Assembly: GCA_019636345.1 (NCBI GenBank)
Contig: JAHBXQ010000002.1
Span: 682,001-746,000, forward strand
Direction of reading: 5' to 3'
Source of the DNA: Pirellulales bacterium
GTDB lineage: Bacteria; Planctomycetota; Planctomycetia; Pirellulales; Lacipirellulaceae
Length of the DNA: 64,000 nucleotides
The translations under genes were made by a program, and so were the position numbers. Under the pieces are notes generated by a model. It worked only from the letters and a program-made list of their open reading frames with translations, searched no databases and was not told where the DNA came from. The first letter of the stretch is position 1. Every line of letters starts with the position of its first letter. This document shows, one piece after another, positions 1 to 64,000 of this stretch.

Positions 1-1
1 C

Positions 2-2209
2 GAAAACAGCTCGAACAAGATCATCATTTTCGACGTCGCCGGAACGATCAATTTGACCTCCGACAATCTCGACATCAAGAATGTGTCGAACTACTACTTA
101 GCCGGCCAAACGGCGCCCGGGCCGGTGACGGTGTACGGCGACATGGTTCAATTGACGCACAGCTCCGGCAAGGAAAACCGCAACATCGTCGTCCGCTATA
201 TGTCGTTTCGCAAAGGGACCGGCGACAACAGCGACTCGATCACTTTCGCCGGCAGCGGGTTGGGAACGCACATGATTCTCGATCACGTCTCGGCCTCGTG
301 GTCGGAGGACGAGATCCTGTCGGTCGCCAACAACAATACGAACGTCACGGTGCAGTACTCGCTGATTCACGACGCACTGGTCAACAACCACGCCTACGGC
401 TCGCTCATTCGGCCGCGGATCAGCTCGCAAGTGACGTTTCACCACAACCTGTACGTGAACAACGCCAGCCGGCAGGCCCGGTTCGGCACCTACAACGGCG
501 AAACGCTGACCGCCGATTTCCGCAACAACGTCGTCTACAATTATCGCGACCGCGCCAGTTACGCTGGCGGCAGCAGCGAGTCGGACCGCGAGAAGGCCGA
601 CATCAACTACGTGGGCAATTACATCGTCTCCGGCCCGGGAACCCTGAGCAACTCGACGATCGCCTTCACGGTCGACAAGAACATCGATGCACGCGTTTAT
701 CAATCGGGCAATTACATCGATCCCGACGACGCCCCCGGCGGTCCGCCGGCCGACGGCGTGCTGGACGGGACGAACACCGGTTGGGGAATGTTCCAAGTGA
801 ACCCCTCCGGCAACGGGGTGCTGATCCAGCAGGCGACCCCCTTCAACACCCCGCCCGTCACGACGCAGACGGCGCCCGACGCGTACCAGCAGGTCGTCAA
901 TCACGTCGGAAACTGGTGGTGGGACCGCGACGCGATCGACACGCGCGTGATTGGCAACGTGACGAATTTCACGGGCGTGCCGCTGGCTGCGGCGGCGCCC
1001 CTCGCCGGCGAACTCAACGGGCTTCTCAATGCTCCGACGCTGACCCACCCGGCCGATTACGACGTCGATCTCGACGGCATGGCCGACGCCTGGGAGGCGA
1101 TGCACGGCGGCAATCTCGTCTGGAATGAAGACTTCGACAACGACGGCTACATCAACCTCATCGAGTTCATCAACGATCTGGGGGCGTTTCCCGCTCCGGC
1201 GCCGATCGTCTTTACCGGCGGGCTCAGCAACCGTTACGCCCGCATCGAAAACTGGCGCACCGACGACGGCGGCGTCACCGCCGGCTCGATGTGGCAGCCG
1301 TCGCGGTTCGATTTGGCCGTCATCCAGGATACGAGCGTCGTGGTCGACGCGGTCGGCCAGCACGCCGGCATGTTGCTCGTCGGCGGGCAGGTCGGCCAGT
1401 CGGCGACGCTGAGCATCACCAACGGCTGGCTCCGCGTGGCCGAGGAGGCCGTCATCGGATCGCCCACGGGCGCCGGGACGCTCGTGCTTCATTCGGCCGG
1501 CAAGCTGATCGCTCCGCTGGTGATGGTCGAAGCCGAAGGGGTCGTCACCGGCAGCGGATTGATCGAGGGGACGCTTGCCAACTCGGGCCTCGTTTCCCCT
1601 GGCAACTCGTCCGGCACGATCCAGGTGACCGGCGACTATCTCCAGGACGCCCTGGGAACGCTGTCGATGAGCATCGCCTCGGCGAGTTCGTACGACCGGC
1701 TCGTGGTCGGCGGCGAGTTGATCGTCCAAGGAACGCTGCGGGTTGAGCTGGACGGGTACGTGCCCCAAGCAGGCGACTCGTTCGACCTCCTTGATTTCAG
1801 CTCGGCCCTCGGCGAATTCTTCCTCGATCTGCCGACGCTCGGCGGCGGGTTGACGTGGAATCCCAATTCGTTGTTCACGACCGGCGAGTTGTCGGTTGCG
1901 GACGGGGGGCTGGAGAACGCCGACTTCAACAATGACGGAACTGTCGACGGGTCCGACTTCCTCATCTGGCAGCGGGGAGCCGGGGCCGCAGGGGGGCTGG
2001 CGGCCGGCGACGCCGACGGCAGCGGCTTTGTCGACGGCGACGATCTGGCGATTTTCCAGACTCAGTTCGGGACGGGCCCCGACGCAGTCGAGGCCTTGAC
2101 GGCAGTTCCTGAACCGGCCGGCGCGGTTGTCGCACTGCTCGGACTGGCCTTGGCCGCGGGGCGTCGTTGGCGCAACTGCGGAGTCGCCAGAGGAGCTGGC
2201 GAGGAGTGA
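2..2209 (+). CDS. Secreted pectate-lyase-like beta-helix protein with dockerin and PEP-CTERM tail (5' end outside window)
   Basis: The reading frame is open from base 2, so the true start and signal peptide lie upstream. The first ~330 visible residues resemble the right-handed beta-helix of family 1 polysaccharide (pectate) lyases, including the stretch VVRYMSFRKG and the DHVSASWSEDE segment. Near residue 354 comes the calcium-loop-like DVDLDGMADAWE often seen at the end of such lyases. Residues ~400-620 are a repeat-like beta region, followed by two dockerin-type loops (DFNNDGTVDGSDFLIW near residue 640 and GDADGSGFVDGDDLAIF). The C-terminus is a PEP-CTERM signal: VPEP, a hydrophobic helix, then an arginine cluster. 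The inferred role is cleavage of a pectin-like polysaccharide outside the cytoplasm, with exosortase-type sorting. Substrate is not established. A long minus-strand frame over the gene is an antisense shadow. Confidence 0.8.
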   Translation, partial: ENSSNKIIIFDVAGTINLTSDNLDIKNVSNYYLAGQTAPGPVTVYGDMVQLTHSSGKENRNIVVRYMSFRKGTGDNSDSITFAGSGLGTHMILDHVSASWSEDEILSVANNNTNVTVQYSLIHDALVNNHAYGSLIRPRISSQVTFHHNLYVNNASRQARFGTYNGETLTADFRNNVVYNYRDRASYAGGSSESDREKADINYVGNYIVSGPGTLSNSTIAFTVDKNIDARVYQSGNYIDPDDAPGGPPADGVLDGTNTGWGMFQVNPSGNGVLIQQATPFNTPPVTTQTAPDAYQQVVNHVGNWWWDRDAIDTRVIGNVTNFTGVPLAAAAPLAGELNGLLNAPTLTHPADYDVDLDGMADAWEAMHGGNLVWNEDFDNDGYINLIEFINDLGAFPAPAPIVFTGGLSNRYARIENWRTDDGGVTAGSMWQPSRFDLAVIQDTSVVVDAVGQHAGMLLVGGQVGQSATLSITNGWLRVAEEAVIGSPTGAGTLVLHSAGKLIAPLVMVEAEGVVTGSGLIEGTLANSGLVSPGNSSGTIQVTGDYLQDALGTLSMSIASASSYDRLVVGGELIVQGTLRVELDGYVPQAGDSFDLLDFSSALGEFFLDLPTLGGGLTWNPNSLFTTGELSVADGGLENADFNNDGTVDGSDFLIWQRGAGAAGGLAAGDADGSGFVDGDDLAIFQTQFGTGPDAVEALTAVPEPAGAVVALLGLALAAGRRWRNCGVARGAGEE

Positions 2210-2283
2210 CCGCCGACGGCAGGTCGGGTATGCTATGAGAACTGGCCGAACTAACCCGCTCAACTTTGACGGAGGCGGTTCTC

Positions 2284-2910
2284 ATGAACGAGGCGATGCG
2301 GCGGCGCGTCCTTCCGGTGCTCGCGATTGCTATTCTTGGCGCTCCCCAAGTGACGCAGGGTGCGTGGTCCCCCCGCGTGAGACCAGGGCAAAAGCTTCAT
2401 ATCGGGGTTGAGCAGCTTCAACTTCCCGGCTTTCCCGACTACTACACCGCTCCTCCCGGATCGAATACGCTCCGCCTGGGCGGCACTGCCGGCTACTTTC
2501 GATTGAGCGGCGTTACGCTGCAACTGTACGAGGGCCCGACGCTCGTGGCGTCATTGTACGCACCAGAATACGGTGGATTGACGTCCGCGTTCGTCACTCC
2601 GTCGAGCCCGTGGGGATTGGGGCCCACCGCGGTCATTGATTTCACGTCGCTGTTGGCGGGCAACTTTCGCGGTCAACTTGTCGTGATTCCTTATTTTTCG
2701 GCGCCGGATGGGTATTACGAGATCAATCCCGAGTTTGTCGTTGGGCAAGCGAACGATTTCAACAGCTTCGTCGCTCCTGGCAAAACTTTGTATAGCGGCG
2801 GAAGCCGTGTTTCTCGGATCCCGGAGCCCTCGTCGATTGTCTTAGGGCTGCTCGCAGCAGGAGGGACCGTCTGCCTGGCGCGCAAGTCGGGAATCGTGGC
2901 ACGGCCGTAA
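2284..2910 (+). CDS. Small exported PEP-CTERM protein of unknown function
   Basis: A 208-residue protein. The ATG at 2284 is chosen over an in-frame start at 2266 because GGAGG lies at 2271-2275, eight bases before it, and because translation then begins with a good signal peptide (basic MRRR, then a hydrophobic stretch ending near residue 24). The mature part has no motif I recognise. It is rich in Gly, Pro, Ser and aromatic residues, as is common in planctomycete PEP-CTERM proteins. The C-terminus has the sorting signal: IPEPSS, a hydrophobic helix, then RKSG and a final arginine. It follows the pectate-lyase-like gene by 74 bases on the same strand, and both products carry the same kind of tail. 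Function unknown. Confidence 0.75.
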   Translation: MNEAMRRRVLPVLAIAILGAPQVTQGAWSPRVRPGQKLHIGVEQLQLPGFPDYYTAPPGSNTLRLGGTAGYFRLSGVTLQLYEGPTLVASLYAPEYGGLTSAFVTPSSPWGLGPTAVIDFTSLLAGNFRGQLVVIPYFSAPDGYYEINPEFVVGQANDFNSFVAPGKTLYSGGSRVSRIPEPSSIVLGLLAAGGTVCLARKSGIVARP

Positions 2911-3327
2911 CGAGTGTCGCCTGATGCGGAGGTTTGGGCGAAGGACTGTGCTGCGATTGCACGCAAGGGAATGCTCGTGCCGTTCAAACCGGGGCCCCAT
3001 GTTCAGGCGGCTCCAGCCGACGAGCTTCCGATGCTCCGCCATTTTGGCAGGGGGATCGCTCCGCCGTGCGTCCGGCGATGCGAAGCTGCTGTCTTCGTAA
3101 CATGCATGCTCATAACGTCTTGCGTCATGATTCGACGCTTGATTTTCTTCCGGCACGTCGCTTGCACTCTCCCGCGGGACACCTGGGTGCGCCTGCCGTT
3201 TTGGCGCGGTCGACGCCCGGATCACCCCCGGCCAGCGGCCGGGGGCTCGATGAACACGCACGTCTCGGCGATCGTTCGCCGTCTCGCACACGCTTCACGC
3301 AGTTCCGTCTCACAGGAGGATCCGTTC
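2911..3327 (+). other. Intergenic region upstream of the chaperone block
   Basis: About 417 bases between the PEP-CTERM gene and groL. The groL frame stays open upstream to about 2914, but that part shows no chaperonin similarity and starts before the Shine-Dalgarno, so it is treated as non-coding. I looked for a CIRCE operator (TTAGCACTC, nine bases, GAGTGCTAA). Only a one-sided TTGCACTC is present near 3162, with no matching half. Promoter elements were not assigned with confidence. Confidence 0.4.
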
Positions 3328-5004
3328 GTGCCCAAGCAAATCGTATTCGAGGACGACGCCCGCAAGCCGCTCGCGGCCGGCGTCGAAAAGCTGGCCCGCG
3401 CCGTCCGCAGCACGCTGGGCCCCCGCGGCCGCAACGCGGTGCTCGACAAGGGGTGGGGCTCGCCCAAGGTGACCAAAGACGGCGTCACGGTTGCGGAAGA
3501 TATCGAGCTGGACGACCCGTTTGAGAACCTTGGCGCCCAGTTGGTCAAGGAAGCCGCCAGCAAGACCAACGACGTCGCCGGCGACGGCACGACGACCGCC
3601 ACCGTGCTGGCCGAAGGGATCTTCCGCGAAGGGTTGAAGATGCTCGCCGCCGGGTGCGACGCCATGGCCCTCAGTCGCGGGTTGCACAAGGCCGTCGTCG
3701 CGGTGACCGACGCCATCCAGAAGATGGCCGAGCCGATCGACGTGAAGGACAAGAAGAGCCTCCAGCAAATCGCCTCCATTGCGGGGAACAATGACCCGTC
3801 GATCGGCAGCGTGCTGGCCGACGCGTTCGGCAAGGTCGGCAAGGACGGCGTGATCACCGTCGAGGAAGGCCGCTCGAACGAAACGACGGTCGAGGTCGTC
3901 GAAGGGATGCAGTTCGATCGCGGCTATCTCTCTCCCCATTTCGTGACCAACGAAGACGACCTGTCGGCCGAGCTCGAGAACTGCCTCGTGTTGGTCTATG
4001 AGGAGAAGATCTCCAACGCCAAAAGCCTGGTGCCGATTCTCGAGGCCGTGTCCAAGGCGGGCCGACCGCTGCTGATTATCGCCGAGGACGTCGAGGGCGA
4101 GGCGCTCGCCACCCTGGTCGTCAACAAGCTGCGCGGCATCGTCAACGTGTGCGCGGTGAAGGCCCCCGGCTACGGCGATCGCCGCAAGGCGATGCTCGGC
4201 GACATCGCCACGCTGACCGGCGGCACGGCGATCTTCAAGGACCTGGGGATCAAGCTCGACGGCGTCCAGCTTTCCGACCTCGGCAAGTGCCGCAAGGTGT
4301 CGATCAGCAGCGACAACACGACGATGATCGGCGGCGGCGGCAAGAAGGATGCGATCGACGGCCGGGCCGAGCAGATCCGTCGCGAAATTGAAACCACCGA
4401 CAGCGACTACGATCGCGAGAAGCTGCAAGAACGACTCGCCAAACTCGCCGGCGGCGTGGCCGAGATCAAGTGCGGCGCCGCGACCGAGACCGAGATGAAG
4501 GAGCGCAAGGCGCTGCTCGACGACGCCCGGGCCGCGACCAAGGCGGCGCTCGACGAGGGGATCGTCCCCGGCGGCGGCGTCGCGCTGTTGCGGGCCGAGA
4601 AGGCCCTGGCCAAGCTTGGCCTCGCAGGGGACGAAGCCCATGGCGCCGAGATCATCAAGAAGGTGCTCGATTACCCGCTGCGGTACATCGCCGAGAACGC
4701 GGGGGTCGACGGGGCGGTGGTCGTCAACCGCGTCCGGCAGCTCAAGGGGAAGAACGACGGCTACAACGCCGACAAGGACGAGTACGGCGACATGCTCGCC
4801 GCGGGGATCATCGACCCCGCGAAGGTGGTGCGGACCGCGCTGCAGAACGCTGCGAGCGTCGCGGCGTTGCTGCTGACGACCGACTCGCTCGTGACCGAGA
4901 TCCCCAAGGACGAGGAGCCCGCCGCCGGCGGCCATCACCATGACCACGGCATGGGCGGGATGGGAGGCATGGGAGGCATGGGAGGCATGCCGGGAATGAT
5001 GTAA
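3328..5004 (+). CDS. groL: Chaperonin GroEL, copy 1, with His-rich GGM tail
   Basis: A 558-residue 60-kDa chaperonin, the ring subunit that folds proteins with GroES in the cytoplasm. The GTG start at 3328 follows AGGAGGA (3314-3320) by seven bases. The protein opens [12 protein letters not shown], as family members do. Visible signatures are the ATP-site [10 protein letters not shown], the apical-domain [32 protein letters not shown], and the C-terminal [13 protein letters not shown]. Length is normal for the family. The tail is unusual because a HHHDHG cluster precedes the GGM repeats. The gene leads a plus-strand series groL-groS-groL-dnaJ-grpE. The second GroEL at 5574 clearly differs in sequence and lacks the GGM tail. 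Identity is certain; any specialised role for this copy is inference. Confidence 0.97.
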
Positions 5005-5165
5005 GCGAGCTCCTCATTGCCGGTTCAATAAGCCGGAACCAACGTTCGAGCCCCGGTTGCCTGGGGTTGCCAAAGTTAACTTTCCAATGACCTGCGGGTC
5101 GTCGCCGACACAGGTCGCGGCGATCGCGGTTGAACCAAGCACTCTGACAGCAGGAATATCAAGTC

Positions 5166-5465
5166 ATGGCCAAAATCAAACTTCGTCCGCTCGATGATCG
5201 CGTCGTCGTGAAGCCCCTGGACGCCGAGGAGGTGACCGCGGGCGGGATCGTGCTTCCGGACGCGGCCCGCGAGAAGCCGCAACGCGGCAAGGTCGTGGCG
5301 GTCGGCGCCGGCAAGTTGCTCGACAGCGGCGCCCGCGGCGAGCTGTCGGTCACCGTCGGCGACGAGGTGATCTTCGGCAAGTACGGCGGGTCGGAAGTCG
5401 AGGTCGACGGCGACGAATACAAGATCCTCCGCGAGAGCGACATCCTGGCGAAGGTCGTCGGCTAA
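5166..5465 (+). CDS. groS: Co-chaperonin GroES
   Basis: A 99-residue co-chaperonin that caps the GroEL ring. It opens with [16 protein letters not shown] and carries the mobile-loop segment [15 protein letters not shown], whose hydrophobic IVL contacts the GroEL apical domain. Later blocks are [10 protein letters not shown] and [10 protein letters not shown]. The ATG at 5166 is preceded by AGGA about ten bases upstream. Length matches the family. It sits between two groL genes, 161 bases after the first and 108 before the second, and may serve both rings. No CIRCE element was found in front of it, although one half-like GCACTC occurs at about 5140. Confidence 0.97.
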
Positions 5466-5573
5466 GCCGCAAGCGAAGGGATCGACGTCCCTGTCGCCGC
5501 GAGGCCTTGCCTCGTCGGCGCGCTTCCTCGCCTCGTCCCTAACCACGCAACCAACTCACAAGGAATCGCAGTC

Positions 5574-7193
<1,620 letters not shown>

Positions 7194-7204
7194 TCTTCGC
7201 AGGT

Positions 7205-7262
7205 CGGGCTTTCCAGCCTGACGTGTTTGCCGACAGTGACGAGAGGCAGGCTGGAAAGCCTG
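7205..7262. repeat. Inverted repeat downstream of groL copy 2
   Basis: Arms of 16 bases at 7205-7220 and 7247-7262 are complementary at 15 of 16 positions around a core of GGCTTTCCAGCCTG, with a 26-base spacer. It begins 11 bases after the groL stop. No T-run follows on the plus strand, so a simple intrinsic terminator is doubtful. It may instead be a dispersed palindromic (REP-like) element. That reading is inference from form. Confidence 0.6.
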
Positions 7263-7363
7263 CCCCGCGAATTCGCCGGGCCACTCGATCGCAACCGCGG
7301 CGAGTGGCCCGGCTGTTGTATCGATCCTCTGCTTCACCATTCGCCCGTCAGACGTCCTCGACC

Positions 7364-8488
7364 GTGGCCACGACTCGCGACTATTACGAAATCCTCGGCG
7401 TCGAGCGCTCGGCCGACGGGGCGACGATCGCCTCGGCGTATCGCAAGCTCGCTGTGAAGTATCACCCGGACAAGAATCCGGGGGACGAGGAGGCGATTGC
7501 GCGGTTCAAGGAGGCGAGCGAGGCGTTCGAGATCCTGAACGATTCCGACAAACGCTCGCGGTACGATCGGTTCGGACACGCGGGTGTGCAGAACGGCCAC
7601 GGCGGCGGGGCCGGGTTCACCGACGTCGAGGACATCTTCGGGGCGTTTGGCGATCTGTTCGGCGATCTGTTCGGCGGGCGGGGTCGCAGCCGCCGGGTCC
7701 GCAAGGGCCGCGACGTGCGGTGCGAGACGACCCTGACGCTGGAAGAGGCCGCCGCGGGGGTCGCCAAGACGGTCGAGTTCCAGCGCCACGAGACCTGTGC
7801 GACGTGCGACGGCTCGGGCGCGGCGCCGGGGAGCGTCCGCGAGGCCTGCTCCTACTGCGGCGGTCACGGGCAAGTGATCCAGCAGGCCGGCATCGTGCGA
7901 ATGCAGACGACCTGTCCGGCTTGCCGCGGCGAGGGCTCGACGGTGAAAAGCCCTTGCCGCGCATGCCGTGGAAAGGGTCGCACGCTCCACACGGCCCAAG
8001 CTGAGGTGCAAATCCCCGCGGGGATCGACGACGGGATGCAAATCCGCATCGCCGGCCAGGGAGAGCCGAGCCCCAACGGCGGTCCGCCGGGCGACTGCTA
8101 CTGCGTCGTCGCGGTGAAGCCTCACGAATTGTTCGAGCGCGAGGGACAGCATCTGATCTTCCGCATGCCGATCACCTACTCGCAGGCGGCCCTGGGGGCG
8201 CGGGTCGAGGTGCCGACGCTCAGCGGTCGTGCCGAAATCGAGGTCAAACCCGGTACGCAGTCGGGCGAGGTCTTTCGTCTCCGCGGGCAAGGGTTGGTCG
8301 ACCCCCGTCGCCCGGGACGGGGCGACTTGCACGTTCAGGTGACGATCGACGTGCCGAAGAAACTGTCGGCCGAGGAGGAGACGCTTCTGCGGCAATTGGC
8401 CGAGTTGGAGCAGACGCACGTCGCCCCGCACCGCAAGTCGTTTATGGAGAAACTCAAAGAGTACTTCTTGGCGAGCGAGGAAGAGTGA
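7364..8488 (+). CDS. dnaJ: Chaperone protein DnaJ (type I Hsp40)
   Basis: A 374-residue co-chaperone that delivers substrates to DnaK and stimulates its ATPase. The J-domain fills residues ~5-70 with HPD at 34-36. A Gly/Phe-rich linker follows, containing FGAFGDLFGDLFGGRGR. The zinc-binding domain has four CxxCxGxG units (CATCDGSG, CSYCGGHG, CPACRGEG, CRACRGKG), and then the C-terminal substrate-binding domain. This is a complete type I DnaJ of normal length. The GTG at 7364 is chosen because it begins VATTRDYYEILGV, the normal J-domain start. Longer in-frame starts lie inside the upstream repeat region. No strong Shine-Dalgarno is visible. The dnaK partner is not in the window. Confidence 0.96.
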   Translation: MATTRDYYEILGVERSADGATIASAYRKLAVKYHPDKNPGDEEAIARFKEASEAFEILNDSDKRSRYDRFGHAGVQNGHGGGAGFTDVEDIFGAFGDLFGDLFGGRGRSRRVRKGRDVRCETTLTLEEAAAGVAKTVEFQRHETCATCDGSGAAPGSVREACSYCGGHGQVIQQAGIVRMQTTCPACRGEGSTVKSPCRACRGKGRTLHTAQAEVQIPAGIDDGMQIRIAGQGEPSPNGGPPGDCYCVVAVKPHELFEREGQHLIFRMPITYSQAALGARVEVPTLSGRAEIEVKPGTQSGEVFRLRGQGLVDPRRPGRGDLHVQVTIDVPKKLSAEEETLLRQLAELEQTHVAPHRKSFMEKLKEYFLASEEE

Positions 8489-8612
8489 GACCCTCCTGCC
8501 AAGCGACGGACGGTCCCAGCCGCCGTTTCGACCCCCCGCTACGGCGTTGGAGCGGGCCAAGTCACTACGCGGGCGCCGACGCCCGCCAGAGCGAAGAGAA
8601 CGGGGTAAGACG

Positions 8613-9200
8613 ATGAACAAGCACGGCGAATCAACTGCTGACGAGACGACGGCCGATGACGCGGCGCAGATGGCCGAAGAGTACGCGGCGGCGGTCGAGC
8701 CCGGCGAACCCGAGTCAGCCGCGGGCGATCAGCCGGCCGACGAGTCGGCGACGCTTCGCGAGGAACTGTCGGCGGCTCGGGATCGGGCGCTGCGACTGCA
8801 GGCCGAGATGGAAAACTTGCGCACGCGGACGGCACGCGAGTTGGCCGACACGACTCGCTATGCGGCGCTGCCGTTCGCTCGGGATTTGCTCCCCGTGCTC
8901 GACAACATGGAGCGGGCGATCGAAGCGGCGGAGAAGGACGCCTCGTCCGGCAACCTGCTCGACGGGTTTCGACTGGTGCGGCAGCAGTTGCTGTCGGTCC
9001 TCGCGCAGTATCAGGTCGAGCCGATCGAAGCCGCCGGACAGCCGTTCGACCCGCAGTTCCACGCGGCGATCCTTCAACAACCCTCGGACGAGGTCCCGGC
9101 GAATCACGTGCTCCTGGTGGCCCAAGGCGGCTACCGCCTGCACGACCGCGTGGTGCGCCCCGCCCAGGTGATCGTGTCGTCGGGGAAGAGCGCGTCTTGA
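8613..9200 (+). CDS. grpE: Nucleotide exchange factor GrpE
   Basis: A 195-residue GrpE, which releases ADP from DnaK. The first ~50 residues are acidic and Ala-rich and probably disordered. A helical dimerisation segment follows (LREELSAARDRALRLQAEME, then NLRTRTARE). The head domain has the family blocks LLPVLDNMERAI, FDPQFHAAILQQP and the closing YRLHDRVVRPAQVIVSS. The ATG at 8613 is taken after the GGGGTAAG at 8602-8609; a longer in-frame start at 8547 adds only arginine-rich sequence. It follows dnaJ by 124 bases in the same direction. The order dnaJ-grpE without dnaK is noteworthy. Confidence 0.93.
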   Translation: MNKHGESTADETTADDAAQMAEEYAAAVEPGEPESAAGDQPADESATLREELSAARDRALRLQAEMENLRTRTARELADTTRYAALPFARDLLPVLDNMERAIEAAEKDASSGNLLDGFRLVRQQLLSVLAQYQVEPIEAAGQPFDPQFHAAILQQPSDEVPANHVLLVAQGGYRLHDRVVRPAQVIVSSGKSAS

Positions 9201-9259
9201 GGCACAGGCTGGTTCGCTGCCCATTATCAATCGCCATTCACCTCTTGCCTTCATCCTCC

Positions 9260-9577
9260 ATGCCCACTTACGACTACGAATGCGACGCTTGCGGCCATGC
9301 GTTTGAACTGTTTCAGTCGATCAGCGAGCCTGTGAAGCGGAAGTGCCCCGAGTGCGCCAAGCCCAAGCTGCGCCGCTTGTTCGGCACGGGCGCCGCCGTG
9401 GTGTTCAAGGGGTCGGGTTTCTACCAGACCGACTATCGCAGCGAGTCGTACAAGAAGAGCGCCGAGAAGGACAAGCCATCGTCAAGCGATTCGGGAGGCG
9501 AGGCCAAGAAGCCCGACGCCGGCGACTCGAAGCCGAAGAAGCCCCCCGGCAAGGGCAAGAAGGAGGGGGGCAAATAA
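9260..9577 (+). CDS. FmdB-family zinc-ribbon protein
   Basis: A 105-residue protein. Residues 1-42 are the small zinc ribbon of the FmdB/putative regulatory family: MPTYDYECDACGHAFE followed by KCPECAKPKLRRLFG, giving two CxxC pairs that should bind zinc. After the typical GSGFYQTDYRSES segment the rest is a Lys/Pro/Ser/Gly-rich, probably disordered tail. The family is widely called a transcriptional regulator because of one formamidase-locus member, but its molecular role is not settled. The start is fixed by the conserved MPTY opening. It lies 59 bases after grpE. Confidence 0.9.
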   Translation: MPTYDYECDACGHAFELFQSISEPVKRKCPECAKPKLRRLFGTGAAVVFKGSGFYQTDYRSESYKKSAEKDKPSSSDSGGEAKKPDAGDSKPKKPPGKGKKEGGK

Positions 9578-9632
9578 CCTGTCGGTTCGGTCAGCCGAGT
9601 TCCCTTCCCATTTTCAGGCTTCTCCTCCCCCC

Positions 9633-9830
9633 ATGGTTCTGATGCGCTGCCCGGTGTGCGAGTGCGAGTTCGACCCCGCGTCCCGAGCGACGACGCCGTT
9701 CTGCAGCGAGCGTTGCCGGACAATCGACCTGGGGCGATGGCTCGACGAAGGCTATACGGTGCCAGTGGTTCCCGATCCGGAAGCGGACGAGAAACCGGAA
9801 CTTCCCTGGATCGACGACGAGGTCGAGTAA
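9633..9830 (+). CDS. yacG: DNA gyrase inhibitor YacG
   Basis: A 65-residue zinc-finger protein. The four cysteines occur as CPVC and, 16 residues on, FCSERC, followed by the diagnostic IDLGRWLDEGY. In E. coli YacG binds GyrB and inhibits DNA gyrase. The C-terminal half is acidic and ends in PWIDDEVE. Length fits the family. An internal ATG three codons later is an alternative start. It closes the plus-strand chaperone run; a functional tie to the chaperones is not evident. Confidence 0.9.
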   Translation: MVLMRCPVCECEFDPASRATTPFCSERCRTIDLGRWLDEGYTVPVVPDPEADEKPELPWIDDEVE

Positions 9831-9909
9831 CCGCGTCCCCGGCGGGGGGCGACTTAGGTTACAATGACGACGAACCGCAAACCGCCTCGCGCGTGCCTGG
9901 CGTGTTCGC

Positions 9910-11178
9910 ATGTCCGTCTTGCATCACTCGTCAATGGGTTTCGCCATGCGTTCGAACACCGCGAGCGTCGTCGGCGCCGTTCGTTGGGCTGACGTGTTTC
10001 CTGGGTTGCTGTTGGTGCGGGCCCTGCGGGTCGCCATGTCGCCCGGGGTAATCATCCTGGCGATGCTGGGGGTCGCGACCGTTCAAGTCGGCTGGCGCCT
10101 CGTTGACGCGGCGATCGTCCAGCCTGATCCGGGCCCCTCGTTTTCTCAATTGCAGTCGCCGCCCGCGGTGTTCCCGAGGGTTGCTGACGACGCGCCTGTG
10201 GCCTCGGACCGGCTCTACGAATCGCTCGCGCCGCACATCTGGGTGGGCCCGCTCGTGCGAGCGTGGGCCTGGGCGATTCAGCCGCTCACGCGGCTGGTCG
10301 ACGCAAGCGGGTGGCGACAGGTCGTTGGGTTCCTGCTGGCCGGGGTCTGGACGATCGCGGCGTGGGCCTTGTTCGGCGGGGCCATTGCGCGGATCGCCGC
10401 CCTGTCGCTTGCCCGGGGAGAATCGATCGGACCGCTCGCGGCGCTGCAAGCGGCGGCAACCCGCTGGACCGCGACCGCCGGGGCGCCGACGTTCAGCTTC
10501 TCCTTGATCGCCGCCACATGCGCCGTGCTGGCTGTTGCGGGGTTCCTGATGCGGGTTGACGTCCTGGCGGCCTTGGGAGGCCTGTTCTGGTTCGTCGCGT
10601 TGGCCTTCGGGGTCATCGGGGCGGGGTTGACCCTGTTGCACCTCGTCGGGTTCCCGTTCATGTGGGCGACCGTCGCCGTGGAGCGGACCGACGCCTTCGA
10701 CGCGGTGAGCCGGGCCTGGGCTTACTCCTACTCGCGGCCGCTCCATTTGGCGACGTTCGTCGCGTTCGCGTCGCTCATCGGGCTGTTGGCCGAAGCGGTT
10801 CTCGTGCTCTTGGTCCAGTGGGCTGTCGCGGGGACCGAGTTCGGATTGAGCTGGGGCGCGGGGGCCGAACGAGTCGCCGAGCTCACGGCCGAGGCCGCAG
10901 GCGACGAGCAGCCGGGCGTGCTCCTGGCGGCCGCGGGGCGCGGCATGCGAGCATGGAACGGCCTGCTGTCGGCCGTCCCGCCGGCGTTCGCGGTCGCGTA
11001 TCTGTGGTCGACCGGCGTGGGGATCTACTTGCTCATGCGACGGATGGTCGACTCGACCGAACTCGACGAAGCCGCGTTTGACGAAGGATCCCCCGAGCCG
11101 CGCATTCCCAAGCTGATCGACGATCCGCAAACGGGCGTCCCGCAGGTCGACCCGGCGCCGGAGGGGGCGACCGAGTAA
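9910..11178 (+). CDS. Polytopic membrane protein of unknown function
   Basis: About 422 residues. I do not recognise the family. Hydrophobic segments suggest about six or seven membrane helices: near residues 37-60 (around VIILAMLGVATVQVGW), 137-165, 195-215, 218-252 (possibly two), 280-305 and 352-375. Loops contain GGAIARIAALSLARGE and DAFDAVSRAWAYSYSRP, which may be family signatures. The C-terminal ~45 residues are acidic and Pro-rich and probably cytoplasmic. In-frame ATGs at 9934 and 9946 are equally plausible starts, since none has a clear ribosome-binding site. It is flanked by yacG and by the convergent receiver-like gene. Confidence 0.7.
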   Translation: MSVLHHSSMGFAMRSNTASVVGAVRWADVFPGLLLVRALRVAMSPGVIILAMLGVATVQVGWRLVDAAIVQPDPGPSFSQLQSPPAVFPRVADDAPVASDRLYESLAPHIWVGPLVRAWAWAIQPLTRLVDASGWRQVVGFLLAGVWTIAAWALFGGAIARIAALSLARGESIGPLAALQAAATRWTATAGAPTFSFSLIAATCAVLAVAGFLMRVDVLAALGGLFWFVALAFGVIGAGLTLLHLVGFPFMWATVAVERTDAFDAVSRAWAYSYSRPLHLATFVAFASLIGLLAEAVLVLLVQWAVAGTEFGLSWGAGAERVAELTAEAAGDEQPGVLLAAAGRGMRAWNGLLSAVPPAFAVAYLWSTGVGIYLLMRRMVDSTELDEAAFDEGSPEPRIPKLIDDPQTGVPQVDPAPEGATE

Positions 11179-11223
11179 CGCACCCTTCGCAGTTCGCTCG
11201 CAGAGTCGCCGCTGCGGTGCGCT

Positions 11224-11580
11224 TCAGGTCTGCAGAACTGCTCGCAGGATCTGTTCGGCGTCGCGATCGAATTGGCCGCGGGTGACGACCGCTGCACAGC
11301 CGGCCGCTTGCGCCGCGGCGAGCAACTGCTCATGAACATGGGGGCCGCAGGCCACCAGCGGCGGAGAGTCGGAAGCGGAATGCCAAGCGGCGGCGAAGTC
11401 ACGAATCCCGCTGCCGACGGTTCGCAGATCGACGACGACGACCGCGGTCTCGGCAGCGTTCCAGTCGAGCGCAACGCTGGCCGACCCGGCGGTGACGAGC
11501 CGCAACTCCAACGCCGTCGCGACCCCGGCGAGCCGCGAGGCGAGCATGAGATCGGTGCTGACAAGCCCCAGTTGCATCAT
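11224..11580 (-). CDS. Receiver-like (degenerate CheY-fold) small protein downstream of PII
   Basis: A 118-residue single-domain protein. The pattern LGLVSTDLMLASRL, AVVVVDLRTVG, PPLVACGPHVHEQLLAAAQA and VVTRGQFDRDAEQIL follows the beta-alpha alternation of a response-regulator receiver. A DL sits where the phosphoacceptor Asp would be (VVVDL). The acidic pair near the N-terminus and the canonical Thr/Lys positions are not convincing, so phosphorylation is uncertain. It starts 29 bases after the PII gene on the same strand, so the two are probably co-transcribed. A link to nitrogen or carbon status sensing is inference from that position. The frame extends far upstream, antisense to other genes, but the ATG at 11580 gives a sensible domain start. 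Confidence 0.65.
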   Translation of the reverse strand: MMQLGLVSTDLMLASRLAGVATALELRLVTAGSASVALDWNAAETAVVVVDLRTVGSGIRDFAAAWHSASDSPPLVACGPHVHEQLLAAAQAAGCAAVVTRGQFDRDAEQILRAVLQT

Positions 11581-11609
11581 GGCTCGGTGCTGGGCGGCTC
11601 GTTGAACGC

Positions 11610-11957
11610 CTAGACGGCGCCGGGGCCGATTTGGCCGTCGCTGATTTGGATCGTCCGCTCGAGCGGCAAAACGAAGATTTTGCCGTCGCCGATATTCCCG
11701 CCGCCGGGCGTGCGGGCGACCTTTTCCAGGCACTCGACGGTCCGCTCGACGAAGTCGTCGTTGACGGCGATTTCCAGCGAAACCTTTCGCAACAGGTTCG
11801 TCTTGTACTCCGCGCCGCGGTACATTTCGTCGAGGCCCCGCTGCCGGGCGAACCCCATCGCGTCGGCGACCGTGAACCGCGTCACGCCGATTTGCCGCAG
11901 CGCCTGCTGGACGGCTTCGAGTTTGGTCGGCTGGATGACGGCGATGAGCAGTTTCAT
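11610..11957 (-). CDS. glnK: Nitrogen regulatory protein PII
   Basis: A 115-residue PII signal transducer that senses 2-oxoglutarate and ATP/ADP and controls ammonium transport and assimilation by protein contact. It opens MKLLIAVIQPTKLEAVQQAL. The T-loop region reads GFARQRGLDEMYRGAEY, with the uridylylation-type Tyr at residue 51. The family signature GDGKIFVLPLERTIQI follows. A short TPGGGN insertion precedes it. glnK is used in the broad sense; glnB cannot be excluded, and no amtB or glnA is beside it. It is divergent from the APH-like kinase gene (119 bases between) and upstream of a receiver-like gene. Confidence 0.92.
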   Translation of the reverse strand: MKLLIAVIQPTKLEAVQQALRQIGVTRFTVADAMGFARQRGLDEMYRGAEYKTNLLRKVSLEIAVNDDFVERTVECLEKVARTPGGGNIGDGKIFVLPLERTIQISDGQIGPGAV

Positions 11958-12076
11958 GGGGCGTGGCGGCGGCTGGCCCGCGGCGGAGGTTCTCGGCGTG
12001 GAGCTTAGCATAGCCGACCTCGACAGGCCGACAAGCGGAGCACACTTGCGAACCGGGGCGTGGAGAACGAACCAGG

Positions 12077-13114
12077 ATGATTGGCGACAGCGAAGAACCG
12101 CTGGTCCGTGCCCTGGCCTCTCGGTGGCTTGCCGAGCGGCCGGTCTCGGCAATTGAGTCGCTGACGGTTCCCGGAGCGTTCAGCGGGGCTCGCATCTGGC
12201 GAATCGTCGCGGGAGACGCCGCGTATGCCTTGCGACGCTGGCCCTCGACCAATCCCGGGCGAGCGCGGATCGAGGCCGTGCATCGTTTTCTGCGTCATGT
12301 CGGTCAGCGCGGCGTCCAATTCACGCCCCATCCCGTCTCGACCATGCACGGGGGCACGACGTGGGAGCAAGCCGGGGCGCTGTGGCACCTGGAAACATGG
12401 CGACCCGGCGAGCCCGATTTGAGCGAGCCTTCGGACGAGCCGCTGCGGCAGGCGGCGGCCGCCCTTGCGCAACTGCATCTTGCCGCGGCGACCGGGGCGC
12501 CGCTCGATGAGCAGGGGAGGGGGGCGCGGAACGGAATCTCCCCGACGCTGGCCGAGCGCGCCGCTCTGGCCGAGCGGCTGCTGCGGGGCGAGCTCAGTGA
12601 GATCGCGACCGCGGGCTGGCCCGCAGCCGCTCCGCAGCAGCGGGAGGCTGCGCTGGTCGCACTGGGACAGGTTCGCCGGCTGCTGCCGGAGGTCGTTCGG
12701 CAGTTGCATCCCTGGCTGCGTCGGGAACTGCCCCTTGCGTGGCGCCACGGCGACCCTCGCCGCGAGCATTTTCTGTACGCCGCCGGCCAAGTCGCCGGCC
12801 TCGTCGATTTTGGCGCCGCGTCGGTCGACGCCCTTGCGGCCGATACGGCGAGGCTGCTGGAGAGCTGGTGCGGAGCCGACCGCGAGCGCTGGCACGTCGG
12901 GCAGGCCGCCTACGAGGCAGTCCGCCCGCTCGAATCAGCCGAGCAGGATTCTCTGGAGCCGTTGCGCACCAGCGGGCTCGTTCTGGCTGCAGCGCGGTGG
13001 CTGCGGTGGCTTGGCCCCGCGTCCGGTCGTTTCAGCGGCGCCGCTGCCCAGCCAGGGTGGCGCCGGCTGGGCCGATTGACCGAACGGTTGGCCGCGCTCC
13101 CAACCCAGTTCTGA
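12077..13114 (+). CDS. Aminoglycoside phosphotransferase (APH) / choline-kinase-fold protein
   Basis: A 345-residue protein of the APH superfamily, kinase-like enzymes acting on small molecules. The N-terminal lobe contains YALRRWP, where the Arg/Lys expected in the ATP-binding strand lies. The catalytic loop is WRHGDPRREHF (His224-Gly-Asp226), and the metal-binding DFG-like motif is GLVDFGAAS. In typical members the catalytic loop reads HGDxxxxN. Here the Asn position is His231, which may alter metal binding. A resistance role is not implied; many such genes act on sugars or amino alcohols. It is divergent from glnK. A GC hairpin (13156-13176, seven base pairs) lies 41 bases after the stop, without a T-run. 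Confidence 0.8.
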   Translation: MIGDSEEPLVRALASRWLAERPVSAIESLTVPGAFSGARIWRIVAGDAAYALRRWPSTNPGRARIEAVHRFLRHVGQRGVQFTPHPVSTMHGGTTWEQAGALWHLETWRPGEPDLSEPSDEPLRQAAAALAQLHLAAATGAPLDEQGRGARNGISPTLAERAALAERLLRGELSEIATAGWPAAAPQQREAALVALGQVRRLLPEVVRQLHPWLRRELPLAWRHGDPRREHFLYAAGQVAGLVDFGAASVDALAADTARLLESWCGADRERWHVGQAAYEAVRPLESAEQDSLEPLRTSGLVLAAARWLRWLGPASGRFSGAAAQPGWRRLGRLTERLAALPTQF

Positions 13115-13387
13115 GGGCGTCAGTCTCGTCGAGAACGGCCGCGAACACTGGGGAGCGGGGCGGTGTCTACGCCCCGTTGGAGGCGTCGAGGCGTGGCCTG
13201 GGGGCTTCGTTGCATGACGGACTTCCGCCACGCTTCGCGAGGAGCCTGTGCGACCTCCGCCCGCTGTCACCCGTGGTAGCCGCCCTGCCGGGAGGCGGTT
13301 ATATTGGGCGTTTCTCGGCCCTTCCCATGGGCAGCGTGGGGGGAGGCGGACCGTCGCGATCACAAGCACAAACCACGCGAAGTTGAC

Positions 13388-14401
13388 ATGGTGCGCGTCG
13401 CCGTTTTGGGGGCCAGCGGTTACGGAGCCCGCGAGCTGCTCAAGTTGCTGGTGCGGCATCCTCAGGTCGAAGTCACGGCCCTGACCACCCGGCAGGACTC
13501 CCGTCCCCATGTCGCCGAGGAGCACCCCTGGCTGCGGGGGCTGCTCGATCTCCGGTTGGAGAACCTTTCGCTGGAGGCGGTCGCCGAGCGAGCCGATTGC
13601 GTTTTCTGCTGCCTTCCCCACGCGGCGAGCGCAGAGGCGGTCGCCCCGCTGTTGGACCTGGGCAAGCGGGTGGTCGACTTCAGCGCCGACTATCGGCTCG
13701 ACGATCCGGCCGTTTACCAGACGTGGTACCAGCACGAGCACCCCGACCCCGCGCGGCTGCCGACGACGGTCTACGGGCTGCCGGAGTTGTACCGCGAGCG
13801 GATCAGGCCGGCCGACCTTGTGGCGAACCCCGGGTGCTACCCAACCTCGGCGATCTTGGCGTTGGCGCCCTTGCTGAAAGCGGGGCTCGCCGCGTCTGAG
13901 GGGATCATTATCGACAGCAAGAGCGGCGTCAGCGGCGGGGGACGAACTCCCAAGCCGGCGTTCCATTACCCCGAGTGCAACGAGAGCGTCTCGGCCTACG
14001 GCGTCGGCAGCCACCGCCACACGCCGGAAATCGATCAGGTGCTGACGGACTTCGGCGGCCAACCGACCGAGGTCGTCTTCACGCCTCACCTTGTGCCGAT
14101 GGATCGAGGCATCTTCACCGCAGCGTATGCACTGCCGACCGGCCCCGACGTGACGGCGAACGACGCCTTGGCGGAACTGCGGCGGTTCTATGTCGACGAG
14201 CCGTTCGTCCGTGTGCTCGACGATTTGCCGGCCACCAAGAACGTCGTCGGCGGCAATTGGTGCGACCTGACCGTGCGGTTGGTCCGCGGCCGGTTGCTGG
14301 TGCTGAGCGTGATCGACAATCTGGTGAAAGGCGCTTCGGGCGCCGCCGTGCAGAACCTCAATTTGATGTACGGTTTCGAGGAAACGACGGCGCTGCTTTG
14401 A
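13388..14401 (+). CDS. argC: N-acetyl-gamma-glutamyl-phosphate reductase
   Basis: A 337-residue enzyme of arginine biosynthesis, reducing N-acetylglutamyl-5-phosphate to the semialdehyde with NADPH. The N-terminal Rossmann motif is VAVLGASGYGARELL. The active-site Cys150 lies in NPGCYPTS, and SGVSGGGR and PHLVPMDRGI follow. The C-terminus carries VVGGNWCDLTVR and DNLVKGASGAAVQN, all standard. The ATG at 13388 begins directly at the nucleotide-binding strand. argJ follows in the same direction 213 bases later, so two steps of the acetylated arginine route are together. Other arg genes are absent from the window. Confidence 0.96.
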   Translation: MVRVAVLGASGYGARELLKLLVRHPQVEVTALTTRQDSRPHVAEEHPWLRGLLDLRLENLSLEAVAERADCVFCCLPHAASAEAVAPLLDLGKRVVDFSADYRLDDPAVYQTWYQHEHPDPARLPTTVYGLPELYRERIRPADLVANPGCYPTSAILALAPLLKAGLAASEGIIIDSKSGVSGGGRTPKPAFHYPECNESVSAYGVGSHRHTPEIDQVLTDFGGQPTEVVFTPHLVPMDRGIFTAAYALPTGPDVTANDALAELRRFYVDEPFVRVLDDLPATKNVVGGNWCDLTVRLVRGRLLVLSVIDNLVKGASGAAVQNLNLMYGFEETTALL

Positions 14402-14614
14402 TCGGGGCAAGGTCCCGTGGCGATGCGGTCAACGAGGCAGAACTGGCATTCGACGATTGACGGCGACACGAGCGAGCGATCCGCGGCCCGGAGCAAGCCT
14501 CGCTCGCCGAGCGCTTTCATAGAACCCAACAAAGCACGAGTTGACAAAGCGCTCGTCCCGACCGCGTGTCTTTCGGCAATCGGCTTAGCGACCCAACTCA
14601 GAGAGGAACGATTG

Positions 14615-15808
14615 ATGGTCGAGCATTTGCCGCAGGGATTTCGGTGGGCGGGGGTCCACTCGGGGGTGAAGCGGAATCCGCAGAAGCAGGACTTGTCGCT
14701 GGTGCTTTCCGACCGCCCCGCGACGGCCGCGGGCGTCTTCACCCAGAATCTCGTCTGCGCGGCGCCGGTGAAGCTCTGTCGCGAGCGGGTGCCGGGCGAA
14801 GGGCTGCGGGCCGTCGTCGTCAATTCGGGCAACGCCAACGCCTGCACCGGCGACCAAGGAGATCGCGACGCCGCCGAGACGGCCGGTCACGTGGGGATCG
14901 CCTGCGACGTCGACCCCGCGGCGACGCTTGTCCTGTCGACCGGCGTCATCGGGCGACTCATGCCGATGGATAAGATCGCCGCCGGAGTCGCTCTGGCCGC
15001 AGGGGAATTGAGCGCCACCCTCGAGCACTTCGAGCGGGCCGCGCGCGGCATGATGACCACCGACACGCATCCGAAGCTCTGTTCGCGGCGGATCGAGATC
15101 GACGGCACGCCGATCGTCGTGGCCGGCATGGCCAAGGGCGCGGCGATGATCGGTCCCAATTTGGCGACGATGCTCGCAGTCGTTTGCACTGACGCCGCGC
15201 TGTCGCCCGCCGACGCACAGGCGGGGCTCAAGGACGCCGCCGACGAGTCGTTCAACTGCATCAGCGTCGAGGGGCACACGAGCACCAACGATACGGTGGT
15301 CCTGTTGGCCAACGGCGCCGCGGGGGGGCCGCGCCTTTCCGGGACGGGGCTCGCCAAGTTCCAAGCTACTCTGGTCGAGGTCTGCGAGGAACTGGCGATC
15401 ATGATTCCCAGCGACGGCGAGGGAGCCACGCATTTGATCACCGTCGAGGTTCACGGCTGCCGCACGCGCACCGATGCGGTGAAGATCGCCCGGACGATCG
15501 CCGACAGCCCGCTGGTGAAGACCGCAGTCACGGGGCACGACCCCAACTGGGGCCGCATCGTCTCGGCCGCCGGCTATGCGGGGGTTCCGTTCGACCCGAC
15601 CAAGGTCAGCTTGCTGCTGAACGGCTCGCTGCTCTACGAGCACGGTGCTCCCGTCGTGTTCGACGCCGCGGCCGTTTCAGCGGCGATGAAAGCCGACCGC
15701 AATTGCGGGTTGGTTCTCATTCTGGAGGAAGGCGAGCAATCGGCCCGCTTTTGGACCTCGGACCTGACTGCCGAGTACGTGCGGCTCAACGCAGATTACA
15801 CGACCTGA
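14615..15808 (+). CDS. argJ: Bifunctional ornithine acetyltransferase / N-acetylglutamate synthase
   Basis: A 397-residue ArgJ. It transfers the acetyl group from N-acetylornithine to glutamate, recycling it in arginine synthesis. Members cleave themselves before a conserved Thr; here that is Thr185 in KGAAMIGPNLATMLAV. Other signatures are NSGNANACTGDQG, FNCISVEGHTSTNDT and GHDPNWGRIVSAAGYAG. The ATG at 14615 is preceded by GAGAGGA (14601-14607). Longer in-frame starts from 14417 give no family similarity. Whether it also makes acetylglutamate from acetyl-CoA cannot be told from sequence. Confidence 0.96.
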   Translation: MVEHLPQGFRWAGVHSGVKRNPQKQDLSLVLSDRPATAAGVFTQNLVCAAPVKLCRERVPGEGLRAVVVNSGNANACTGDQGDRDAAETAGHVGIACDVDPAATLVLSTGVIGRLMPMDKIAAGVALAAGELSATLEHFERAARGMMTTDTHPKLCSRRIEIDGTPIVVAGMAKGAAMIGPNLATMLAVVCTDAALSPADAQAGLKDAADESFNCISVEGHTSTNDTVVLLANGAAGGPRLSGTGLAKFQATLVEVCEELAIMIPSDGEGATHLITVEVHGCRTRTDAVKIARTIADSPLVKTAVTGHDPNWGRIVSAAGYAGVPFDPTKVSLLLNGSLLYEHGAPVVFDAAAVSAAMKADRNCGLVLILEEGEQSARFWTSDLTAEYVRLNADYTT

Positions 15809-15826
15809 GCGGTTCGTACGGACTCG

Positions 15827-16414
15827 TCAGCCAAGGGATTGGCCCGGCTCGCTCGGCGCCACGGCCTCGGCTCGTTTTGCCAGCGCTGCCAGCGGGTCGC
15901 CGACGAGGCGATACCGCAGCCACTCCGAGTGCCGCACGGCGCCGAGCGATTCGTAGACGTCGATCGCCGACTGATTCCAATCGAGGACGGCCCATTCGAG
16001 TCGGCCGCCGAGCTGCGCCGCTTCGGCCGCCACCGCCGCCAGAAGCTGCGACCCGGCCCCGCGTCCTCGATACTCGGGCCGCACGAAGAGATCTTCCAGA
16101 TAAATTCCCTCGCGTCCCAGGAACGTCGAGTAGGTGCGGAAGTAGATCGCTGTCCCGACGGTCTCGCCGTCGTCCGTTTCGGCCAACAACGCCGAAGTCG
16201 CCGATTGCGGGCCGAACATCGTCGCCTGCAGCAGGTCCTCGGTGACGACGACCTCGTGCGTCAACTGCTCGTATTCGGCCAACTCGCGGATCAGGGTCAG
16301 GATCGTGGCGGCATCGGAGACGACGGCGGTGCGGATTCTCACACGAGCTTTGAACTCGGCCCGCCCTGCTGCGGGGAGGTCGCCAGCGCTCGGTTCCGGA
16401 GCGGTCTCGTCCAT
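15827..16414 (-). CDS. GNAT-family N-acetyltransferase
   Basis: About 195 residues, of which ~25-175 form a GNAT domain. It begins VRIRTAVVSDAATILTLI and has YLEDLFVRPEYRGRGAG, whose RGRGAG is the acetyl-CoA pyrophosphate loop. It ends with WAVLDWNQSAIDVYESLGA. The arrangement resembles the diamine (spermidine/spermine-type) N-acetyltransferase branch, but the substrate is not determined. The ATG at 16414 starts 11 bases past the cobL stop, suggesting co-transcription. The first ~25 residues are Pro/Ala-rich, and the true start may be nearer the domain. It converges with argJ, 18 bases apart. Confidence 0.82.
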   Translation of the reverse strand: MDETAPEPSAGDLPAAGRAEFKARVRIRTAVVSDAATILTLIRELAEYEQLTHEVVVTEDLLQATMFGPQSATSALLAETDDGETVGTAIYFRTYSTFLGREGIYLEDLFVRPEYRGRGAGSQLLAAVAAEAAQLGGRLEWAVLDWNQSAIDVYESLGAVRHSEWLRYRLVGDPLAALAKRAEAVAPSEPGQSLG

Positions 16415-16425
16415 CTCGAGTTGAT

Positions 16426-17664
16426 CTACGCCTTGCTCGCCGTTACCAGAAACGCCGGGTTGAGGGCGTCGAAATACAGGCGATCGAGTTGTTCGGCCCC
16501 CCGCGAAAGGTTGAGCATCAGCACGGCGACTTCCGCGGCTTTGTCCTTGAGCGCGACGCGAGCCTCGTGGACGCTCTCGAGGCTTCGCACGCTCGCCACC
16601 AGTCGTCCCCCGGAGCGCAGCCGAGCGAAGGCCAGTTCGGCCAGCCGGGCGACCTCGCGGCCGCTCCCCTCGATGAACACCGCGTCGGGAGCGGGGAGCG
16701 ATTCCCAGCACTCGGGGGCACGACCGAGAACGGGAGTCACGTTGCCCACGCCGAACCGAGCGGCGTTCTCGCGGATGAGTTCAATGTCCTCGCCGTCTTG
16801 TTCGATCGCGAATACCTGACCGCCGGGGGAGATCTGGGCCGCCTCGACGCTCACCGACCCGCTCCCCGCGCCGACGTCCCACACGACTCCTTGCGAGCCG
16901 AGCGCAAGCTGGGCGAGGGCCACGGCCCGCACTTCGGCGGGGGTCAACAATCCGTGCTTCGGCTTCGACTGGACGAACAACTCGTCCGGGTTGCCGAACA
17001 GGCTGCGGATCGCCGGGTCGCGAGGTTGGTCGGGGGCGCTCCCTGTGCGGACCAGGATCATCACGTTGAGCGGCCCGAACTTCTGCCCGGCGATGTCGGC
17101 GAGCGAGCCGCGCGTGACGCATTCGTTGCGGGCGCCGAGGTTCTCGCAAACGTAGGCGGTGAAGTAGTCGATCCGCCGATCGAGCAGCCCCCGGGCCACC
17201 GCGTCGGGACCGCACTCTTCGGTCGTGAACAGGCCCGCCTTGGCGACGGTGCGAATTCGCTCGACGACCGCCTCCAGGGAATGATTGGCGAGATTCGTCA
17301 GATACGCCTCGTCCCAGCTTTCCTTCACCCGCGCGAACGCCAACTGCATGCTGCTGACATGCGGAATGATCTCGCAGCGATCCTGCCCCAGCTTGTCGCA
17401 GAAATATCGGGCCAGACCGTAATAGAGCGGGTCGCCCGAGACGAGCACGGCCGTTCGGCCCCGGGCCTTGCCGATCGCCGTCGCCGCGGCGTCCATGTCG
17501 GCGCCCAGGACGAACCGTTGCGCCGAAGTCTGGGGGATGAGCGTCAGGATCCGCTCGGCGCCCACCAGCAGATCGGCGTCGAGGATCAACTGCCGCACGT
17601 TCTGCGGGGCGCCTTCGAGGCCGTCGTCGCCGAGGCCGATGATCGAAACCGGAGGGGCGGACAT
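16426..17664 (-). CDS. cobL: Precorrin-6Y C5,15-methyltransferase (decarboxylating), CbiE-CbiT fusion
   Basis: A 412-residue two-domain enzyme of cobalamin ring synthesis. It methylates precorrin-6Y at C5 and C15 using SAM and decarboxylates the acetate side chain. Residues ~1-200 are the CbiE-type tetrapyrrole methylase (VSIIGLGDDGLEG, VLVSGDPLYYGLAR). Residues ~225-412 are the CbiT-type Rossmann methyltransferase with motif I WDVGAGSGSVSVEAA. Length matches CobL fusions. The ATG at 17664 opens the family N-terminus; longer frames upstream have no similarity. No other cob gene and no obvious cobalamin riboswitch is seen nearby. The GNAT gene follows directly. Confidence 0.93.
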   Translation of the reverse strand: MSAPPVSIIGLGDDGLEGAPQNVRQLILDADLLVGAERILTLIPQTSAQRFVLGADMDAAATAIGKARGRTAVLVSGDPLYYGLARYFCDKLGQDRCEIIPHVSSMQLAFARVKESWDEAYLTNLANHSLEAVVERIRTVAKAGLFTTEECGPDAVARGLLDRRIDYFTAYVCENLGARNECVTRGSLADIAGQKFGPLNVMILVRTGSAPDQPRDPAIRSLFGNPDELFVQSKPKHGLLTPAEVRAVALAQLALGSQGVVWDVGAGSGSVSVEAAQISPGGQVFAIEQDGEDIELIRENAARFGVGNVTPVLGRAPECWESLPAPDAVFIEGSGREVARLAELAFARLRSGGRLVASVRSLESVHEARVALKDKAAEVAVLMLNLSRGAEQLDRLYFDALNPAFLVTASKA

Positions 17665-18014
17665 AGGACGTGGCGCTGTCAGGCGGGAGTCGGGAGGCGG
17701 GAAGTCGCGGCCGTTCTCGAAAGGACCGGGTTGCAATGGCACCTACCAAGGTAACGCTCGCGGGTCGTTCGCTCCAGTCGCGTTGGGCCCAATCCGACCG
17801 ACCCCCGAGCCTGCGTCAACGGCGGCCGCACATTCGCCCCGGCCCTGGTCCGACCGGCGTCGGGGCTGGTCCTAAATTGGAGCGGACGGCGCTGGCCGCC
17901 GGCACGGCACGCGAGGGCCGAGAACACGCTCGCCTTGGCATTTGCCGGAGCGAACAAAACGAGAGCGGGGGGCTCGCGCCCCCCGCTTGTTCAGACGGTC
18001 TCGTTTCGTGCGGA
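17665..18014. other. Intergenic region between cobL and glgX
   Basis: 350 bases upstream of cobL and downstream of glgX, both on the minus strand. The only clear element is the glgX terminator hairpin at 17952-17992. No cobalamin-riboswitch B12-box was recognised. Short frames here have no similarity to known proteins. Confidence 0.5.
17952..17992 (-). terminator. Intrinsic terminator of glgX
   Basis: A perfect 10-bp GC-rich stem (17964-17973 with 17978-17987, four-base loop). It is followed on the minus strand by CTCGTTTTGTTCG, a U-rich tract in the transcript. Outer arms GAACAA/TTGTTC extend it. It lies 22 bases after the glgX stop, the expected place. Confidence 0.8.
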
Positions 18015-20150
<2,136 letters not shown>

Positions 20151-20706
20151 CGGGGCGGATTCAGGACGATCGTCGGCGTCGCCTACATCGAAACCTCCGC
20201 ACGTCCCTGGCGGATCCCGCTTGCGCGAGCGGGGCGGTTCGATACGCTGACGCTTCTGTCCTTCGACGCTCCGACTGTGCGAAAATTAGTTCCTCGCCGA
20301 GCCGCGGCAGACCTTCGCCTGCCGGCCCGTGCTCGTTAACCGCTGCCGCCGCTTCAACATAGCTCGGTCGGACCACCCGCGCCGGCCGCGCCAGTCGGCA
20401 GGGTTCCCGAACCCCGCACGGTGCGCACGCCGGCTTGCCTGGCGACCGGCGCACAACCCGTAGGGACCGTGCAATCGTAACTCGGGAGCCCCTGGAATGC
20501 GACCCGCCCGGCCCCGACAAGTCCCTTGGCGGGGGATCACGACGACACGACGAGCACGACCGAATCAGGAGCTCGCGGGGCTTTGCTGCTCGTCGTGCCC
20601 GTCGTGTCGTCGTGGTTGAGCGCAGGTCGAGGCGGCTCGTTGACACTCCTTCGGCGAGCCCCGTAGAATCGCGACTCAACCCGGGCCGCAACAGTCGCTA
20701 AGTCGC
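20151..20706. other. Intergenic region between glgX and purM
   Basis: 556 bases between divergently transcribed genes, so it must hold both promoters, though I could not place them. Its striking element is the long inverted repeat at 20538-20614. No open frame here resembles a protein. Confidence 0.5.
20538..20614. repeat. Near-perfect 23-bp inverted repeat
   Basis: Arms at 20538-20560 and 20592-20614 match at 22 of 23 positions with a 31-base spacer. The arms are themselves built of CACGACGA-type units. It lies 93 bases before purM. It could be a dispersed palindrome, a hairpin in the purM leader, or a protein-binding site. Nothing in the sequence decides between these. Confidence 0.75.
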
Positions 20707-21774
20707 ATGTCGAAAATCACTTACAAAGACTCCGGCGTCGATCTCGACGTTTACGCCGAGAGCATGTCGCGGCTGCCGCGATTGCTCAATCGAACCCACT
20801 GTCCGCGCGTCGTGCCGTGGGCCGACGGGTTCGCGGGGCTTTTTACGCTCGACTTCCCCGGCAAATTGTTCTCGCGACAGTACGTCGACCCTGTCCTCGT
20901 GTCGTGCACCGACGGGGTGGGGACCAAGCTCAAGGTGGCGCAGCTCGCGGGTCGGCACTCGACGGTCGGCGTCGATCTGGTGGCCATGTGCGTCAACGAC
21001 GCGATCTGCTGCGGGGCCGAGCCGCTGTTCTTTCTGGACTACGTCGCTATGGGCGCCGACGATCCCGCGCTCCTGGAGCAGATCGTCGAGGGGATCAGCG
21101 CAGGGTGCGTCGAGAGCGACGCCGCCCTCGTGGGGGGCGAGACGGCGATCATGCCCGACCTCTACCAACCGGGCGACTACGATCTGGCGGGGTTCTGCGT
21201 CGGCGTCGTCGATCGACCGCGACTGGTCGACGGCACGACGATCGAACCGGGGGACGTGGTGCTCGGGATCGCCTCGAGCGGCGTCCACTCGAACGGGTTC
21301 AGCCTCGTCCGCAAGATCGTCTTCAAGCACGCGGGACTCGACGTCAACGATCCGGTGGCCGAGTGCGACGACCGCAAGGTCGGCGAGGTGCTGCTCGAGC
21401 CGACGCGACTCTACGTGCGACTGGTGCAGAAGCTGCTCGCCGAGTTCCCGCCGCGCGAGACGATCCGCGGAATCGCCCACATCACAGGCGGCGGACTGTG
21501 CGAGAACCTCAGTCGCGTGCTTCCTCCGACGATCGGCTGCGAAATCGCTCGCGGCAGTTGGCCCGTCCCGCCGGTCTTCGCGTGGCTTCAGCGCCTTGGC
21601 GACGTCGACGACGCGGAGATGGACCGCGTGTTCAACATGGGGGTCGGCCTGTGCCTAGTGGTTGCCGCTGACAAGGCGCAGGCGGTGCAGGAGCGCATCG
21701 TCGCCATGGGACTCGACTGCTGGTCGATCGGCCGGGCCGTTCGCGGCGCCGGCGAAGTCCGCTGGGCCTCGTAG
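20707..21774 (+). CDS. purM: Phosphoribosylformylglycinamidine cyclo-ligase (AIR synthetase)
   Basis: A 355-residue purine-biosynthesis enzyme that closes the imidazole ring of FGAM with ATP to form AIR. Signatures are the N-terminal [11 protein letters not shown], the phosphate-binding [64 protein letters not shown] and [13 protein letters not shown]. Length is right for the family. It is a lone purine gene here and converges with the DsbD-type gene, 32 bases apart. No PurR-type or guanine-riboswitch site was recognised upstream. Confidence 0.96.
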
Positions 21775-21806
21775 ACTCAATTGGCGGCAAGTTTTCGACC
21801 GCTTCT

Positions 21807-23930
21807 TCAGCGGCCTTGCGAAGCGCGTGCCGCGGTTCGCGTGTCTTGCAGACCCCGCAGGTGCCCCAGCAGCGTGTCCTTGGCGTACACGCCCCGCAGC
21901 ACGATTGGTTTGTACGGCTGGTCGGCGGGGAAAATTGCCGTGATCGGCACGCCGTTGCCGTCCAGAGCGCGGATCATCTGCTTCATCCAAGCCGGTTTGT
22001 TCGTGTAATCGGCGACCATCGTCACCACCCCCGCGCGGGCCAACTCCCGCTCGACCTCGTTCGACTTGAGCACGGCGTTTTCCAGGTACTTGCAGTTCAC
22101 GCACCAGTCGGCGGTGAAGTCGACCAGCACCGTTCTGCGGTCTCCCAACAGCGTGACCGCCAGCCGATCGAGATCGAACGGTTGCCACGGCTGGTCGGCC
22201 GAGTATGCAGACGCAGCCAGTTCCTGCGCAATCCGGGCAAGGTCCTCGGGGCCGGCGACTTTGCCCAACTGGTCGACAATCGCCAGCCGCTCGCCGGTGA
22301 TCGATCGCTGCACGCGAGCGGCGATTTCCTGCTCGTACCGCGGCAGCATCGCCTTCTGGTAGATCAGCCCGTAGCAGGCCATCGCGGCCACGGCGGTGAA
22401 CATCCCCGCCTGGGTCCAGGCGATCAGCCGTGTGCCGAACGGTTCGTAATTGGGGGTTTGCGATATCCACCAGCAAGCCGCCGCAATGGCGACCATAAAG
22501 GCCACCGTCGGCACGACAAGCGGCGGTTCGAGGAACGACAGGAACCAGACCACCGTGCCCAAGAGCACGAGCCCCATCGCCTTCTTGAACGTCTCCATCC
22601 ACATGCCGGGCTTCGGCAGGAACCGGATGAGTCTCGGGAAGGCGCCGACCACGAGATACGGCAACGCCATCCCCAACCCCATGGCGCCGAACACGCTGAA
22701 GGTCACCCACGCCGGCTGCCGCACCGCCCACGCCAGGGCGCTGGCCATCAGCGGCGCCGTGCAGGGGGTCGCCAAGAGCGTGGTGAGGATCCCCTTGAGA
22801 AACGCCGCGGCGGGGCCTTCCTTCTCGGCCATGTCCAAAGCGGCGCCGGAGCCGACGAACCCGGGGATCGGGATCTCCCACAACCCCAGCATGCTCAGCG
22901 CCATTGCATAGACGACGGCCAGCAGCGACACGTTGAACCACGTGCTGGCGAACTGATCGCCCCAGCCGACCTGCGCCGTCACGGCAAAGGTCGCCAGCGC
23001 GAGAAACACGGCCAGGATCCCCGCCGAGTACCACAGGTTGAGCATCCACGCTCGAGCGCGGCTCTCGCCCGCCTGCTGGACGAAGCTCATCACCTTGAGC
23101 CCGATCACCGGCAAGACGCACGGCATGACGTTCAGCACGATGCCGCCCAACAGCGCGGTGAGCAGGTAGTACGCCACCGAGCGATCGGCCGTCTCGGTAA
23201 GCGTGATCTTATCGAGTTCGTAGGCTCCTGTTCTCGCGCCGAGCCCCTCGGGCATCGCGGGAGCGGTTTGCCAAGCGTCTTGCGATTCTTCGGTCCCGGC
23301 CGCAATCTCCGCTTGCGGACTCGTTTCGCCGTCTGCGACCCCCAGCACGATCTCCATCCCGGCCGGCAGGTCAAAACCCTTTCCCAACGCCGCCGTGAAC
23401 TCGGCCTCGATCGGCACGCACAGTCCCTTCACGTCGTCGCAGATCTGGGCGTCGATCGCCCCGGCCAGTTGCAGCGACGTCGCGTCGACCCCCGCGGGAA
23501 GCTCTACCGGAGCGAACCAGGTGACGATCCCTTCGTGCTCGCGCAGCTCCAGGCCGATGAACGCCTCGCGATCGATCTTCGTCTTGGGAGCCGCCAGCGG
23601 TTGGAACGGGCCGAGGAGCTTCGCGCCGCTCGACGAGTCGAGCGACAGATGAGTGCGCCGCGGGCCGCTGCCGTCGGGAAGCGTCCCCTGGTCGACCGAG
23701 TAGATGTGGTATCCGCGCGAAACGTCGGCCGTCACGAACACCAACGCGGGACGATCGCCGACGGCCGGCGCGAATTGGGCCGAGATCTTCGCGGTCCCTG
23801 CCTCGTTGCGGTCGCCGAATCCGCCAATGCCGCCGAAATCGGGGAACTGAGCCCGGGCCGCTAGCGGGCAGACTGCGGCGATCAGCAGGGCGAATTGGGC
23901 GAACTGGCGAAGCGTACGGCGGGAGGTCAT
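21807..23930 (-). CDS. dsbD: DsbD-type thiol:disulfide interchange protein
   Basis: A 707-residue membrane reductase that carries electrons from cytoplasmic thioredoxin to the periplasm. A signal peptide (residues ~1-25, ending ARA) leads to an N-terminal DsbD-alpha-like domain with paired cysteines in CDDVKGLCVPIEAE. The central membrane domain has about eight helices and the two conserved Cys contexts LNVMPCVLPVIGLKV and ATPCTAPLMASAL. The C-terminal thioredoxin-like domain has ADWCVNCKYLE. All three redox Cys pairs are present, so it should be active. The start at 23930 is taken from the signal peptide. A CcdA or ScsB-like specialised role cannot be excluded. Confidence 0.9.
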   Translation of the reverse strand: MTSRRTLRQFAQFALLIAAVCPLAARAQFPDFGGIGGFGDRNEAGTAKISAQFAPAVGDRPALVFVTADVSRGYHIYSVDQGTLPDGSGPRRTHLSLDSSSGAKLLGPFQPLAAPKTKIDREAFIGLELREHEGIVTWFAPVELPAGVDATSLQLAGAIDAQICDDVKGLCVPIEAEFTAALGKGFDLPAGMEIVLGVADGETSPQAEIAAGTEESQDAWQTAPAMPEGLGARTGAYELDKITLTETADRSVAYYLLTALLGGIVLNVMPCVLPVIGLKVMSFVQQAGESRARAWMLNLWYSAGILAVFLALATFAVTAQVGWGDQFASTWFNVSLLAVVYAMALSMLGLWEIPIPGFVGSGAALDMAEKEGPAAAFLKGILTTLLATPCTAPLMASALAWAVRQPAWVTFSVFGAMGLGMALPYLVVGAFPRLIRFLPKPGMWMETFKKAMGLVLLGTVVWFLSFLEPPLVVPTVAFMVAIAAACWWISQTPNYEPFGTRLIAWTQAGMFTAVAAMACYGLIYQKAMLPRYEQEIAARVQRSITGERLAIVDQLGKVAGPEDLARIAQELAASAYSADQPWQPFDLDRLAVTLLGDRRTVLVDFTADWCVNCKYLENAVLKSNEVERELARAGVVTMVADYTNKPAWMKQMIRALDGNGVPITAIFPADQPYKPIVLRGVYAKDTLLGHLRGLQDTRTAARASQGR

Positions 23931-24502
23931 CGGACGAGGCGCTCCTGACTGGCTGAGGCCTGCAGGCGGCCGCAAGGGATGCGCCGAAATCTGCTGGCAG
24001 TGGATTCTACTTTCACCCCGAAAATCGGGTCAACGCCGGTCTGCGAGCCATTTCACCGCGATATCGACGATTGCGGTCATTCCCGGGACCATGTGAGTCG
24101 CCGCGGGGCGACTGATCGCTACGACGATTCTCGTCGCAGCGACATCTTCGACGGACTGCGACCACGGTCGTCCAGCCGCGAGCGGTTGCGCCGGCGCCTC
24201 CATGCTCGCCGCCGCAAACGAGTTCGCAGTTCCCCGCAATCGCCGGACATGTCGCAAGTTCGCCCTGCACATTCCGCTTCGGCACACTGTGATCGATGTG
24301 GTGTGCTGCAATCGCGCAGGGGATCTCGTAGCCTTCGCTTCGCGACTGCTTATCGTTGCGCGAGTCCAAGGAGCAAGCGTCTTGCTCGTCGGAGGCGATG
24401 CGGGTTGAACCAATCCGCCCCCGCGGGCTATAACCGTTTGCTGGGGCGGCGTGAGAGCGAGTTTCACCCACCACAAGCGACGGCGGCACGGAGGAGAGCA
24501 CA
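23931..24502. other. Long intergenic region with no confident gene
   Basis: 572 bases between dsbD (minus) and the DUF2934 gene (plus). Overlapping frames of 157-165 codons exist on the minus strand (24013-24510 and 24030-24503) and a 68-codon frame on the plus strand (24202-24408). None has a motif I recognise or a ribosome-binding site that singles it out. Base composition is less extreme than in the neighbours. It may be degraded sequence. Confidence 0.4.
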
Positions 24503-24730
24503 ATGGCCAAGATCTACAATCCCCAAGGACCTGCGATCACGCACGAGGCGATCGCCCAGCGAGCGTTCGAAATTTGGACTCGCCGCGGTTGCCCCCAGGG
24601 GAGCGATGGTCGCGAGGATTGGGACGCCGCGGTGGCCGAACTGACCGCCGAAGCGAGCCGCAGCGAACGGGGTCGCGGCCCGCTCTTGAAGCTGTGGGAC
24701 AAGATCCGCAGCCGCGCCGCGTTGGCATAG
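24503..24730 (+). CDS. DUF2934 family small protein
   Basis: A 75-residue protein matching the DUF2934 pattern: ITHEAIAQRAFEIWTRRGCPQGSDGREDWDAAVAEL, with the shape (I)xxxAYxLWExxGxPxGxxxxxWxxAExEL. GGAGGAG lies about seven bases before the ATG, giving a clear start. The C-terminus is basic. The family is common in bacteria and has no established function. It converges with coaB, with only 21 bases between the stops. Confidence 0.85.
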   Translation: MAKIYNPQGPAITHEAIAQRAFEIWTRRGCPQGSDGREDWDAAVAELTAEASRSERGRGPLLKLWDKIRSRAALA

Positions 24731-24751
24731 GCGTGACCGACCGAGTCGCCG

Positions 24752-25384
24752 TCAAGATTCTTGCACCAATCGCGACTGGATGACCGCCAGGATGTCGCGG
24801 GCCACCGCTTCCTTGGCGCCGGCCGAGGCGGCGAGCACCGTGCCCGCGGGGTCGATGATCTCGACGCTGTTGTCGGCTGCACGCATTGCTTCGACGCCGT
24901 TGGAGACGATCAGGTCGCAGTGCTTGCGCTGCAGCTTGGCGAGCGCGCGGAAGCGGTGGTCTTCCGTTTCCAACGCAAAGCCGACGACCCAGCGTTTCCC
25001 TTTTTCGGCTCCCAGCGTGGCGACGACGTCGTCGGTCTCGAGAAGTTCCAAGGTCAGCGGCCGGCCAGTCTTTGAGAGCTTGTGTTCGGCCACGTGGATC
25101 GGGCGGTAGTCGCATGGCGCCGCGGCGCCGATCAGGCCGTCGCAGGCGGCGAACTCGGCCTTCGCGGCGCAGAGCATCTCTTCGGTCGAGACGACCGGCA
25201 CGACGCGGGCCGCGGCCGGGTACTCGACGTCGACCGGCCCGCTGACGACGACCACCTCGTGCCCCAACTCCAGCGCCGCCGCGGCGAGTCCGGCGCCCAT
25301 CCTCCCGCTGGAGGCGTTCGTCAGATACCGCACCGGATCGATGTGCTGCCGCGTCGGACCCGAGGTGATGAGGATGCGGACCAT
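24752..25384 (-). CDS. coaB: Phosphopantothenoylcysteine synthetase (stand-alone CoaB)
   Basis: A 210-residue enzyme joining 4'-phosphopantothenate and cysteine in coenzyme A synthesis. It opens RILITSGPTRQHIDPVRYL, followed by the diagnostic NASSGRMGAGLA and later the substrate-site AAAPCDYRP and VVGFALETED. In most bacteria CoaB is the second half of a CoaBC fusion. Here it is a separate gene, 128 bases after coaC on the same strand. The ATG at 25384 is preferred over a TTG four codons upstream. It is the last gene of the minus-strand run from tpiA. Confidence 0.9.
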   Translation of the reverse strand: MVRILITSGPTRQHIDPVRYLTNASSGRMGAGLAAAALELGHEVVVVSGPVDVEYPAAARVVPVVSTEEMLCAAKAEFAACDGLIGAAAPCDYRPIHVAEHKLSKTGRPLTLELLETDDVVATLGAEKGKRWVVGFALETEDHRFRALAKLQRKHCDLIVSNGVEAMRAADNSVEIIDPAGTVLAASAGAKEAVARDILAVIQSRLVQES

Positions 25385-25512
25385 ACGATGCGGCAACGGC
25401 TGACGTCAAAGGGCCCCGGAGGGGCGAAATGTTGCAGCCAGGGGCGCAAGGCCCTGGAAGTCTTTCGGGGCGGCGGTTCGTGGCAAACGTCTTGCGCCCT
25501 CGGCGAAGCCTG

Positions 25513-26055
25513 TTACGACGTTGGCAGCGCCTTGCGAATCGCCGCGGCGATTTCTGCCGGGTCGGCCATGCGGCCGACGCCCCGTTCGCGACAACTGAGC
25601 CAGCCTTCTTGCGGATCGACGAGCGCGACGCCGTCGTGGCGGAGCTGGGCGACGTTCCGCTGGACCGCGGGCTTGGCCCACATTTCGCAGTTCATCGCGG
25701 GGGCGACGATCGCGGTCCCCGTGAACGACAGCCACAAGGTCGACAGGAGATCGTCGGCAAGGCCGTTGGCGGCTTTCGCCAGAAAGTCCGCGGTCGCGGG
25801 AGCGACGCACAGCACCTGGGCTTGCCGCGCCAGTTCAATGTGCGGCCCCAGCGGCCAATGGTCGGGATCAAACGATTCGATCGCAACCGGCCGACCGGTG
25901 AGCGCGCGAAACGTCGCCGGGCCGACGAACTCGGTCGCGGCGCGGGTCATCACGACGCTCACCCCGACCCCGGATTGCACGAGGTCGCTCGCCAGGGCCG
26001 CGGTCTTGTACGCCGCGATCCCGCCGGTGACGCCGAGGAGAACTTCGGAGGGCAT
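25513..26055 (-). CDS. coaC: Phosphopantothenoylcysteine decarboxylase (stand-alone CoaC)
   Basis: A 180-residue flavoprotein of the HFCD family, decarboxylating 4'-phosphopantothenoylcysteine with FMN. It shows the N-terminal VLLGVTGGIAAYKTA, the catalytic His in LGPHIELAR, the PAMN motif (IVAPAMNCEMW), and the substrate-recognition Cys in GWLSCRERGVGRMADP. It corresponds to the first half of the usual CoaBC fusion. The ATG at 26055 begins at MPSEVLLGV; an upstream ATG at 26097 adds 14 residues without similarity. It lies between rpoZ and coaB. Confidence 0.92.
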   Translation of the reverse strand: MPSEVLLGVTGGIAAYKTAALASDLVQSGVGVSVVMTRAATEFVGPATFRALTGRPVAIESFDPDHWPLGPHIELARQAQVLCVAPATADFLAKAANGLADDLLSTLWLSFTGTAIVAPAMNCEMWAKPAVQRNVAQLRHDGVALVDPQEGWLSCRERGVGRMADPAEIAAAIRKALPTS

Positions 26056-26205
26056 GGCTTGAACGCCGAACGAACGCACCGCGGAGTGCTTTGACACAGC
26101 TCCAAAGACTCGAACGGACCAAGCACGAGGCCAGTTTCGGAGAAACTTGACGGCAGGGCGAATTCGGGGGAACCGACCTGCGTACGGGCTCCGCCGTCTG
26201 AGGGG

Positions 26206-26475
26206 TTACATCGCCGAGAGATCGAGTTCCGGCGGGCCGCCGGCGACCGGCTCGGGCATTTCGCCGACGATCTTCACCTGGGCCGTGGCGTCGAGGAAAA
26301 TCTTGTCCTGCAGGATTTCCTGCACGACGATCTCCATGTGGACCTTCGAGGCGATGTCCACCAGCGGGCGGGCGCCGGCGTTCAGCGCCGCCAGCCGCTT
26401 CTGGATCAGCGTCGACAGCTTGAACCGGCCGCCGACCTTGTTCACGATATGTTCTTCCTTCAACGCATCAATCAT
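26206..26475 (-). CDS. rpoZ: RNA polymerase omega subunit
   Basis: An 89-residue omega-like subunit that helps assemble beta-prime. The segment [20 protein letters not shown] corresponds to the family region that binds the beta-prime C-terminus, with R, L and QKR at expected places. The C-terminal part is longer and less conserved. The start overlaps the end of gmk by 8 bases (26468-26475), so translation is probably coupled. The order gmk-rpoZ is a very common bacterial arrangement and supports the call. Confidence 0.88.
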
Positions 26476-27052
26476 CGCTTAAGCCTCGGCTCCGCAGAAT
26501 CTCGCAGATCGACCGCACCGCCTCGGGCACGGTCACATTTTCGACTTGAAACTCGTATCTGTCGGCCAGTTGCAACTCGTGTCGCGCGACCGCCAGTCGT
26601 CGACGAATCGCCTCTTCGCTCTCGGTGCGCCGGCTGCGCAGCCGGCGCTCGAGTTCCTCCAGCGAATCGGGGCGGATGAAGATCGTGACCGCCTCGGGAA
26701 ATTGGCGCAGCACGTCCGCGGCGCCGTCGACGTCAATCTCTAACAGTACCCATTTGCCGGTCGCGAGGCTAGACCTCACCTCGTCCCAGAGGGTGCCGTA
26801 CCAGTGTCCGCGGCCGAAAACCTCGACGCATTCGAGGAATTCGCCCGCCTCGCGGCGGCGGCGGAACTCGGCGTCGCTCAGAAAGTGGTAATCCGTCCCG
26901 TCCCGCTCGCCGGGCCGGGGGGGGCGGGTCGTCGCCGAGACGCTCAGCCGCAACCGCCCTGCGCAGGCCGCAATCACCTCGCGCACCACCGTGCTCTTGC
27001 CCACCCCCGACGGGCCGGAGACGACGACGAGTTTGCCGGGTTTTTCAGGCAT
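26468..27052 (-). CDS. gmk: Guanylate kinase
   Basis: A 194-residue kinase converting GMP to GDP with ATP. The P-loop GPSGVGKS is at residues 13-20. The GMP-binding stretch follows ([20 protein letters not shown], then TDYHFLS), then [17 protein letters not shown] and [12 protein letters not shown]. The start at MPEKPGK is preferred; the frame extends 13 codons upstream without similarity. It overlaps rpoZ at its 3' end and follows yicC after 271 bases. Confidence 0.96.
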
Positions 27053-27323
27053 ATCGAGAAAATGGACCGCGGATGCGCGGAGTGTAGGCACGTGGACAAG
27101 GGACTGGGGGGAACGCGGGGCGACGCGCTCAAATTGAGCCCTGGCAAGCTCGGCCGTCAGGGCTCCGCCGGAGCCGCTCCAGCCGGCGCATGTCGATCGA
27201 CGTCACGTCGCCGGTCGTTTCGGGCAGGAATCGGCGCTCGAATCGTACGCCTTGTCTTGCTCGTCCCGTGGTCAAGTCGTGCTTCGCTTCCTGTCCTTTG
27301 CGGCTTCGTGGCTATGGACTTGG

Positions 27324-28211
27324 CTATTCGACGTTCTGAATCTGCTCGCGGATTCGTTCGAGCGTCGTCTTGATCTCGACGACGTGGCGGGTGATCTCCG
27401 CATCGTTGGCTTTCGAGCCGATCGTGTTCGTCTCGCGGCCCATCTCCTGGCAGATGAACTCCAGCCGCCGGCCGACGCTGTCGTCGCCGCCGAGCGCCGC
27501 GGCGAACTGCTGCAGATGACTCCGGAGGCGAACGATCTCCTCGCTGATGTCCGAGCGATCGACGAACAAGCAGACTTCGCGCACCAAGTCCGCGGCGGTC
27601 AACGTGACGTTCGACGGGGCGAGCGCCTCGTTCACTCGCTCCAGCAGTCGCTGCCGATACGACTCGGCGACGACCGGCGTCCGAGCGGCGATCGCGTCAA
27701 CGCTCGTTGCGACAATGCCGCACTGGGAAGTCAGGTCGCTCGCCAACGCGGCGCCTTCGGCAGAGCGCATTTCCGTCATCTTGTCGAGCGCGGTCCGCAG
27801 GGTCGTTTCCACGTGCGGCCAGACGGCGTCGGGGGCGTGCGACTCGGCCGAAGCTTCTTCGACGACTCCCGGCAGTTGGGCAAGCGGCTCCAGACGGAGC
27901 CGTTCGTCGAGATTCCGTCGAGCGGCGACCTTCTGCAATTGGTCGAGATAGGTTTCGAGCACCGACGCATTGATGCGGAAATCGTCGGCCCCGCTGATGT
28001 GGCGAATCCGCACGTTCACGTAGACCGTGCCGCGGCGAATTGCTTCGCGAACGACCGATTCGATCGGCGATTCGAGCGCGCCGTACCCCTCGGTCGCGCG
28101 GACGTTGAGCTTGAGGTGCCGGTTGTTGATCGAGCGGACCTCGACCGCAATCACATGGTCGGCGACCTCGTGCCGAGCGTCGCCGAAGCCGGTCATACTC
28201 AAAATCGGCAT
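27324..28211 (-). CDS. yicC: YicC/YloC family endoribonuclease
   Basis: A 295-residue protein of normal family length. It opens ILSMTGFGDARHEV and has VEVRSINNRHLKLNVRA near residue 35. It ends with the characteristic DDSVGRRLEFICQEMGRETN and TIGSKANDAEITRHVVEIK. YicC-family proteins have been described as RNA endonucleases that help degrade certain small RNAs. The exact substrate here is unknown. It lies in the minus-strand series between secG (54 bases upstream) and gmk, the usual yicC-gmk-rpoZ order. Confidence 0.93.
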   Translation of the reverse strand: MPILSMTGFGDARHEVADHVIAVEVRSINNRHLKLNVRATEGYGALESPIESVVREAIRRGTVYVNVRIRHISGADDFRINASVLETYLDQLQKVAARRNLDERLRLEPLAQLPGVVEEASAESHAPDAVWPHVETTLRTALDKMTEMRSAEGAALASDLTSQCGIVATSVDAIAARTPVVAESYRQRLLERVNEALAPSNVTLTAADLVREVCLFVDRSDISEEIVRLRSHLQQFAAALGGDDSVGRRLEFICQEMGRETNTIGSKANDAEITRHVVEIKTTLERIREQIQNVE

Positions 28212-28265
28212 GGGCGAATCCTGGCGGAGAGGGCGATGACGCAAGCCCGGTCGCAACAGCGGGCG

Positions 28266-28682
28266 TTACTTGGTCGCCGCATCGTCGCCGGATTCCCCGT
28301 CGACTTGAGGAGCGGGCTGGGCGGGCTTCTCTCCTTCGGCGGCGCCATCTTTCGACTCGTCGGCCGGGGCGGTCAGCGCGCTGCCCGCGGCCGCTCCGCC
28401 GCTCTCGGCCGCTTCAGCGTTGAGATCGAACTTGCTGGTTCCGCCCGAGGAGCCGTACTTGGCGGCCAGGATGCAGAGGACGATCCAGACCAAGGCGGAC
28501 CACGCGGTGATCCGGGTGAACACGTCGCCGGCCTTGGCGCCGAAGGCGCTCGAGCCCCCCATGCCTCCCAAGGCGCCGGCCAGCCCGCCGCCGCGACCCC
28601 GTTGGACGAGGACCAGCAGGATCAGAAAGATGGCCATCGCCGCCAGCAGGAAGCTGAGAAGACCGCTGACGAAACCCAACAT
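28266..28682 (-). CDS. secG: Preprotein translocase subunit SecG
   Basis: A 138-residue inner-membrane protein of the SecYEG channel. Two helices are seen (about residues 3-27 and 52-72) joined by the conserved loop LVQRGRGGGLAGALGGMGGSSAFGAK (a near-canonical SecG loop). After the second helix there is a ~60-residue Ala/Glu/Pro-rich disordered tail, typical of longer SecG proteins. The ATG at 28682 starts at MLGFVSG; a GTG four codons upstream is an alternative. It follows tpiA, a frequent pairing (tpiA-secG). Confidence 0.93.
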   Translation of the reverse strand: MLGFVSGLLSFLLAAMAIFLILLVLVQRGRGGGLAGALGGMGGSSAFGAKAGDVFTRITAWSALVWIVLCILAAKYGSSGGTSKFDLNAEAAESGGAAAGSALTAPADESKDGAAEGEKPAQPAPQVDGESGDDAATK

Positions 28683-28808
28683 GGGGACGATCACGTGTGG
28701 AACTCCGTGAGAGAGGCCCGCGATCGTGCCGCGGGGCTTGACCTGGATTGTGGATTGCCGCGAATCGCCGGCCGGTGCGCGAGCGGTTTCTGGGGGCGAA
28801 GCTGCTTG

Positions 28809-29579
28809 TCAGGCCGCGGCCGTTTGGGCCCCGGCTGCGGCGATCCCCAGGAAGTCGCTCGCCTTGAGACTGGCGCCGCCGATGAGGGCTCCGTCGATGT
28901 CGGCTTGCCCCAGCAGTTCGGCTGCGTTGTCCGGCTTGACGCTGCCGCCGTACAGGATCCGCACGACGTCGGCCGTGGACGCATTGTAGCGGTCGGCAAT
29001 CAGCTTGCGAAGGTCGGCGTGAACCTCCTGGGCCTGGGCCGGGGTGGCCACCTTGCCGGTGCCGATGGCCCAGACCGGCTCGTAAGCGATCACTGTCTTG
29101 GCCATCTGCTCGGCCGTGAGTCCGGCGAGCGAGCCGTCGAACTGGGTGCGGATGACCTCGGCGGTCTTGCCTGCCTCGCGCTCTTCGAGCAGTTCCCCGA
29201 CGCAGACGATCGGGACGAGCCCTGCGGTCAATGCGGCGAGGGTCTTCTTGTTCACGTCGGCGTCGGTCTCGCCGAGGATGTGCCTTCGCTCGCTGTGTCC
29301 CAGGATGACGTAGGTGCAGCCGACGTCCTGCAGCATTCCGGCCGACAACTCGCCGGTGAAAGCCCCGGACGCCTCGTGGTACATGTTCTGGGCCCCGAGG
29401 GCGACCGCGGCCGAGCCGATCGCAGTCTTGACCCCCGCCAGGTAGACGCTGGGGGGGCAGACCAGCAGGTCGACGGCCGTCAGCCCGCCTGCCTGTGCGG
29501 CCACCGCGGCCGCCAGCTCCGCCCCGCTGGCGGCTGTGGTGTTCATCTTCCAATTGCCGGCGATTAGTGGCTTACGCAC
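28809..29579 (-). CDS. tpiA: Triosephosphate isomerase
   Basis: A 256-residue glycolytic enzyme interconverting dihydroxyacetone phosphate and glyceraldehyde-3-phosphate. It opens RKPLIAGNWKMN (Asn and Lys of the active site). It has the electrophilic His in YVILGHSERR, the catalytic Glu in IAYEPVWAIGTGK (with the flexible loop 6), and the phosphate-binding LYGGSVKPDN. All catalytic residues are present. The GTG start at 29579 has GAAAGGAAG upstream. It heads the minus-strand tpiA-secG-yicC-gmk-rpoZ-coaC-coaB series. Confidence 0.97.
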   Translation of the reverse strand: MRKPLIAGNWKMNTTAASGAELAAAVAAQAGGLTAVDLLVCPPSVYLAGVKTAIGSAAVALGAQNMYHEASGAFTGELSAGMLQDVGCTYVILGHSERRHILGETDADVNKKTLAALTAGLVPIVCVGELLEEREAGKTAEVIRTQFDGSLAGLTAEQMAKTVIAYEPVWAIGTGKVATPAQAQEVHADLRKLIADRYNASTADVVRILYGGSVKPDNAAELLGQADIDGALIGGASLKASDFLGIAAAGAQTAAA

Positions 29580-29698
29580 GACGCACTTCCTTTCGTCCGC
29601 CTAAATTTGGGGAGATCTCATGTTGGATGGATTGACGTGAGCTTCATCCGGAAGCCCCGCCGGGCGGATCTCCGACGTTAGCAATTGCACATCAAACG

Positions 29699-30712
29699 TC
29701 AAACCGTCTTGCCGACTGCCGCAGCGACCTTGCGGAGCTGAGTCATCAACTCGGCGTACTGCTCCGGCAGCAAGGCTTGCGGGCCGTCGCTGAGCGCTTC
29801 CTCGGGCTTGTCGTGAACCTCGATGTGCACGCCGTCCGCCCCGGCGGCGACCCCGGCCAACGCACACGCGGGAATCAGCTCCGGCTGGCCGGTCGCATGG
29901 CTTGGATCGACGATGATCGGCAGGTGCGACAACTCGTGAATCTGCGGCACGGCGGCGACGTCGTACAGATTGCGGGTCGAGGGATCGAAGCTCTTGATTC
30001 CCCGCTCGCAGAGGACGACGTTCGTATTGCCCTGGGCGATGACGTACTCGGCGCTCATCAGCCAGTCCTTGATCGTGGCGCTCATCCCGCGCTTGAGGAG
30101 CACGGGCTTGTTCGTCTTGCCCACCTCGGTCAACAGAACGAAGTTCTGCATATTGCGGGCGCCAAGCTGCAGCATGTCCGTGTACTCGCACGCCAACTCG
30201 ACATGTCGGGGGTCGACCACCTCGGTGACGACCGGCAAGCCGTGGCGATCACCGACGCGGCGGAGGATCTTGAGCCCTTCTTCGCCGAGGCCCTGGAACG
30301 AGTAGGGGCTCGTGCGGGGCTTGAACGCGCCGCCGCGAAGGATGTTGGCCCCCGCCTTGGCGATGGCCCCGGCGATGGCGTCCATCCGCTCCTCCGACTC
30401 GACCGCGCACGGCCCGGCGATCATTCCCAGATGCCCGCCGCCGACCTTCGTCTTGCCGACCGATACGATCGTCGGCTGCGGATGGGCCTCACGACTGGCG
30501 AGCTTGTAGGCCGGCATCACCGGCACGACCTGGGCCACGCCGGGAATCGCCTCGAGCTGCGGCGGCACGATCTTCGATTCGTCGCCGATGACCCCGATCA
30601 CCGTGCGGTAGGTTCCGCGGCTCACGTGGGCCGAGAAACCCAGGGCCTCGATTCGCTCGATCGCGTGGGCGATCTGCTCGTCGGTGGCCGATTCTTTGAG
30701 GATGACAATCAT
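29699..30712 (-). CDS. aroF: 3-deoxy-7-phosphoheptulonate (DAHP) synthase, AroF/KdsA-like (type I beta)
   Basis: A 337-residue enzyme catalysing the first step of aromatic amino acid synthesis, joining PEP and erythrose-4-phosphate. Residues ~1-70 are a small ferredoxin-like domain found in Thermotoga/Bacillus-type enzymes and linked there to feedback control. The barrel shows [51 protein letters not shown], and [11 protein letters not shown] with the metal-binding His. Which aromatic end product inhibits it cannot be seen. It follows the DUF1338 gene on the same strand, 279 bases away. Confidence 0.95.
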
Positions 30713-30991
30713 ACGAAGTCGCGGAAGTGGCTTGCTGACCGGTGGGCAGGGGACGGTGATCGCGGGGAGGTTCGCCCGGGAGAGGCGGGCCTTACTGGGC
30801 CGGAACGGGGGCGGCCGAATCCACCAGTGTAACCATCGCTCGGCGGCAGGGAATCCCCAGAAATGGGCCAGAATAGCCCGCCAAGCCGGCCGCGCCTGGA
30901 GGGGACTGGGCGGCCAGGTAGGGGGTGCCGCCGATTTGCCCCCGATCCTGTCGGGACGGCCGACGTGACATCCCCCCTTGCGATGGGGCCG

Positions 30992-31912
30992 CTAACTGCG
31001 CCCCGTTTGCGTACTGTAGGTGCTTTCGAAGATCTTGTCGGCGTTCGAGGTCTCGAACCCGTCGCGACGATGCTCGCGACGCAGTTCGGCGCGCGGCAGC
31101 GCGGCGAACTGCGGCAGGACGCGGCGTTCGGCGAATTCGACGTACGACCCGCTGATGCGGCGCCGCTCGACCCCTCCCCCCTGGGCGGCGAACTCCGCGT
31201 CGACCATTTCGGCGACCGTCGAGCTTTGGATGAGCAGCCCGTCGCCGCTGGTCTTGATCTCGCCCCCCGAGTTGTTGAGCTTGACGCCGATTCCCTTGAG
31301 GAACTCGTTGAAGCTGGCGATCGTGTCGACCCCCGCCGGCAAGTTATGGACGCTCACGGTGAAGTGATTCAGGTAGTACCGATTGTAAATCACCCACGCG
31401 GCGTATTCGCTCTCCTCGCCGAGTCGCTGGTAGTCGGCCCAAGTCGGGGTGCGCCACAACGGAGTGTGCAGAAAGGCGTCGACCGCCGCCCCGTCGTCCA
31501 GGTCGAGCGAGTCGACCGGGTCGCTCTGCACCTCGTCGGTGTAGCTCGTGATGATCCGCTGCGTCTCGGGCGAGAGATCGCCCACGCGAAGCTGGCTGAT
31601 GAAAATCCGCGGATAGTTCGGCGTCGGAGGGGAATACCAGTGCGCGTCGAGCTTCTTCCCTGTGAAATCAAACCGGTCGCGACGCTCGTAGCCGTAGTGC
31701 AGGAACGCTTTCTCCAGCGACGCGATTCCCAATTGAGGCACGCCCATCGTGCGAAACGCGATGTGGTCGTTCTCAATGTCTTCGGCTTGCGAGATATGTC
31801 CCGCGGCGATCATGCCTCGAATCACGCGATCGACGTCGGGCACGCGCTCGCGATAGCGGCGCATGAGTCCGTCCATGACAAGGTCGAGAGCCGAGGCGGT
31901 CGTAGCGGACAT
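30992..31912 (-). CDS. DUF1338 protein, probable 2-oxoadipate dioxygenase/decarboxylase-like
   Basis: A 306-residue DUF1338 protein. Signatures are DHIAFRTMGVPQLGI, a central YYLNHFTVSVH, SGGEIKTSGDGLLIQSSTVAEM, and a C-terminal segment VERRRISGSYVEFAERR with the probable metal-ligand Glu. The described member HglS converts 2-oxoadipate to D-2-hydroxyglutarate in lysine catabolism, using Fe(II) held by two His and a Glu. The matching His and Glu contexts appear present. No lysine catabolic genes are nearby, so the substrate here is inferred. GGAG precedes the ATG by about nine bases. Confidence 0.82.
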   Translation of the reverse strand: MSATTASALDLVMDGLMRRYRERVPDVDRVIRGMIAAGHISQAEDIENDHIAFRTMGVPQLGIASLEKAFLHYGYERRDRFDFTGKKLDAHWYSPPTPNYPRIFISQLRVGDLSPETQRIITSYTDEVQSDPVDSLDLDDGAAVDAFLHTPLWRTPTWADYQRLGEESEYAAWVIYNRYYLNHFTVSVHNLPAGVDTIASFNEFLKGIGVKLNNSGGEIKTSGDGLLIQSSTVAEMVDAEFAAQGGGVERRRISGSYVEFAERRVLPQFAALPRAELRREHRRDGFETSNADKIFESTYSTQTGRS

Positions 31913-32045
31913 GACGGCAGCTCCAAAGGAACGTGATCCTGCACGGGGGACGGGTTCCCCCGCTGTTCATTCCACCAAGGGGCGGCCTGCCCGGCAAGTC
32001 GGGGTCGCGGCGGGAGCGCAGAAGTTCAGCGCTGCCGCGCAAAAC

Positions 32046-32083
32046 AAAATCGGCCGCGCCGTCTCGGGCGAGGGGCGCGGCCG
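32046..32083 (-). terminator. Intrinsic terminator after the 624-residue exported protein gene
   Basis: A perfect 10-bp stem CGGCCGCGCC / GGCGCGGCCG (32051-32060 with 32074-32083, 13-base loop). On the minus strand it is followed by ATTTTGTTTTGCG, a U-rich tract. It starts 50 bases after the stop at 32133. Confidence 0.8.
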
Positions 32084-32132
32084 AAGGGCGCGAGTCGGCA
32101 TTCTCAATCGAAGCGGAAGCGAGTCGCGGAGG

Positions 32133-34007
32133 CTACTCGGATTTCACAGCGACCTTCTCGGGCGAACGGACCAGCAGGACGGCCTCGCGCACATAGGTGT
32201 GCGGTTTCGGCCCCGGTCGCGTGACCGTCAACTGCTCCTCGACAAAGTCGAACTTTCGGATGACCTTTGCGACGCTCGGCAACAGGCCGACAAGGTCCTG
32301 GATCGGCTTGATTTCCTCGGGGCGAGCCTTCGCGGCGATCATGCCGAGGGCCATGGGGGCCACTGCCGCGGCCTGCTCGACGAGGTCGGCCGCCTGCCGG
32401 ACGCCGGCGCCGACGTCGCAGTAACTGACCGCCGACACCGGGCCGTCGGCCGTGAGGGCGAACTTCTCCAGGCTCGCGGCCGCTTCGATCGACGCCGCTT
32501 CGCCGCGGCGCACGGCCAGGAACTTCTTGACTGCGGCGGGGCTCGATCCGCACAGGAGCCAGCCGTCGTCAAACCCGATCACCGGCCGCGCCTTGACCAT
32601 CGCCAACATCGAGCACTGGATTTCCTCGAATCCCTCGAGCTCGCTGCAAGCAACGACGTCGAGTTGCTGGGCGGCGACGAACGGAATCTGCTTGAGCGCC
32701 TCGACGCCGCGATGCATCAGTTCGCGGATCTTGTCGGGATTCGAACAGCGGAGCGCCGTGACGGATTGCGACGAGCTGCCGCCATCGGGCTGCTCGACCG
32801 GGAACGTGACCGACGCGGTCTCGCCGGAGAACGATTGCAGCACGTCTTCGTCGATTCGCACGCCGAATTGATTCTGCAGTTCGTCGAACCTAGCCAATCC
32901 CGGTTCAGCCTCGGGGAACTCCCGCTTGACGAGATCCAGAGCGCCGGCATAAAGCTCATGAAGGTTGATTCCTCGGGAGAGCGAGTAGCTGGTCGCCCCC
33001 GCGGGGACCCACGTGTGCCAATCGGCGAACGGCTTTCCTCCGGCGAACGCCTTGCCAAGGGTGCGCTCGCCGGCGTCTTCGGCCAGTTTGCCGTAGACCA
33101 TCGACCGGCATTGAACTCCATCGGTGTACTGCGAGGTCGCTTCGTAGTCGAGGACGGCGAATTCGTCGATGACGGCGCTGAACACCTGGGCGAATCGCTG
33201 CGCTTCGGCGCTCTCGGGCCGCTGCGACGCGACGAACGTCCCGACGCCCCGCAGTCGCTGGAACAGTTGCTTGCCGTCGAAAAACACGAAGGCGTCTTCC
33301 GGCTTGGGAAGGTGCGCAAGCGCCTCGGCGACGCGCGGATCGTCGTACTTCGAGTCGGACGCCGAGTCGTCGAGCATCTCGATCGAGCGGTGCAGCAGGG
33401 GTTCGTACAGCGAGAGCAGCACGACGTCCCCCTTGCGGGCCACGGCCGGACGCATGGGGACTTGCGGCGGAAACTGAAACGCCGTGATCGTCGCGTCGCC
33501 GACGGCGCTGGTTCCAAGGGGAACCTTGCCGCCGCTTCGGCGTTCGACCAGCTTCATCAGTTCGATGACTCCCTCCTCAAAGCCGACGGCGTCTTCGGCC
33601 GACAGCCGCACCAGCACGGTCGTCTGATTGGCGGGGCCTTCCATAACTTGGAACATGACCACTTCTTCGGCCTTGGCGAGCGCCGGGAAGTTGATCGGCG
33701 CGGCGGCCGTTCGAACGTCGCTCCAGAGCGACTCGGCTTTCTGGCGATCCTGGTCCTTCATATGGCCGGAGACGATTTCCAGAAGACGCTCGGCGATCTT
33801 CTCGTCGCAGACGGTCTGCCAGACGTCGGCGTAGTGCTTCGCCAGGAACTCTCGCTCGGGATTATGTCGGGCGTGAACGAACAGGTGGGCTTCGACGGGA
33901 ATCGCCCGCGTCAGGTCGGCGGCGGGAGCGGTCGAGGCGATCGGGAGCGTCATCAACGCTGCGATGGTCGCCGTCAACCACCGGAAGCATCGCTCGGTGG
34001 CGAACAT
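32133..34007 (-). CDS. Large exported protein of unknown function
   Basis: A 624-residue protein. The start at 34007 has GAAAGGA upstream. It gives a clear signal peptide: basic first residues, a hydrophobic run through residue ~25, and an STAPAAD cleavage region. The mature part has no motif I can name. It alternates strands and helices, with phrases such as EDAFVFFDGKQLF and GWLLCGSSPAAVKKFLAV suggestive of repeated domains like those in DUF3352-type proteins, but that match is weak. Only a few cysteines occur and there is no PEP-CTERM tail or membrane anchor, so it is probably periplasmic. A strong terminator follows. Confidence 0.7.
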   Translation of the reverse strand: MFATERCFRWLTATIAALMTLPIASTAPAADLTRAIPVEAHLFVHARHNPEREFLAKHYADVWQTVCDEKIAERLLEIVSGHMKDQDRQKAESLWSDVRTAAAPINFPALAKAEEVVMFQVMEGPANQTTVLVRLSAEDAVGFEEGVIELMKLVERRSGGKVPLGTSAVGDATITAFQFPPQVPMRPAVARKGDVVLLSLYEPLLHRSIEMLDDSASDSKYDDPRVAEALAHLPKPEDAFVFFDGKQLFQRLRGVGTFVASQRPESAEAQRFAQVFSAVIDEFAVLDYEATSQYTDGVQCRSMVYGKLAEDAGERTLGKAFAGGKPFADWHTWVPAGATSYSLSRGINLHELYAGALDLVKREFPEAEPGLARFDELQNQFGVRIDEDVLQSFSGETASVTFPVEQPDGGSSSQSVTALRCSNPDKIRELMHRGVEALKQIPFVAAQQLDVVACSELEGFEEIQCSMLAMVKARPVIGFDDGWLLCGSSPAAVKKFLAVRRGEAASIEAAASLEKFALTADGPVSAVSYCDVGAGVRQAADLVEQAAAVAPMALGMIAAKARPEEIKPIQDLVGLLPSVAKVIRKFDFVEEQLTVTRPGPKPHTYVREAVLLVRSPEKVAVKSE

Positions 34008-34221
34008 GGCTCGTCCTTTCGTGCGCAAGAAGCAGTATGAGAGGGAACAGCGCCGCGGCGACCTACGTTCATTGTGCCGCCGCGGCAATGGAATGGCCAG
34101 CACGGGCGACGTTGCCCGAGAGCGGCCCGATCGACAATTGCCGGTAGTTCGTCGTTCGCCGGCGAATCTTGCGAAGAATTCATCCCGCCAAGCGACCGGG
34201 GCGCTCCCTCGCGCGGGGGGA

Positions 34222-36462
34222 TCACCCCGCTGTGCGGGTACGGCGCACCGACGTTCTCAGGCGTCTAACGAATCCGACCCCGATCAGTACGCTCGTTGTG
34301 CCGATTGGTTCGGGGACCGACGCGGCGGCGGCGACGCTGGCGCCCGCGGCGGCTCGTTGCCAAGCGAGAAAGTCGCCGCCGTCGACGAGCCCGTCGCCGT
34401 TGGCGTCCCCAGCAGATTGACCGGAGCCGCTGCCGAATCCGATCTGCCAGACAGCCAGGTCGGCGCCATCGACGAGACGGTCGCCGTTGAAGTCGGCGGG
34501 ATCGATCGGCACGACGGTCAGCGCCAAGACTTGCGGACTGGAGTCGATCTGCCACGCCAACCCGGATGTCAGGGCCGGGAGCGTGGATAGGGTGAACGCC
34601 CCTGTGCGACTCCCTGCGACGGTCAGCAGCGAAAAGGCGTCGCCGGCGACCGGCTGATAGTCGCTTGCCAGCGAGACGCTCAATGCGCCGGCGAGCGTCG
34701 CGTTGCCGCCGATCTCGATCTGGGGGCCGGCAGGGCCTTCCGCGGGACTCGCCAGCACCAAGTTGGTCGTCGCCCCCGCGCCGAACGACAGATCGTGCAA
34801 GAGCAGCGCCCTCGACCCGGGCATCACCTGAAATACGCCGTTGTTGACCACCGGGTCGTGAAAGGTCGCCGACGATTCGCCTCCCACGACGATCGTCCCC
34901 CCCGCGGCGTTGGCGACGGAAGCGTGGATGTCGACGGTTCCGCCCGTCGCGGCAAGCCGCCCGCCCGAGGAGATCGTCAGCGGATTCGTCGCTCCGTCGA
35001 GGCGCGTGACGCGGAGCGCGGCGTTCTGCAGCGCGATGCGACCGGAGTTGGCGATTGCGTCCGCGACTTCCAGCGTGCCGCCCCGCAGGTCGACGAACCC
35101 CTTGTTGTCCAGATCGTCGACGAGCTGCAGCAGGTCGCCGGTCGAGGTGCGGATTTCCGCGTTGGGCGTGTTGACGACGGGGCAGTCGACGACGCCGCTC
35201 CCCTGCAGGATGCCCGAGTTGGTCAGCGCCGCCGCAGCCCCGCTCGCCACGAGCCGCCCCCCGGCGAGCGTCAGCCGGCCTTGCGTGCCGATGGTGATTG
35301 CGCCGGCCGTGTTGTCACCCACGGCGACGGTTCCTCCTGCCGAGACGGCGGCGGCGGCGAGTCCTAACTTGCCGACTTCGAACGATCCGGCGACTTCCCA
35401 CACGGAATTGAGCCCGTCGACGAGAAGGTCGCCGGTCGCGGTGGCCAGATCGCCCAGCACGACGCCGGCGCTTTCGATCCGTCCGCCGCCGAGGACGCGG
35501 ACGACGCCACGTCCGGCGCGACCTGCCGTGACTCCTCCGGAGCCGCGCCACAAGGATCCCGCGCCGCTGACCTCGAGGTACGCCTCGCCGGCGGCGCCGT
35601 TGGCGAGCATGACGGTCGAGGTCGCGGCGTTCGTAACGCGGCCGCCGTTCTGAACGAGCAGTTCGCCCACGCCCGCATCGGCGACGGTCAGCCCAGCCGA
35701 GTTCGTCCACGCCGAGCCAAATCCCGACACGACGACGGATCCCAGCGACGAAGCGGCGTTGGCGATGCTGCCGGACGCGCTCTCGATGCGAGCCCCGCCG
35801 CTGATCTCGACGCGACCGCGCCCCTCGGCTCCGACTGTGATCGCCCCGGATTGGCGCCACAAGGTTTGATTGCCGCTGATCGAAGCGAATCCGACGCCGG
35901 TCGTGGCGTTGCCCAGCACCGCGGCAGTCCCTGTGGCGACGGCGCCGTTGGCGAGCAACAGGGTCCCGGACCCCGCGGCGCCGACGGTGGTCGTCGCGGC
36001 GCTCGTCCAGAGCGAGCCGAACCCGTCGACGGAGAGTTGCCCCGACCCGCTGGCGTTGGTCCCCAAAGTCGGCGCACCGTTTTCGAGCCGGCCGCCGGCG
36101 ACGACGTTGATGCGTCCCGTCCCGGAGCTGCCGACCGCCAGGGTGGCGCTAAGACCCCACCGCGAAGCGAATCCCGTGATCGTCATTTGACCGACGCCGC
36201 CGGTCTGACTGCCGACCGTGGCGGACGTGCCGGTGAGCGCCGTGCCGTTGTCGATCGTCGCCAAGCCGGCGGTCGAGTTGCCGACGACGACTAGCGCCAC
36301 GCTCCCGCCGTTCGCCGGCAACGCCGGAGTGACGTCTCCCTGCGTCGTCACGGCGGCGAGTGCGGGGACGCCGGAGGGAGCGGCCGCAAGGGCGGCAAGC
36401 ACGAATCCAGCGAGGGGGAGACGTAAATCGAAGCGGGAGCAGATCCATCGAACAGCCGACAT
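34222..36462 (-). CDS. Exported beta-helical repeat protein (autotransporter-passenger-like) with dockerin and PEP-CTERM tail
   Basis: A 746-residue protein. AAGGA lies about eight bases before the ATG. A signal peptide occupies residues ~1-37. Residues ~40-400 are imperfect repeats of ~45 residues of the type VDGFGSLWTSAATTTVGAAG, then GTLLLANGA, matching the T5SS/PEP-CTERM-associated repeat that forms parallel beta-helices. Residues ~400-620 resemble the end of such a helix. Two dockerin-like loops follow (DFNGDRLVDGADLAVW, GDANGDGLVDGGDFLAW). The C-terminus has SVPEPIGTT, a hydrophobic segment and arginines, although its hydrophobic stretch is weak. There is no autotransporter beta-barrel. 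It is probably a surface or matrix protein. Confidence 0.82.
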   Translation of the reverse strand: MSAVRWICSRFDLRLPLAGFVLAALAAAPSGVPALAAVTTQGDVTPALPANGGSVALVVVGNSTAGLATIDNGTALTGTSATVGSQTGGVGQMTITGFASRWGLSATLAVGSSGTGRINVVAGGRLENGAPTLGTNASGSGQLSVDGFGSLWTSAATTTVGAAGSGTLLLANGAVATGTAAVLGNATTGVGFASISGNQTLWRQSGAITVGAEGRGRVEISGGARIESASGSIANAASSLGSVVVSGFGSAWTNSAGLTVADAGVGELLVQNGGRVTNAATSTVMLANGAAGEAYLEVSGAGSLWRGSGGVTAGRAGRGVVRVLGGGRIESAGVVLGDLATATGDLLVDGLNSVWEVAGSFEVGKLGLAAAAVSAGGTVAVGDNTAGAITIGTQGRLTLAGGRLVASGAAAALTNSGILQGSGVVDCPVVNTPNAEIRTSTGDLLQLVDDLDNKGFVDLRGGTLEVADAIANSGRIALQNAALRVTRLDGATNPLTISSGGRLAATGGTVDIHASVANAAGGTIVVGGESSATFHDPVVNNGVFQVMPGSRALLLHDLSFGAGATTNLVLASPAEGPAGPQIEIGGNATLAGALSVSLASDYQPVAGDAFSLLTVAGSRTGAFTLSTLPALTSGLAWQIDSSPQVLALTVVPIDPADFNGDRLVDGADLAVWQIGFGSGSGQSAGDANGDGLVDGGDFLAWQRAAAGASVAAAASVPEPIGTTSVLIGVGFVRRLRTSVRRTRTAG

Positions 36463-36614
36463 GGCGCGGTCCTTCTACGGGGGCGAAAAGGCAGGATGCG
36501 CCCGTATGGTGGACCGTCGCGTCGAAGCGCGTCAAGCGAAGTCTCGCACGACGAATAAATCTCGGGAAGCGCGTGACGACACGCGATTGAGCCGGCCTTT
36601 AGCGGCCGTTCGCG

Positions 36615-37502
36615 CTACTGCCGCGACGTCGTCGGCTTGTCTTGCGCGATGCGCGTCTTGAGCCAATCCTGCCCGTGCTGATGGCACAGGTCGACGACCG
36701 CGCTGAATTGCCGCCGGCGGTGCGGCTCGACCCGGTCGAGCGAAGTCCCCAAATCGTGGATTCGGTCCGGGCGTTGCTCGGCGGTGTACGACAGGCTGCT
36801 GACGAAGTTGATCGTGTCGGCGAAATTGCGGTCCGCGGTCTTTCCTACCAGCGGATGCATCGCCTTGGCTAGCAATGCCAGCCCGGTTCGGTCGAGCCGG
36901 ATGAACGAGTCGACCCGCACCGCGACGTAGTGCCTGCCGTTGGTCTCCTCGATCGACCCGCTTCGCAGCGCCAGCACGCACTGCGCGGCAAGGGGCTTGT
37001 TGAACGGTTTGCCGTCGTAGCGGCCGTCGACGAACATGATGACGCGATTCTGTGCGTTCTCGTCGCACGTCGATTCGACGACGACCAAATCGCCGGTCGT
37101 GCCGGCGCCGTCTTGCAGGACGAACGTGTTCGGACCGGTTCGCTTTAGTTCCGCCTTGCTCAGTCCCAACTCGCGCCAGATTTCGACGAGCGTCTCAGGA
37201 TTCTCGCAGAGATAGGTGAACATTTCGGGCCGGCAATCGACGACGTTCGTCGGCAAGCGGCGAAAGATGGTCGGGTCGGCGACGACCTCGCGGACGGCTT
37301 CGCGATAGGCGGCGTCGATTTTGTCGAGCGGAATCGCCCGGGCCGCTTCGCGGCACGTCGCGGCGTCGGTGGCCGCTTCCGGGGCGGAGTTCCGCTCGTT
37401 GGCGTCGGCCGCGAGCGCACCGGCGGCGCAGACCGCCGCCAGCGCAAACGCCAGACAGCGACGCCCCCCCCGTGCGCACGCCGCCCAGTGGCAGCGTCGC
37501 AT
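36615..37502 (-). CDS. Small exported protein of unknown function
   Basis: A 295-residue protein. The ATG at 37502 follows a strong AGGGGGGAA and begins a signal peptide (MRRCHWAACARGGRRC, then a hydrophobic Ala/Leu run ending near residue 33). The mature protein has a few cysteines and mixed charge. Phrases such as VDCRPEMFTYLCENPETLVEIW and RNFADTINFVSSLSYTAEQ may be family signatures, but I do not recognise the family. It lies between two other exported-protein genes on the same strand. Confidence 0.7.
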   Translation of the reverse strand: MRRCHWAACARGGRRCLAFALAAVCAAGALAADANERNSAPEAATDAATCREAARAIPLDKIDAAYREAVREVVADPTIFRRLPTNVVDCRPEMFTYLCENPETLVEIWRELGLSKAELKRTGPNTFVLQDGAGTTGDLVVVESTCDENAQNRVIMFVDGRYDGKPFNKPLAAQCVLALRSGSIEETNGRHYVAVRVDSFIRLDRTGLALLAKAMHPLVGKTADRNFADTINFVSSLSYTAEQRPDRIHDLGTSLDRVEPHRRRQFSAVVDLCHQHGQDWLKTRIAQDKPTTSRQ

Positions 37503-37727
37503 AAGATTCCCCCCTGACAAGGCCGGCGCCCGATGACAAGCTGTGCCGGTCCTGGGAATTATTCGGCCGTCGGGGAGGGGCGACCGCAGTGAAAACCCAA
37601 CTTCTCGAGTGCGGGTGCTAGCTTGCGGGCGCTGGCTGTCGACGGCTGGTCGCGTCAGCGTCCGATGCGATCAGCTTTTCCCAATCCTTATTTCAGCTTT
37701 CAGCGCACTCATGTACGGCAGGCCGAC

Positions 37728-38480
37728 TTACTTGGTCGCCGAATCGCTCGCGTCGTCCGTGAGTCGCTTCACGCGGATGTTGCGGAACCAGACCTCGTCG
37801 CCGTGGTCCTGGAAGGCGAGGCGCCCTTCGGAGTTCTTGCCGAACTTTTCCCACGAGGCGAACTTGCTCTTGGCGACCCGTTTGATCCAGTCGTCGCTTC
37901 CCAGTTCGGCCTCGACCACCAACTCGCCGTTGAGATAGTGCTGCACGCGATTCTTGCGGATGACGATCCGAGCCGAGTTCCACTCTCCGGCCGGCTTCGA
38001 GACGTCCTTCGTCGGCGGATAGAGGGCGTAGAGCGAGCCAGTCGAGGTCAGTTGCGACTTGCCGTCGGCGTGGCCGGCGTTGTCGAGGATTTGGTACTCC
38101 GGTCCCGAGTAGTAAGGGGCGTCGTCGCCGGTCGAAACGCGGTACATGATGCCGCTGTTCCCGCCGGGGGCCACCTTCCAGTCGAACCGCAAGTCGAAGT
38201 CGGCGTACTTCTCCTTGGTCATAATGTCCCCTCCCGGGCCTTTGCGACGGAGGACGCCGTCAACGACCTCCCAACTCTCGGGCCACTTCTCCGCGGCGTA
38301 GCCGCGCCAGTGGGCTGGGGCGTTCACCAGCAGCGGAGCAAAGCCCTCCTCCCGATCGGTCTCCTCAGCGGCCGGAGCGACGCCGGTCGCCAGCGCGAGC
38401 GTGCATGCCGCCAAGGTCAGGACGAACTTCTGGCCGAGAAAACCGGAGCGCGAGGCGCCAAGCAGGCGGACGATGATCAT
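37728..38480 (-). CDS. DUF1080 (3-keto-disaccharide hydrolase-like) exported protein
   Basis: A 250-residue protein with a signal peptide (residues ~1-38). The rest is the concanavalin-like jelly-roll DUF1080 fold: WEVVDGVLRRKGPGGDIMT, YADFDLRFDWKVAPGGNSG, YYSGPEYQILDNAGH, GEWNSARIVIRKNRVQHYLNG and a closing LAFQDHGDEVWFRNIRVK. The last is the standard DUF1080 ending. Some members of this family hydrolyse 3-keto-glucosides. Planctomycetes hold many paralogues of unknown substrate. Divergent from the prepilin-peptidase-like gene. Confidence 0.9.
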   Translation of the reverse strand: MIIVRLLGASRSGFLGQKFVLTLAACTLALATGVAPAAEETDREEGFAPLLVNAPAHWRGYAAEKWPESWEVVDGVLRRKGPGGDIMTKEKYADFDLRFDWKVAPGGNSGIMYRVSTGDDAPYYSGPEYQILDNAGHADGKSQLTSTGSLYALYPPTKDVSKPAGEWNSARIVIRKNRVQHYLNGELVVEAELGSDDWIKRVAKSKFASWEKFGKNSEGRLAFQDHGDEVWFRNIRVKRLTDDASDSATK

Positions 38481-38674
38481 GGTGCAGAATCCAGAGAAGG
38501 AGTTACGAACCGGACCCACTCAACGGCAGCTCCATGCTGCAGTCAGGGTATTTTAACGGCTCCGGCGCCCGCCCGACAGGGTCGCCGGAGCCCCCCTCAG
38601 CGGCTGCCGTGAGCGTGGTAAGATGTCGAACGTTTCCTCGCGCTTCTCCGTCGTCCCCCTTCCGTCGCCTGCCT

Positions 38675-39562
38675 GTGATCGATTTGTTGACTGCCGTTTG
38701 GCTGGGGTTCTTGGGGGCTTGCATCGGCAGCTTTCTCAACGTGGTCGCGTATCGGCTGCCGCTGGGAATGTCGGTCGTGTGGCGGCCGTCGCACTGTCCC
38801 CGGTGCGATCACCCGATTCGCCCCTACGACAACGTGCCGATCCTCGGGTGGTTGTGGCTGCGAGGGAAGTGCCGCGACTGCGGGGCCCCGATCTCGCCCC
38901 GCTACGCGATCGTCGAGACTGTGCTGGGGGCGGTCGCGTTCTTGCTGGCGTACGTCGAGCTGTTCAGCGGCGGCGCCAATCTGCCCGGGGGGCCGCTAGC
39001 CGACCAGTCCGGAGCGCTCCGCACAGTTTGGATTCCCCACGGGCCGCTGCTGGCGACCTACGGGCTCCATCTGCTGTTGATGGCGGCGCTGACGACGATC
39101 GTATTGTTCGACCTCGATCAGCAGAGCATCCCGAAGCGATTCGGCGTCGTCGTGCTGGCGGCGATGCTGCTCGTGGTGCTCTACGGGAACGTCTATCATC
39201 CCGCTCCTGGGGTTGAGTCCACGGGGCCTCGCCAGGCTCAACACGCGTCCCTCGGGATTCTCGTTCTTGTCGCCTCCGCGGCCATTCACTTTGCCGCCGC
39301 GAAGAATCGAAACGTGGCGCCGAACATCCTCATGCTGCAGCACCGCAGCAAGGCATTTCTGGCCGGAGCGTTTGTGTTGTTGTCGCTTGGCTTGACCGCA
39401 ACGCCGACTTTCCTGGCGCTCTGGGGGCTCGTGAGTTGCGTGGTCCGAGCATGCGGCGGCCGCTCGCGCTCGCTCCTGCTCTCGACGACCGCGGCTGCGT
39501 GGTGCGTGGCATTGGTGCACATCGTCTTCTGGCGCCAACTCGCCGAGTTGTCGCCGTGGTAG
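38675..39562 (+). CDS. Prepilin-peptidase-like membrane protein lacking the GxGD motif
   Basis: A 295-residue protein with the N-terminal prepilin peptidase domain: LGACIGSFLNVVAYRLPLG, then two CxxC pairs (CPRC, CRDC) around IRPYDNVPILGWLWLRGK, and ISPRYAIVE. About six hydrophobic helices follow. The first catalytic Asp context is present in IVLFDLDQQSIPKRF. The second motif of type IV prepilin peptidases, GxGD, cannot be found; the corresponding region reads LVSCVVRACGGRSR. The enzyme may be inactive or atypical. The GTG at 38675 is used because it starts right at the first helix. No pilin genes are adjacent. Confidence 0.75.
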   Translation: MIDLLTAVWLGFLGACIGSFLNVVAYRLPLGMSVVWRPSHCPRCDHPIRPYDNVPILGWLWLRGKCRDCGAPISPRYAIVETVLGAVAFLLAYVELFSGGANLPGGPLADQSGALRTVWIPHGPLLATYGLHLLLMAALTTIVLFDLDQQSIPKRFGVVVLAAMLLVVLYGNVYHPAPGVESTGPRQAQHASLGILVLVASAAIHFAAAKNRNVAPNILMLQHRSKAFLAGAFVLLSLGLTATPTFLALWGLVSCVVRACGGRSRSLLLSTTAAAWCVALVHIVFWRQLAELSPW

Positions 39563-39711
39563 CGCCGCGCGGGGAATTGCGCGGGAGGCGTCGTGTGCTC
39601 GCTCTGCAAAACGCGGCGTCTCCATCTGGATCGACCCTATTGCATGATGCGAAGTTTTGGGTCGGCGGTCTTCCGGCGCCCCGTCGTCCCTCAAAGGACC
39701 AGAGGAAACCT

Positions 39712-40047
39712 ATGACTGGCCGTCTGGACAAGCGTTTGCTCATCGGTCTAGCCGTTTTTGGGGTCGCGTATGCCGTCACGGGATTGCACTGGCTATCCGC
39801 CGGCACCATCGTGATTCGAAAAGCACCGAGCGACGGGCCGGTCGTCGGAGCCATCGGGGCCAACAGCGTTCTCTATTATCCGCTGTGCGGAATATGGATT
39901 GGATTGGGCGTGTCGATGGTCGCGCTCTCCATACTCTCCTTCTTCAGCTCCAGAGCTTTGTATCTCAAGCTGTCATCGTTCTCCTTTCTGGCAATCCTGC
40001 TGCTGGGCTTGGGGACTTTGGCGGCGGCAATCAGGGCCGGCCCGTAA
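39712..40047 (+). CDS. Small membrane protein of unknown function
   Basis: A 111-residue protein with AGAGGAAA just before the ATG. About three hydrophobic segments are seen (residues ~9-28, 45-75 and 85-108, the middle perhaps longer than one helix), with few charges between. There are no recognisable motifs. It follows the prepilin-peptidase-like gene by 149 bases in the same direction, but a functional link is only a guess. Confidence 0.6.
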   Translation: MTGRLDKRLLIGLAVFGVAYAVTGLHWLSAGTIVIRKAPSDGPVVGAIGANSVLYYPLCGIWIGLGVSMVALSILSFFSSRALYLKLSSFSFLAILLLGLGTLAAAIRAGP

Positions 40048-40215
40048 CGGCCCAACAAGACGCTGCAGTCGACCCGGCGGCGCCGCGATAGCCCACGACT
40101 TTTAGACAACCGCGGGGCTTGAGTTGACGCGACGACAGTCGGGACAGGCGCGAGGTTGCCCGCCGAGACGATGCGGGCGCTTGTCGGCAATGGGATTGTC
40201 GCCGTCGGCAAGCCG

Positions 40216-41754
40216 TCAGCTCCAGAACCGCCGGTCGAGCATGCGGTAGTTCACCGCTTCGGCGACGTGCTCTTGCCGGAGGTCGGCGGCGCCTTCGACG
40301 TCGGCGATGGTGCGGGCGACGCGGAGGATCTTGTCGTGAGCGCGGGCCGAGAGGCCCATTTCGTTGACGCTCGCCTCGAGCATGTCGCGACTCGCCGAGT
40401 CGAGCTTGCAGACCTCGCGCACCTGCCGGCTGGTCATCTGTCCGTTGGTCCGCGTCCCGCTGCCGGCGAACCGCTGCGACTGCACCGCCCGCGCCGCGGC
40501 GACCTGCTCGCCCATCGTGCGACTGTCGGTCCCCGGGGGGCCGTGGGCCAATTCCTTGAACGGCACGGCCGCGACCTCGATGTGAATGTCGATCCGATCC
40601 AAGAGCGGGCCGCTGATCTTGTTGACGTACCGTTCGATCTGCGGCACGCTGCAATGGCACTCGCGGCGCGGATCGTTGCGAAACCCGCAGGGACACGGGT
40701 TGAGCGAGGCGATCAGCATGAAGTCGGCGGGGAACTCGCTCGCCCGCAGCGCTCGGCTGATCGACACCGTGCCGTCTTCGAGGGGTTGGCGGAGCACTTC
40801 GAGGGTTTGCCGGTTGAACTCGGGGAGTTCGTCGAGAAACAGCACGCCGTTATGGGCCATGCTGATTTCGCCGGGGGTCGGCGTCGAGCCGCCCCCCACG
40901 AGCCCCGCGTTGCTGATCGTGTGGTGAGGCGCGCGAAAGGGGCGGCGGACCATCAGCGGACGATCGGCCGCCAGCTTGCCCAGCACGCTGTATACGCGGC
41001 TCGTCTCGATCGACTCCTCGGCCGTGAGTTGCGGCAAGATCGTCGGCATGCGTTTGGCGAGCATCGTCTTGCCGGTCCCCGGGCTGCCGACCATGAGCAG
41101 ATTGTGGGCCCCGGCCGCGGCGAGCATGACGGCCCGCTTGGCCATCTCCTGCCCGCGGACGTCGGCGAAGTCGTCGTCGTAGCGGGCGTGCTCCTCGAAG
41201 AACTGGCTCACGCGCGACGGGGTCGGTTCGATCGCCAGATCGTCGGCCAGAAACGCGACCGCCTCGGTCAGACTGCTCACGGAAATCGCTTCGATCCCCT
41301 CGACGACCGCCGCCTCGCCGGCGTTCTGGGCGGGCAGGATCAACCCGCGCAGACCGCGCTGCTTGGCCGCGGCCATCGCCATCGACAGGGCGCCCTTCAC
41401 CGGACGCATCGCGCCGTCGAGGGCCAGTTCGCCGACGACCGCATAGCGTTCCAACTTGTCCGAGGCGAACTGACCGCTCGCCGCCAGCAGCCCCAGCGCC
41501 ACCGGCAGATCGAACGACGACGCCTGCTTGGGCAGCTCGGCCGGGGCCAGGTTGATCACGCACCGATTGTCCGGCAGCACGAACCCGCTGTTCGCCAGGG
41601 CCCGCTCGATCCGGTGGACGCTCTCGCGCACCGCTTGGTCGGGAAGCCCCACCAGCACCGTCTTCGGGATCGCCGCATACGAGACGTCGACCTCGGCGAC
41701 CACCGCAACGGCGTCAATCCCCACGAGCGAAAACGTATGCAGCTTGGCCAGCAT
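40216..41754 (-). CDS. comM: YifB/ComM family Mg-chelatase-like AAA+ ATPase
   Basis: A 512-residue ATPase of normal family length. The N-terminal lon-protease-like fold (residues ~1-165) opens LAKLHTFSLVGIDAVAVVAE and has INLAPAELPKQASSFDLP. The AAA+ core has Walker A GSPGTGKT, RPFRAPHHTISNAGLVGG, Walker B VLFLDELPEF, and the cysteine-bearing insert NPCPCGFRNDPRRECHCS. The C-terminal domain ends with the usual RVARTIADVEG segment. ComM is a hexameric helicase that promotes branch migration during natural transformation; whether this organism is competent is unknown. Start chosen at MLAKLHTFS. Confidence 0.93.
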   Translation of the reverse strand: MLAKLHTFSLVGIDAVAVVAEVDVSYAAIPKTVLVGLPDQAVRESVHRIERALANSGFVLPDNRCVINLAPAELPKQASSFDLPVALGLLAASGQFASDKLERYAVVGELALDGAMRPVKGALSMAMAAAKQRGLRGLILPAQNAGEAAVVEGIEAISVSSLTEAVAFLADDLAIEPTPSRVSQFFEEHARYDDDFADVRGQEMAKRAVMLAAAGAHNLLMVGSPGTGKTMLAKRMPTILPQLTAEESIETSRVYSVLGKLAADRPLMVRRPFRAPHHTISNAGLVGGGSTPTPGEISMAHNGVLFLDELPEFNRQTLEVLRQPLEDGTVSISRALRASEFPADFMLIASLNPCPCGFRNDPRRECHCSVPQIERYVNKISGPLLDRIDIHIEVAAVPFKELAHGPPGTDSRTMGEQVAAARAVQSQRFAGSGTRTNGQMTSRQVREVCKLDSASRDMLEASVNEMGLSARAHDKILRVARTIADVEGAADLRQEHVAEAVNYRMLDRRFWS

Positions 41755-41826
41755 GGGGGCCAGTGTAACACGCCGGCCGGCCGAAATCACTCTTTCGCCG
41801 CAGTTGCCTGCTTAGGGCGAAAACCG

Positions 41827-43101
41827 CTAAAAGCAGTACTCGGCATGCACAAACGCTCCGTGGAGCAGCAGGCTGCCGTCGTTGTCGATCGCGCGGACGT
41901 CGTTGATGCCGCGGGTGTCGAAGTAGATCTGGTCGGTCGGCAAGGCGAGGCCGGTCACGCCGATCACGCGGTAGTCGGCGCCGACTCGCCAGCGGCAGCC
42001 GACGCGATACGCGAACCCGACCCCCAGTTCGCCGAGAAACGCCAGATCGTCGTCGCTGGCGTGGACGCGCATCATCTGCCCGGCGTTGGGACCGTTGTTG
42101 ATGACCGCCGCCCCCGCGGAGCCCCCCTCGAAGTAGTCGAGCGTCGCGTGGTTGCCGAACAGCCCCGCCTTGCTGATGAGTCGCAGGCTCAATCGCGGCG
42201 TGCAGCACCGCTCGGCGATTCCGCCCAGTTGGAAGCCGTACAGTTGGTTGTCGGTGCGGACGTCGATTCGGTATTCGTCCGGATCGCCGGTGATCATCGT
42301 GTCGTTGGGGTCGGAGACGAACAACAGCGACTCGCGGAATTTGAAAAACCGAAAGCCGACCAGGCTGGTGAACTGCCAAGGGCCGCAACACGGCTGCTGA
42401 AAGAACCAGACGCGATTCGCCTCGACGTTGTAGATTTCCCAATCGCGGGCGAGGCGATGGATCTCCGCATCGTTGACGTTGTCCGAAGCGAGCGGACCGT
42501 CTCCCGCGCCGCCCCCGGAGTAGTTGAGTTGGTCGTAGTTGCGAATGCCGTCCAGCGAGCCCGCCCCTAGCGCCGAACCGAGGTATTGCGTCGACTGGGC
42601 CTCGGGGAACAGCTGCCAGTAGTTAAGCTGCCATCCCGTCTGGCGGCACAGGTCGTACCAGCCGACAGTCGCCTCGACGCCGGGCGAGAAGTCCATATCG
42701 GCGTCGGCCGCATCGACCAGTTGCACGGCTTCGTTCGCGCTGTCGTACGAGAATGCGTACGAGTCTTGCGCTTCACGGGTCAGAAACAGAGCCCCGGCCG
42801 AGACGTTCCAGATCGAGGTCCGCGGCATGCAGATCGCCGGCGCCGGACACGAGGGACAAGTCCCCACGGCGCCGTAACCGTCGCACGACGGCTGGCCGTA
42901 GCCCGGGGAGGGATCGCACCCATAGTTCGAGGGGGCGCCCATGCCTGAGCGATCATGCGCAGGGGGCGCGGCGCCGTACCACTCCGCCTGAGGCGCACCG
43001 GGGGGGGCGCTCGCCTGGGGAGGGAGATACGACTGCGCGATCGCCGCAGGCGCAGTAGCAACCATCGCCGCCGCGAGCGCAGCGCCAAACATCCGTGACA
43101 T
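41827..43101 (-). CDS. BBP7-family outer-membrane beta-barrel protein
   Basis: A 424-residue protein. The ATG at 43101 has AAGGA upstream and begins a signal peptide ending APAAIAQ. A Pro/Gly/Cys-rich linker follows (residues ~23-95, with CPSCPAPAICMPR). The rest resembles the planctomycete BBP7 porin-like barrel: ALFLTREAQDS near the first strand, repeated aromatic-rich strands, NVEANRVWFFQQP, TSLVGFRFFKFRESLLF, and a final GAFVHAEYCF ending in Phe, as outer-membrane barrels often do. The family is nearly confined to planctomycetes. Pore function is inferred. Confidence 0.85.
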   Translation of the reverse strand: MSRMFGAALAAAMVATAPAAIAQSYLPPQASAPPGAPQAEWYGAAPPAHDRSGMGAPSNYGCDPSPGYGQPSCDGYGAVGTCPSCPAPAICMPRTSIWNVSAGALFLTREAQDSYAFSYDSANEAVQLVDAADADMDFSPGVEATVGWYDLCRQTGWQLNYWQLFPEAQSTQYLGSALGAGSLDGIRNYDQLNYSGGGAGDGPLASDNVNDAEIHRLARDWEIYNVEANRVWFFQQPCCGPWQFTSLVGFRFFKFRESLLFVSDPNDTMITGDPDEYRIDVRTDNQLYGFQLGGIAERCCTPRLSLRLISKAGLFGNHATLDYFEGGSAGAAVINNGPNAGQMMRVHASDDDLAFLGELGVGFAYRVGCRWRVGADYRVIGVTGLALPTDQIYFDTRGINDVRAIDNDGSLLLHGAFVHAEYCF

Positions 43102-43424
43102 GCGGTTCGTCCTTGATAACACGTGAACCGCCCCCGCGTCGCAACACGACGACGACGGCGGGCTCCTCGTGCCGGCAGTAGTGACTATCGAGCGGCGTCG
43201 GCCCTTGGGACAAGGCGCTTTGTCGCGGCCGCCGGGTCAATCTCGCGGCGCAGCCCGCAACGCCGACAGATCCCCGACCGCTCGCCCGACCGGCAAGGTT
43301 TGCCCAATCGGGCGAGCCGCCGTCGGCTTCGCGGCGGCTCCAGCCACGTCGCTCTTGCTCAGGACTTGGCAGGATTTCGTAGCGCTCGTCGTGCCGTCGT
43401 GGGGCAATCCGGGACCTTCGGCCC
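43102..43424. other. Intergenic region between mmsA and the BBP7 gene
   Basis: 323 bases, both flanking genes on the minus strand. It contains a 10-bp inverted repeat GCTCGCCCGA / TCGGGCGAGC (43280-43289 with 43308-43317) that may end mmsA transcription, though no T-run follows. No gene is evident. Confidence 0.4.
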
Positions 43425-44933
43425 CTACCGGCGCACCGTTTTCCACACCGGGTCGTGATGCGAATCGCTCGCCCCGGCGAACCAGCGGGTCAGCGTCATC
43501 TTCTGCCGCGTGTAGAAGTGGACGCTCTCGGTCCCTTGAATATGCAAGTCGCCGAAGAACGATTGGTTCCAACCGGTGAACGGGAACCATGCCATCGGCG
43601 CGGGCACGCCGACGTTGACGCCGATCATGCCGGCGTTGAAGTGCATCTTGAACTGCCGGGCGGCGTAGCCGTCGCGGGTGAAGATCGAGGCCCCGTTGCC
43701 GTAGGGACAGTTGCGGCCCACGGCCAGGGCCTCGTCGAGATCAGCAGCCCGCACGACTGACAGCACGGGGCCGAAGATCTCCTCATGGCCGACGCGCATC
43801 TCGGGCGCGACGCGGTCGATCACGCTGGGTCCGAGCAAGAATCCGCCGCTGTTGAAGTCGCGGCGGCCGTCGAGCGCAACGGTCGCCCCCTCCTGAGCGG
43901 CAATATCGAGATAGCCGGCGACGCGGTCGCGATGCTCGGCGCGGATCACCGGGCCCATGTCGACCCCCTCGACGCCGTCGGTAGGCCCCACTTTGAGCGA
44001 GCCGGCGTACTGGCACAGTTGCTCGACCAGCGGATCGGCCACCTGGCCCACCGCCACGGCCACGCTGCCGGCCATGCACCGCTGCCCCGCGCAGCCGTAG
44101 GCCGACGCAGCCAGCGCCTTCACCGATTGATCGAGATCCGCATCGGGCATGATCACGAGATGGTTTTTCGCCCCCCCTGCGGCCTGGACCCGCTTCCCGT
44201 GCTTCGTGCCGACTTCGTAGATGTACTTGGCGATTGCCGTCGAGCCGACGAACGAAATTGCCGCGACCTGCGGATGCACCAGCAGCGCGTCAACGCACTC
44301 GCGATCGCCGTGAGCGACGTTAAACACCCCCGGCGGCAACCCGGCCTCGGCGAACAATTCGCCCAGCCGCACCGAGGACAGCGGCACCTTCTCCGACGGC
44401 TTCAGCACGAACGTGTTCCCGCAGGCGATCGCTACGGGAAACATCCAGAGCGGCACCATGAAGGGAAAGTTGTAGGGCGTAATCCCCACGCACACCCCGA
44501 CCGGGTGCCGCATCGTCTCGGCGTCGACTTCGGCCGCGATGTTGGGGAGCGTATCCCCCATCAGCAGGCTCGGCGCCCCGCAGGCGAACTCGATCATCTC
44601 AAGCCCGCGTTGCACTTCGGCCCGTGCCTCGGGCAGGGTCTTGCCGTGCTCCCGGGTCACGAGCGCGGCCAGTTCCTCGAAGTGCTCGGCCACGAGGTGC
44701 CGGAACTGGAACATGATCCGCGCTCGCTCGACTGCGGGAGTCGAAGCCCAGTCGGGCAGCGCGGCGGCGGCGGCGGCCACGACGTCCCCCGTTTCCTCGG
44801 CCGTCATCAGCGGGACGCGAGCGATCACCTCGCCGGTCGAGGGGTTGTACACGTCCGCAGTTCGCTCAGCGGCGCCGATGCGCCACTCGCCGCCAATCAG
44901 AGCCGGGATCGTATCCAGGGTAGCCGTCGCCAT
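43425..44933 (-). CDS. mmsA: Methylmalonate-semialdehyde / malonate-semialdehyde dehydrogenase (CoA-acylating)
   Basis: A 502-residue aldehyde dehydrogenase. It converts methylmalonate semialdehyde to propionyl-CoA, or malonate semialdehyde to acetyl-CoA, with NAD+ and CoA. MMSDH hallmarks are GEVIARVPLMTAEE, CVGITPYNFPFMVPLWMFP, the catalytic Cys286 in GCAGQRCMAGSVAV, and the C-terminal FTGWNQSFFGDLHIQGTESV, which distinguishes this group from ordinary ALDHs. It is divergent from the beta-ureidopropionase gene, and in that setting malonate semialdehyde from beta-alanine is the likely substrate. Inositol or valine catabolism are alternatives. Confidence 0.94.
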   Translation of the reverse strand: MATATLDTIPALIGGEWRIGAAERTADVYNPSTGEVIARVPLMTAEETGDVVAAAAAALPDWASTPAVERARIMFQFRHLVAEHFEELAALVTREHGKTLPEARAEVQRGLEMIEFACGAPSLLMGDTLPNIAAEVDAETMRHPVGVCVGITPYNFPFMVPLWMFPVAIACGNTFVLKPSEKVPLSSVRLGELFAEAGLPPGVFNVAHGDRECVDALLVHPQVAAISFVGSTAIAKYIYEVGTKHGKRVQAAGGAKNHLVIMPDADLDQSVKALAASAYGCAGQRCMAGSVAVAVGQVADPLVEQLCQYAGSLKVGPTDGVEGVDMGPVIRAEHRDRVAGYLDIAAQEGATVALDGRRDFNSGGFLLGPSVIDRVAPEMRVGHEEIFGPVLSVVRAADLDEALAVGRNCPYGNGASIFTRDGYAARQFKMHFNAGMIGVNVGVPAPMAWFPFTGWNQSFFGDLHIQGTESVHFYTRQKMTLTRWFAGASDSHHDPVWKTVRR

Positions 44934-45161
44934 GGGGCGCCTCGAATCTCGAAATGTTAAAAAAGTGTTATGACCTTCGCCTTGCTCACGATATCATAGC
45001 GACTCGTCGCGATCGGCCAAACCGTCGCGGCCCGAAGTGCAACACGAGTATCCGAGTGAGCCGAAGGCGCTCGCCTCGGGCGGCGGCGGCGTGGAATCCG
45101 CTCGACCGACCCCAGGCCAGGGCCTGCGGCTCACGTGTCTTTGGTATGGGGAGATCGACGC
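44934..45161. promoter_or_regulatory. Divergent intergenic region of the pyrimidine/beta-alanine locus
   Basis: 228 bases between mmsA (minus) and the beta-ureidopropionase gene (plus). An AT-rich patch at 44952-44998 contains TGTTA repeated 11 bases apart (44956 and 44967) and a -10-like TATCAT at 44992-44997. Both genes could be controlled from here. No specific regulator site was recognised. Confidence 0.4.
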
Positions 45162-46031
45162 ATGCCTCGAGTCGTCCGCGGCGCCCTGTTGCAGGCCGCC
45201 CTCTGCGAACCCGCCACCTCGCCTGTTGAGAAAATCAAGCAGGCGATGATCGACAAGCACGTCTCCATGCTCGCCGAAGCCGCCAGTCAGGGCGCCCAGG
45301 TCGCGTGCATGCAGGAGCTGTTCTACGGCCCCTACTTCTGCGCCGAGCAAGACGCCAAGTGGTACCACCTGACCGAGCCGGTCCCCGACGGCCCGACCAC
45401 CAAGCTTATGCAGGAGATCGCCAAGAAGCATCGCATGGTGATCGTCGTGCCAATGTACGAGGAAGACCTGCCGGGGGTCTACTACAACACGGCCGCGGTG
45501 ATCGACGCCGACGGATCGTACTTGGGCAAATTCCGCAAGATGCACATCCCCCACTGCAACCCGGGCTTCTGGGAGAAGTTCTACTTCCGCCCCGGCAACA
45601 TGGGTTATCCGGTGTTCGACACAGCCGTGGGCAAAGTGGGCGTTTACATCTGCTACGACCGCCACTTCCCCGAAGGCGCCCGCTGCTTGGGGCTCAACGG
45701 CGCCGAGATTGTGTTCAATCCCAGCGCCACCGTCGCGGGGCTCAGCGAGTACCTGTGGAAGCTGGAGCAACCCGCGCATGCGGTGGCCAACCAGTTCTTC
45801 GTCGGGGCCATCAATCGCCCGGGCTGGGAAGAGCCGTGGCGGATCGGCGAATTCTACGGCCAGAGCTACTTCTGCGACCCCCGCGGCCAATTCATCGCTC
45901 AAGCCGACCGCGGCGGGGACGCGATCGTGCTGGCCGACATGGACTTCGACATGATCCGCGAAGTGCGGAACACTTGGCAGTTCTTTCGCGACCGACGCCC
46001 GGAGAGTTACGAGGCGATCACGGCGCTCTAG
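45162..46031 (+). CDS. Beta-ureidopropionase / N-carbamoyl-beta-alanine amidohydrolase (nitrilase superfamily)
   Basis: A 289-residue carbon-nitrogen hydrolase. The catalytic triad is visible: Glu52 (CMQELFYGPYF), Lys126 (FRKMHIPHC) and Cys164 (VYICYDRHFPEGAR). The close pairing of QELFYGPYFC with HIPHCNPGFWEKFYF is typical of N-carbamoyl-beta-alanine (and N-carbamoylputrescine) amidohydrolases, which release ammonia and CO2. The neighbouring uracil-type permease, aminotransferase, PreA and MmsA favour N-carbamoyl-beta-alanine. The ATG at 45162 follows GGGGAG. The gene opens the plus-strand series of four. Confidence 0.88.
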   Translation: MPRVVRGALLQAALCEPATSPVEKIKQAMIDKHVSMLAEAASQGAQVACMQELFYGPYFCAEQDAKWYHLTEPVPDGPTTKLMQEIAKKHRMVIVVPMYEEDLPGVYYNTAAVIDADGSYLGKFRKMHIPHCNPGFWEKFYFRPGNMGYPVFDTAVGKVGVYICYDRHFPEGARCLGLNGAEIVFNPSATVAGLSEYLWKLEQPAHAVANQFFVGAINRPGWEEPWRIGEFYGQSYFCDPRGQFIAQADRGGDAIVLADMDFDMIREVRNTWQFFRDRRPESYEAITAL

Positions 46032-46159
46032 CGTTTAGCGCCATAACCAGGAGCGGACGGCTCGCTGTGCAGCGAAAGGATCGCGACCGCAATCTCGCAC
46101 ATCGACCTTCTCGCGATCCTGTCATTTCCTGCGATCCTCCGAATCCTGTTGTCGTGAGC

Positions 46160-47806
46160 ATGGAACCCAAGCCGAACGGCGTCCTTTACGGATTGGACGA
46201 TCGCCCCCCGCTAGGTCGGGCGATCGTGCTCGCCTCGCAGCACGTGCTGACGATGTTCGGCTCGACCGTGGCTGTGCCGTTGATGTTCGGGCCCGCGCTC
46301 TGGCCGATCCCTGCCGGGCTCCCCCCGCAACTCGCCAAGATGCTCGCTGCGGCCCAGTTGCATAATACGGCGACCTTGATCTCGTCGGTCATGCTCTGCA
46401 GCGGCGTCGCCACCCTGCTGCAGTCGACCTTCGGCTCGCGGCTGCCGATTATCCAGGGGGTGTCGTTTTCCTTCCTCACGGCGTTCTTGGGCATCGTCGC
46501 CGCGACCCGCGACGCCAGCGCGATCGATTGGTCGCCGTTCCTGGCCGGCGAGACGAACCGCGCGCTGTTCATGCCGCTGATGCACCAATGGCAGGAAGTC
46601 GGCGCGTCGGGGATGCGAGCGATCGCGATCGCCGTCATGATCGGCGGCGCCATCGAGGCCATCGTCGGCTTTACGGGTTTGATGGGGCAAATCCGCAAGG
46701 CGCTCTCGCCGGTCGTCGTGGGGCCCGTGATCATGTTGATCGGTCTGGCGCTGTACAACGTCGGCGCCCCGACCGCCGCGACCAATTGGCCCGTTTCGCT
46801 GACGACCATTGCGTTGGTCGTGCTGTTTTCGCTTGTGTTGTCGCGCAAGGTGCGGTTTCTGCAGTTGTTTCCCATGCTGTCGGCGATCGTGATCGTCGTG
46901 ACCGCCTGTTGGGCGTTGTCGCGCACCGGTCATTTCAACCGAGGGGACGCGGCGTTCGTCGACGCCTCGGCCATCGCCGTCGCCGATTGGTTTCGGTCGA
47001 CCAAGGTCTGTTTCCCCTGGGGCGTCCCCCGCAGTTCCGAGTTCGCCTGGGGAGCGCTCATCGCCGTCCTGGCCGGATTCCTCGCCTCGATGATCGAATC
47101 GTTCGGCGATTACCACGCATGCAAGAACATGGCCCGCGCCGGCGATCCCACTCCGCGAGAGATTTCCCGCGGCATCGCCTTCGAGGGGATCGGCTGCATG
47201 CTGACCGGCGTCTTCGGCGGATTCAGCAGCACCAGCTATTCCGAGAACATCGGCCTCGTGGGCATCACCAAGGTCGCCAGCCGCTACGTCGTGCAACTGG
47301 GAGCGCTGATCCTGATCGCCCTGGGGCTGTTCGGCAAGTTCGGCGCCGTGGCCGCGGCAATTCCCAAGCCGGTCGTCGGCGGGCTCTATTGCTCGCTCTT
47401 CGGGCTGATCGCCGCGGTGGGCGTGCGGCAGTTCGCCCGAGCCGATTTGAACAGCGAACGGAATCTCATGATCGGCGGGATGGCGCTCTTCATGGGACTC
47501 AGCGTCCCGTATTACTTCAGCGACGCCCCGGGAGTCACCGGCCGTGCCGACCTCGCTTGGCTGGCCGAAGGAGCTCGCGGCATCGTGCTGGCCGTCGGAA
47601 CGACCGGCATGGCCGTGGCGGCGATCATCGGCATTTTTCTCGACAACTTGATCCCCGGATCGCATGCTGAACGGGGGCTCGCCGTCGGTCCCGGGGTGCT
47701 GGTTCCCGAGGCGGCCGACGTCGATGCCGGCGAATTCCCCAGCGAAGCCGCTGCCGACGAGGACCCGCGCCGCACGCCCCGACGTCCCCCCGAGCGCGAG
47801 CGCTGA
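46160..47806 (+). CDS. Uracil/xanthine permease (NCS2 family)
   Basis: A 548-residue NCS2 nucleobase transporter of the inner membrane. It has about 12-14 hydrophobic helices. Signatures are LASQHVLTMFGSTVAVPL, LQSTFGSRLPIIQGVSFSFL, SMIESFGDYHACKNMAR and FGGFSSTSYSENIGLVGITKV; the last is close to the NCS2 signature NxGxxxxT. The gene order makes uracil or thymine the likely cargo. A ~55-residue acidic, Pro-rich C-terminal tail is an extension beyond the usual length. The ATG at 46160 is chosen; a GTG two codons upstream is possible. Confidence 0.92.
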   Translation: MEPKPNGVLYGLDDRPPLGRAIVLASQHVLTMFGSTVAVPLMFGPALWPIPAGLPPQLAKMLAAAQLHNTATLISSVMLCSGVATLLQSTFGSRLPIIQGVSFSFLTAFLGIVAATRDASAIDWSPFLAGETNRALFMPLMHQWQEVGASGMRAIAIAVMIGGAIEAIVGFTGLMGQIRKALSPVVVGPVIMLIGLALYNVGAPTAATNWPVSLTTIALVVLFSLVLSRKVRFLQLFPMLSAIVIVVTACWALSRTGHFNRGDAAFVDASAIAVADWFRSTKVCFPWGVPRSSEFAWGALIAVLAGFLASMIESFGDYHACKNMARAGDPTPREISRGIAFEGIGCMLTGVFGGFSSTSYSENIGLVGITKVASRYVVQLGALILIALGLFGKFGAVAAAIPKPVVGGLYCSLFGLIAAVGVRQFARADLNSERNLMIGGMALFMGLSVPYYFSDAPGVTGRADLAWLAEGARGIVLAVGTTGMAVAAIIGIFLDNLIPGSHAERGLAVGPGVLVPEAADVDAGEFPSEAAADEDPRRTPRRPPERER

Positions 47807-47878
47807 CTCGCATGATTCATTTGATCCCGCCCCGGCACGCCTTCGGGGCTCCCGCCCTCTCCCAAGTCGAACTTCGCC

Positions 47879-49243
47879 ATGTCGCCTTCGACCCGTCCGC
47901 TGCAATTGCCGATTATCGACCACGCGCCCGCTCCGTACGACGGCCCGTCGCGCAACGAGGTGATCGCCCTCCGCAAACAGTATCTTTCCCCGGGGCTCAT
48001 CACCTACTATCGCGAACCCCTGATGGTCGTCGAAGGGTTCATGCAATACGTCTGGGACGAGACCGGCCGGCGCTATCTCGACGCCTTCGCGGGGATCGTC
48101 ACGATCAGCGTCGGTCACTGTCACCCGAAAGTCATTGAGCGCGTGCGCGACCAGGCAGGCCGCCTGCAGCACACGACGACGATTTATCTCCACCCGACGA
48201 TCGCCGAGTTCGCCGAGCGTCTGTCCGAGAAGATGCCCCCCGGGCTCACGCGCAGCTACTTCACAAACTCGGGAAGCGAGGCGAACGAAATTGCGATCCT
48301 CTCGGCCCGCGAGCACACCGGCAACTACGACGTCATCGCCTTGCGCAACTGCTATCACGGCGGCACGGCGACGACGATGGGGCTCACCGCCCACGGCACG
48401 TGGAAGTTCAAGAGCAACCAAACCATGGGCGTCCACCACGCCACGCCGGCCTACTGCTACCGCTGCCCGTACGGGCTTGAGTACCCCTCCTGCGATCTCA
48501 AGTGCGCCCACGACGTCCGCGACGTCATCCGGTACCAGACTTGCGGCGAGGTCGCCTGCTTCATCGGCGAGCCGATCCAAGGCGTCGGCGGCACGGTGAC
48601 GCCGCCCCCCGAATACTTCCAGATCGTCTACGACATCGTCCGCCAACACGGCGGCATCTGCATCGCCGACGAGGTGCAAGGCGGGTTCGGACGCACCGGA
48701 ACTCACTATTGGTCGCACCAAAACTGGGGCGTCGTCCCCGACGGAATCAGCATGGCCAAGGGAATCGGCAACGGCGCCCCGCTTGGCGGGTTCACTACGA
48801 CCGAGTCGATCTCCGAAGTGATGAAGAACCGCATCCACTTCAACACCTTCGGCGGCAATCCCGTCAGCATGACCCAGGGGCTCGCCACGCTGGAGGTGAT
48901 CGACGCCGAGGGGATCCAGCAGAACGCCCTCATCGTCGGCGAGCACCTGAAGCAAGGCTTCCTCGCTCTGCAGGACAAGCACGCGCTCATCGGCGACGTC
49001 CGCGGGATGGGGCTCATGCTGGGGGTCGAACTCGTCCGCGACCGCGTCACCAAGGAACCCGCCAACACCGAGGCCGCCGACGTACTGGAACTTATGAAGC
49101 ATCGCGGCGTGCTGCTCGGCAAAGGGGGCCTGTACGGCAACACGCTCCGCATCAAGCCGCCGATGTGCATTACCAAAGACGACGCCGATTACCTCCTCGG
49201 CACGCTCGACGAAACGCTCGCCGAGATCGCCTCAAGCAAGTGA
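47879..49243 (+). CDS. Class III PLP aminotransferase (AGXT2 / beta-alanine type)
   Basis: A 454-residue class III aminotransferase. PLP-binding signatures are YFTNSGSEANEIAI, the family line GGICIADEVQGGFGRTG, and the Schiff-base Lys294 in SMAKGIGNGAPLGG. HFNTFGGNPVSM and GDVRGMGLMLGVEL follow. A cysteine-bearing segment YCYRCPYGLEYPSCDLKC occurs mid-protein, as in alanine-glyoxylate aminotransferase 2 relatives. In this locus it probably converts beta-alanine to malonate semialdehyde using pyruvate or glyoxylate. It sits 72 bases after the permease and ahead of preA. Confidence 0.9.
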   Translation: MSPSTRPLQLPIIDHAPAPYDGPSRNEVIALRKQYLSPGLITYYREPLMVVEGFMQYVWDETGRRYLDAFAGIVTISVGHCHPKVIERVRDQAGRLQHTTTIYLHPTIAEFAERLSEKMPPGLTRSYFTNSGSEANEIAILSAREHTGNYDVIALRNCYHGGTATTMGLTAHGTWKFKSNQTMGVHHATPAYCYRCPYGLEYPSCDLKCAHDVRDVIRYQTCGEVACFIGEPIQGVGGTVTPPPEYFQIVYDIVRQHGGICIADEVQGGFGRTGTHYWSHQNWGVVPDGISMAKGIGNGAPLGGFTTTESISEVMKNRIHFNTFGGNPVSMTQGLATLEVIDAEGIQQNALIVGEHLKQGFLALQDKHALIGDVRGMGLMLGVELVRDRVTKEPANTEAADVLELMKHRGVLLGKGGLYGNTLRIKPPMCITKDDADYLLGTLDETLAEIASSK

Positions 49244-49416
49244 ATCGCCGATGATCGACTCATGCTTCAGCCGGGCTTCTGGCCGTCAGCGATCGGTTGT
49301 CAGCCGGAATCGACGCGCGCAACGCTGCCGCACGGATTAACATAGGATCAGGGCCCCGCGCCCCTCGGGCCCGCTGCTTTGGTCCCGAGCACCCAGCCCC
49401 CACTCCGAGTGTCGCC

Positions 49417-50547
49417 ATGCCCACGCTCGCCACGACCGTCGACGGCCTCAAACTCCCCAACCCGTTCGTGATCGGCTCCGGCCCTCCCGGCACGAACGGC
49501 AACGTCATCGGCAAGGCGTTCGACGAAGGCTGGGGCGCCGTCATCTGCAAGACGATCAGCCTCGACGCCTCGAAGGTCGTCAACGTCCAACCCCGTTACG
49601 CCCGTCTGCGCGGCCGGCAGTCGGACGAAATCATCGGCTGGGAGAACATCGAACTGATCAGCGACCGTTCGTTCGACGTTTGGATGGAGGAACTCAAGGA
49701 GGTCAAAGACAAGTATCCCGAGGGGGTCCTCATCGCCTCGATCATGGAGGAATTCAACAAGGACGCGTGGGTCGAGATCGTCGAGCGGTGCGAGGCGGTC
49801 GGCGTTGACGCGTTCGAGTTGAACTTCTCCTGCCCCCACGGCCTCCCCGAGCGGAAGATGGGCGCCGCGATGGGCGAGAACCCCGAGATCCTCGAGGAAG
49901 TCTCCGGCTGGGTCAACGCCGTGGCCACGAAGCCGGTCTGGGCCAAGCTCACCCCGAACGTCACTCACATCGAGGACCCGACCCGCGCCGCGTTTCGCGC
50001 CGGCTGCGAGGGGGTGAGCGCGATCAACACCATCCGCAGCGTGCTGGGGGTCAATCTCGACACGCTCCGACCCGAGCCGACCGTCGAAGGCTACACGACT
50101 CCCGGCGGCTACTCGTGTCGAGCCGTCATGCCGATCGCCCTGCGGATGGTCATGGAAATCTCGCGCGTCATCCGCAACGAATATCCGGGCAAGTCGATCA
50201 GCGGCATCGGCGGCGTCGAGACGGGCGAGGACGCCGCCCAATTCATCCTGCTGGGCGCCAACACCGTGCAGGTCTGCACGGGGGTCATGAAGTTCGGCTA
50301 CGCGATGGTCAAGGAGATGTGCGACGGGCTGCTCGCCTTCATGGAAAAGCACAAGTTCCAGTCGCTCGACGACTTCCGCGGCCATAGCGTGCAGTATTTC
50401 ACCACCCACTACGACCTCGTCGCCCGCCAAGCCGCCGCCCGCGCCGCCAAGAAGGCCGAGCACGACGCCAAGAAGATGATCCAAGCCGACGACCAATGGT
50501 CGGGGGACGACTTCGTCGACCAGAGCGACGCGCTAGCGCGGGGCTGA
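49417..50547 (+). CDS. preA: Dihydropyrimidine dehydrogenase PreA-like subunit (FMN domain only)
   Basis: A 376-residue flavoprotein. It opens LATTVDGLKLPNPFVIGSGPPGTNG and has the catalytic Cys139 in ELNFSCPHGLPERKMG, WAKLTPNVTHIEDP, the FMN-phosphate region SGIGGVETGEDAAQFILLGA, and TVQVCTGVMKFGYAMVKEM. These fit the dihydroorotate/dihydropyrimidine dehydrogenase fold of PreA, which reduces uracil or thymine. E. coli PreA continues with a ferredoxin domain carrying two [4Fe-4S] clusters. Here the C-terminus (AARAAKKAEHDAKKMIQ) has no CxxCxxC, so that domain is absent. A PreT partner is not in the window. The start at 49417 gives the family N-terminus. Confidence 0.88.
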   Translation: MPTLATTVDGLKLPNPFVIGSGPPGTNGNVIGKAFDEGWGAVICKTISLDASKVVNVQPRYARLRGRQSDEIIGWENIELISDRSFDVWMEELKEVKDKYPEGVLIASIMEEFNKDAWVEIVERCEAVGVDAFELNFSCPHGLPERKMGAAMGENPEILEEVSGWVNAVATKPVWAKLTPNVTHIEDPTRAAFRAGCEGVSAINTIRSVLGVNLDTLRPEPTVEGYTTPGGYSCRAVMPIALRMVMEISRVIRNEYPGKSISGIGGVETGEDAAQFILLGANTVQVCTGVMKFGYAMVKEMCDGLLAFMEKHKFQSLDDFRGHSVQYFTTHYDLVARQAAARAAKKAEHDAKKMIQADDQWSGDDFVDQSDALARG

Positions 50548-50550
50548 ACT

Positions 50551-50568
50551 CGACGCACAGTTGCGTCG
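50551..50568 (+). terminator. Weak hairpin after preA, possible terminator
   Basis: A perfect 7-bp stem (50551-50557 with 50562-50568, four-base loop) begins three bases after the preA stop. It lacks a T-run, so its role as an end signal for the catabolic series is only a suggestion. Confidence 0.3.
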
Positions 50569-50788
50569 GCGCTCACTCACGCTGCAACGGACTCGAGGCG
50601 CACAATTCGCACAAGGCGATCAAGAACGCCCAACCGACTCCACGGCATGCTGTGTGGCGATTGTCTTGCGAACGCAGCGCTGTCTCTCCTGAGCTTTTCG
50701 TCGCTCGATCTTCGCGACCGTTCCGGCGCACGGCGATCCGTTTCATTCATGATCATGATAACGAATTGCAGCCCGCGGCCCGGGCGGA

Positions 50789-50817
50789 TTGACATTGCAG
50801 GCCCCCCTTCCTAGAGT
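50789..50817 (+). promoter_or_regulatory. Sigma-70-type promoter of tRNA-Ser
   Basis: TTGACA at 50789-50794, a 17-base spacer, and TAGAGT at 50812-50817. The -35 matches the consensus fully and the -10 at four of six positions. The mature tRNA begins 13 bases later, which fits. Confidence 0.75.
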
Positions 50818-50830
50818 GCGACATGCACAC

Positions 50831-50915
50831 GGTCGGGTGGCAGAGCGGTTTAATGCACCGGTCTTGAAAACCGGCGTGGGGAAACCCACCGGGGGTTCGA
50901 ATCCCTCCCCGACCG
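50831..50915 (+). tRNA. tRNA-Ser (UGA anticodon)
   Basis: An 85-base tRNA. The acceptor stem GGTCGGG (50831-50837) pairs with CCCGACC (50908-50914), and G50915 is the serine-type discriminator. The anticodon arm CCGGT-CTTGAAA-ACCGG gives anticodon TGA. The long variable arm (GTGGGGAAACCCAC) is typical of tRNA-Ser. The T-arm reads GGGGG-TTCGAAT-CCCTC. CCA is not encoded. A degraded copy of the 3' half lies 1.35 kb downstream. Confidence 0.95.
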
Positions 50916-51385
50916 CTTTTCATACCAACGACTTGCGGCGAATTATTCCTCGCCATCGAGTCGCGCGGGAAAGCGACCTGACACGAATCTGACCCACGTC
51001 GGCGTTCGTATTGCTGGCCGCTCGCCGGACAGTCGAGAAGAATGGAGGGCGCTTTCCCCGCTCTCCCATTTTCCTACTGCCCCATATGGCCAGCCTGGTA
51101 CTTGACCTGCCGGGACGAAAGCTCTTGCTCACGTTGATAACCGATCGCCCAAGGCCCGGTCGTCGCATGCTCGGCGTAGCCGGATTCTCCGGCCCTGATT
51201 CCTGGCGGTCATGCTGAGCGTCGCCGTCTCATGCGGACGGACTGAAGCGAACCCCATGGGATCGCCCGACGCGGGCTTTGTTTCACCGGCCGTTGGATTA
51301 TGCGGCGAGCGCCGATTGACACGGACGAATATAGACGCGCTCAATTGAACCGTGCTATTCTGGGACAAGCAACGGAGGATTCGCC
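50916..51385. other. Non-coding segment between tRNA-Ser and the toxin-antitoxin pair
   Basis: 470 bases without a supportable gene. It holds one copy of the 22-bp direct repeat (50978-50999). Three overlapping frames of 67-82 codons have no recognisable similarity. Probably remnant sequence of an integrated element. Confidence 0.45.
50978..50999 (+). repeat. Direct repeat copy A (22 bp)
   Basis: CTGACACGAATCTGACCCAC plus GT. It matches copy B at 52141-52162 in 20 of 22 positions, same orientation. Copy A lies 62 bases after tRNA-Ser and copy B 102 bases before the pseudo-tRNA, so the two bracket the toxin-antitoxin genes. Confidence 0.7.
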
Positions 51386-51616
51386 ATGGAAATTGATTTG
51401 CCCGCTGATTTGATTGAACGGGCCAAGCAGATGGCTACGCCAGGGCAGGATGCCGCCGCAGTCTTCGGCGAGGCCTTGGATACGCTCGCCTGGGGGCGCC
51501 GCGAAGTGATGGCCGTTCGCGAGGGGATCGCCGCGTATGAAGCGGGCGACTATGAAGCTCTCGAAGACTTCGATCGCGATTTCCGTCAGAATCGCTCGAT
51601 CTCGCCGGACGTCTGA
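51386..51616 (+). CDS. Antitoxin of a ParE/RelE-type toxin-antitoxin pair
   Basis: A 76-residue acidic protein. It opens MEIDLPADLIERAKQMA, a ribbon-helix-helix-like start, and ends with helices rich in Glu/Asp (VREGIAAYEAGDYEALEDFD). The VREGIAAYEAGD stretch resembles RelB/ParD-type antitoxins and addiction-module proteins. GGAGG precedes the ATG. Its stop TGA overlaps the ATG of the downstream toxin gene by one base, the usual coupled arrangement. It should neutralise that toxin and repress its own promoter; both are family knowledge. Confidence 0.75.
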   Translation: MEIDLPADLIERAKQMATPGQDAAAVFGEALDTLAWGRREVMAVREGIAAYEAGDYEALEDFDRDFRQNRSISPDV

Positions 51617-51942
51617 TGCCGCGGGTTGTTATCACCGGTCCGGCCGCGCGGGACGTGGCCGCCAACCACGACTGGTGGGCGAAGCATCGCTCGGCCGAGC
51701 AAGCGGCCAGATGGTACGTCGCCGCATATGAAGCAATGAGATCGCTTGCCGAAACGGCGGCACGAAATCCTCTCGCCCGCGAACGCGAGCTTCGACAATT
51801 GGCAGTGCGGCAATTCTCCTTTGGATTGAGCCGCAGACCGACGCACCGCATTCTATACGCTGTGCGAGGCAACGACGTAGTGATTTACCGCGTCCGAGCC
51901 TTCAGACAGGACGAATTGTCGGTTGGCGATCTCGGCCAATAG
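51616..51942 (+). CDS. RelE/ParE-family toxin
   Basis: A 108-residue basic protein. The first strand and helices read VVITGPAARDVAANHDWWAKH, then AARWYVAAYEAMRSL. The family ending is present: LAVRQFSFGLSRRPTHRILYAVRGNDVVIYRVRAFRQDEL, a ParE-like RxLYxVxxxxVxIxxVRH pattern with Arg in place of the usual His at the end. ParE-type toxins act on gyrase and RelE-type ones on mRNA; sequence alone does not say which applies. Translationally coupled to the antitoxin. Confidence 0.85.
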   Translation: MPRVVITGPAARDVAANHDWWAKHRSAEQAARWYVAAYEAMRSLAETAARNPLARERELRQLAVRQFSFGLSRRPTHRILYAVRGNDVVIYRVRAFRQDELSVGDLGQ

Positions 51943-52140
51943 CTGCAGCACCGACGCCACGGCATTCTCCGCCATTGTCGATTTCTTTTGCCGAGTCGCT
52001 TGCATTGCAACCCCCGTTCGCAGCGGCGCAGGCCTTACTTTCGCGACGTACCCGGAATTGGATCCTAGTGGGACTTGTTCCGCGACCTGAGCACCGATCT
52101 CGCGAGGCTAAGAGAACTGGACCTTTTGGTTGTTTGAGAA

Positions 52141-52162
52141 CTGACACAAATCTGACACACGT
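52141..52162 (+). repeat. Direct repeat copy B (22 bp)
   Basis: CTGACACAAATCTGACACAC plus GT. It matches copy A (50978-50999) in 20 of 22 positions in the same orientation, 1,163 bases apart. Confidence 0.7.
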
Positions 52163-52264
52163 AATGCCTGCGAGTGCCATGCCGCCATGGGGCTGTGGCA
52201 TCGAGTTCCCCTAGATACCGCCCAAATGCCCAACAAGTACAGCATTAACCCCATGCCACAAAGT

Positions 52265-52312
52265 CGGTCTTGAGAACCGGCGTACCGGGGGGGCGAATCC
52301 CTCCCGGACCGC
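52265..52312 (+). pseudogene. Degraded tRNA-Ser(UGA) 3' half
   Basis: The first 18 bases match the anticodon arm of the intact tRNA (50859-50876) at 17 positions, with A changed to G next to the anticodon. The variable arm is collapsed to a few bases. A T-arm-like GCGAATCCCTCCC and the acceptor end GGACCGC follow. No D-arm or 5' acceptor strand is present, so it cannot fold into a tRNA. It looks like the far attachment-site remnant left by an element that entered the tRNA gene. Confidence 0.75.
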
Positions 52313-52559
52313 TTCGTGGCTCTCGTTGCCGCGAACTCTCGCCACACTCTCGCCTGTGCCTCCTGCGAGGACGGCGGGGGACCGGTTGTGCCGATTGTCC
52401 CGAACGAATCGTCGCCGACGCTCTGCCCGGTGCGATCACCCCTGATCGCATTCGCGAGCTATCTTTCACAGTCCGCCGTGAGCGGACGCCCCGTTCGCCG
52501 CTTTGCGGAGGGGCCGGCGCCGTCGTTCCCGTCACCCTGCAGTCCCCCGCTCAATCATC

Positions 52560-53990
52560 ATGCGGATCAAACGCCGCGAGTTTCTGGTGATCCTGCTCGT
52601 CATGTGCCAATTCGGCTGCATGACGCTGGGGGTGATGTGGGCCGCGACTTGGCTGCGGACGTCGTTCGCCAGGTCGTTCGAATCGAGCGCCTCGGCCGAG
52701 GGCCGAGCCATCGGCCAACAAATCGCCAATCGGCTGGTCGTCGACCAACTTGACGAGCTTGAACCCGGATCGCGCGGGTGGTCGAGACTGCAACGGCTCT
52801 GCCAGCAGGTCGACGTGCCGTACGATGGGTTCGTGTGCGTCATCCGTCGCGACACCGGAATGTTGCTTTGCCACCCCCGACTCGACGAGGAGCCGAAGCT
52901 GCTGCGTCGCTCGTACGGAGCCCTCTCGATCGTCGCGGCCGAAGGGACGCGCCCCCTGTTGGACGCGATTCGCAAAGCCGACGTCGACGACAACGGTTCG
53001 GTCGCCGGCACGATGTTGGTTGACGGCGATTTGTGCTTGGCCGCCGCGGCCAGCCTGCCGCAGGCGAACGCCGTACTATTGGTGCTGCAGCGGTCGGAGT
53101 TGATCGAGAAAGCCGTCGCCCAACTCGTCGGCCCGATGCAGCAGATCGGCTGGATCTTCTCGTTCGCGGTCGTCGGCGCCACGTCGGTGCTGACCGTGGT
53201 GCTCGTGAACCGGTACGAAGACACGCTCTCGCAGACCAACCAGGAACTCGAAGGCAAAGTTCGCCAGCGGACCCAGTCGCTGCTATGCACCCGCAACGCC
53301 GTCACGTTCGGCCTAGCCAAACTGGCCGAGTCGCGCGACAAGGACACGGGCCTGCATCTCGATCGCATACGCTCTTACGTGACGATCCTCGCCAACGAAT
53401 TGGCCCGCAACCGGCCGGAGATCAATCATCAGTTTATCGCCGATCTGGCCGTCGCGTCGTCGCTGCACGATATCGGCAAGGTCGGCATCCCCGACGCGGT
53501 GCTGCTGAAACCGGGACGACTGACCGGCTCCGAACGGCGGGCAATGGAGCTCCACACCTTGCTGGGCAGCGAGTGCCTCGCGGCGATCCAGAAACAGTTG
53601 GGCGAAGACGACTTCCTTGAACTGGCTCGCTCGATTGCGCTGTCGCACCACGAGCATTGGGACGGAGGGGGCTATCCCCACGGACTCGTGGGGAGCGAGA
53701 TTCCGCTCTCGGCGCGGATCGTCGCCTTGGCCGACGTGTACGACGCGCTGACGACGGCCCGCCCCTACAAGCGCCCCATCTGCCACGCCGAGGCCCGCGA
53801 TTGGATCGCGACGCGCTACGGCACGCAGTTCGACCCCGAGGTCGTCGAGGCGTTCATCGCCCGGGAAGCGGAGTTCCGCCGGATCAGCGAGGCCTACTTC
53901 GGCAACGCTGCGGAGGAACCCGACAAGCAATTCGCTGCAGCCGAGCGAACGGCGACCGCTGTCGTCCAGCCGCTGCAGATCGGCGCGTAG
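52560..53990 (+). CDS. Membrane-bound HD-GYP domain protein (probable c-di-GMP phosphodiesterase)
   Basis: A 476-residue signalling protein. Membrane helices lie near residues 7-32 and 196-220 and flank a ~165-residue external sensor region of unknown ligand. A coiled-coil-like segment follows (TNQELEGKVRQRTQ). The HD-GYP domain (~255-430) has HD at 303-304 in SLHDIGKVGIPD, then HTLLGSECL, and the second metal site with the GYP motif in SHHEHWDGGGYPHGL (His363). Completeness of the metal ligands suggests hydrolysis of cyclic di-GMP. The protein has no DNA-binding or receiver domain. The ATG at 52560 begins just before the first helix. Confidence 0.88.
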   Translation: MRIKRREFLVILLVMCQFGCMTLGVMWAATWLRTSFARSFESSASAEGRAIGQQIANRLVVDQLDELEPGSRGWSRLQRLCQQVDVPYDGFVCVIRRDTGMLLCHPRLDEEPKLLRRSYGALSIVAAEGTRPLLDAIRKADVDDNGSVAGTMLVDGDLCLAAAASLPQANAVLLVLQRSELIEKAVAQLVGPMQQIGWIFSFAVVGATSVLTVVLVNRYEDTLSQTNQELEGKVRQRTQSLLCTRNAVTFGLAKLAESRDKDTGLHLDRIRSYVTILANELARNRPEINHQFIADLAVASSLHDIGKVGIPDAVLLKPGRLTGSERRAMELHTLLGSECLAAIQKQLGEDDFLELARSIALSHHEHWDGGGYPHGLVGSEIPLSARIVALADVYDALTTARPYKRPICHAEARDWIATRYGTQFDPEVVEAFIAREAEFRRISEAYFGNAAEEPDKQFAAAERTATAVVQPLQIGA

Positions 53991-54017
53991 CGAACTCCGC
54001 TCGCCGCAACGTCCGGC

Positions 54018-54383
54018 TCAGTCCTCGTCGAAGTCCGGATCATCGGAGAAGGGGGACCCCTCCGTCTCCTCGCTCTCGGTCTCTTCCTCCTCGCCGCCGA
54101 ACGTGTCGGGGAACTCTTCGTCCTCGGTGAGGTCGTCCTCCCAGTCCTCCTCGAAGTCATCGTCGAACTCGTCGTCGAAGTCGTCGTCGTCGAAATCGTC
54201 GAACGGATCGTCCGCCTCGGCGACGATCGCGAGGGCGGAGCCGACCAGCGGGTCGCAGCCGAGTTCCAGAACTGTTCCCGTCCGAAGCTCGAGGACGAGA
54301 CATGCATCCCCCCGACGCCGTGGGTCGACAAGCGCCTCGCCGCTCGGGAATTCAAGACCGGGAGTTTCGGAGAAACAAACCAT
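54018..54383 (-). CDS. Extremely acidic small protein of unknown function
   Basis: About 121 residues. The first ~55 form an ordinary compact region (LVLELRTGTVLELGCDPLVG). From residue ~60 on, the sequence is almost entirely Asp and Glu with Phe/Trp interspersed (DDFDDDDFDDEFDDDFEEDW and similar), ending DPDFDED. The regular aromatic spacing within acidic runs recalls proteins that bind cations or basic partners, but no family is recognised. The ATG at 54383 is an estimate; the frame runs 36 codons further upstream. It converges with the HD-GYP gene, 27 bases apart. Confidence 0.6.
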   Translation of the reverse strand: MVCFSETPGLEFPSGEALVDPRRRGDACLVLELRTGTVLELGCDPLVGSALAIVAEADDPFDDFDDDDFDDEFDDDFEEDWEDDLTEDEEFPDTFGGEEEETESEETEGSPFSDDPDFDED

Positions 54384-54721
54384 CGACCGCCTACCATGTG
54401 AGATGCAATTCGTCCGCCGCACCGCGGCCCGTCCCGGGGAGGGCCGAAAACGGCCCTCCCGCGGCCAGAATTCTCGCCAACGATAGCACATGCTGTCAAC
54501 AGATCGCCGGCGCCGCCAGCGCGAGCGTCGCCAGCATGTCCGTCTAGGCCCTTTTGCCGAGAACCGCTATGATTCCGACAGTACTCCGCCCCGACGGCGG
54601 GCGGCCGATCGCCCCGTCCTTCGGTCACGGTCCACGACAACGCGGCAGGATTCCCGTTCGATCGACGACGCCGGTCGCCTCGCCCCCGCGGCCTCCCGGC
54701 TGAGCTTCCCAGGATGCGCGT
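54384..54721. other. Divergent intergenic region with hairpin
   Basis: 338 bases between the acidic-protein gene and the low-complexity membrane-protein gene. A perfect 10-bp stem with AAAA loop (54437-54446 with 54451-54460) lies within it. It could be a leader hairpin of the acidic-protein transcript. No gene is evident. Confidence 0.4.
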
Positions 54722-56623
54722 ATGGACACCGCTTCTCTACTGGTCGCGGCTTGGCTCAACTGCGCGGTCGCCGCCGGCTGGCAGCCCGACCCCGAGCTCG
54801 CCGGCGCGTACGTTGTGACCGTGCACGTCGACTCCGCGACGGCGCAGCGCCTCGCCCAGGGGAGTGCGTCCGCGCTCGACGTCGACGTGCCTGCCGATAT
54901 CGCCCCCGTCTCGCGAGTCCAAGTCGACTCCAGCGGCTCCGCGCCGATCCGGCGGCGGCAAATGACGTTGCTCAAGCCCGAGATTCCAGACGGGGTCGTC
55001 CTTGCCCAGTACTACGAACCGGCCGGGCAAGCGTCGGCAAGCCCCCCCGCTTCGTGGGGAGCCGCCCTGTCTCAACCTGCGACTTCTACGGTGCAACCCT
55101 GGCCGAGTTCATCGGCCGGTTGGGGACAGGCGGCCGTCGATCAGTTCCACAGCGCCGCCAACCAATCGACGGCGGCGCTGCAGGCCCAATTGCAATCACA
55201 GATCCAGCAAGTCGCGGCGCCGCTGCGCGACGGGGCCAGCTATTGGGGGCAATCGTTCCAGGCGGCCGTCGACAGCGTCGGCCAACAAAGCGGCGGGCTG
55301 CTTCGCGACGCAATGCCGCCGCTCGACGGCCAGGGATTATTCCGGCAAGACGCCGCATCGGCTTGGCCCGGCTGGGGCCAATCGCAATTCGGCGCCGCGA
55401 CCAGCCCCTCCAATCTCGCGAGCGTTTCGTCGCCGTGGCCCACCACGGCCACGCCCCCGACGCCGATGCAGGCCGAACCTTGGGCGGCGCCCGGCGCCCC
55501 GACCCCCGCGACGTGGGGCCAAGGTTCGCCCGCGCAGCCGCACGCCGACCCGCGTTATGCCGCCGGCCAGCAACCCAGCCCAGCCGCGCCGTCGAGCGTC
55601 GGATGGTCGGACGGAGCCAGATCTCAAACCGCCGCCAACGATCCGCGGCAACCCTATCCGGGCGCGTCGCAACCCCCTGCCGCCCTGGCCGGCCGTGAAC
55701 GGATCGACCAGCCGATCGACCCCCGCGACGCCGGGCAGTGGACAATGGCCAGTTCTCAGACCGCTCAACCCGCTTCACAGGGCGCCGGCGCAAGCCAACC
55801 GGGTTCGCCGTCCGCGTGGCCGCAGTCTGGCGTCACGCCGTCCGCAGCGTCGGCGGCCGGCCGATCCGGCGATTGGCCCGAACTGCTCGGCCGCAGCCAG
55901 CAGCCGGGCTCGCTCGCAACGAGCACGCCGTCGACTTGGCCGCAGTCGTCCAGCTCGCTGAACTCTGCAGCAGCAGGCGGCTCCGCAGGCCACAACGGCG
56001 CGGGCCTCGACTGGCCCAACGATTGGCCCTACTACGACCAGGACGGCATTTTGCGAACCGCGTCGCAACCGAGCCGCACCGGTTCCGCGGGCGCCGAGGG
56101 CCCGAGCTTCCCCGCAACGCAAGGACCGTCAACTGGCGGCGCGTCCGGGCCCCCCGCGGTCACCAAGGAGATGCTTTTCGCCAACGACCCGCGCGACGCC
56201 GACATGTGGCCGAACGCCCCCGGCGGTGCGGAACGAACTTCCGCTCCGGGGCTCGACGCAATGGCCGACACGACTAAGCGGCCGTCGCCCTTCGACGCCG
56301 ATCCGTTCGCCGTCGCCCCGCCGCAGTCTTCGGCCGGCGCTGCGGGCAATTCCGAGGAGGGTTCGTCCGGCAGCCAGTTCCCGCTCTGGACGATGACGGG
56401 CGGCGGCGGAACGAAGCCGACCGAGACGGGGGCGAATCATTCCTCGGCCGATTCCGCCAGTCCACGCAATATGATTCCCGTCGTCGTCGCGTGGGTGCTG
56501 TTGTTCGGCTCGATCGCGGGGAACGCGTATCTGCTGTGGAGCTACCTCGAAGTTCGCATGAAGTACCGCACCCTCGTCCGCCGCAACGGCCAGGGAGTTC
56601 GCAGTCGCTTTTCGCCGGCGTGA
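54722..56623 (+). CDS. Low-complexity protein with C-terminal membrane anchor
   Basis: A 633-residue protein. Residues ~1-110 form a compact region with a hydrophobic start (LLVAAWLNCAVAAG, possibly a signal) and YVVTVHVDSATAQRLAQG. Residues ~110-575 are a long, probably disordered stretch rich in Gln, Ser, Ala, Pro, Gly and Trp, with recurrent Trp-Pro-Gln and Trp-Gly-Gln units. Near the end comes one membrane helix (IPVVVAWVLLFGSIAGNAYL) followed by a basic tail (RMKYRTLVRRNGQGVRSR). A tail-anchored or single-pass topology is likely. I do not recognise the family; a cell-envelope role is only a guess. Confidence 0.65.
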   Translation: MDTASLLVAAWLNCAVAAGWQPDPELAGAYVVTVHVDSATAQRLAQGSASALDVDVPADIAPVSRVQVDSSGSAPIRRRQMTLLKPEIPDGVVLAQYYEPAGQASASPPASWGAALSQPATSTVQPWPSSSAGWGQAAVDQFHSAANQSTAALQAQLQSQIQQVAAPLRDGASYWGQSFQAAVDSVGQQSGGLLRDAMPPLDGQGLFRQDAASAWPGWGQSQFGAATSPSNLASVSSPWPTTATPPTPMQAEPWAAPGAPTPATWGQGSPAQPHADPRYAAGQQPSPAAPSSVGWSDGARSQTAANDPRQPYPGASQPPAALAGRERIDQPIDPRDAGQWTMASSQTAQPASQGAGASQPGSPSAWPQSGVTPSAASAAGRSGDWPELLGRSQQPGSLATSTPSTWPQSSSSLNSAAAGGSAGHNGAGLDWPNDWPYYDQDGILRTASQPSRTGSAGAEGPSFPATQGPSTGGASGPPAVTKEMLFANDPRDADMWPNAPGGAERTSAPGLDAMADTTKRPSPFDADPFAVAPPQSSAGAAGNSEEGSSGSQFPLWTMTGGGGTKPTETGANHSSADSASPRNMIPVVVAWVLLFGSIAGNAYLLWSYLEVRMKYRTLVRRNGQGVRSRFSPA

Positions 56624-56649
56624 TCGTCCCGCGGCGTTGACGCGCTGGG

Positions 56650-59600
56650 TTACAGAATCCGCTCGTCCGCTTCGTCGAGCGCCGCCGACGCTAGGTCGTT
56701 TGCGAGCTTCGCCGCGGCAAAGCGGCTCCGCCACGCCCCGGGACGAGTGCAGGCGGTTTGCTCCGCGTCGTCGTGCAACTTGGCGAATGCCAATTCGCGC
56801 GGCGCAATATGAGACACGGCCTGCACCGGCCTCCGCAGCGGAGCGGCGGTTCGCTCGGGGCGCGATTCGACGCTCGTCGGCAATTCCAACCAGTACGATC
56901 TCGCCGCGTCGTCGCCCGACTCGGGCAAAGCCCCCGCCCCGACGACCAGCGAGACGGACGCCGAGTCCCGCCCAAACTGCTCGCGCCAGATCGTCAAGTC
57001 TGCCGCGTCGACGAGCTTGTTCCCGTCGGCATCGCCGTCGTTTGCCGTCGCATTGGTCGCGCCGAAGCCGCGCTGCCAAGCCAGGAAGTCGCCGCCGTCG
57101 ACGCGGTCGTCGCCGTTGAAATCGGCATTCGGAGCAACCGGATTGCCGTCGGTCCCTGGCGTGCCGCCGATGACTAAACTCGCGCGCCAGTTGGCCGGAT
57201 CGTCGAACGGATCGTGCGGCGCCCCGTCCGCAGGGTTTTCTCCGGCGTAAAGCGGCCCGACGTACTCCAGCGACGGACCGTCCCCGTCGGCCGCCGTGGG
57301 CCAGGGCGCCGCGTCGCTGTAGGTGAACGACTGCAGCAACTCGCCCAGCGGCCCCGACAGAGTGACCAACTCGCCCCCGTTGCTGAGATTCGCTTCGGCA
57401 TACCCGGGGCCCGTCGCCAGACGAATCCCGGCGCCGTACGCCGCAACGAAATCGCTCGGGTTGCGAGCCACGACGATCCGCTCCCCTGCGGCCAGCGTTT
57501 GCCCCGCCTGGAATTCGTAGGGGTTCGTCGCGAACCCGCCAATTGTGACTCCGTCGAGACTGATCGTCGTGGCGCCGATGTTCAGCAGTTCGATGAACTC
57601 GGTCGTCTCCGACGGCCCGGCCGGGTTGTAATGGAGTTCGACGATTCGCAGCGGGAACGACGCTTCTTCGAGGAACGTCTTGTCGACCGCCGCGCTCCAG
57701 CTCGAGCCGTTCCGGACCCGCGCCCGGACCTGCGTCGAGGAATCCAACTGGAGCGGCGAACCCGTGTACGCAATCGCCGTCGGCGAGATCCCGCCGCCGA
57801 CCAGCCGTGGGTCGGACCCGTCGAGCGTGTAGTAGATCGTCCCCCCGACGTTCGGATTGCCGAGCGACAGGGCGAGCGAGCCGACGAACTGCCCGCCGTA
57901 TTGGCTGAACGTCGGGGCCGCCAAGCTCGCCAACCAACCGCGGGAGTTGAACTGCCCGATCACGATCCCGGTGCGCACGGGGAAAAAATCGGCGAGCACG
58001 CCGTTGACGTTCGCCAGCCAGTCGGCCCGGTCATAGGCCGAGGCGACGCGATTGTCGCCCCAGCGGGCCGCTTCGCCGTTGATCGCCCGGTCGAGTTCGG
58101 CGACCCGCAACTGAAAGACGGCCGCAGCCGCCGCGGGGGTCAGCAGTCCGCCGTTGTGCATCAGCTCCTGCACGCGGTCGGCGAATCGCAGCTTGTACTC
58201 GGGACTCCCCATCAGCTTGCGATGGATCCCCGTCGGTCCGTAGGCGTCGTTCTTCGCAGTCGAGTCGTAGTTGACGCGAAAGTTCGATTCGCCGAGGGCC
58301 AAATTGTCGTCGGTCGGCCAAGCATGCTCCTGGTCCCAAGCGTGGAACCGCCACCGCCCGGCCGGGTCGACGTGGTTGTAAGTCGCGTACCAGTTGTCCT
58401 GGCCCCAATCCCAGTTGCCGGCGTAATAGTGGACGATCATGTAGTTGATGAAATCGTCGACGTCGAGCACTGCCTCGACCTGCTGAAACGCGGAGTGATT
58501 CGACACGTCTCCGTCGACGAGGCTCAACAGCGTTGCGTACGCCGCCTCGGCCGCGAAGCCGCCGTCGACCCAGGCGTACTCGGCCGGATGCCCCGACACG
58601 CCGTCGGCCGCCTTCACCGCGTAGTAGTCGTCCTCGGAACCGCCGAAATACTCCTGCGCGAAGGAGTCGTCCGGCCGTTCATGGAGATTGTAGATCCCCC
58701 AGTACATCCCGTTGAGGTACAGGTGAACCCACCGCCCGTGCGGAGCGTACCCGCCGGCGAGGTTCTGCAGGTCGGCGACAACCTGATCGTTGACGTACTT
58801 TGCCACCCCGCGCTGTTGCACGTTGGCGTGCAACCACGTGTAGTTATAGTGGGCGTCAAGGATAAATCCGTCGAAACTGTCGGCCTGCTTGTGCCCGGGC
58901 ACGGCGGAATTGGCGAACAACAGCGGTGCGTCAAGTTCGCCCACGCCGTACGGCGCCTTGAACTTCACCTGGAACGACAGCTTGTCGGTGTTCCAACGGG
59001 TGACGCTCGAGTGCCCTTGAATTTCAATCGCCGCATCGGCGTGAAAGTGCTCGGACCCGTCGGCCATGATGAACTCGATCGACGTGGCCCGCGGATCGCT
59101 CTTGTTCTTCCAGGCGGCGTTCTCGGTGTAGATGCCGTGGTTCGTTCCGTCGCCGAACAGGTCCTGCCAGTTCATCACCAGCGAGACGGTCGGGATCGCC
59201 GTCAGGTCGCTCTTGAGCTGTTCGGCCCCGACCGCCGCGACGATCGCCGGGTCCATCGACCAGTCGGGCGGGTTTCCCCAGGAAGCGAAGTCCGGCAAAC
59301 CGACGCCGCTTTGAGCCAGCACGTCATCGAGAAACAGATACGTCTGCGTGTCGACGTCGGTCGGCAAGTACCCCGGCTTGAACGCCGCGGCTCGCAATGT
59401 GGTCGTCGTCGTGATCGCGATCGGACCGGCGTAGACCGTGCCGGTCGTCGCGGTCGGGGCCGAGCCGTCGATCGTGTAACGGATCGTCGCCCCTGGCGTG
59501 TCGGTCGTGATCGCGACCGACTGGGGCGAACTGTAGAACCCCCGCTTCACCGAGAACTGCGTATCGGCGACCAACCCCAGCCATCCTGCCCCGTTGTCGC

Positions 59601-60726
59601 GGCCGGGGGTGGGGCTGGTCATGTACGTGTTCGCCGCGGCGCCGGTCGCGCGCTGGGCGTTCAGGAGCGGGTGGATCAGAAAATCGTTGCGCTCCGAGCT
59701 CGCCGTGTGATTGGCCCCGTAGATCGCCAGCACGTTGTCGCCGTTGTGGATCCGATCGAGCCACGCCGTCAGGTCGATCACGTCGGGCGTGCTGACGACG
59801 GTCGCGTCAGGACGATTGGTCCGGGCGTTCAATTCGACCGTATCGCCCGGCTGCAGCGACGTATGGACGTTCGCCCGCTGCACTTCCCGATCGTTGAGAT
59901 ACAGGATGTACCCGTCGTCGTACCGCAGCTCCAGCACCAGCGACGTCATTTGCTCCTTGTCGGCCACGGTGAAGGGGACGCGCACGTACGCGGCTATCTG
60001 GCCCGTGCTGCCGTTGAAGTTCATCTGTCCCGAGGTCAGCTCCTGGAAGATCAGCGAATCGAGCAGATTGTTGGGACTGCTGTCGCGATCGTAGCCGACC
60101 CCCGTCTTGGTCTGGATCCACGCGCTGTCGTCGTAGTCGACCTTGCGCCAGTGGTCGTCGACCGCCGGGTTCGGGCCGTCGTAGGGCCGCACCGTCGCGT
60201 TCGCCTGATCGGCGATGATCGCTTCGGAGACCGTCGCGCTCCGGTCGGCCCCAAGGCCGTACGACACGTCCGCGTACTGCTCGGGGAACGACAGATACGC
60301 GCTGGCGATCGTCGTCCCGTCCGCCTCGACCAGGGCCAAGTCCTCCCCCGACCGGGCGAGTTTGAAATTCGCGTGGAGTTCGCCCGTGTAGACCCCGTTT
60401 TTGTCGCTGGCAAAGACCAGCAGGAACGCGCCGGGAGCGAGCGAAGTCGTTGCCGGGGTTGCGGGGATCTGCCACTTGGTCAGATTCGACGCATCGTCGG
60501 TCAGGTACCAGCCGCTGACGTCGACCGCCGCAGGGCCCGTGTTCTGCAGTTCGATCCAATCGTGCCGCTCGCCGGAGAAGTCGCGAATGCCCGAGTCGTT
60601 TTCGGCCAGGAACTCGGTGACGACCACGGTCATCGCCAGCCGCGATTCGAGCGGTTCGAAACTCAGAGACGCAGAAGCGGAACGACGAGACAAGCCCCGA
60701 CGGGCTCGGCGATTAGAACGAGACAT
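56650..60726 (-). CDS. Very large surface protein with lamin-tail, CotH-kinase, chitobiase-C-like and dockerin domains
   Basis: A 1,358-residue protein. The N-terminus is basic (MSRSNRRARRGLSRRSASAS) and then has FEPLESRLAM, a motif of large planctomycete surface proteins. Domains in order: a lamin-tail domain (~30-140, VVVTEFLAENDSGIRDFSG), a galactose-binding-like region (~170-330), a chitobiase/hexosaminidase C-terminal-like unit (IRYTIDGSAPTATTGTVY), and a CotH kinase-like domain (~520-900, with FHADAAIEIQGHSS and HLYLNGMYWGIYNLHERPD). A second chitobiase-like unit (IYYTLDGSDPRLVGG), a second lamin-tail domain (LRIVELHYNPAG) and two dockerin loops follow. There is no PEP-CTERM. CotH-type kinases phosphorylate coat proteins in Bacillus; activity here is inferred. 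Confidence 0.85.
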   Translation of the reverse strand: MSRSNRRARRGLSRRSASASLSFEPLESRLAMTVVVTEFLAENDSGIRDFSGERHDWIELQNTGPAAVDVSGWYLTDDASNLTKWQIPATPATTSLAPGAFLLVFASDKNGVYTGELHANFKLARSGEDLALVEADGTTIASAYLSFPEQYADVSYGLGADRSATVSEAIIADQANATVRPYDGPNPAVDDHWRKVDYDDSAWIQTKTGVGYDRDSSPNNLLDSLIFQELTSGQMNFNGSTGQIAAYVRVPFTVADKEQMTSLVLELRYDDGYILYLNDREVQRANVHTSLQPGDTVELNARTNRPDATVVSTPDVIDLTAWLDRIHNGDNVLAIYGANHTASSERNDFLIHPLLNAQRATGAAANTYMTSPTPGRDNGAGWLGLVADTQFSVKRGFYSSPQSVAITTDTPGATIRYTIDGSAPTATTGTVYAGPIAITTTTTLRAAAFKPGYLPTDVDTQTYLFLDDVLAQSGVGLPDFASWGNPPDWSMDPAIVAAVGAEQLKSDLTAIPTVSLVMNWQDLFGDGTNHGIYTENAAWKNKSDPRATSIEFIMADGSEHFHADAAIEIQGHSSVTRWNTDKLSFQVKFKAPYGVGELDAPLLFANSAVPGHKQADSFDGFILDAHYNYTWLHANVQQRGVAKYVNDQVVADLQNLAGGYAPHGRWVHLYLNGMYWGIYNLHERPDDSFAQEYFGGSEDDYYAVKAADGVSGHPAEYAWVDGGFAAEAAYATLLSLVDGDVSNHSAFQQVEAVLDVDDFINYMIVHYYAGNWDWGQDNWYATYNHVDPAGRWRFHAWDQEHAWPTDDNLALGESNFRVNYDSTAKNDAYGPTGIHRKLMGSPEYKLRFADRVQELMHNGGLLTPAAAAAVFQLRVAELDRAINGEAARWGDNRVASAYDRADWLANVNGVLADFFPVRTGIVIGQFNSRGWLASLAAPTFSQYGGQFVGSLALSLGNPNVGGTIYYTLDGSDPRLVGGGISPTAIAYTGSPLQLDSSTQVRARVRNGSSWSAAVDKTFLEEASFPLRIVELHYNPAGPSETTEFIELLNIGATTISLDGVTIGGFATNPYEFQAGQTLAAGERIVVARNPSDFVAAYGAGIRLATGPGYAEANLSNGGELVTLSGPLGELLQSFTYSDAAPWPTAADGDGPSLEYVGPLYAGENPADGAPHDPFDDPANWRASLVIGGTPGTDGNPVAPNADFNGDDRVDGGDFLAWQRGFGATNATANDGDADGNKLVDAADLTIWREQFGRDSASVSLVVGAGALPESGDDAARSYWLELPTSVESRPERTAAPLRRPVQAVSHIAPRELAFAKLHDDAEQTACTRPGAWRSRFAAAKLANDLASAALDEADERIL

Positions 60727-60996
60727 ACCATCCGCGCCGCTGCGCGATCCTGACAAGATGCAACTCGACGAAGCGCGGGCGCCGTGCGAGAACCGACGAG
60801 CGATCGAAAACGACCGCCTTGAAGCCGTTGTAGTTGCGGCCGCCGAGGGGGTCAATTTCCTGACGCGATTCGACTTCCGATCTGCAGCGGAACGCTCAAG
60901 CCGGAGGGCGCGAGGATGCGAGCCGAAGCCAGAAGCGTCTTGATAACGCACGGCCGACGCCATTTCACGCAGACGCGGGCGTCGCCAGAGATCGCG

Positions 60997-61932
60997 TCAA
61001 CCGCCGCAACGGAGCCGACGACGACGAGCCCGCGCGGCGAGCGCCGCCAGCGACGTCGCCATCAGCGCGAGCGTAGTCGGCTCGGGGACCCCCGCGACGG
61101 CCGCTACGGCCGAGGACGCGCCGTACCCGGTCTTCCAGAGTGCGAGATCGGCCGCGTCGACGACGGCGTTGCCGTTGCCGTCGGCGTTCACGTTGGCCGT
61201 CGAGCCGAGCGTTCGCTGCCAAGCCAGAAAATCGGAGCCGTTCACCTTGCCGTCGAAGGTGTAATCGGCGTCGGGAACGGTCAGCACCTCGATCGTGGAG
61301 AACAACGCTAGGTTGGACTTGGTGATCGACCCGCCGGAGTAGTTTTGCAGCGGCAGCCGTCCGAACAAGTTGTCTGGATTGGACGTGCCCGAAGCATTGT
61401 AGACCGGCAAGTCCTCAAGAGCGTCGACGGCGTTCATGCCGTTTGGTCCAACGACGCGGCCGAAGGCCGTGAAGCCGCCGTTTTGAAAGTCCAGGTTCGC
61501 GGCATTGCTGTCCGAGAGATTGAAGAACCACTCGCTCGTAGCCGAATTGGGGTTGTCCGCCGTCTTCGCCATGGCGATCGTTCCGCGCAGATTGGAGATC
61601 CCCGGTTCGTTGACCACCGCTGCATACTTGGGAACCGACTGCACGCCGACTAGATCAGACGGATACGTATACCCCCCCGCTTGAATGACAAACCCAGGAA
61701 TGCTGCGGTGGATGAACGTATCGATCCACCGCCCGCTGTTCACGTACGCCAGGAAGTTGGCGGTCGTCTGCGGAGTTGCCGTGTGGAACAGCCGAACGAG
61801 GATCGGCCCCTGCGACGAATTGAATCGCACGACCAGCGCCGCCGCCCGGTTCGGACTCGTCAGCGCCCAACCTGCGATCAGAACAACAAGTAGTAGCGCA
61901 CGGCAACCGCGGCGATCACGTCGAAAGGGCAT
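60997..61932 (-). CDS. Exported cyclophilin-type peptidyl-prolyl isomerase with dockerin and PEP-CTERM tail
   Basis: A 311-residue protein. A signal peptide (residues ~1-33, after basic MPFRRDRRGCR) leads to a cyclophilin domain (~35-215) with VRFNSSQGPILVRLF, TTANFLAYVNSGRWIDTFIH, RSIPGFVIQAGGY, GTIAMAKTADNPNSATSEWFFNL and FTAFGRVV. These give the active-site Arg, Phe and Gln positions. Two dockerin-like loops follow (DYTFDGKVNGSDFLAWQ, DGNGNAVVDAADLALW). The C-terminus is a PEP-CTERM signal (GVPEPTTLALM, helix, arginine cluster). It should fold or modify surface proteins outside the inner membrane. The combination is unusual. Confidence 0.88.
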   Translation of the reverse strand: MPFRRDRRGCRALLLVVLIAGWALTSPNRAAALVVRFNSSQGPILVRLFHTATPQTTANFLAYVNSGRWIDTFIHRSIPGFVIQAGGYTYPSDLVGVQSVPKYAAVVNEPGISNLRGTIAMAKTADNPNSATSEWFFNLSDSNAANLDFQNGGFTAFGRVVGPNGMNAVDALEDLPVYNASGTSNPDNLFGRLPLQNYSGGSITKSNLALFSTIEVLTVPDADYTFDGKVNGSDFLAWQRTLGSTANVNADGNGNAVVDAADLALWKTGYGASSAVAAVAGVPEPTTLALMATSLAALAARARRRRLRCGG

Positions 61933-62215
61933 GGCAGAGCGGGTCAATCAGGCGAAAACACGGCGACGCGGCGCGCGAACGTCCCCCCTTGGGACAGTAC
62001 TTTCACGGTAACATGCCCGTGCATAAGCGTCCACGAATCGACCTCGCCTCCGCGGGGAGCCGCGGGAACCCCGTCTGATTATGCCGATTTCTCCGACCGA
62101 CAGGCCCGCAGGCTTCCGAGTCGCAAGCCGCGCTCCCCAGCCAGCGGCCCACCGGCCTCCGATGGCGCCCCGCTTCCAGATAGCTCGCCCTTAGCGAGCA
62201 GTCGCTTCCCTAGGC

Positions 62216-63286
62216 TCAAGCCGCCCCGCGACCAAAACGGGCGCCCGTCGCCGACCCGTCCAGCCCCTTCGCCACGGCCACCAGCACCCGCTCCACCGAG
62301 AGGTCCTGCATGCAGCGGTGGTGCCCCAGCGGGCAGGTGCGGGCCATGCACGGCTGGCAGTCGAGCCCCAACGTGAGACACTGTTCCCCCGCGTAGTGGG
62401 TCGCTGTTAGCTTGGGCCCCGTCGGACCGAACAACGTCACCACCGGCCGCCCGAACGCGACCCCGAAGAATCGCGGCCCGCTGTCGGTGGTGACCAACAG
62501 CCGACAGCGCTTGATCACCCCCTTGCTCAGCCCCAGCGGGACGTCAAAGTCGGCCAGACTCGTCACGGCCGGGCGAGCCGCCTGCCGGACGATGTCGCGT
62601 GCGGCGTCGCGCTCGGCCGGTCCGCAGTTGACCAGCACGCTGAGCCCCCGCTCGTCGACCAGCCGCGCCGCCAGCGCGGCGAAGTGCTCGACAGGCCAGC
62701 TCTTGGCGGCGCCGAACGCTCCCCCCGAGTTGAGCACGACGACCCGTTCCCCCGCGGGCAAGCCCAGCGCCGCCCACGCCCGGTCCGCGGCCGCTTCGTC
62801 CTCGGCGGTCGTCGCCAACTCCAGCCGCGGCGGCTCCCAGTCGCAGCCCGCGGCCATGGCGACCTGCAAGTACGAATCGATCGTCGGCGCGGGAACCCGT
62901 CGCCAACCGCGGCGCGGTTCGTAGAGCCGCGTCGTCAACAGCGGGCTGCGCCCGTCCCGGGCGAAGCCGATCCGTTCGCGGGCCCCCGAGCGCCACGCCA
63001 ACCACGCGGTTCGCAGCGAGTTGGTCAGCAACACAATCTTGTCGAGCCGTTGTTCGCGCAGCCGCGCGATCGTCGCGGCCGACCCGCGCTCGGGTTCGCG
63101 CCGGTCCTTGCTCGACAGGACGATCTCGTCGAACCACGATTGCCCGGCAAGGACCTCGGCGACGTAGGGTCGCATCACGCCGACCAACCGCCCGTCGGGT
63201 CCGGCAAGTTTCCGCAGCGCCCGCAGCGCCGGCGTCGCCATGACGACGTCGCCGATCCAATTCGGTAGAAAGACGCCCAGTCGCAT
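62216..63286 (-). CDS. waaF: Glycosyltransferase family 9 (ADP-heptose:LPS heptosyltransferase type)
   Basis: A 356-residue GT9 protein adding heptose to the lipopolysaccharide inner core. It opens RLGVFLPNWIGDVVMATPAL, which holds the catalytic Asp of GT9 enzymes. Donor-site features include VVVLNSGGAFGAAKSWPVEHFAALAARL, LLVTTDSGPRFFGVAFGRPV and TLFGPTGP. A cysteine-rich stretch near the C-terminus (LDCQPCMARTCPLGHHRCM) is seen in some relatives. The heptosyltransferase II (waaF) name is the closest fit, but other GT9 acceptors are possible. Start at MRLGVFLPN fixed by similarity. Confidence 0.85.
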   Translation of the reverse strand: MRLGVFLPNWIGDVVMATPALRALRKLAGPDGRLVGVMRPYVAEVLAGQSWFDEIVLSSKDRREPERGSAATIARLREQRLDKIVLLTNSLRTAWLAWRSGARERIGFARDGRSPLLTTRLYEPRRGWRRVPAPTIDSYLQVAMAAGCDWEPPRLELATTAEDEAAADRAWAALGLPAGERVVVLNSGGAFGAAKSWPVEHFAALAARLVDERGLSVLVNCGPAERDAARDIVRQAARPAVTSLADFDVPLGLSKGVIKRCRLLVTTDSGPRFFGVAFGRPVVTLFGPTGPKLTATHYAGEQCLTLGLDCQPCMARTCPLGHHRCMQDLSVERVLVAVAKGLDGSATGARFGRGAA

Positions 63287-63410
63287 CCGTGCCGCCGGGT
63301 GAAAGGAGAAGTTTGCCGAGGATTCGCCCCGCCGAAAAGCAGCGATTGCACTCGGAGCGGGCGCAATATACCCCGACCGGCTCGATGCCAGCAACGCGAG
63401 TCGGCCCGCG

Positions 63411-63734
63411 TCATTGTTCCTTCGGCGAGTCGTCGACCGTCGCCGATTCCACGGCCCGGAACCGACTGGCAAGCAGCAGCCGTTCATACCACCGCGGACG
63501 CCGCAGGCGCCGGTCGTCGGACGAGACGACGTGCGTCTTCCCCCGCCGGGTTCGCAACCGTAGTCGAGCGTCGGGGAGCACCTCCTCGACGACCCAGTAC
63601 TTGTCGACCAGATAGCTGTATTCGTCCCCATGGGCGGCCGGGATCACGTCCTGGGCCCGCGGACCGGGGCTGGGGCTCACCTTCTGGAGCCGATAAATCA
63701 CCCAATCGCCGGTCTTGTAGTCGTTGGCTGCCAT
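63411..63734 (-). CDS. Small basic protein of unknown function
   Basis: About 107 residues, starting MAANDYKTGDWVIYRLQKVS; an ATG two codons earlier is possible. The segment YKTGDWVIYRLQK suggests a small beta-barrel or SH3-like start. The middle is rich in Arg/Lys (RLRLRTRRGKTHVVSSDDRR). No membrane segment or signal is seen. It lies 124 bases upstream of the heptosyltransferase gene on the same strand. The family is not recognised. Confidence 0.65.
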   Translation of the reverse strand: MAANDYKTGDWVIYRLQKVSPSPGPRAQDVIPAAHGDEYSYLVDKYWVVEEVLPDARLRLRTRRGKTHVVSSDDRRLRRPRWYERLLLASRFRAVESATVDDSPKEQ

Positions 63735-63903
63735 GCGCATCGTCGCGTGTGAACGGCTCCCGAGGCGCGCTGCGCCCTGCTTGCTATCGACGCAATCCCC
63801 GCTAACGCAAGCACATAGGATCGCTGCTGTCACCGAGTCTTAACACAATCTTCACCCGACGCCTACCGCGGTTTTTCGGAACCCTAGAGACGAGAATCGA
63901 CCG

Positions 63904-63999
63904 CTACGCCAAGTCGATGCCGCGCCCCGCGAGCTCGCCCCTCAGTTGGGTCGCGTCCCGAAACTGCACCGCGTCGAACCCCGCCTCCCGAGCGCCGAC
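63904..63999 (-). CDS. C-terminal end of a probable HAD-family hydrolase (start beyond window)
   Basis: The last 31 residues of a frame entering from the right edge, ending at TAG (63904-63906). They read VGAREAGFDAVQFRDATQLR, then GELAGRGIDLA. This resembles the end of haloacid-dehalogenase phosphatases (VxGAxxAGxxAVxFxDxxQLRxEL). Too little is present to name the substrate. Confidence 0.5.
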   Translation of the reverse strand, partial: VGAREAGFDAVQFRDATQLRGELAGRGIDLA

Positions 64000-64000
64000 G

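Follow-up and report, generated by a model that had tools for sequence, protein, structure and literature searches.

The window analysed here, a whole stretch of 64,000 nucleotides from a member of the Lacipirellulaceae, carries at 38675..39562 on the plus strand a gene for a membrane protein of 295 amino acids, with a GTG start at 38675 and a stop at 39562. We refer to it as the M-type gene; its function as a dedicated prepilin N-methyltransferase is inferred. An alternative in-frame ATG lies at 38534, but the GTG is the likelier start because full-length relatives mostly align from residue 1-2. The methylase domain A24_N_bact (PF06750) spans residues 13-93 (38711..38953, plus strand; E 6.3e-34). 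Both CxxC pairs are intact, C41-C44 at 38795..38806 and C66-C69, the latter lying with the preceding G64-K65 at 38864..38881, so that the protein passes two tests for a bifunctional prepilin peptidase, a methylase domain with two CxxC pairs and a Gly-basic pair ahead of the third cysteine. The first catalytic Asp is retained as D146 in F-DLD-QQSIP, where D146-L-D148 (39110..39118) is the remnant of the first Asp motif. The second catalytic Asp motif, GxGD, does not occur after F-DLD-QQSIP, and PF01478 is absent among the five Pfam families listed for the protein at E<=1. Residues 96-295 (38960..39559) thus constitute a decayed peptidase (A24) half without GxGD. The earlier note had claimed intact CxxC pairs, a methylase-like N-terminal domain and a first Asp without GxGD, and all of this held in the Pfam and motif analyses.

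Because both the GxGD and a PF01478 match are absent, the window protein was not filed as a prepilin peptidase. Nor does it contain a TadV/CpaA-type A24 domain with both Asp, as judged by Pfam and by a six-frame PF01478 search. In a genome-wide profile search (E<=0.001), PF06750 matched a single ORF, that of the window gene, and the six-frame PF01478 search of the whole genome (E<=0.001) returned nothing near it. With no match around the gene in any of the six frames, a GxGD concealed by a frameshift is disfavoured. A frameshift, which the earlier note had named as a route to refutation, or an assembly error was rejected as the source of the loss on this ground and because the loss is common to the relatives.

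Compared with 29 relatives, the window protein has a mean identity of 67% over residues 1-95, 29% over residues 96-200 and 20% over residues 201-295 (the last without two short rows). The AlphaFold2 model is confident (pLDDT 88.2, pTM 0.87), so folding into a helical bundle is still predicted for the decayed peptidase half. A Foldseek search against the PDB (E<=0.001) gave no match for this model; the rows returned were unrelated helical proteins, with no prepilin peptidase among those shown. Since the P-type protein described below, used as a positive control, was not matched either, the fold search says nothing either way. No sequence relatives of the M-type or the P-type protein were found in the PDB.

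Downstream on the same strand lies a hydrophobic-looking 111-residue ORF (39712-40047), for which the earlier note had proposed a membrane protein of no known family. The ORF was confirmed. Its best Pfam matches fall well short of the curated thresholds (YbjM, E 0.021), PHROGs gave none, and no homologue was found in the other 42 family genomes, leaving a link between this ORFan and the M-type gene unsupported. Its GC content is 0.589 against 0.64-0.68 for nearby genes, and its codon score of +0.026, the best of its six frames, is well below the +0.159 of the M-type gene; it is possibly a young gene, or a chance reading frame. No RNA structure was detected between the two (z -0.49). Upstream and divergent is a 3-keto-disaccharide hydrolase gene (PF06439, 37728-38519, minus strand), which recurs beside the M-type gene in 13 of 41 further family genomes searched, without implying that the two are functionally linked. 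A link to the ComM-like gene at 40216-41790 was considered and dropped, as none of the 49 loci searched contained a match to it, many of these loci extending just 1.5 kb in either direction. Adjoining the ComM-like gene is a putative beta-barrel porin gene, BBP7 (PF07585, 41827-43122, minus strand). Further upstream, at 34222-36462 on the minus strand, a 746-residue repeat-rich, secreted-looking protein is encoded; its tail looks dockerin-like and PEP-CTERM-like by eye, and it has no Pfam match at 0.001.

Conservation in Lacipirellulaceae and a partner protein in the same genome

The loss of GxGD is shared across the family, which includes Adhaeretor mobilis and Bythopirellula polymerisocia (NCBI: Pirellulales, Lacipirellulaceae). 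The window protein was matched in 42 of 43 family genomes, its own included, the single miss being a genome that is 66% complete (G031). A relative lacking GxGD was typed in 42/43 genomes, again counting its own, and strong PF06750 matches (E<=1.9e-25) fall in 42/43 in ORFs without a listed PF01478 match. The length of the M-type protein varies. It is a bare methylase domain of 92-122 residues in 15 genomes of family f1 (genera g3, g4, g6, g12, g13 and g14), measures 176-184 residues in six g5 genomes, and has 97-103 residues in one genome each of families f3 and f101.

The earlier note had suggested looking for a second, full-length prepilin peptidase in the genome. PF01478 matches two ORFs genome-wide (E<=0.001), a 191-residue CpaA-like ORF (L006:2433-3008) and a 453-residue A24 protein, which we call the P-type. 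The P-type gene is located outside the window, on a different contig from the M-type gene (G000:C1 384604-385965, equal to L005:1605-2966, minus strand in L005), in the vicinity of ORFs for a shikimate kinase and an OmpA-domain protein. The protein carries IDIDEKTIPD and GFGDVTLM, and therefore both Asp, and has none of the four cysteines and no Gly-basic pair. Judged by these motifs, the window paralogue kept the methylase residues and lost the peptidase, and the 453-residue paralogue did the reverse. This reciprocal partner had not been foreseen by the earlier note. Its AlphaFold2 model is likewise confident (pLDDT 91.9, pTM 0.92).

An A24 ORF of 400-620 residues is present in 40/43 family genomes; the exceptions are G035, G037 (68% complete) and G038 (82% complete). 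In the 21 family genomes from which this ORF was fetched, the present one included, it lacks the cysteines and keeps both Asp in every case (21/21).

Distribution across the order, the class and the phylum

PF06750 was matched in 112 of 118 genomes of the order and in 279 of 294 genomes of the phylum. The ORFs fetched were hand-picked from these surveys and are a sample rather than a full census. We aligned 182 ORFs, comprising 96 M-type (four cysteines, no GxGD), 36 bifunctional and 50 P-type. Eight loci of twice-fetched genomes (L117-L122, L127, L133) and one ORF at a contig end (L238) were left out beforehand; two ORFs, L132 and L196, read oddly in start or frame, and the conclusions do not rest on them. 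Another 20 ORFs of the order, 17 from family f92 and 3 from f2, were typed by motif without alignment as 14 M-type and 6 P-type. The typed set thus amounts to 110 M-type, 56 P-type and 36 bifunctional ORFs. The M-type and P-type ORFs come from the order and from one further family of the class, f4, the only family of the class outside the order that the sample covered.

M-type and P-type occur together in 49 genomes. Where both ORFs were fetched (55 genomes), 49 of the partners are P-type, 422-619 residues long, with both Asp and without the cysteines and the Gly-basic pair; the other six are bifunctional. An M-type ORF sits beside a bifunctional enzyme in seven genomes, six of f4 and G087, the last of which also has a P-type and is counted among the 49. 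In 52 genomes only the M-type was typed, the partner being unfetched; the second PF06750 ORF of G281 and, in several f4 genomes, additional A24 ORFs are likewise outside the typed set. Seven genomes were typed as P-type alone: G347, G387 and G360, in which a strong PF06750 ORF remained unfetched, and four without a PF06750 match. In these four, G367, G397, G415 and G424, whose completeness is 92-94%, a P-type ORF is present without a visible methylase; they represent either incomplete assemblies or real losses. They belong to the six order genomes without a PF06750 match; the other two, G358 and G385, have only A24 ORFs of 185-263 residues.

The bifunctional enzyme is the only form typed in 3 genomes of the class and was found in 26 genomes from the rest of the phylum. 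Outside the class, 26/27 fetched phylum ORFs have GxGD, and the remaining one is truncated by a contig end. GxGD is present in 72/80 named relatives. Seven of the eight lacking it are planctomycetes (two cut by contig ends, four from genomes already sampled), and the eighth is broken by a masked stretch. The single PF06750 match in G340, and likewise that in G123, belongs to a bifunctional enzyme. Extra PF06750 copies occur in some f4 genomes (L273, L274, L280). L274 and L280 keep the four cysteines and GxGD and lack the Gly before the third cysteine; they could perhaps be intermediate states. The P-type ORFs of f92 also vary, the methylase-type loop being degenerate in L290 and L291 and, by eye, much shortened in L292-L294; PF06750 finds nothing in the genomes of L290-L293.

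Residue contrast and history of the two types

The classes were defined by the cysteines and GxGD, and the informative contrast therefore lies in residues outside that definition. In the 182-row alignment, the Gly before the third cysteine is found in 96/96 M-type and 31/36 bifunctional ORFs and in 0/50 P-type ORFs. The residue that follows it is K, R or H in 96/96 M-type ORFs, the window protein included, and in 35/36 bifunctional ones. The first Asp is present in 50/50 P-type and 36/36 bifunctional ORFs and in only 23 of the 77 M-type ORFs having the column, which bears on the other refuting route of the earlier note, an alternative catalytic Asp; the column is missing altogether from 19/96 M-type ORFs. 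D148, two residues past the catalytic Asp (39116-39118), was observed in 72/77 M-type ORFs, compared with 23/77 for D146. By class definition the first CxxC, as part of the four cysteines, is found in 96/96 aligned M-type ORFs. GFGD is present in 50/50 P-type ORFs, and 49/50 have none of the four cysteines. The contrast between the types is partly one of construction, since the cysteines and GxGD define the classes and the M-type searches favour domains that bear cysteines. In size, 31/96 aligned M-type ORFs are shorter than 200 residues. Among 26 relatives of the P-type protein the pattern is the reverse of that in the M-type, mean identity being lower in the N part (45%) than in the regions of the two Asp motifs (59% and 62%).

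Trees were built from 82 and 48 of the 182 rows, chosen by the authors with ORFs under about 150 residues excluded, and the root was not inferred. In the 82-row tree (quick method), the 34 M-type rows all lie to one side of a branch whose SH-aLRT support is 99. The 48-row tree was computed by the careful method from the peptidase part only, excluding the N-domain columns. Here bifunctional enzymes separate the P-types of the order from the P-types of two f4 genera, and the bifunctional enzyme of G340, a genome with no second PF06750 match, is placed beside or within the P clade of the order. A single P-type clade was rejected (AU p 0.0013), indicating for the peptidase part that the P-type forms are not one clade. 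Barring a regain, the methylase site was lost from the peptidase copy on at least two occasions.

Interpretation and rival explanations

Prepilin peptidases were described in a 2023 review as two-domain enzymes, some of them without the methylase (PMC10191384). In P. aeruginosa PilD, removing the metal stops methylation and leaves cleavage unaffected; the four cysteines affect methylation, and a Gly and a basic residue by the third cysteine contribute (PMC3584216). Catalysis of methylation by the methylase domain itself is considered very likely and has not been formally demonstrated (PMC4471445), and a coupling analysis proposed an interaction between PF06750 and PF07963 (PMC6822775). The window protein resembles PilD/GspO (MEROPS A24A; PF06750 plus PF01478) in its PF06750 domain, the CxxC-x21-CxxC spacing (PMC3584216), the Gly-basic pair before the third cysteine and the first Asp remnant. 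It differs in lacking GxGD, in that the peptidase half is decayed or missing in M-type proteins, and in that a second protein carries the peptidase. TadV/CpaA and other A24 peptidases without a methylase domain likewise represent one activity standing alone (PMC10191384), but they keep the opposite half, a peptidase without a methylase, of which the window protein is the converse. The planctomycete P-type is a paralogue of the same ancestral layout that, unlike the window protein, keeps D.D....P and GFGD and has lost the four cysteines and the Gly-basic pair. The sections consulted of PMC10191384 and of the earlier review PMC4471445 do not mention a methylase without a peptidase, and no report of a methylase-only protein was found in the open-access literature searched. 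A possible split of PilD in Synechococcus was not borne out in the literature checked.

Candidate substrates are numerous. The N_methyl signal (PF07963) has 75 matches in this genome, and the 12 that were opened all read G|FTLVELLVVIAIIG (G|FTLVE). In Planctopirus limnophila, 68 DUF1559 proteins form the largest paralogue group, and two are essential (PMC10632474).

The gene content, the motif losses, their reciprocity and their conservation are shown by the data above. They amount to a textbook bifunctional enzyme having been divided reciprocally, and partly in parallel, in Pirellulales and part of its class, with the activities inferred. Since the window protein has the PilD methylation residues and lacks one of the two Asp, a dedicated methylase is the simplest reading, and we regard it as probable that the protein is a dedicated prepilin N-methyltransferase working beside a separate peptidase. 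Zinc binding, SAM use, methylation itself, the order of action and the substrates are all inferred. The suggestion of the earlier note that only one activity, for example N-methylation, may be kept is thus supported by comparison (methylase residues in 96/96, a peptidase half decayed or deleted, and a protein with the opposite loss in 49 genomes), the activity again being an inference. In this scenario, a bifunctional PilD-like enzyme would have undergone duplication in an ancestor that Pirellulales shares with one or more other families of its class (f4 at least). The M-type copy would have retained the methylase domain with its four cysteines and shed the peptidase with its GxGD. The P-type copy, in Pirellulales and separately in part of f4, would have done the opposite, giving up the four cysteines and the Gly-basic pair and retaining both catalytic Asp. 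Type IV pilin-like proteins would have their leader removed by the P-type, with the cut after Gly(-1), and the M-type would then move a methyl group from SAM onto the freed N-terminal Phe. Several observations count against this explanation. Most M-type proteins retain extra helices of unexplained use; in the six f4 genomes and G087 the M-type adds to rather than replaces the bifunctional enzyme, as the latter sits alongside (several of these genomes having further A24 ORFs); and the four order genomes with a P-type ORF but no PF06750 match show no methylase at all.

A bolder reading takes three propositions jointly, and we would not bet for or against it. The 92-122-residue relatives would be complete minimal membrane methyltransferases, two helices and one zinc ribbon sufficing for SAM-dependent N-terminal methylation; methylation would be separable from cleavage on dozens of pilin-like proteins, or possibly on just a subset; and, with a dedicated methylase in place, parallel losses would have stripped the peptidase copy of its cysteines.

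The strongest rival is a split enzyme, in which M-type and P-type bind each other in the membrane, the M-type helices serve as a docking surface and neither works well alone. It does not exclude methylation by the M-type and differs in requiring the complex. In its favour are the co-occurrence of the two types in 49 genomes, the confident prediction of the decayed half as a helical bundle, and the 45% mean identity still seen in the N part of the P-type despite its cysteine loss. Against it, the common docking half is missing where M-type ORFs fall below 200 residues (31/96), the loop that would hold the cysteines is much shortened in 3/5 P-types of f92 read by eye (L292-L294), and in this genome the M-type and P-type genes are not on the same contig. 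On balance, we lean against this rival.

The alternative raised by the earlier note, a non-catalytic membrane protein, was kept as a rival. Here a zinc-ribbon protein that has lost both activities would bind mature pilins as a chaperone or regulator. The PilD authors' suspicion that the zinc site is structural and/or serves substrate or SAM binding (PMC3584216) is consistent with it. Nevertheless, the Gly and the basic residue beside the third cysteine are kept in 96/96 M-type ORFs, and cysteine-less peptidase copies occur, where checked, in genomes with an M-type, with four visible exceptions; we consider this reading unlikely. That the protein is a peptidase using a different catalytic Asp, or that the assembly is at fault, is very improbable, for although D146 and D148 remain in the window protein and D148 is widespread (72/77), D146 is kept in only 23/77 M-type ORFs, its column is absent from 19/96, and no A24 match lies in any frame near the gene.

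The purpose of pilin methylation has been a puzzle for decades. If the window protein is a dedicated N-methyltransferase as proposed, these bacteria would provide a natural methylase-only protein, whose deletion should leave cleavage untouched, and the methylase of about 100 residues would be offered for biochemistry and structure.
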